Of a stretch of 26,916 nt of DNA, positions 1-26,916 are shown one piece after another. The DNA is from Candidatus Abyssobacteria bacterium SURF_5 (GTDB lineage: Bacteria > Abyssobacteria > SURF-5). Position 1 is the stretch's first letter. The number at the start of each line of letters is the position of its first letter. The stretch lies in NCBI GenBank assembly GCA_003598085.1, contig QZKU01000135.1, positions 1-26,916 of the forward strand, read 5' to 3'. The notes under the pieces were generated by a model, which was given only the letters and a program-made list of their open reading frames with translations, was not told the DNA's origin and did not search any database. The position numbers and the translations under genes are program-made.

Positions 1-254
1 AGAGAGCCAGAGAAAATGTAGTGCCTAGAGCTTTTTCTGTCTCTGTAAGTTCTTGATACAAAATAGCTTAATTTTTCAAACTGTCGAAAATGAGTCTTAA
101 TGTCGAAGGGGTGACCGGGAATCTGCATGTTGGCGGCAAGTCCCGTCGCAATCGGGCAGGTTTGCGGCAATTGAAGGTTGCCGCTATCAGAAGGTTTGTC
201 GGCTAAAAAAAGAACGGCGGCGCAAAGATATAAAGAGAACAGAAACCGATTCAT
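1..254 (-). CDS. Partial exported protein of unknown function, cut by window edge
   Basis: The minus strand is open from an ATG at 254 to the window edge (84 codons, no stop). A good ribosome binding site (GGGAAGG, about 6 nt before the ATG) supports the start. The product begins MNRFLFSLYLCAAVLFLADK, a short basic n-region and a hydrophobic core as in a signal peptide, so I infer export. The remaining 60 or so residues match no family I recognise. It is transcribed divergently from the LVIVD-repeat protein at 435, whose leader also has an NRFL start, so the two may be functionally linked, but that is speculation. The gene continues outside the window. Confidence 0.5.
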   Translation of the reverse strand, partial: MNRFLFSLYLCAAVLFLADKPSDSGNLQLPQTCPIATGLAANMQIPGHPFDIKTHFRQFEKLSYFVSRTYRDRKSSRHYIFSGS

Positions 255-347
255 GGTATGCCTTCCCTTTTTCTTCCTTCCGGTGTAAGGGGAGCAAGAT
301 TTGTACCGATTTGCACGGAACAAAAACTTTTTATTTGTGGCTGTAAT

Positions 348-363
348 TGGCGCAATAATTGCT
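348..363 (+). promoter_or_regulatory. Candidate sigma-54 (-24/-12) promoter for the LVIVD protein
   Basis: TGGCGC-N5-TTGCT reads on the plus strand, with the invariant GG (349-350) and GC (361-362) exactly 10 nt apart, as sigma-54 requires; one mismatch to TGGCAC-N5-TTGCT. It lies in the divergent intergenic region with the right orientation. Predicted transcription start is near 374, giving a leader of about 60 nt before the ATG at 435. I see no copy of the 17-bp palindrome found at 9089 and 9190, so a different activator may act here. Confidence 0.5.
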
Positions 364-434
364 CTCCCCTTGTCTCTTATTGGTGTCCGACAGGTGCGTG
401 GCGGCAGTTGGCGGCGGGAGACAGTGGAAAAGAC

Positions 435-3020
435 ATGTCAAGAAACCGTTTTCTGATTCTGATGAGCGCGTTTCTGTTGAACACCCTGGTTTTTACGAAT
501 CGCGCATGTGCCGCCGAACTGCAAGGCATGGAAGTTGTCGGATCGGTTACGATCCCCGCCGTTGCTCTCGATGCCGAGATTTCGGGTTCATATGCTTATT
601 TGGCGTCGGGCGAAAAAGGATTATTGATAGCGGACATTAGGGATCCGGCCATGCCCAAAATTGTCACTGCGGTAGATACGCCCGGAAGCGCAACAGCGGT
701 GGCTGTGGCCGGTGATATTGCTTATGTCGCCGACGCCGAATGCGGACTGCAGGTGGTTGACGTGTCCGATCCGGCCGCCGCCTCGATAGTCGCTTCAGTC
801 GCCGATTCAGGCATGCTCATGGAAATTGCTGTAGCCGGCTCCTGCGTCTATGCGGGGAATAACAGCGGCGAGTTGCATATCATTGATGTATCATCTCCCC
901 TCGTTCCAAAGCCTGCGGGCTGCTTCAAGGTCGCCAATGGCAAATGGGTCTTCGGCGTTGCCGTCGAATTACCCTACGCCTATGTTACATGCGGAAATCC
1001 CACGCAGGCTCCGAAAAGCAGCGAGTTTGCCGTGGTTGACGTAAGCGACCCGTCTTCGCCAAGGGGAGTCAGCTCGATAAAAACCAGGCGAGTCGGGAAT
1101 AACATGGAACTTTCAGGAGGATACGCATATATCGCAAGCGGGGGTTTCAAACAGGGAGGTTTTGAGATAGTCGACATCTCCGACCCGATGTCGCCGAAAT
1201 CGGCTGGATATGTTGATTGTCCCTTTGTTGCCGGAGAAGTAGTGCTGAAAGGGAAATATGCCCTTCTGTCATGCCGCGGGGTTCTGGTTGTAGACATATC
1301 GGATCCCTTCTCGCCGTACATAATCGATCTGATTGAGGTACAAGGTCACGCATCCGATGTTGCTCTTGGCGGGCCATTTTTTCTGGTGGCGGCAATTGAG
1401 GAGTGGACCAAAGACGAAAAGAAAGGCAACATTCAACTATTGGCCGAATCAGCCACAGCGCGGCTTCCGGCGAGCCCGGTTTTCGCGGCTCCTGATCCGC
1501 GCTCCTCTGCATCGCCAATGGTGCGTTATCTCCCGACCTCTTCCACGTACTCTCCGGTAGCGGTCTCCGACAACATTGTTTGCACGACACAGAGCGGGAC
1601 AAATGGGAAAATCCTGCAGGTGCTGGATTTATCGACGTCCAGCCTGCCGGCTGTGCCCGTTACCATCGAGTTGCCGGGCGAGGCGAAGGATATCGTGATA
1701 TGGAAAAATCGCGTGGTGGCGGCGGCGGACCAGCTTTACGTGATTGACATATCCAGGCCGGGCCAGCCAGTGGTTATGCATGCAGTAGAAGGCATCGAAG
1801 GTACGTACGCGATAGAGATTTCAGGATCGTATGCGTATGTGGTAAATGGGGTAGGATTAAGGATATTTCGCCTCGGCATTCGCGGCGGCATGAAGCTCGT
1901 CGGGTCCGTTGACACACCGTATTCAGCACGCGACGTCGCGGTTGCGGGGAAGTACGCGTACATTGCCGACGGGGCAGGCCTTCAGATAGTCGATGTCTCC
2001 AACAAGAGAAAGCCGAAACTTGCCGGCTCATTCATCTATGGATGGGCGATGGCTACTCGTGTTGCGGCCGAAGGTCGCCGCGCGTATCTGGCCGATAAAT
2101 CCGGATTTATTACCGTCATAGATGCGAGTGATGTTTCCGAGCCGATACCCGTCGGAAAACGGTTGCTGGCCGGACCAATTGGCGCCATGGCCATAGCGGA
2201 TTCGCGTCTTTACGCCCCGGTGTGCGCAGAATCAGCGGTGTTGGAGATACTGGATATTGCCGTTGAGGGAAGTCCGGCGATCGCGAAGCTGGTAAAATCA
2301 AGCAGGAACTCGTATGGGGGCGCCGTCGCCGTTTCCGGTTCAAGGATATTTGTCAATGATGCAGCCGAGGGCCTCTTGAGCGCCTCTTTGCCCGAACCTT
2401 CTCAGAAACCGGCCCATATCGAAATCAACCCTTCGCAATTGTTACTTTCGTGCGAGCAAGGGGTGACTGCCGACGTGGAGTTTGAGCTTGGCAATTCCGG
2501 CGACAGACCTCTTTCATATTTTGTTTCGTCCAATGTCGAGTGGCTGCAACTAAGCCCGTTTGCGGGAGGGATTCAGGAGAAAGAGGCGGCTCCCATTACA
2601 GTCTCTCTTCTTCCTTATACGCTGTCCGAGGGCCGCCATAACGTCAAGCTAACGATTGCTGATCCCGCGGCCGATAACAGTCCTTCCACCGTCGAAGTCG
2701 TTGTTGACATCAAGCCGCCGACATATCAAGCGATTGAAGCGCAACCGAAGACTCTGTCGTTGAAAGATGCGAGGGCAGGAACGGTAGGGACAGTGGTCCT
2801 CACCAGCAAGGGGCCGTTCAAAGTATTGGATGCGTCTGCGTCATTCAAATGGATTAAGGTTGAAAAGGACTCGGAAAAGGAAGATTTCGAGCACGCGATA
2901 ACCGTGAAAATCACTGAGACCCGGAATGGAAGGTATGGAGACGCAATCAAAATTTTCACGGACAACCCCGGTTACAAGAGAATAGCGGTCCCGCTTTCGC
3001 TCTCGTTTGCGGAAGATTGA
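435..3020 (+). CDS. Secreted LVIVD-repeat beta-propeller protein with C-terminal Ig-like domains
   Basis: This 861-aa protein starts at 435 with a signal peptide (hydrophobic core then RACAAE, cleavage after an A-C-A type site). The frame is open upstream to 258, but the upstream residues are not leader-like. From about residue 30 to 660 it is built of repeats with an aYVAD..GLqVVDVSDP..P pattern, the LVIVD repeat family, enough for two beta-propellers. Residues about 690-780 (after IEINPSQLLLSC) and 785-861 resemble Ig/BACON-like beta-sandwich domains that often end such surface proteins. No enzyme motif is visible. LVIVD proteins are extracellular or periplasmic; the function of this one is unknown, and binding or adhesion is inference. 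The gene stands alone, divergent from the edge gene and convergent with the next operon, and may be sigma-54 controlled. Confidence 0.88.
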   Translation: MSRNRFLILMSAFLLNTLVFTNRACAAELQGMEVVGSVTIPAVALDAEISGSYAYLASGEKGLLIADIRDPAMPKIVTAVDTPGSATAVAVAGDIAYVADAECGLQVVDVSDPAAASIVASVADSGMLMEIAVAGSCVYAGNNSGELHIIDVSSPLVPKPAGCFKVANGKWVFGVAVELPYAYVTCGNPTQAPKSSEFAVVDVSDPSSPRGVSSIKTRRVGNNMELSGGYAYIASGGFKQGGFEIVDISDPMSPKSAGYVDCPFVAGEVVLKGKYALLSCRGVLVVDISDPFSPYIIDLIEVQGHASDVALGGPFFLVAAIEEWTKDEKKGNIQLLAESATARLPASPVFAAPDPRSSASPMVRYLPTSSTYSPVAVSDNIVCTTQSGTNGKILQVLDLSTSSLPAVPVTIELPGEAKDIVIWKNRVVAAADQLYVIDISRPGQPVVMHAVEGIEGTYAIEISGSYAYVVNGVGLRIFRLGIRGGMKLVGSVDTPYSARDVAVAGKYAYIADGAGLQIVDVSNKRKPKLAGSFIYGWAMATRVAAEGRRAYLADKSGFITVIDASDVSEPIPVGKRLLAGPIGAMAIADSRLYAPVCAESAVLEILDIAVEGSPAIAKLVKSSRNSYGGAVAVSGSRIFVNDAAEGLLSASLPEPSQKPAHIEINPSQLLLSCEQGVTADVEFELGNSGDRPLSYFVSSNVEWLQLSPFAGGIQEKEAAPITVSLLPYTLSEGRHNVKLTIADPAADNSPSTVEVVVDIKPPTYQAIEAQPKTLSLKDARAGTVGTVVLTSKGPFKVLDASASFKWIKVEKDSEKEDFEHAITVKITETRNGRYGDAIKIFTDNPGYKRIAVPLSLSFAED

Positions 3021-3049
3021 CGGTTCCGTTTGCATATCTCGCAGCAACT

Positions 3050-3326
3050 CCACTGATACATCCCGCCGTGTGTAGCGCCAAGTTCAAGATTCGATTCAGG
3101 ATAAGGTTTCAGGTTTCGAGTTTCCGGTTTCAAGTTGGAAGAAGGGTGCTTGAGATAGATGGCATGCGGCCGCCCTCCGGTCGCTCCTATCCCGCGAGGC
3201 GCGGGATCACGCCAAAGGCGTGACTACGGACCACTCAGCTTAGGCGCTCCGCTTGGTGGATGAGAGAAGATTGCAAGCAGGATGCCTGCGCTACGAAAAG
3301 AGAAAGGCTGGAATGGTGCGGCGGAG
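3050..3326. repeat. Convergent spacer with degenerate repeats and hairpins
   Basis: No credible gene is found between the two convergent stops. 3096-3139 is a run of near-identical short units (variants of TTTCAGGTTTCGAG). Next come two abutting perfect hairpins: ATCCCGC/GCGGGAT (3189-3195/3201-3207) and TCACGCC/GGCGTGA (3207-3213/3217-3223, loop AAA). A third, GCAGG/CCTGC, lies at 3277-3289. None carries a clear U-tract. This looks like dispersed REP-like intergenic repeat material; the hairpins could also stop or stabilise the converging transcripts. Confidence 0.45.
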
Positions 3327-4514
3327 TTAAGCGGAAGCGAGGCGGATGAGTTCCTGCCGGAGGATTGGGCCGGCCTGCGGTCCTAATGATTCAAGCTCAT
3401 GGCCGATGAAATGTTTGCCTTCCTCCCAGCCGACGGGTTCGGGACTGAACTGATCGGAGGGTAGGAAGTAGCCGAGCGAATCGTTCAGTTGGCTGACAAA
3501 CAGGGTCCTTCCCCTTTGTCCGATACCCGCCACAATTCCGGGGAAGGGCTCACCGGGGATGGTGAGAATAGTAATATCGCCCACATTTACTTTCGAGATC
3601 GAGGTAACGCCGGTCGGCGGGCGCTGGCTTGTGTGGATGATGCCGGCCTCCATCATCATCTGAAATCCCGGATTTTCGATTGGGAACTGGATTTCGTGTG
3701 TGAGGACCGACAGCCGGCTGCCGCTCAGCGGATGTTCGCGAGCGGAGAGTTTTATTACTTCTTCGGCAAGTTTTCGGCCGTACTGATGCGCCTCCTCGAA
3801 TCCTTTTTCGCATCCGTAGGGCTCCATGCCGCCGCAGACGCCGAGGAGAAACAGCGAGATTCCACCCGATTCGCGGTCGAGGATCGTGCAGGCTTCTCCA
3901 GGATAGCCGGCTGATATCCTGTCGTCATGCCGCGGGGTGAGCTCGGGTTGAGCCGGATAGCTGAAAAGCGATCCAATGACGTCGTTTCCATCTTTGAACG
4001 TCAGTCGCCAGAGATCGAGATTCAGGTCGCAGGGGACGCGGTGATTTGCGACGCCGAGATTAACTTCCTCGAACGCGAACGAGGCATGAGCCGGTCTTGC
4101 CGAATCAAGGGCGGTTATGACCGCCGCGGCTGAGGTTTCCAGAAGGAATCTGTCGTACTCCTGATTGAATCCCGACTGCTCGATGGACGGCCCCCACAGG
4201 CCCATGGTATCGGGGCCGGAGTGGGTGTGAGTTGTCGCGACGAGCAATTGTGCGGGCGTGATGAAGCGCGATGCGAGCGAGGAGGCAAGGTCGAACGTGA
4301 AATCCCTCAGGAGGCCGATGAGATCAAGCGAAAGGAAAACGATACGCGCATCTTCTTTTTCGATAGTGAGGCATCTGACGAAGAGATCGTCGACCACCTC
4401 GCGCAATTGTTCGGCCTCGCCCATTTTATAGCCGGCGCGGTAGACAGGCCCTAGGCCCGGGGGCGGCGTGATTTTGGATTTGGCGGCTCCCACTCGAAAT
4501 GGTGCTGTAGTCAT
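3327..4514 (-). CDS. Neutral/alkaline ceramidase N-terminal-domain family protein
   Basis: This 395-aa protein opens with FRVGAAKSKITPPPG and has the TTHTHSGPDT segment (H96, H98), both typical of the neutral/alkaline non-lysosomal ceramidase N-terminal domain (zinc-dependent amidases). Full ceramidases are around 700 aa with a signal peptide; this one has only the catalytic-type domain and no leader, so a cytoplasmic role on another amide or ester is likely and the substrate is unknown. The start has a GGAGAG site about 6 nt upstream. It is the last gene of the five-gene minus operon, 17 nt after the PIG-L stop. Both act on amides in their families, so they may work on one substrate (inference). 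Confidence 0.82.
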   Translation of the reverse strand: MTTAPFRVGAAKSKITPPPGLGPVYRAGYKMGEAEQLREVVDDLFVRCLTIEKEDARIVFLSLDLIGLLRDFTFDLASSLASRFITPAQLLVATTHTHSGPDTMGLWGPSIEQSGFNQEYDRFLLETSAAAVITALDSARPAHASFAFEEVNLGVANHRVPCDLNLDLWRLTFKDGNDVIGSLFSYPAQPELTPRHDDRISAGYPGEACTILDRESGGISLFLLGVCGGMEPYGCEKGFEEAHQYGRKLAEEVIKLSAREHPLSGSRLSVLTHEIQFPIENPGFQMMMEAGIIHTSQRPPTGVTSISKVNVGDITILTIPGEPFPGIVAGIGQRGRTLFVSQLNDSLGYFLPSDQFSPEPVGWEEGKHFIGHELESLGPQAGPILRQELIRLASA

Positions 4515-4531
4515 ACTGGCTCTCCAGCAAA

Positions 4532-5317
4532 TTAAACCGATAGACCTCCGACGAGGTCCTTTATGTTTTCGAGGATGCCGAGCCCGCGCACGTGAAAAGC
4601 CTCTGCGAGCGGCACGTTTCCTTTTTCCCCTTCCTGTTCGGCGACGGCACGAATAGAAGCGGGGATAACTTCATCAAGCGGGTTGTCGAAAATCGGGCTT
4701 GATTTCCCGAGCACCTTCAGCCGTTCGGCCCCTTCCATCCGCATTAGTTCGAGCTGGCTGTGATAACAGAGGATCGCCTCGATTTTCTTGTCGATGAATC
4801 CGGAGATGTCGACATATGCGTTTGGACTCGGCGTTTTCGCAAAAATGATTTTTGCGACCATTGCGGTGGAAAGTCCCTGCTTGAGATGTTCGGGATGAAA
4901 CAGGTGAAAATGAGCGAAGCTGCATGCCTCGATGACGGCCTGCCCGACGGCGCGGTGGTCGGGATTCTCATCGAAATTCCAGGGATCGAGTGTGATGACG
5001 GCCGCCGGCTGGACCTCTCGCACGTGGCGGAGGATCATCTCGCGCAGTTGATGGGTCGGCTCAAGGAAATGGTTCTTGAGGCCGAGGAAGGTCACTTTTT
5101 TCACGCCGATCACGTTGCATGCGGCTAGCTGCTCTTCCCGCATCACCTTCGCCAGTTTCTTGTCGGTATCGTATGCCGTGCGGTTGAGGGTTCCCTGCTC
5201 GCCGTCGGTGACAACCAGCGTGGAGACGTCGTGGCCCTCCGAGAGCAGTTTTGCTACTGTTCCGGCGCAGAAGAAGGCCAGATCGTCCGGGTGCGGCTCA
5301 ACCACGAGATAACGCAT
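4532..5317 (-). CDS. PIG-L (LmbE-like) family deacetylase
   Basis: The 261-aa product begins MRYLVVEPHPDDLAFFCAGT, with the HPDD metal-binding motif at residues 9-12, and has the second motif NPDHRAVG about 100 residues later. These are hallmarks of PIG-L/LmbE zinc-dependent N-deacetylases, which act on GlcNAc-lipids, mycothiol/bacillithiol precursors and related amides. Start choice: ATG at 5317 is preceded by AAAGGAGG with 7 nt spacing; an upstream in-frame start at 5365 would overlap RidA and lacks this. It follows RidA by 22 nt in the operon. The substrate cannot be deduced from sequence. Confidence 0.9.
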   Translation of the reverse strand: MRYLVVEPHPDDLAFFCAGTVAKLLSEGHDVSTLVVTDGEQGTLNRTAYDTDKKLAKVMREEQLAACNVIGVKKVTFLGLKNHFLEPTHQLREMILRHVREVQPAAVITLDPWNFDENPDHRAVGQAVIEACSFAHFHLFHPEHLKQGLSTAMVAKIIFAKTPSPNAYVDISGFIDKKIEAILCYHSQLELMRMEGAERLKVLGKSSPIFDNPLDEVIPASIRAVAEQEGEKGNVPLAEAFHVRGLGILENIKDLVGGLSV

Positions 5318-5339
5318 GGGGAAGCCTCCTTTCGTTGCT

Positions 5340-5726
5340 TCATGAGTTTTTGCAGGCGATGACATCGATTTCGACTTTGATGTCGAACGGGAGCCGGCCG
5401 GCTTGGATGCAGGTGCGCGCGGGCGGATTCAGGGGAAAGAAATCCTTATACACCTCATTGAACTCGCCGAAGTTATCCATGTCGCTGAGGTAGGCAGTGA
5501 CTTTGAGCACGTGATCCATTGAGGAACCGACGTCCTCGAGGATATTCTTGATGTTTTCGAGCGTTTGGCGGGCTTGTTCCCGGAGGGAGCCGTTAACAAT
5601 CTCTCGCTTCTTCGGGTTGAGCGGTCCCTGTCCGGAGACGAAGATGAGGTCGCCGAATCCAACAACGGGAGAGTATGGCCCGACGGGGGCCGGAGCTTTG
5701 GTAGTCGGAATAATCTGCTTCATCAT
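5340..5726 (-). CDS. ridA: RidA family enamine/imine deaminase
   Basis: At 128 aa this is the standard length of the Rid (YjgF/YER057c/UK114) family. Visible hallmarks are GPYSP (Y18), FVSGQGPLNP (G32-Q33), the PPARTCIQ segment with the catalytic arginine R104, and the VEIDVIA terminus with E119. RidA hydrolyses reactive 2-aminoacrylate-type enamines released by PLP enzymes, so its place 9 nt behind a PLP-dependent threonine-synthase-like gene makes biochemical sense. Two adjacent ATGs (5726, 5723) share a GAGGTGA site; either could be used. The catalytic residues indicate an active deaminase rather than a Rid2-7 variant. Confidence 0.93.
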   Translation of the reverse strand: MMKQIIPTTKAPAPVGPYSPVVGFGDLIFVSGQGPLNPKKREIVNGSLREQARQTLENIKNILEDVGSSMDHVLKVTAYLSDMDNFGEFNEVYKDFFPLNPPARTCIQAGRLPFDIKVEIDVIACKNS

Positions 5727-5735
5727 TTCACCTCG

Positions 5736-6995
5736 CTATTCCAATTCCAGAAACGCGTCTTCTGCCGCCTCGATTACCGGCGGAGCGCTCACCATTTTTT
5801 TGGCTGAAGCCATATCCTTGAAACCGGAGCCGGTAACGATACAGCAAACGGAGTCGGCTTGATCAACTGTGCCGGAATCCCTTAACTGCTTCAATGCGGC
5901 CACAGTGGCCGCACTTGCAGGTTCGGCAAAGACGCCGGCCTCTTGAGCAAGCAGCTTTTCGGCCTGCAGCATTTGTTCGTCGGTGACCGAAAGGGCGATC
6001 CCGCCTGAGAGTCTGACTGCGGGAATGGCGGTATACGCGTCGAACAGGACGTCATCGGCGATTGCGCCCGCGATGGTGGGTTTCACTTCGACGGGAGATG
6101 CGATGGTTTCGGCCGGAGAAAGGTTTCGGCTCAAGGCATTGACCAGAGGGGTACAGGCTGAGGATTGGACCCCCACGAGGCGTGGGACGCGCCGGCACAG
6201 CCCGAGTTCCTTTAATTCGGAAAATCCGCGCCACAGGGCGCCCAGCAGACCGCCTCCTCCAACCGGCGCGATGATCCAGTCGGGCAATTCCGCTTGCTCG
6301 ACCAATTCATACGCTATGGTTTTGGCGCCCTCCACCTGATACGGGTTATAGAGGCCGGTGGTGGACAGCAGGCGCCAACCCTTTCTCTCTGAACATTTCA
6401 GCACCAGCTTAAAAATACGGCTTGAGGAAAGCGTATTCACCTTATGGAAGACAGCGCCGTACATGCGGGCCTGCACGAGTTTTTCATCGGGCGCATTCGA
6501 GGGTGCGAACACGAAGCACCGGATCCCCGCGATCGCGGAATATGAAGCGGCTGAGGCCGCCACATTTCCGGAAGAGACGACAGCAACGGTGCGGGCGCCT
6601 GCCTCATGCATCTTAGAGACGCTGAGGGTAATCTGTCGATCCTTGAATGAACCGGTCGGATTAACGGTCTCGTTTTTCAGCAGCAATATGCGGATTCCAA
6701 TCGTTTTGGCCAGCCTTGAAGAATTAATCAAAGGGGTCAGCCCCTCTCCCTGAGAGACGATCCATTGAGGGTCGTTGAGCGGAAGCAGCTCGAAATATTT
6801 CCAGAGAGACTGAGAAAACGGGGCCGGCAATTCGGGCTGCAAGAATTGTGGCGCCGGCAGACGCTCGAGATTGATCGAGACGACCGTGGGAGCATGACAG
6901 CGGTCGCACGTAAATGTGCCAGGAGAATACTGAGCGGAACACGCCGGGCACTTGAGCGAAAATTTTTCTGCAGGACGATTAGCGCGTTTTTTCAT
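5736..6995 (-). CDS. thrC: Threonine synthase-like PLP-dependent enzyme
   Basis: The 419-aa product has an N-terminal zinc ribbon (CPAC at 16-19, CDRC at 30-33), then the fold-type II PLP core: NPTGSFKDR with Schiff-base lysine K118, SSGNVAASAASY, and a glycine-rich phosphate loop APVGGGGLLG. The layout fits archaeal/plant-type threonine synthase, which makes threonine from O-phosphohomoserine; cysteate synthase and other paralogs share it, so the reaction is not certain, especially as no hom or thrB is adjacent. Start: ATG at 6995 forms an ATGA overlap with the upstream stop (6992-6994), implying translational coupling; no separate SD is seen. Longer in-frame starts would run into the upstream gene. 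Confidence 0.85.
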   Translation of the reverse strand: MKKRANRPAEKFSLKCPACSAQYSPGTFTCDRCHAPTVVSINLERLPAPQFLQPELPAPFSQSLWKYFELLPLNDPQWIVSQGEGLTPLINSSRLAKTIGIRILLLKNETVNPTGSFKDRQITLSVSKMHEAGARTVAVVSSGNVAASAASYSAIAGIRCFVFAPSNAPDEKLVQARMYGAVFHKVNTLSSSRIFKLVLKCSERKGWRLLSTTGLYNPYQVEGAKTIAYELVEQAELPDWIIAPVGGGGLLGALWRGFSELKELGLCRRVPRLVGVQSSACTPLVNALSRNLSPAETIASPVEVKPTIAGAIADDVLFDAYTAIPAVRLSGGIALSVTDEQMLQAEKLLAQEAGVFAEPASAATVAALKQLRDSGTVDQADSVCCIVTGSGFKDMASAKKMVSAPPVIEAAEDAFLELE

Positions 6996-7984
6996 AGATC
7001 GGAAATAAGGCTGTCGATGATCGCGGGCGAGAATTCCCGCTCGGTGATAATGGTTCGCGGGAGGCCTTCGTCGCGGCAATACGCCGGGAGTGCGGCGAGT
7101 ATTTCTGGAAGCTCCCGCGCTTCGAGCCCGATGTCAGACGGTCGATAGAGCACGCCGAGCCGGTCAACGAGTCCCTTGAGCCAGTCGGCTTTGTTGTTCT
7201 GGAGCCTTGCCATGAGGATCATACCAAGGGAGACAAGCTCGCCGTGAACAAAATGCTTTCCGGTCACATGTTCGGCGGCGTACGCGAAGAAATGTTCCGA
7301 TCCCTCTTCCGGCCGAAAATTTCCGAGCTCGAGGCACAGGTCGTTTTCTTCTTCGAAAAGCTCGACCAGTTTTCGGATGCCGGTCTTGTTCACCTCGCAA
7401 ATATCGCCCGCGCTTGATTCGAGTTTCGCGATGATCTCCGTACCGCGACGCGCAAGCGAAGGGGAATATAATTCTGCGTCCCGTTCATATCCGATTTTCC
7501 AGTCAAATGAGGCGGTATGGACGGAGAGGATATCGGCTGATCCGGCGCGATTGAGGCGTTTGGGCGCGGCGGAGATCAAGGTGAAATCGATGAGGATTGC
7601 GGCGGCGTGCGCGTTGCCGACGTTGCGAACCCTTCTTCCCTCACGCACGGCCACCAGGTGGGTGACGCAGGCGTCGACTGAAACAATCGAGGGAATGAGA
7701 ATGAGCTTGGAGGAACGCTTCCAGGACAGATATTTGGCGAAGTCCATGCACGAACCCCCGCCGATCCCGACGATGCAGGAAAAAGAAGGCAAGCTCGATT
7801 CGACGCGGTCGAGGTATTCGCGTTCCATTCTTTCCACGAAAACGACATGGTCCGGAGAGGCAGGCAGTCGCGGGGAAGCCAATTGCCACGGCAGCTCCAT
7901 GGTAGCGACCACTGTGTGGCGGGGCTCGTAATCGAGCGATTCCAGAAGGTGGCTTCCGAAATGCAATTCAGGATGCGTTTTCAT
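6992..7984 (-). CDS. sn-Glycerol-1-phosphate dehydrogenase-like (AraM/EgsA family)
   Basis: The 330-aa product belongs to the iron-containing alcohol dehydrogenase superfamily: VGIGGGSCMDFAKYLS (NAD-binding loop), GSADILSVHTASFDWK (metal ligand D151), SEHFFAYAAEH (H231) and FVHGELVSLG (H247). The D...DWK and SEH...HGE..SLG pattern is closer to sn-glycerol-1-phosphate dehydrogenases (archaeal EgsA, bacterial AraM) than to ordinary Fe-ADHs. These reduce dihydroxyacetone phosphate to G1P. Start: ATG at 7984 gives the family-typical N-terminus MKTHPELHFG; an upstream ATG at 8047 would include the promoter sequence. First gene of the operon. Exact substrate is uncertain. Confidence 0.82.
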   Translation of the reverse strand: MKTHPELHFGSHLLESLDYEPRHTVVATMELPWQLASPRLPASPDHVVFVERMEREYLDRVESSLPSFSCIVGIGGGSCMDFAKYLSWKRSSKLILIPSIVSVDACVTHLVAVREGRRVRNVGNAHAAAILIDFTLISAAPKRLNRAGSADILSVHTASFDWKIGYERDAELYSPSLARRGTEIIAKLESSAGDICEVNKTGIRKLVELFEEENDLCLELGNFRPEEGSEHFFAYAAEHVTGKHFVHGELVSLGMILMARLQNNKADWLKGLVDRLGVLYRPSDIGLEARELPEILAALPAYCRDEGLPRTIITEREFSPAIIDSLISDL

Positions 7985-7990
7985 TGCAAG

Positions 7991-8018
7991 AGTATACCAT
8001 AAGACAGGAGCGCCGCAA
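7991..8018 (-). promoter_or_regulatory. Sigma-70-type promoter, apparently giving a leaderless mRNA
   Basis: On the minus strand TTGCGG (8013-8018), a 16-nt spacer and TATACT (7991-7996) are followed after only 6 nt by the ATG at 7984. Initiation 6-7 nt past the -10 box would fall on or next to the A of the ATG, and no Shine-Dalgarno sequence precedes it. This supports both the 7984 start and a leaderless first gene of the five-gene operon. Confidence 0.5.
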
Positions 8019-8065
8019 CAAAATTTTCGTTGTGTGAGATGCTGCACAAGGCGAGTTGGAGCGAG

Positions 8066-8103
8066 AAAGGAGAAGTGAGGCTTCTTTAGCCTCCTTCTCC
8101 TTT
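8066..8103 (-). terminator. Strong intrinsic terminator-like hairpin after the cupin gene
   Basis: AAAGGAGAAG (8066-8075) pairs with CTTCTCCTTT (8094-8103) and, after one bulged T, GAGGC (8077-8081) with GCCTC (8089-8093), loop TTCTTTA. On the minus strand the stem ends in TTTCTCG, a short U-rich tail. It sits about 33 nt past the cupin stop and before the promoter of the next operon, so it separates the two units. Confidence 0.7.
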
Positions 8104-8135
8104 GTAGATAAGGGGTTTCTGTGCGCGAACGGAGG

Positions 8136-8567
8136 TTAGTCCGATTCGGCGTCGGCTTTCAACGAGCAGGGAGACGAGAAAACGAGAGCCTTCATCTTAT
8201 CCTTGGTGGCGTTGCGCCAGGTATGCACCGCCGCCGGCTCGAGATAGATGCTGTCGCCCTCACGCAAGAGGTAGAGGGCGTCGTTGACCAGCATCTCCAG
8301 TTGTCCCTTCAGGACATAAAACCATTTTTCTCCGAGATAGATTTCGGTGTGGTCGGAACTGGCGCCGGGCTCGGCAGTGATGACTGTCGCCTTTATCTCC
8401 TTGGCATTCGTTCCGTGCGTCAGCGTCTCGGTCCTGAGATTGCCATTCATGAAGTCTTGAATCAGGCCGCTCCCCCTTCGAATGAAGGAGTACCCGCCCT
8501 GTGACGAATTCTGCCGCGGGTGCGGCAGATTTTCCGACGGCTTCCTTTTTGCGGACCCTGAACCCAT
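8136..8567 (-). CDS. Small cupin-domain protein
   Basis: This 143-aa protein has a single cupin_2-type barrel: motif 1 is HTEIYLGEKWFYVLKG (H73, E80) and motif 2 is GDSIYLEPAAVHTWRN (H115). The usual second histidine of motif 1 is replaced, so metal binding, if any, uses fewer ligands. A basic, Ser-rich 20-residue N-terminus has no helix-turn-helix, so it is a stand-alone sensor or enzyme cupin, not an XRE-cupin regulator. The start has an ideal AAGGAGG, 7 nt before ATG. It lies 44 nt behind the receiver-like gene and ahead of the terminator at 8066-8103, so both are probably one sigma-54-dependent transcript. Ligand unknown. Confidence 0.85.
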   Translation of the reverse strand: MGSGSAKRKPSENLPHPRQNSSQGGYSFIRRGSGLIQDFMNGNLRTETLTHGTNAKEIKATVITAEPGASSDHTEIYLGEKWFYVLKGQLEMLVNDALYLLREGDSIYLEPAAVHTWRNATKDKMKALVFSSPCSLKADAESD

Positions 8568-8611
8568 TCAAAAACCTCCTTTTTGTGTCTGATGGATTAA
8601 TGAAACCGTTT

Positions 8612-8962
8612 TCATCCGGGGATCTCGTGCACCGCATCCAACAGTTTTGCAGTGGTTAAAGTGCCCTTGATCACCGGAAATTCAATTATGAGAGAAGAAG
8701 GCATATAATTTTCCGATTCCGCAAGATTCAGGATAATTCGGGGGTTTTTGTCCAGAGCTTTTATCGCCCCGAGCCTGGTATGGATTTCCACGTTTCGCGC
8801 TGTAGCATTGAGGACGACGAGGTCGTAGTCATTGGTCTCGAGAAGGCGAAGCATTTCGAGCATTCCGTCACAGGCATCTATGGACCAGCCGTAGCGTTTC
8901 ATTTCCTGTTTCAGATGTGCTGAGACATCCGCATCTATTTGGCAGACCAGCGCTTTATTCAT
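8612..8962 (-). CDS. Degenerate receiver-domain protein (pseudo-receiver)
   Basis: The 116-aa product follows the CheY-like pattern: MNKALVCQIDAD with acidic D10/D12, then NDYDLVVLNAT, where the phospho-accepting Asp is replaced by Asn (N52), an IILNLAE strand in place of the Thr/Ser strand, and PVIKG in place of the KP loop (K99). A domain like this is not expected to be phosphorylated and may bind partners constitutively. No output domain. Start: ATG 8962 is preferred; an in-frame ATG at 8974 lies too close to its AAAGGA, and a TTG at 9001 overlaps the promoter. It sits behind a sigma-54-type promoter next to an NtrC-family regulator gene, so it is a likely target of that system. Confidence 0.75.
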   Translation of the reverse strand: MNKALVCQIDADVSAHLKQEMKRYGWSIDACDGMLEMLRLLETNDYDLVVLNATARNVEIHTRLGAIKALDKNPRIILNLAESENYMPSSLIIEFPVIKGTLTTAKLLDAVHEIPG

Positions 8963-8996
8963 AGGAATATGCATTTTCCTTTGCCTGCGGAAGCAG

Positions 8997-9012
8997 AGCA
9001 AGGAAGGTGCCG
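8997..9012 (-). promoter_or_regulatory. Sigma-54 (-24/-12) promoter for the pseudo-receiver/cupin unit
   Basis: On the minus strand GGCAC (9011-9007), 5 nt, TTGCT (9001-8997). GG and GC are spaced by exactly 10 nt; the only departure from TGGCAC-N5-TTGCT is the first base (C for T). Predicted +1 is near 8986, giving a leader of about 24 nt to the ATG at 8962. The adjacent sigma-54 activator gene and two upstream palindromes make this the best supported promoter in the window. Confidence 0.75.
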
Positions 9013-9088
9013 CTGTTGTTCTTTGATTGCAAATTTCTGCCGCTATAGTAGTTATGCCTATTCAATGGTAATTGATTCAGGTATTTAA

Positions 9089-9105
9089 TGTCTGAAATCA
9101 AGACA
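9089..9105. promoter_or_regulatory. 17-bp palindromic site, proximal enhancer candidate
   Basis: TGTCTGAAATCAAGACA: TGTCT and AGACA arms around 7 nt. It is centred about 111 bp upstream of the predicted sigma-54 start and matches the second site at 9190-9206 in 14 of 17 positions. Position, symmetry and pairing fit an NtrC-type upstream activating sequence. Confidence 0.6.
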
Positions 9106-9188
9106 CGCTCTTGAGGGAGCCGCGGGTTTTTGGACTGAAAAAGTATGATTTTACTCTGTACCAGCTTCTGGCAAAAGGCAAGGGAGAC

Positions 9189-9207
9189 GTGTCTGGATTT
9201 AAGACAC
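9189..9207. promoter_or_regulatory. Second palindromic site, distal enhancer candidate
   Basis: GTGTCTGGATTTAAGACAC has perfect 6-bp arms (GTGTCT/AGACAC) around 7 nt. Its centre is 101 bp from the proximal site and about 212 bp upstream of the predicted sigma-54 start, just past the stop of the NtrC-family activator gene. Two like sites 100-200 bp upstream is the usual enhancer arrangement for these activators. Confidence 0.6.
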
Positions 9208-9223
9208 AGGGAGGACAGTCAGG

Positions 9224-10583
<1,360 letters not shown>

Positions 10584-10594
<11 letters not shown>

Positions 10595-13500
10595 ACGAAG
10601 ATTTCCCTTCCCAATCCGGTTTTGTCCTGTCAAAAGTGATAGTGAAGGTGGTTCCGTTGCCGGAGGAGCTTTGGAAATCAATGCTTCCCTTCATCTCTCG
10701 GATAATATAATGACTGATTGGCAGCCCGAGTCCCGTGCCTTCGCCTTCGGGCCGGGTGGTAAAGAACGGATCGAAAATCCTATCACGAATTTCCGGCGCG
10801 ATGCCGACGCCGGAGTCTTTGAACTCGATGCGGATGCGTCCGGCTTCGTCCAGTCCGGTTGATACGGTGATTGACCCATTGCAGTCTATCGCCCTGACGG
10901 CATTGTTCCACAGGTTCACGAACACCTGTTCGAGGCGATTTGGGTCTCCTTGGAAAAGGGGGAGACGACCGTCAAGACAGAGCTCGATTTTGGGTCGTTT
11001 ATCGGACAGATGAACGACAAAATCAATCGTCTCTTTCAAGAGGTGGTTGATATCGAACAGTTCGTTTGTAGTGGCCGGAAATCTGCTGAATGAAAGCAGG
11101 TTATCGGTCACCAGATGGCACCTGCGGACCTGCCCCTCGATAATATCCAGATAGTTTTCGAATTGAGTCACAAAGCGATCATTGAGCCTTTCGGCTTCAT
11201 CCGCAAGGATGTCCCGCATGAGGCCGGTTTGAACATCGATTGCGGAAATGGGATTGTTGATTTCGTGAGCAACGCCGGCAGCCAGCTCCCCGATGGCCGC
11301 CAGTTTGCCGGACTGCAGAAGCTGGAATTCCATTTTTTTTCTTTCAGTTGCATCGCGAATCACGCCCACGTCGAATCGTTTTCCTTTCTCGAAGAAACAT
11401 CCGAGGCGCATTTCCGCATCGAAAAGAGTCCCATCCTTGCGTTTTCCCTTGAATTCGATCGTGCGATCAACGGTCTCTCCTCGTTTCAGCTTTTCGCGCA
11501 GCCAATGCAGGGTGGGATGACTTTCAGCGGCAAAGAAGGAGATGGTGTCGGTATCGCTCAGGTCATCAGATTCATCGTAGCCGAACATGGACGACAGCGC
11601 GTAATTGCGATAGGCGACCTTCTGATCTTCGGAAGTGACGGCGATTCCGTCGAGCGAAGTCTGCAGGATCGACTGCAGGTGGGCCTCTCGCTCGAGAACC
11701 TGGGAATAGAGGTTCTTGTTTTCCATGGCGACGACAAGCTGGTTCGCAATGGCCATCATCAGGTCGAGGTCTTCCGAGTCGTACGGATTCCCCGGTTTTC
11801 TGACGACGGTGAAGGTTCCCCACAGTTTATCTCGCGCGAGGAGCGGAACGATCAACGCGCTGTCGAAGCCGATCTGGCTGATGTGGGGCCGGTTTTGCGG
11901 CAGAGAGTGGATCGGCAAGTTATGCACGATGAGCGGAGTTCGCGAGAGCGCGACATGTCCGTGCAGCCCTTCGCCAATTTTGAGGTGATTGGTTCCCTCG
12001 ATGAACTGAGCGGGGAAACCTTTTTGCGACAGGTAAACGAGGGTCTGGCGCTCGTCATCGTATTTGTAGATACAGGCCGCCTCCGAGCGGGTTATTTGAA
12101 GAGCGACGTCGACAACCAGTTTAAACATGATGTTCAGATCGGGGCTCGCATTTGCCGCCTTGGCGACTTCATACAAAGCCGCCAGTTTTTCATTTCTCTT
12201 GTGAATCATTTCCTCTTGCAGCTTACGCTCGCTTACGTCGTGCGCGAGGCCGAGAAGATACTTGGGCATTCCGTTCTCGTTTAAGATAACACCTCTCTGT
12301 TCGATATGTCGGAGCTCGCCGGTGGACGTCAGGATGCGAAGGGGGAGGTCCGGCATTTTCCCATTGGAAGACATCATGCCGGTTATCCATGTGGCTGCCT
12401 TCAAATAATCGTCGGGATGAATGATACTGAGCACATTGGTTTTCCCGATCGCCTCGGGGCCATAGCCAAGCAATTGGAGAGCGTACTTATTGGCATCGGT
12501 AATCATCCAGGTTTTGAGGTCGAGGATGTAGAAGATATCGGGGGTCTCCTCGAAGATGCTGCGGTAACGTTCTTCCGAAATCCGCAGCGCTTCATCGGCA
12601 CGTTTGCGATCGGTGACATCGCGGTCGATTCCCCGGTATCCGAGGATTCGTCCGTTGGAATCGAAAAAAGGAACTCCGCTGGATTCCAGGACCACAAGTT
12701 TTCCGTCCTTGTGTCTGTTGGTTTGTTCAATTCCGGCAAAAGATTCCCTTCGTATAGCTCTTTGGCGCAGGAATTGCCAGTTCTCATCGACTTCCTCCGG
12801 CACGATAAAATCAAATGTTGGACGGCCGATTACCTCGTGAGGTTCGTATCCAAGAAGGTCTTTCACTTTTGGACTGGAGTAGCTGAAGACTCCATTGACA
12901 TCGGTCTCCCAAACCCAATCGCTGGTAATCTCGACCAGAGAGCGGAACTTCTGCTCGCTTTCCCTCAGGGCGTTTTCCATCTTCTTGCGTTCAGTCACAT
13001 CAAGCAGATTAACCAGCAAGGCGGGTTTTCCATTGTAATGGATTCTTGTTCCATATGTTTCGACCCACATAATTTCGCCGTTCTTGATAACGCACCTGAA
13101 TTGGGATTGTCCCTGCGGGGAAATGCCGGATATGCGGTCGCGCACGATTTCCAGGACAGCTTTGCGGTCTTCCGGGTGAACCAATTCTGCAAACGGCATT
13201 TCCAAGATTTCGGCACGAGAAAAGCCCGACATGAGGGAGAGCCGCTCATTCACGAACTGGAATCTCTCGTCCTGGAGCACAAAAACACCGGTCAGCGAAT
13301 TATCAACCAGCATCCGGTATCGTTCTTCGGATTCACGCAGGGCCTGTTCGGCGGCCTTTCGATCGGTGATATCGCGCGCAACATTGACGACGGCCTTTGC
13401 GACGCCTGGCCAATGGATCGAGTCGGCGTTGCTCTCGACCCATCTTATGGCGCCGCCCCCATCGATGATGCGGTATTGCGTTCCTCGGATCGATTCGCCT

Positions 13501-16007
13501 GAAATGACTTTCTCAAACCAGTTTTTTACGTTCTCGACGTCATGGGGATGAACGAGGGAGAGGAGATCGAGATGTTCCATCGGCTTGTCAGGCAGACCAG
13601 TGTAGGAGAAGTAAGCGGCATTGGCAAACAGGAGTTTTTCCTGGTCGTCCATTACGACGATGATATCATGTGATGAATTGAGAATCTGGCGGTATCGTTC
13701 TTCCGAGCGGCGCAATTCCTGTTCCATTTGTTTGCGGTCGGTAACGTCGCGAGCGACACCCAGATACGCAACCGGGTTACCGTCGTCGTCAGAAATGACC
13801 GCGCCGTTCTGTTCGACATCGAGGAAGCTGCCGTCGGCCTTGCGCATGCGGAACGGGAAATTAGGCTCCCGGTACCCTCTGACTCTGTCGAAGAGGGCTT
13901 TTGCCAATCTCTCGCAGTCATCGGGATGGATCATCGTGAGGTAATTTTGGCCGATGACGCCGGCGCGCTGAAAACCGAGGATTTCCTCGGAGAAGCTGTT
14001 TGCGCTCGAGATGGTATTTGTTTTCAGGTCAATGGTATAAATGATATCTTTTGCTTCTTCTATGAGTGTCCGATATTTTTGCTCTGACTCTTTGAGGGCC
14101 TCTTCGGCGTTTTTCCTGTCGGTAACATCGTTCAGATGGACCAGGAGAGCCGGTCGGCCCTGATAGTCGATTTTCGTTCCGAAAGATTCAAGCCAGACGA
14201 TATCCCCGCTCTTGGTGACCGCCCGGAATTCATAGTGCGCGGCGGCATCTTCACCGGACAATCTACGCGTCACGATCCGATCGACCAGTTCGCGATCTTC
14301 GGGATAAATAAGCCGTTCGAATGACGAATCAAGGAGTTCGTCCTCGGAATATCCGGACGTCTCGATGAATTTCTTATTGATGAATTTCAGGACGCCGTCC
14401 TGATTGACGAAAATGCTTGATAATGAATTATCGACGAGCATTCGATATCGCTCCTCCGACTGCCGGAGCGCTTGTTCGACAATTTTTTGTTCATTTATGT
14501 CCCGAACGGTACTCACTATCATCTGGAGGCCGGCTTCCTCGGTAATCGGAATCCATGAGTGTGAAACCCATCTGGTCTCTCCAGTCTTGGTTTGAATCCG
14601 ATACTGGAAATTGGAACCGGATTGCCCGAGCAGCGCTTGATTGAACTGTTGCCTGGCGCTAGCCAGGTCATCAGGATGAACGATCCAGGGTTGAGAGCCG
14701 GTCAGTTCCTCCGGTTCGTATCCGAGGATGTTTCTGCAGGAAGGGCTCAGATAAAGAATGTTACCGTCGGGAGCGGTAAGCATGATGATATCGTTACTGC
14801 TTTCCACGATGGTCTTGTATTTCTTTTCGCTTTCGCGCAGAGCCTTCTCGACACGCTCGCGCTGGGCAATCTCGTTCAGCAGGCGCGCATTTGTATCGGA
14901 CAATTCAGCCGTCCGCGTCTTCACTTTCTCCTCGAGCTTGTTCCTGTGAAGTTGGAGTTCCGCTTCCGCGAGCTTGCGCGCGCTGATATCGCGCATGACG
15001 ATGACCCGGCTCACCAGGCGTCCGGCCGGGTCGATCAGGGGGGAGATGCGAATATCATATGTTCCCTTTCTGGTATCCGCGTCAAGTGGAACCTCTTGTT
15101 CGAGCGCAAAGGTGGAATTGCTCAACTTGAGCTTTTCCGCGAAATCCGGAAAGGCGTCTTTGAGCTGGATTCCGATTCCATCTGACGGCGCGAGCCCGAG
15201 AAAAGTTTTGGCGGCCGGGTTTATTTCGATGATGCGGCCGAGATCATCCAGAACGATGACGCCGTCATTGATGCTTTCTATGACAGTTGCATGAACTACC
15301 GGTGCGAGGTCGCCGAGGCGAAAATGAAACAGTCCCCAGGCAAGGACCGGACTGGTGATGGTGAAAATGAAGGGAGTAATGTTCAGGTGTGGGAAAGGTG
15401 TTATACCCAGAAGGAACAGGATATTCCCGGCCCAGGGAGCCAGGACGAAGAAAAGAAGTGCGGCTGCCTGTCTGCGGTAGAGATAGGTCCTCGAAGCAAT
15501 GAACCGTTCAAAGATGAGGAGCGATCCGATAAAGATCATGAGGTAGGAATAGGCGATGTGAATCCAGACCCAGAACCCGCGCTCGGAAGATTTCACAAGG
15601 AAGGAGCCCATATCCATCAGCGTAAAGGTTCGCCAGAAAAGATGATGGAACTCATTCGTCCATACAAGGATAATCGTCGTCAGAGGGATCAGGAGGATGG
15701 CAGAAAAGATTTGCCTTGTCAGCCATTTGTTCCGCCCTGAATACTGCAGCGCAAAGACCAGCCACAGGAATGAGGCAGGCACGATTCCCAGATACTGCAC
15801 CTTATTCCAGAAAAGCTGTCCGCCCGCGGTGGCATTTGCCAGTTGGATGCCGTACGAGAACGACCAGATGCCGACTGCCAGCATCAGGAGAGAGATTGTT
15901 GTCGCCTCCCTCGTCCGCCTGGTTCTGAAAATGTAAACAGCCAGCAGGCCGGAGAAGCCGCCCGCAAGGAGCAGCGGGATCGTGTAAGGAGTATATTGCC
16001 ACGTCAT
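10584..16007 (-). CDS. Giant sensor histidine kinase: 7TM, nine PAS, GAF, HisKA, HATPase
   Basis: An 1807-aa membrane kinase. Residues about 8-232 form a seven-helix region of the histidine-kinase 7TM type. PAS domains begin near 242, 393, 516, 641, 767, 892, 1016, 1143 and 1445; a coiled coil (345-392) follows the first. A GAF domain spans about 1275-1435. The HisKA H-box is AHEINNP (H1581); the HATPase has NLWNNAVRA (N box), DSGVGI, GEGTGLGL. No receiver domain is fused. PAS units 2 and 5 (RMLVDNSL start) and 3 and 7 (DLKT) look like internal duplicates. Start ATG 16007 follows GGAGGGG by 5 nt. Overlaps the response regulator by 11 bp, so they are a cognate pair. The signal is unknown; no Cys or His haem-PAS signature is obvious. 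Confidence 0.95.
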
Positions 16008-16071
16008 GGAAACCCCTCCAATTCCGGTCTAACTAATGGCAGCGAGACCAATAAAGCAGCCGTAGTGCACC

Positions 16072-16101
16072 AGTCTATCATTAGCGGGAATCGATTTACA
16101 A
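16072..16101 (-). promoter_or_regulatory. Candidate sigma-70 promoter for the kinase-regulator pair
   Basis: On the minus strand TTGTAA (16096-16101), an 18-nt spacer, TAGACT (16072-16077). The start would be near 16065, a leader of about 58 nt. Moderate match, but correctly placed in the divergent intergenic region. Confidence 0.35.
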
Positions 16102-16140
16102 GGCTGGGAATGAGAGGGTGATCCCGATGCTGGTTTTGGT

Positions 16141-16169
16141 TTGACATGCTCTGCGGGATACCGTACGAT
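16141..16169 (+). promoter_or_regulatory. Sigma-70 promoter for the DUF374 acyltransferase
   Basis: TTGACA (16141-16146, perfect -35), a 17-nt spacer and TACGAT (16164-16169, 4 of 6 at -10). The predicted start near 16176 gives a leader of about 43 nt to the ATG at 16219. Confidence 0.55.
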
Positions 16170-16218
16170 AAGACAGGTGGTGGCTGATCATCCTGAAGTA
16201 CAAAGCGCGGTTCGATAG

Positions 16219-16920
16219 ATGAGCGATGCACAGAGAAAAAAGAAGAAATATTCCTGGCTGAGGAGACTGGGGCAACGCGCGGCAGTGGTTATCATTCCCC
16301 TGCTTTACAACTCCTACATGTGGTTGGTGTACCACACCAGCGAGATACTGCTGGACGAGATGTCGTCCCTCTGGGAAGCGACGGCACGCGGAGAGAATAT
16401 GGTGGCGGCCGTCTGGCATCAAGACGCCATTATCAGCCCGTTTTGCCAGCGGGGTCATGCAGTTCTTGTGATGGTGAGCCGGAGCAGGTTAGGCGACGTC
16501 CTGACCGAGATATTTCGGCGATGCCACTTTATTGCCATCCGCGGTGGGAGTTCAAAAGGCGGAAGAGAAGCGCTCGGGGAAACGATCGAATACATGAAGA
16601 CCCATAGAGGGGTACTGTGCGGAATGGCGGTGGACGGTTCGCGCGGGCCGGCACGAAAGGCAAAAATGGGGACCATAAAACTTGCTCAAGCGGCTGGAAT
16701 CCCCATTTACCCGCTTCGTGCGTGGGCAAAGCGAAAGGTTCATGCGCCCACATGGGATCAAACGCTCATTCCCTTCCCCTTCAACAAGCTGGCGTTCTTT
16801 CTGGGGGAACCTCTGGTTGTTCCGCCCGACAGCGGTTATGAAGAGCTTGAAGAATTCCGCCGGGAACTCGAGCGCCGGCTGAATGAACTGGTAAGCAAGT
16901 CGGAGAATTTCTTTCGGTGA
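16219..16920 (+). CDS. DUF374 / lysophospholipid acyltransferase-superfamily protein
   Basis: The 233-aa protein has the DUF374 layout: a hydrophobic N-terminal anchor (about 21-38), AVWHQDAIISPF (H67, D69; HX-D-type catalytic segment), IAIRGGSSKGG (106-115) and AVDGSRGPARKAKMG (137-151), followed by AGIPIYPL. The family is related to lipid A and phospholipid acyltransferases and is common in Gram-negative bacteria; a role in acylating lipid A or a related envelope lipid at the inner membrane is inferred. Only a poor Shine-Dalgarno precedes the ATG. It stands alone, divergent from the kinase. Confidence 0.9.
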   Translation: MSDAQRKKKKYSWLRRLGQRAAVVIIPLLYNSYMWLVYHTSEILLDEMSSLWEATARGENMVAAVWHQDAIISPFCQRGHAVLVMVSRSRLGDVLTEIFRRCHFIAIRGGSSKGGREALGETIEYMKTHRGVLCGMAVDGSRGPARKAKMGTIKLAQAAGIPIYPLRAWAKRKVHAPTWDQTLIPFPFNKLAFFLGEPLVVPPDSGYEELEEFRRELERRLNELVSKSENFFR

Positions 16921-16961
16921 AGCGGGAGCGTTCATACCTGCGAAAACCGCTTCTATTTTCC
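16919..16961 (+). terminator. Probable intrinsic terminator of the acyltransferase gene
   Basis: GAAGCGG (16919-16925) pairs with CCGCTTC (16947-16953) over a 21-nt loop and is followed by TATTTTCC. The stem starts within the acyltransferase stop region and reaches the stop of the convergent archaemetzincin gene. The long loop makes this only a moderate call. Confidence 0.4.
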
Positions 16962-17498
16962 TGCCGCGGCTGCTTCAGCCGAAGCGCGACATCTTCCGCA
17001 GAAGGAATGACCTTTCCTATCGGTGTCCTGGAGCGTGATTGAGAAGTACATGACGCAGCTGGAATCGTGACAGTGGTCGAGGCTGAGGGTATGCCCCAGC
17101 TCATGAACGGCCTCGGTCAGAGCTCGTGCCTGAAAGAGTCGAGTGTCGGGTGGTTCGCCATAGAATTCAGGCCGAAGTCTCGCCAAAGAGATGATTGACA
17201 ATCCGGAGTCCATATCGGCTTGCCCAAAAACGAAATTCATGTTTGTGACGGTGAGATCGACATTTGTGACGGCAAGAATGCGGCAGTCATTCGGCGCTCT
17301 CATCTGAGAGTTCAGAGAATCAAGAACGAGGTTTGAGAGGTATTGGTTTTTACCGGCGTCGTAAGCCCGTCGCGGAAGAGGCGCCGGCCTGGAGAAAACG
17401 ACGATCGTCCCGAACGTGCGCTGAAGCGGCTCGCGCAGGAATTCGAGGCTGGATTCTGGTACGTCATTACCGAGGGGAACGATGATGATTTTTTCCAT
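16953..17498 (-). CDS. Archaemetzincin-like zinc metalloprotease (peptidase M54)
   Basis: The 181-aa form begins MEKIIIVPLGNDVPESSLE, the usual start of this family. The active site is HELGHTLSLDHC (H132, E133, H136, H142), where the usual glycine of HExxHxxG is Ser. It is followed by C143-X4-C148-V-M150 (Met-turn) and a late CGRC (167-170), the second zinc site that defines archaemetzincins. Start: ATG 17498 has an ideal AAGGAGG 8 nt upstream. However, the frame stays open to GTG 17597, and an ATG at 17582 would add a hydrophobic leader (VSLFFVLVIVSAG), making a secreted form; a fair promoter upstream of that start (see 17613) keeps this open. Substrates of bacterial members are unknown. Confidence 0.85.
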   Translation of the reverse strand: MEKIIIVPLGNDVPESSLEFLREPLQRTFGTIVVFSRPAPLPRRAYDAGKNQYLSNLVLDSLNSQMRAPNDCRILAVTNVDLTVTNMNFVFGQADMDSGLSIISLARLRPEFYGEPPDTRLFQARALTEAVHELGHTLSLDHCHDSSCVMYFSITLQDTDRKGHSFCGRCRASAEAAAAGK

Positions 17499-17612
17499 CC
17501 TGAATGCCTCCTTCGGATGAACGCTGAGATCCACGCCTGCTGAAACGATTACCAGCACGAAGAACAGTGAAACCGGTTTCATCAATGGAAAAAGCACTCC
17601 GCATCCGAGCTG

Positions 17613-17641
17613 ATCGTAAATGGAATAAGGGATTTATTCAA
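17613..17641 (-). promoter_or_regulatory. Candidate sigma-70 promoter for the archaemetzincin gene
   Basis: On the minus strand TTGAAT (17636-17641), a 17-nt spacer, TACGAT (17613-17618). The start would be near 17606, only 24 nt before the ATG at 17582 that encodes the leader-containing form, and 108 nt before the shorter form. Confidence 0.4.
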
Positions 17642-17756
17642 CTATGACACATTCTCTTGCTGAGTAAAACTGTCGGTGGGCATCGCGGGGGATCAATGGC
17701 GTAAGACAGGTTATTGGTGCAGACCGGACCGGAGAAGAGCGAGACCGGTTAGGGAT

Positions 17757-18608
17757 TCAGGACGGATCAGCTTTCCCGTCCGATTTTTGCCGCCGCACCT
17801 GCTCGAGCAGATTCTTTACGCGCTCGATTTCGATTTTTTCGCGGCGGTCCTTCAGTATCTCTTCGTATTCGAGGGGATGGTGCTCCATCAATTCTTCCTT
17901 GGAGATTTTCCCATTGATCCACACTTTGCTCATGGGAAAGACTTCCGGATTGAGGTGCACGTTATACATGTGCCAAATGATGATCGCCAAGAAAGCAAGA
18001 ATCGCTTCAAAACCGTGCACGATGCGGATGATGTCAAGGACCCAGATAGGGAACAATGCGATGGCCGCTTCCTGGAACCACAGGAGTAACCCGCTGATGG
18101 CCATAACGAAGATACCCCATACGAGCGCCCAGTATTCGAATTTCTCGATAAAGTTAAACTTACCGAATTTGGGCCGTTCCTCTCGAAGGCCGAGGTTGCA
18201 CAGGAACAGGTTCAGGGCATCTTTCGCGTCCCGCGGGTTAGGAATTATCTTGAGAAAGTCGCTGTTTCCGCGGGGTGACACGATGACGTAAACGAGTTGA
18301 AACAGGCCGACGCAAATCAGCATGACGCCTGCGACACGGTGAATAATTCCTCTCAGCCAGAAGCTTTCCGGAAAAAAGAAGAGTTTATGTAAAAAGGGAG
18401 CTTCGGGGAAGACGAGGGGAATTCCGGTGAGTACGAGGGTAAAGAAACTGGTAAACAGGATGACATGCTGTATCCGCTGGGCAACGGAAAGCCGTTCGAA
18501 GACTTCGTCATCTTTGATGAGGTCTTCGTCAGTTATCGAATGTTCTGAGAGCAATCCCGCGTTTTTCGCTCTCGCAAGCAGATCCAGGTCTTCATCATTT
18601 ATTTTCAC
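17757..18608 (-). CDS. Di-haem b-type cytochrome (formate dehydrogenase gamma / b561-like)
   Basis: The 283-aa protein has four transmembrane helices (about 47-67, 88-110, 160-178, 190-215). Histidines H48 (helix 1), H90 (helix 2), H198 and H213 (helix 4) fit two b-haems, as in cytochrome b561/FdnI/PhsC-type subunits that exchange electrons with quinones. Helix 4 carries IVHGFEAILAFLAIIIWHMY. An acidic N-terminus (1-40) and a basic charged C-terminal helix flank the membrane part. Translation must begin at GTG 18608 (AAGGA 9 nt upstream); no in-frame ATG exists there. It follows the second multihaem cytochrome by 12 nt and is probably its quinol-oxidising or quinone-reducing partner. Confidence 0.88.
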   Translation of the reverse strand: MKINDEDLDLLARAKNAGLLSEHSITDEDLIKDDEVFERLSVAQRIQHVILFTSFFTLVLTGIPLVFPEAPFLHKLFFFPESFWLRGIIHRVAGVMLICVGLFQLVYVIVSPRGNSDFLKIIPNPRDAKDALNLFLCNLGLREERPKFGKFNFIEKFEYWALVWGIFVMAISGLLLWFQEAAIALFPIWVLDIIRIVHGFEAILAFLAIIIWHMYNVHLNPEVFPMSKVWINGKISKEELMEHHPLEYEEILKDRREKIEIERVKNLLEQVRRQKSDGKADPS

Positions 18609-18620
18609 GTTTCACCATCC

Positions 18621-19880
18621 TTACTGCTCGTGACTCTTTCGCTTTCGTCGCTTCGCGTAAAGATCGACCCCTATGAAGAGGAGAAATCCGCTGATCGTGG
18701 AAACGATTATAACCGTATATATTTTTTCGACGAAGTATCGGCCCATGCTGCTTTCCTTGGCTTCGGCCACGTGAACTTTTCCGATGGCGAAGTTTTTTCC
18801 GGCCTGAGGATGGCATTTTCCGCAGGTGCTCGGGATATTATCAGGATGGACCGAGGATCTCGGATCGTTCGGTGGCCGTATATCATGATAGCCGTGGCAG
18901 CTTGCGCAATTTGCCACTTTGGTATCCCCAAGTTTTGAGGCGATGCCGTGGTAAGTGCCGAGGTACGTCTTGAGGCGCTGTGATGCGAAACCGTAGCGTT
19001 TGCTCAAGGTCTCATCTTCATGGCAATTTGAACAGATTTCCGCGATGTGGGTGGCGTAGACGGCCGATTCAGGGCTTACATGCGATTTTATTGAATGTTC
19101 GCCGTGGCAGTCGGTGCAGATGGGAACGTCGTTGTTCTGCATCAGGTAATCCTGCCCGTGAACGCTTTCGACGTAAACTTGATAGATGCCCTGGTGGCAT
19201 TTTGCGCAGGTCTTCGGGATATTAAACCTATTGATCATTGAATCCGGATTGTCCGGCGGCTTGATTTTATGTGAGCCGTGACAGTCATTGCACGCGGCGG
19301 AGACGGTAAGCCCCTTTTCTTTGAGCGCCTTCATGTGAACGCTGTTCTCGTACGCCTTGATTTTCTCCGCAGCCGGCAGTTTGTGGTCTTCGACGATCTT
19401 CGTATCAGTATGACATCGGATGCAGATATCGACCATATTGAGCGGGAAGACAGATGATGCCGGATCGGAAACGCGTTTGATGTTATGTGTTCCGTGACAG
19501 GTGGAACAGACCGGGGCGGCGGGATCGCCGGCCACGAAGGCTTCGCCATGCATGCTGGTCTTGAAATCCTCGAACTCCTGGTCGTGACAGAGAGAACAAT
19601 CGACCTTCGCGAGCGGCGTGGGATGAGGAAACTCTTCGACGTCTTCCAGATCCATATGGCAATTAACGCATTCGATGCCGCCCTGGCCGTGCACGGATTT
19701 CTTGAAGACATCCGGATCTACGTTCAGTGATTTGCCATCTTCGCCCGTGAGCGAGGAGTCGTCATGACAGGAGAGACAGTCTTCGGTTGATAGAGCCGCT
19801 GCCGCGGGGGCAGCGGACACTGCGGCCAGTATGAAAGCGCACATGCAGCCGAGCAGGAAGGATTTTCTTTTAAGAAGCAT
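18621..19880 (-). CDS. Membrane-anchored 11-haem c-type cytochrome
   Basis: The 419-aa protein has a signal peptide (hydrophobic core then AAPAAAA) and eleven CxxCH motifs, starting at residues 35, 71, 95, 125, 153, 197, 225, 255, 283, 325 and 353. Several sit in a repeated SVHG...CxDCHGxHxI unit. A single C-terminal helix (about 387-405) with a basic tail (RRKRK) anchors it, haems facing the periplasm. Start ATG 19880 overlaps the previous stop by 11 bp, so the genes are coupled. It is a paralog of that upstream cytochrome. Likely role: periplasmic electron transfer with the downstream cytochrome b; the terminal donor or acceptor is unknown. Confidence 0.93.
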   Translation of the reverse strand: MLLKRKSFLLGCMCAFILAAVSAAPAAAALSTEDCLSCHDDSSLTGEDGKSLNVDPDVFKKSVHGQGGIECVNCHMDLEDVEEFPHPTPLAKVDCSLCHDQEFEDFKTSMHGEAFVAGDPAAPVCSTCHGTHNIKRVSDPASSVFPLNMVDICIRCHTDTKIVEDHKLPAAEKIKAYENSVHMKALKEKGLTVSAACNDCHGSHKIKPPDNPDSMINRFNIPKTCAKCHQGIYQVYVESVHGQDYLMQNNDVPICTDCHGEHSIKSHVSPESAVYATHIAEICSNCHEDETLSKRYGFASQRLKTYLGTYHGIASKLGDTKVANCASCHGYHDIRPPNDPRSSVHPDNIPSTCGKCHPQAGKNFAIGKVHVAEAKESSMGRYFVEKIYTVIIVSTISGFLLFIGVDLYAKRRKRKSHEQ

Positions 19881-21126
19881 TCCTTCGTCTAAACCTCCTG
19901 ATAATGTCCGGGATTACCCAGATAAAGGAGACAAACAGGAGCCCGATGAACAGCCAAACGAACATTTGGCGCACGTAATAGGGGCTGCCGGATTCTTTCT
20001 TGTTGACATCGACATGTATTTTTGCCGAGGCTACTTTTGGAGAAATTCCGGGATGGCAGCTGGCTTTGCCGCAGGTTGCGCTGAGGTTCATTGGGTTGAC
20101 GGACGATTTCGGGTCGGACGGCGGGCGGACATCATGATGTCCGTGGCAACTTGCGCAATTCGCCGCGGTCTTGCTTCCGTAACTGGTTGCAATGCCGTGG
20201 AAGCTTTGCTGATAAGTTGAGGTGCGGTCAACGGGTACATCGTACTTCGCCATAATACCGGCTTCAGAGTGGCATTGAGAGCAAACGGAAGCTATCTTTC
20301 CTTCTGCGGGAATGGAGATTTTGTGTTCGCCGTGACAGTCGGTGCAAGTTGGCGCATCGGCGATTTGATTCTCCATCGCGGCGACTCCGTGAATCGACTG
20401 TTTGTAGGTATTAAATATGCCGAGATGGCATTTCCCGCATGTTTCAGGGTTTCGCGCTCTGAGGTTGGGCGTACCCGCCGGTTGAATGTCGTGAACCCCA
20501 TGGCAATCGGTACACACTGCGGCGAAATCGATGAGGCCGGCTTGATAGAGACCTTTTCCGTGAACGCTCTGCTCATATTCCTGGAAGGGTTTTTCGGCGT
20601 GGATATGGTGCTTCACAACCACCTGCATATCTTCATGGCAGATTGCGCAGGTTCGAGGGATATTGGCGCGATAGACGTTGGATTCAGGATCTGATTTGGG
20701 TCGTATATTATGTCGGCCGTGACAGTCGGTACAGGTAGCTCCGTCATCGATTCCGGCGCGCCGCGCGACTCCGTGAACGCTGTCTTTGTACTGATCGAAG
20801 GGGGAGAAATCCGGAGCTCCCATGGCATTGCCCTTGACGTGACACCGGTCTGTGCAGTTTACTTTTTCCGGATATCTCTGATGGGGAGCCTCGCCGACCG
20901 CGTGTGCGACTTCGTGGATATCGCTATGACAATCGACGCAGTCCTGGCCGGAATGAACCGAATTTTTCAAGATGTCCAGATCAACGAAAGGCGCCGCAGA
21001 ATTCCTGTGGTCGCCGGAATGGCAGCCGACGCAGTCATTCCACTTCGCTTCAGCCGCACTCACAATGGCGGGGGGAAAAGCGAACAGGACAAAAGACAAA
21101 AAAACAACCACTCGTTTTGGATGCAT
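19870..21126 (-). CDS. Membrane-anchored 11-haem cytochrome with CX3CH and CX4CH sites
   Basis: The 418-aa protein starts at ATG 21126 (MHPKRVVVFLSFVLFAF, signal peptide, cleavage after VSA or SAA); longer in-frame starts would lie inside the promoter and leader. It has nine CxxCH motifs plus CTDRCH (residues 91-96, CX3CH) and CGKASCH (352-358, CX4CH), so probably eleven haems. CX4CH is known from tetrahaem cytochrome c3; CX3CH is rarer. A C-terminal helix (about 388-406) and RRFRRRN tail anchor it. Haem spacing and the DCHGxHxI repeats match the next gene, pointing to tandem duplication. First gene of the three-gene electron-transfer operon. Confidence 0.92.
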   Translation of the reverse strand: MHPKRVVVFLSFVLFAFPPAIVSAAEAKWNDCVGCHSGDHRNSAAPFVDLDILKNSVHSGQDCVDCHSDIHEVAHAVGEAPHQRYPEKVNCTDRCHVKGNAMGAPDFSPFDQYKDSVHGVARRAGIDDGATCTDCHGRHNIRPKSDPESNVYRANIPRTCAICHEDMQVVVKHHIHAEKPFQEYEQSVHGKGLYQAGLIDFAAVCTDCHGVHDIQPAGTPNLRARNPETCGKCHLGIFNTYKQSIHGVAAMENQIADAPTCTDCHGEHKISIPAEGKIASVCSQCHSEAGIMAKYDVPVDRTSTYQQSFHGIATSYGSKTAANCASCHGHHDVRPPSDPKSSVNPMNLSATCGKASCHPGISPKVASAKIHVDVNKKESGSPYYVRQMFVWLFIGLLFVSFIWVIPDIIRRFRRRNAS

Positions 21127-21243
21127 TATTCGATCCGGAAATTTGTTGTTCTTAGTTCTCGACCATCGAGGTGAGGAGTGAAAAAGACTCGACAACAGCT
21201 TTCCCCAATTCAGGCTCTTGGCCTCCGGCAGGAGGTTGATCGT

Positions 21244-21273
21244 ATTATAGCACACCGTCAGGACAAAAAACAA
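21244..21273 (-). promoter_or_regulatory. Promoter of the multihaem cytochrome operon
   Basis: On the minus strand TTGTTT (21268-21273), an 18-nt spacer, and a perfect TATAAT (21244-21249). The predicted start near 21237 gives a leader of about 110 nt, which contains small hairpins (CCTCC-TGCC-GGAGG and CTCGA-TGG-TCGAG) before the ATG at 21126. Confidence 0.6.
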
Positions 21274-21437
21274 GCGATTTTTGTTTGATAAATGTGACAT
21301 CCCCCTTGTGCGATATTCACAAGAATTCGGATGAGGCATGAAGAAGGCAAGAGCCAAGATTTTTGGGAGGCCGCAGGTTAAGATTTCTTTTTTGCCTGCG
21401 CGAGTACGGAATGAGCCATGGGAAGAATAGTATGCTT

Positions 21438-21623
21438 ATGCAAAGGGTTGTTGCGCCCCTAAAGCTTCTTCTGGCGCTAGGTCATGTGTCATGGCTGAGG
21501 CCAAGCTGAGCTTAACGAATTGGGGGCTTTCGTTAACGCCGAAAGAAGTTGCTTTTGGGTTCAGTGTCATGGTTTAGCCTTGCTCTAACTGCCCTGTTGG
21601 GGGGCGCAACAATACCCTTGCAT
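21438..21623 (+). ncRNA. Rod-like structured RNA candidate, 6S-RNA-like architecture
   Basis: No protein gene lies between 21127 and 21798. Within it 21438-21459 pairs with 21601-21623 (12 uninterrupted pairs TTGTTGCGCCCC/GGGGCGCAACAA, then GGG/CCC and ATGC/GCAT across small bulges). Going inward there is an unpaired region, then CTGAG/TTCAG, CCAAGC/GCTT..GG, and an apical hairpin TTAACGAA/TTCGTTAA (21512-21519/21529-21536, 9-nt loop). The whole is one long hairpin of about 186 nt with a closing stem and central bubble, the size and shape of 6S RNA. A terminator at 21669 on the plus strand suggests orientation. A clear promoter was not found. A small inverted-repeat element is the alternative. 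No 6S sequence signature was verified. Confidence 0.4.
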
Positions 21624-21668
21624 TGCTGTCTCTTCCTCATCAGGCTGCTTATCCAGGCTGCCTATCGT

Positions 21669-21691
21669 GCATGTTGGGGTGACATGCTTTT
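21669..21691 (+). terminator. Intrinsic terminator downstream of the structured RNA
   Basis: GCATGT (21669-21674), loop TGGGGTG, ACATGC (21682-21687), then TTTTA. The U-run exists only on the plus strand and no plus-strand protein gene precedes it, so it most likely ends the transcript containing the 21438-21623 RNA. Confidence 0.5.
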
Positions 21692-21798
21692 AGCCTTAGA
21701 AACGGCATTGCCAACAGGCAGATGACAAGGTAATTTATCTCCTCCTTTGCGGTTTCTTTGGGATCCGTCAATTTCTTGCGGCAATCTTCTTGTTCTCC

Positions 21799-22206
21799 TC
21801 AAGGGCCGCTTCCGCTTTCAGCGCTGGTTTGTCCCGTCGCCTGGGCCTCGATTGTACTGATGACGCGCATCAATTCCTCGTATTTGATCGGCTTTGAGAG
21901 GCGCTGCATTCCGTCCAAACTGGCTTCATCCAAGTATCTATTGATATCTCCGTGGGCGGTTGTAAGGATCACGGGGATACGCGGTTTCAGGGTTTTAATT
22001 CTATTAAGCAAATTTACGCAACAGCTCTTCAGCAAGAACAGGTCGGTAATGATAAAATCAAATTTCCACCGGCTCAGCCGATTGAGGGCCTGTTCTTCAG
22101 TCGAAGCCACGACCACGTGGTATCCGTCTTCTCGCAATATTTTTGCCAGAGCCACGAGTGCATTCCGCTCGTCATCCACTAAAAGAACTGTCTTCGAAGA
22201 TGCCAA
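21799..22206 (-). CDS. Receiver-only (CheY/Spo0F-like) response regulator
   Basis: The 135-aa product is one receiver domain: VLLVDDERN (D11, D12), phospho-acceptor D55 in FIITDLFLL, Thr strand ILTTAHG and K105 in LSKPIKYEEL. A Ser/Gly-rich tail (about 122-135) carries no output domain. Unlike the pseudo-receiver at 8612, all catalytic residues are present, so it should be phosphorylated, perhaps in a phosphorelay. Translation starts with TTG 22206, preceded by AGAGG at about 6 nt; no ATG or GTG is available before the conserved VDD. It is an orphan with no kinase beside it; the nearest is the large kinase at 10584-16007 (inferred link only). Confidence 0.88.
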   Translation of the reverse strand: MASSKTVLLVDDERNALVALAKILREDGYHVVVASTEEQALNRLSRWKFDFIITDLFLLKSCCVNLLNRIKTLKPRIPVILTTAHGDINRYLDEASLDGMQRLSKPIKYEELMRVISTIEAQATGQTSAESGSGP

Positions 22207-22274
22207 ATCCGCCTCTTTTTTGACGATATTTCAAGACCTTCGTTTATTCCTGCACATCTGCATTGAGCCGTAAA

Positions 22275-22290
22275 AGCATTAAAAATGCCA
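22275..22290 (-). promoter_or_regulatory. Possible sigma-54-type promoter for the orphan receiver
   Basis: On the minus strand TGGCAT-N5-ATGCT with GG (22289-22288) and GC (22277-22276) 10 nt apart; two mismatches to the consensus. Predicted start near 22264, leader about 58 nt. The sequence is also a small AT-rich palindrome (GCATT-AAA-AATGC), so chance resemblance is possible. Confidence 0.3.
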
Positions 22291-22561
22291 AAGAGAATCT
22301 CGCACGGCGAACGAATAGATAGAGGTCATTTAAGTCTTCTTTTTGCAATATGTTACACTAAGAGAATGAGGTAATCGGCCTTCCTTTTGTTCCTTTCATG
22401 GCGCTTGGCCATTCACTTGGGGCATGAAATATTTGCACTATTTCCAAAAGAAATTAAATTTCCCTGCAAAAATTGCACTGCAACTATCAATTCATGTACT
22501 TGGAAGCTGAGGGGTGTCGGCCGGCCGCGGAAGCGTTAAATTCGAGCCGGATCGAAAAAGG
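22291..22561. other. Intergenic stretch without recognised feature
   Basis: AT-rich divergent spacer between the orphan receiver and the NfeD operon. I see no coding frame with a credible start, no RNA fold comparable to that at 21438, and no copy of the 17-bp palindrome. It probably holds only regulatory DNA for the two divergent units. Confidence 0.5.
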
Positions 22562-22590
22562 TTGAAGAATGCGTTGGGATCGGGTATAAT
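22562..22590 (+). promoter_or_regulatory. Promoter of the NfeD/flotillin operon
   Basis: TTGAAG (22562-22567), a 17-nt spacer, and a perfect TATAAT (22585-22590). Predicted start near 22597, so translation of the first gene must begin after that point, consistent with the TTG at 22645. Confidence 0.6.
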
Positions 22591-22644
22591 TTCGGGAAAT
22601 ATGGAGAGATAGCTGAGGAGGCTAAGAAGACGAAGCCGAAAGAT

Positions 22645-24180
22645 TTGGGGCCGAAAAGAATCCTCAAAAGGACTGCTGGTATAAGCTTTTCCCGTCTAGT
22701 CTTTCCTTTCACACTGCTAACCATCACCATCCTATTCAATTTTCTCTGTCAGAGCCTTGCTCAGAGTTCGGTATCACAAACAACTGCCGGGAGTGTTTCC
22801 GGTCCGGGTGCTTTCATAATTCCGATAGACGAGACGATTGACCTGGGGCTTGCATATTTTGTGAAACGTTCGCTGGATGAGGCAAAGGATAAAGGATTCG
22901 AGGCGGTAATCCTTGAGGTGGATACGCTGGGAGGGCGGGTGGATGCGGCACTGGATATTCGCGATGCGCTCGAGGACTCCGCTCTTCCTGTAGTTTCGTA
23001 CGTGAACAAGAGGGCCATATCCGCGGGCGCGCTGATATGTCTTGCGACCGGCCGCATCACAATGGCGCCGGGAAGCACTATTGGAGCGGCGACTCCGGTG
23101 AGTATAGATCCGTTGGGCGGCTCCGGCGAGCTGAGCGAGAAAGAAGTTTCATACGTCCGAGGGGAATTTCGCGCAACTGCCGAGAGAAACGGCCATTCGC
23201 CGCTGCTTGCCGAAGCCATGGTTGACGCCGACACCGAGGTTTACGCCGTTCTTGATGGCGACGTCACAATTCTTTCCTCCGGCGAGGTTGAGGAATTTCG
23301 ATCACGGCATGAAGGGATAAAAATTGAGGAAATTTCGCCAACGAGCAAGTTATTGACGATGACGGCAGCGGAAGCGGAGCGACTCGGCTTTGCGGATTCG
23401 ACTCCTGAATCGGTGGAAGCTCTGATGGAGCAGATGGGACTGGATCCGGCCCAGAAAGTGGTTTCAACCAGCACCTGGAGTGAGAAGCTTGTGCGCTTCT
23501 TGACGCATCCGGTGGTATCGGGTCTCTTACTGACGCTGGGGGTGCTCGGCATCTTTTTTGAGCTTCAGATGCCGGGCTGGGGGGTTAGCGGCACCCTGGG
23601 CGCCGTTTTGCTTCTGCTTTTTTTCGGCGGCCATTATCTTGCCGGATTGGCGGATGTTCTGGACATGTTGCTGTTCGTGGTTGGTTTGGGGCTTCTCGCG
23701 CTTGAGCTCTTTGTGATCCCGGGTTTTGGGGCGGCCGGCATTTCGGGAATCCTGTGCATTTTTCTTTCGGTTTACCTCGCTCTGGTGAGGAACCCGATTC
23801 CACAATTCTCATGGGATTTTCAGCGATTGAATTCCGCGCTGATCGTGTTTGTTTTCTTGATGGTTGGAGTCATCGGCGGAACGGTGATTTTATGGAAGAT
23901 GTTTCCGCATAGCAGACTGAAGCGGCTGATCGTGCTCACGGCGAGCGAGGAGCCGACATTGGGCTTCACGACCGGAGAGAATCTGGAAGCGATGATCGGA
24001 GAAAACGGGATCAGCCTGACTCATCTGCGTCCCGCGGGCAAAGCGCTCATCGCCGGGCAGCCGTTCGAGGTGCAGACGCTGGGTGAATATGTGGAAAAGG
24101 ACAGACACGTGCAGGTGGTAAAAGTTATGGGCAACAAGATATTCGTGGCTGAAAAGCAACCCGAGAAGGAATCGGCATGA
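22645..24180 (+). CDS. nfeD: NfeD-family membrane-bound serine protease (ClpP-class + NfeD)
   Basis: The 511-aa protein has a basic n-region and hydrophobic signal segment (1-40), a ClpP/SppA-like protease domain (about 55-260) with nucleophile S126 in AISAGAL and likely catalytic lysine K166, a multi-helix membrane domain (about 288-410), and a C-terminal NfeD OB-fold (about 430-505, with SLTHLRPAG). This is the long NfeD type that clips stomatin/flotillin partners near the membrane. Start: TTG 22645 is the first standard start past the promoter, but it has no good SD; the only AGGAGG (22616-22621) is spaced for an in-frame ACG at 22630, so the start is uncertain by a few codons. Its stop overlaps the next start (ATGA). 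Confidence 0.92.
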   Translation: MGPKRILKRTAGISFSRLVFPFTLLTITILFNFLCQSLAQSSVSQTTAGSVSGPGAFIIPIDETIDLGLAYFVKRSLDEAKDKGFEAVILEVDTLGGRVDAALDIRDALEDSALPVVSYVNKRAISAGALICLATGRITMAPGSTIGAATPVSIDPLGGSGELSEKEVSYVRGEFRATAERNGHSPLLAEAMVDADTEVYAVLDGDVTILSSGEVEEFRSRHEGIKIEEISPTSKLLTMTAAEAERLGFADSTPESVEALMEQMGLDPAQKVVSTSTWSEKLVRFLTHPVVSGLLLTLGVLGIFFELQMPGWGVSGTLGAVLLLLFFGGHYLAGLADVLDMLLFVVGLGLLALELFVIPGFGAAGISGILCIFLSVYLALVRNPIPQFSWDFQRLNSALIVFVFLMVGVIGGTVILWKMFPHSRLKRLIVLTASEEPTLGFTTGENLEAMIGENGISLTHLRPAGKALIAGQPFEVQTLGEYVEKDRHVQVVKVMGNKIFVAEKQPEKESA

Positions 24181-24584
24181 CGATGCATCGGCTGGACGAA
24201 AAGCGAACGCTCCTCTCGATGGCGCGCACGCTCAAGAACGACACGCTGGATATACAGCAGCGCGGCGCCGGTTACTATTCCTGCGGGCCGTTTGTGAGTC
24301 GATACAATAAGCTCCTTACGAAAGCGCGGCAACTGTTCGCCGAGAATCAAACCGTTCTGCTGGATTCTTTTGACGAACTCGAGGACACGAAGTCGGTGGA
24401 TCCGGCCGACAAGATGAAGGTGACTCAAAGGGTGCTGATCGAGCTTGGCCAGCTCATCGTATTCATGGAGTCGGTGATCGCGCAGGAGGAGGAGCATCGG
24501 GGCGGTCAATCGAGGCATACACCCGCTGAGCAGGAACGGCCCCACCCCGACTCAGCGCGAGATCAATCAGACAGTGGGGGATGA
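24177..24584 (+). CDS. Unknown 135-aa protein of the NfeD/flotillin operon
   Basis: Coupled to nfeD by an ATGA overlap (24177-24180) and ending 4 nt before the short NfeD start. No signal peptide or membrane helix; residues about 1-100 look helical (for example LLTKARQLFAENQTVLLDSF, then ADKMKVTQRVLIELGQLIVF), and the last 30 residues are polar and low-complexity. I do not recognise the family. Fixed position between two NfeD genes suggests a soluble partner of the protease or flotillin; this is inference from context. Confidence 0.75.
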   Translation: MTMHRLDEKRTLLSMARTLKNDTLDIQQRGAGYYSCGPFVSRYNKLLTKARQLFAENQTVLLDSFDELEDTKSVDPADKMKVTQRVLIELGQLIVFMESVIAQEEEHRGGQSRHTPAEQERPHPDSARDQSDSGG

Positions 24585-24588
24585 AAAC

Positions 24589-25080
24589 ATGGTTGTCTTA
24601 CTGCTGTTTATAGCCGCTATAGTACTCATTTACCTGGAACTGTTTCTGCCCGGATTAATTTTTGGAATCCTGGGGCTGCTCGCTTTTGGGGCGAGCGTCT
24701 TTTTTGCTTTCTATTATTATGAGGCAATGGGGTTTTGGATTGTTATCGGAGAATTATGTGTTGCGGCGGTCCTGCTGCTGCTGGCGTTGCGGCGTTTTCC
24801 GCACAGTTATCTGGGGAGAATGCTCATCCTGAATCGCAACCTTGATAAGAAGTCAGGTTACAGCGGAACGGATTCGCTGGAGAGATATCTGGGAAAGGAA
24901 GGCGTGAGTCTGACGCATTTGCGACCGGCGGGGATCGCTCAGGTCGGCTCCATCCGTCTCGATGTAGTGACGGACGGCTCATTCATTGAAAAGGACAGGA
25001 AAGTGAAGGTTGTCCAAGTCGAGGGTAACCGTGTCGTAGTTCGGGAAGCGCATCCCATGAGTTCAGAGACAGGAGGATGA
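24589..25080 (+). CDS. Short NfeD-like membrane protein (no protease domain)
   Basis: The 163-aa protein has two or three membrane helices (about 2-65: VVLLLFIAAIVLIYLELFLP, then further hydrophobic runs) and a C-terminal NfeD OB-fold (about 95-160) with VSLTHLRPAGIAQ, closely like the long NfeD in this operon. Short NfeDs lacking the protease pair with SPFH proteins. Start ATG 24589 has GGGGGA at 7 nt; the in-frame GTG at 24574 would overlap the preceding gene. It ends 4 nt before the flotillin gene, as expected for partners in one complex. Confidence 0.9.
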   Translation: MVVLLLFIAAIVLIYLELFLPGLIFGILGLLAFGASVFFAFYYYEAMGFWIVIGELCVAAVLLLLALRRFPHSYLGRMLILNRNLDKKSGYSGTDSLERYLGKEGVSLTHLRPAGIAQVGSIRLDVVTDGSFIEKDRKVKVVQVEGNRVVVREAHPMSSETGG

Positions 25081-25084
25081 TTGA

Positions 25085-26092
25085 ATGAACACCATCGGGC
25101 TGATTCTTATTCTATTCATCATAGCCATTATTGTCGCCTTTGTCGCCGTGCTCGGCCGTTATTTCGGGCTCTGGCTTCGGGCGGCGCTTTCGGACGCGCA
25201 CGTCAGCTTTACGAATCTGATCGGCATGAGTCTTCGAAATGTGAATCCGAGCACCATTGTCAACAGCCGGATCATGGCGGTGAAGGCGGGAATTCACATA
25301 AGCACGAATGATCTTGAGGCCCATTATCTTGCACATGGAAATGTTGTGCGCGTAGTGCAGGCGCTGATTGCCGCCAACAAGGCGAATATCCCGCTGATCT
25401 TTGCGCGGGCGGCCGCGATCGACTTGGCGGGGCGCGACGTTCTTGACGCAGTGCAGACGAGCGTGAACCCGAAGGTGATCGATGCGCCGGACCCGCGAAA
25501 AGGGAAGGAAACAGTTGACGCCGTCGCCATGGACGGCATTCAGTTGAAGGCGAAGGCGAGGGTGACGGTACGGGCGAATCTGGAGCGACTGGTCGGAGGC
25601 GCCACCGAGGAGACCATCATAGCGCGCGTGGGTGAAGGAATCGTAACCACTATCGGCTCGGCCGAAACCCACAAGAGAGTGCTGGAGAATCCCGACATGA
25701 TCTCGCGCCAGGTTCTTGCCAAGGGGTTGGATGCCGGCACCGCTTTCGAAATTCTCTCGATAGATATCGCCGACATCGATGTTGGTGAGAATATTGGGGC
25801 TCAACTCCAGGCGAAGCAGGCCGAAGCGGACAAGCAAATCGCCCAGGCAAAGGCAGAGGAGCGCCGGGCGATGGCGGTCGCGCGCGAGCAGGAGATGCAA
25901 GCGCAAGTGGTCGAGATGCGGGCGAAAGTGGTCGAGGCCGAGGCCGAGGTGCCACGCGCCATCTCCGACGCGTTCCGATCCGGCAATTTAGGAATCATGG
26001 ACTACTACCGGCTTCGCAACATACAATCGGATACTGCAATGAGGCAGTCGATTTCGGATATGGACAAAGATACTGCGAAGGGTGGCAATTAA
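25085..26092 (+). CDS. floA: Flotillin-like protein FloA (UPF0365/SPFH family)
   Basis: The 335-aa protein has an N-terminal membrane segment (about 3-25), an SPFH-type domain (about 40-220; [39 protein letters not shown]) and a charged Ala/Glu/Gln-rich coiled coil (about 235-295), ending in [19 protein letters not shown], a signature of FloA. Length is normal for the family. AGGAGG lies 8 nt before the ATG. FloA organises membrane microdomains, and NfeD is its usual partner, matching the two NfeD genes just upstream. Confidence 0.95.
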
Positions 26093-26094
26093 TC

Positions 26095-26751
26095 ATGGAA
26101 GTATGGGGTGTCCTCCTATTCCTCTGGATCGCGTGGAAAGTAATAGGCTCGATTATGGAGGAGGTGCAAAACCGCAAGCGGGAACAACAACCGCCTGAAG
26201 TCTCGGACCGGCCAGTGCGGCCGACTCCGGTACGGCGTCCCGCCTCCCCCACGGGTCCGGTCCAGCGGCCTTCGCGGAGGGAATCTTCTTCCGTTGAGTC
26301 TGTCCAGAATGAACTGGAACGCCTGTTGAGAGAAGCAAGGGAGCGGAAGCGACAGCCACAACCGCCGTCGCGGCCGCCGGTTCGGCTGCCGGAGCGCGAA
26401 CACGTGCGGGTGCAAAGCAGGTCGGCGGAGGTTGTGAAGATGCCGCCTCCCCCGCCGCCGCAGCCGCGACGGGCGGTCAGGCCTCTTCCTGTCGAGCCGC
26501 CGTATGCGGTGCAGCCGTATCGTGTTGAACGCGAGCGGGTGGCCCGGCCGGAGAGGCCGGTTCGGGTCGAGCCGGATCAGCCGTCTCCCAAGCCGAGAAG
26601 AAGAACGGATGTGCGCCGGATGACGAAACGAGTCGCTTCCAAATCTGTTTTGGGGCAGCCGAGCCTGGCGGAAATCAGGAAGGGCATTATCCTCTCCGAG
26701 ATTCTGGGGACTCCGAAAGGACTGGAGGGCCTCGACTCGCCTCGAATCTAG
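26095..26751 (+). CDS. Membrane-anchored Pro/Arg-rich protein of unknown function
   Basis: The 218-aa product starts 2 nt after floA. An N-terminal hydrophobic helix (about 4-20, VWGVLLFLWIAWKVIGSIM) is followed by a long Pro/Arg/Val-rich, probably disordered linker (about 35-180, including runs of prolines) and a compact C-terminus SLAEIRKGIILSEILGTPKG. That end looks like a conserved short helical motif that might dock a partner. I cannot name the family. Last gene of the NfeD-FloA operon, so a scaffold or adaptor of the flotillin complex is a reasonable guess. Confidence 0.75.
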   Translation: MEVWGVLLFLWIAWKVIGSIMEEVQNRKREQQPPEVSDRPVRPTPVRRPASPTGPVQRPSRRESSSVESVQNELERLLREARERKRQPQPPSRPPVRLPEREHVRVQSRSAEVVKMPPPPPPQPRRAVRPLPVEPPYAVQPYRVERERVARPERPVRVEPDQPSPKPRRRTDVRRMTKRVASKSVLGQPSLAEIRKGIILSEILGTPKGLEGLDSPRI

Positions 26752-26784
26752 CGCTTAATCATGGGGCGTTCTTCTTGTTATCAG

Positions 26785-26808
26785 AATGATTTTGCCTGAT
26801 CATTTCTT
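26785..26808 (+). terminator. Weak terminator candidate after the flotillin operon
   Basis: AATGAT (26785-26790), loop TTTGCCTG, ATCATT (26799-26804) then TCTTCC. AT-rich stem and short U-tract make it weak, but it is the only hairpin after the last gene. Nothing else is recognised from 26752 to the window end. Confidence 0.25.
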
Positions 26809-26916
26809 CCAGACTCCGGGCAGGGCTTACGCATCTAAATTCCGAGTAATTTCTGTAGGAAAGTTTGATCGAGGGCGGCTTTTGTTCTTTTTCTTCTGAG
26901 TGATAGCTTTGGTGTT

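Follow-up and report, generated by a model that had tools for sequence, protein, structure and literature searches.

NtrBC and ZraSR are textbook examples of NtrC-family two-component circuits. In Desulfovibrio vulgaris, many local circuits of this family have been catalogued in which the sigma-54 targets lie beside the activator gene (PMC4641369). Pseudo-receivers, in turn, are defined as having a receiver fold but lacking the D site along with further residues of the active site; in the CmrRST system of Clostridioides difficile, the two-component system may act by altering the expression of a pseudo-receiver encoded next to it (PMC12632262). In the genome description of the lineage considered here (PMC6121073), two-component systems and sigma factors go unmentioned. 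We analyzed a window—the whole stretch of 26,916 nt—from an uncultured deep-subsurface bacterium of this lineage, with a whole genome of 5.1 Mb (G000). It is our confident, though not certain, view that the window carries a local, single-target sigma-54 two-component circuit driving an operon for a pseudo-receiver and a cupin. On the strength of comparative genomics, the locus provides an activator of a candidate lineage with a predicted operator, promoter and target.

Gene order and the kinase–activator pair

Our comparison set consisted of three genomes of the phylum, from three genera of the same family: that of the window (G000) and two relatives (G001 and G002), one of which is Candidatus Abyssobacteria SURF_17. 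The gene order kinase, activator, receiver-like protein, cupin, glycerol-1-phosphate-dehydrogenase-like protein, PLP enzyme, RidA, PIG-L deacetylase and ceramidase-like protein is kept in all three; in the window, the kinase, activator, receiver-like and cupin genes share one orientation. Compared with the window, the two relatives have orthologues with identities of 67 and 70% for the activator, 42–48% for the receiver-like product and 44–48% for the cupin. The intergenic DNA between the activator and receiver-like genes, in turn, has diverged among the three genomes except for the predicted elements. The features of the locus are as follows.

10584–16007, minus strand: sensor histidine kinase, 1807 aa; Pfam matches to an N-terminal 7TM region (HisKA_7TM), at least seven PAS domains, GAF, HisKA and HATPase_c
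9224–10594, minus strand: NtrC-type activator; Pfam matches to a receiver, a sigma-54 AAA+ domain (GAFTTA) and a Fis-type HTH
9190–9206, no strand assigned: distal 17-bp palindrome TGTCTGGATTTAAGACA, predicted upstream activating site; centre at 9198, 200 bp from the C of the -12 element
9089–9105, no strand assigned: proximal 17-bp palindrome TGTCTGAAATCAAGACA, predicted upstream activating site; centre at 9097, 99 bp from the C of the -12 element
8997–9012, minus strand: predicted -24/-12 (sigma-54) promoter element CGGCACCTTCCTTGCT; GG at 9011–9010, GC at 8999–8998, predicted start at about 8986
8612–8962, minus strand: predicted stand-alone aspartate-less pseudo-receiver, 116 aa; three-orthologue alignment, AF2 and Foldseek, ATG at 8962
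8136–8567, minus strand: small cupin (Cupin_2); Pfam E 2.5e-12, alignments
8062–8105, minus strand: hairpin that probably terminates the two-gene operon downstream of the cupin; both relatives have a strong counterpart in this interval

Elsewhere in the window, two neighbouring genes (18621–21357) encode products rich in CxxCH-type (haem-binding) motifs, and a predicted membrane protein is encoded beside them (17757–18608). We also noted that L065 (JACRIR010000148.1) is titled Candidatus Poribacteria, yet groups with the family of the Candidatus Abyssobacteria genome; the label is probably wrong.

The stop of the kinase gene overlaps the start of the activator gene (ATGCCTCATGA), an arrangement also found in G001 and, by ORF ends, in G002. 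Kinase orthologues measure 1807, 1754 and 1683 aa, a variation in length suggesting that sensor domains have been gained and lost. The activator matches PF00072, PF00158, PF25601 and PF02954, every one above its cut-off, and the motifs GESGVGKE, LLIDE(I/V)GE, FRxDLFYRL, VDDE and VD(V/I), the receiver phospho-aspartate among them, are kept in the three orthologues; Walker A and B, the arginine-finger region and the phosphorylatable receiver site are thereby all represented. The HTH helix, GISRxRLYxLLK, is conserved among the orthologues, whereas the closest paralogue, 46–47% identical to the activator, differs in this segment (GISRPKLYRKMLK).

The sigma-54-contacting loop reads GAFTTA in all three activator orthologues and GAFTGA in the closest paralogues. 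In our literature search, neither a GAFTTA loop nor threonine at that position turned up in any publication. In NorR, variants of G266 (D, N, Q, S, C and M) still permit activation (PMC2941729), and GAFTDA and GAFTHA are present in Desulfovibrio activators judged functional (PMC4641369). Since the position tolerates other residues in these proteins, GAFTTA is, by analogy, a caveat to sigma-54 activation rather than a refutation of it. As a variant of the sigma-54-contact motif conserved in nature, it is also open to direct testing.

Palindromes and the -24/-12 element

The first-pass annotation had described two 17-bp palindromes, 14 of 17 positions identical and with centres 101 bp apart, upstream of the receiver-like gene. 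Both are present as described; the placing of their centres about 111 and 212 bp upstream of the start agrees with the implied start near 8986, and the activator gene does end just past the distal site, with its stop at 9224 lying 18 bp beyond. These are the only two occurrences of TGTC-N9-GACA in the 26.9-kb window. Dinucleotide shuffles of the intergenic region (n = 5000) yielded one such pattern in 0.2% of cases and two in none. The strict palindrome TGTCTGN5MAGACA has four occurrences genome-wide (5.1 Mb): the pair at the locus and two within coding genes.

Missing palindromes in relatives with syntenic genes had been set beforehand as a refuting outcome; both relatives in fact keep two sites of this kind, together with a -24/-12 element. 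G002 carries TGTCCTGATTCAGGACA and TGTCCACAAACAAGACA, with centres 212 and 110 bp from the C of the -12 element, while G001 carries TGTCCTGAATCAGGACA and the degenerate GATCTGCAATCAAGACA, with centres at 211 and 89 bp; in the latter, proximal site, it is one half-site that is degenerate. A matrix trained solely on the two sites of the window picks out a pair in each relative (P for the best site of 0.0008 and 0.0004 against shuffles; a second site in 0 of 5000). Moreover, in an alignment-free comparison, the palindromes emerged as the top shared 17-mers of the intergenic region in each of the three genomes.

The claim of a near-consensus -24/-12 element was likewise borne out: CGGCACCTTCCTTGCT fits TGGCACG-N4-TTGCW at 10 of the 12 specified bases and is the only GG-N10-GC in the intergenic region. 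In shuffled intergenic regions (n = 3000), a GG-N10-GC with 10 of 12 matches arose in 0.7% of cases and one with 9 of 12 in about 3%. Counterparts occupy the matching place in G001 (CGGCATTACTATTGCT) and G002 (TGGTATCCTGATTGCA), giving consensus scores of 10, 9 and 9 of 12 across the three genomes, with P of about 0.01–0.03 each. All three genomes contain rpoN (PF04552 above its cut-off); one holds two sigma-54 genes (G002:C113 and G002:C12). Because the layout is kept in all three genera of the lineage available for comparison, the predicted sigma-54 switch is very probably real.

A search for a wider regulon ran three patterns over the three genomes (the strict one, a degenerate one and a consensus allowing up to three mismatches) and returned many weak places; a -24/-12 element was counted as near a site if it lay within 350 bp and matched at 9 or more of the 12 bases. 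None of the palindrome-like sites fetched from outside the locus had such an element nearby, except TGTCCATCTCTCAGACA in G002:C87, which is accompanied by a good -24/-12. As this one place is about the number that chance predicts, we rejected a wider regulon, and the predicted circuit looks local and single-target, although weaker second targets may exist. The three-mismatch search exceeded its reversed-pattern control (35 versus 6 in G000, with similar figures in G001 and G002), likely owing to base-composition bias. Additionally, a search for paired palindromes in 98 genomes returned this locus from G000 and G002; hits in other genomes differ from it in palindrome sequence and were taken as chance or tandem repeats. 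Finally, the locus of the closest activator paralogue is without such sites, apart from a lone match in G001 that falls between kinase-like segments.

Products and extent of the predicted operon

A conserved start codon at 8962 places the coding region of the receiver-like gene at 8612–8962, a minor correction to the first-pass annotation. The receiver assignment held for the fold, but not for a phosphorylatable site. The AF2 model reached a pLDDT of 75.7 and a pTM of 0.73, with one of five models confident, and its best PDB match in Foldseek was the receiver TrrA (TM 0.72–0.75). Weak profile matches pointed to receivers as well, FrzS structures among them, and the Pfam receiver score (PF00072) was 17.3, below the cut-off of 30.2. 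In the three orthologues, the acidic pair DD of receivers is replaced by QI, RA and RL, and the phospho-aspartate by N, N and S. With the receiver fold kept and these residues replaced, the product is, as judged from its sequence, an aspartate-less pseudo-receiver under the published definition (PMC12632262), and one predicted to be incapable of accepting phosphate on aspartate. The family appears lineage-restricted, its profile giving matches in 3 of the 241 genomes searched. Another stand-alone receiver gene in the window (21799–22206) has a normal Pfam receiver match.

The cupin assignment stands as far as Cupin_2 membership is concerned, but the metal ligands of motif 1 have been lost: compared with TM1459-type cupins, the His/His/Glu(His) ligands of this motif are absent or unconserved, and only the motif-2 histidine (H115, in HxWRN) is invariant. 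The product thus falls outside the metal-dependent cupin enzymes; its structure model is of low confidence (pLDDT 64) and was set aside. Since neither the pseudo-receiver nor the cupin keeps a recognisable active site, both most likely act via protein or ligand binding.

The terminator that had been proposed after the cupin gene was recovered as a strong hairpin in all three genomes. Beyond it, a TGnTATACT element (7986–8020, minus strand; same place in L058 and L059) precedes the glycerol-1-phosphate-dehydrogenase-like gene, its last base lying 6–9 nt from the ATG in 3/3 genomes. This conserved spacing suggests that transcription of the gene probably starts from a separate promoter and gives a message with little or no leader. 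We rejected an operon continuing into the downstream enzyme genes, given the intervening hairpin and this conserved element. Those genes form a conserved cluster (3327–8047, minus strand), whose synteny extends across all three genera, for a glycerol-1-phosphate-dehydrogenase-like protein, a threonine-synthase-like PLP enzyme, RidA, a PIG-L deacetylase and a ceramidase-N-like protein. At the other end of the operon, the stretch from the activator to the receiver-like gene shows no predicted terminator, so the operon may also be expressed at a low level, alongside sigma-54 control, by read-through from the kinase/activator operon.

Proposed circuit, alternatives and known systems

In the circuit we propose, the membrane-anchored multi-PAS kinase would phosphorylate the NtrC-type activator, whose dimers would bind the two TGTC...GACA palindromes roughly 100 and 200 bp upstream of the -12 element. 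The activator would then form a ring and, through DNA looping, remodel the RpoN polymerase at the -24/-12 promoter, switching on the two-gene operon of pseudo-receiver and small cupin that ends at the hairpin. For this local circuit, suggested in the first-pass annotation, the parts, the synteny and the conservation were confirmed, while the chain from kinase to activator to operon is drawn from gene neighbourhood. From sequence we infer binding by this activator, dependence on RpoN and pairing with the kinase; the proposed steps, from phosphotransfer and the docking of dimers on the 17-bp dyads to looping and the remodelling of RpoN polymerase, are modelled on what is known of the family.

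The elements could be real and yet serve another master, with the palindromes being bound by a different NtrC-like activator or by some unrelated regulator that acts as a dimer, while the local pair controls something else. Each genome encodes at least 28 strong matches to NtrC-like proteins, so another activator could act at the locus. However, the sites stay beside the activator gene in three genera, with the HTH helix conserved, and they are essentially unique to the locus—as expected of a dedicated local activator and not of a global regulator; we regard this alternative as unlikely. The receiver-like and cupin genes might also be the tail of a kinase–activator operon transcribed from an upstream promoter, the palindromes then acting as an RNA or repressor element. 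Such an arrangement would suit the co-orientation of the four genes without a separating terminator, and the two palindromes are able to pair mutually in RNA. Nevertheless, the -24/-12 element recurs at a matching distance in all three genomes, and what is conserved is two separate TGTC/GACA dyads with no T run, making this explanation very improbable. Coincidence in both the palindromes and the GG-N10-GC can hardly be credited: shuffled intergenic regions of like size do yield the latter at the 9-of-12 level with the frequency given above, but two sites and a promoter are each conserved across the three genera, and the comparison contradicts chance.

Returning to the local sigma-54 circuit as the preferred reading, the simplest guess for its output is perhaps feedback of the operon products on the kinase or the activator. 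A more elaborate hypothesis, which we consider doubtful, holds that the pseudo-receiver and the non-catalytic cupin are the sole dedicated sigma-54 target and jointly bind back to the kinase or the activator, forming a module for ligand sensing or for feedback that is set by dose. If true, the level of synthesis would be the only control on this pseudo-receiver.

The system is a well-supported case of a common kind, set apart by having a pseudo-receiver as its predicted output and by a conserved loop that reads GAFTTA. As in the local NtrC-family circuits, a kinase and an NtrC-type activator accompany enhancer-like sites about 100–200 bp upstream, a -24/-12 element and an adjoining target operon. 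Unlike in those circuits, the sites (TGTCYTGAWTCARGACA-like) were not matched to a named activator in our analysis, the loop reads GAFTTA, and the predicted output is a pseudo-receiver with a cupin, whereas the known circuits control enzymes, transporters or small RNAs. The pseudo-receiver resembles the receiver domain of FrzS (PMC1974792; reviewed in PMC12632262) in having a receiver fold without the phospho-aspartate, and it differs from FrzS-type proteins in being a stand-alone, lineage-restricted single domain that is encoded next to a two-component pair and has a predicted sigma-54 promoter to itself. A parallel in concept to a two-component system that would change the amount of a neighbouring pseudo-receiver is the idea put forward for CmrRST (PMC12632262); CmrT, however, is an OmpR-family response regulator, whereas the protein described here consists of one domain, has no output domain attached and is predicted to be under sigma-54-type control.
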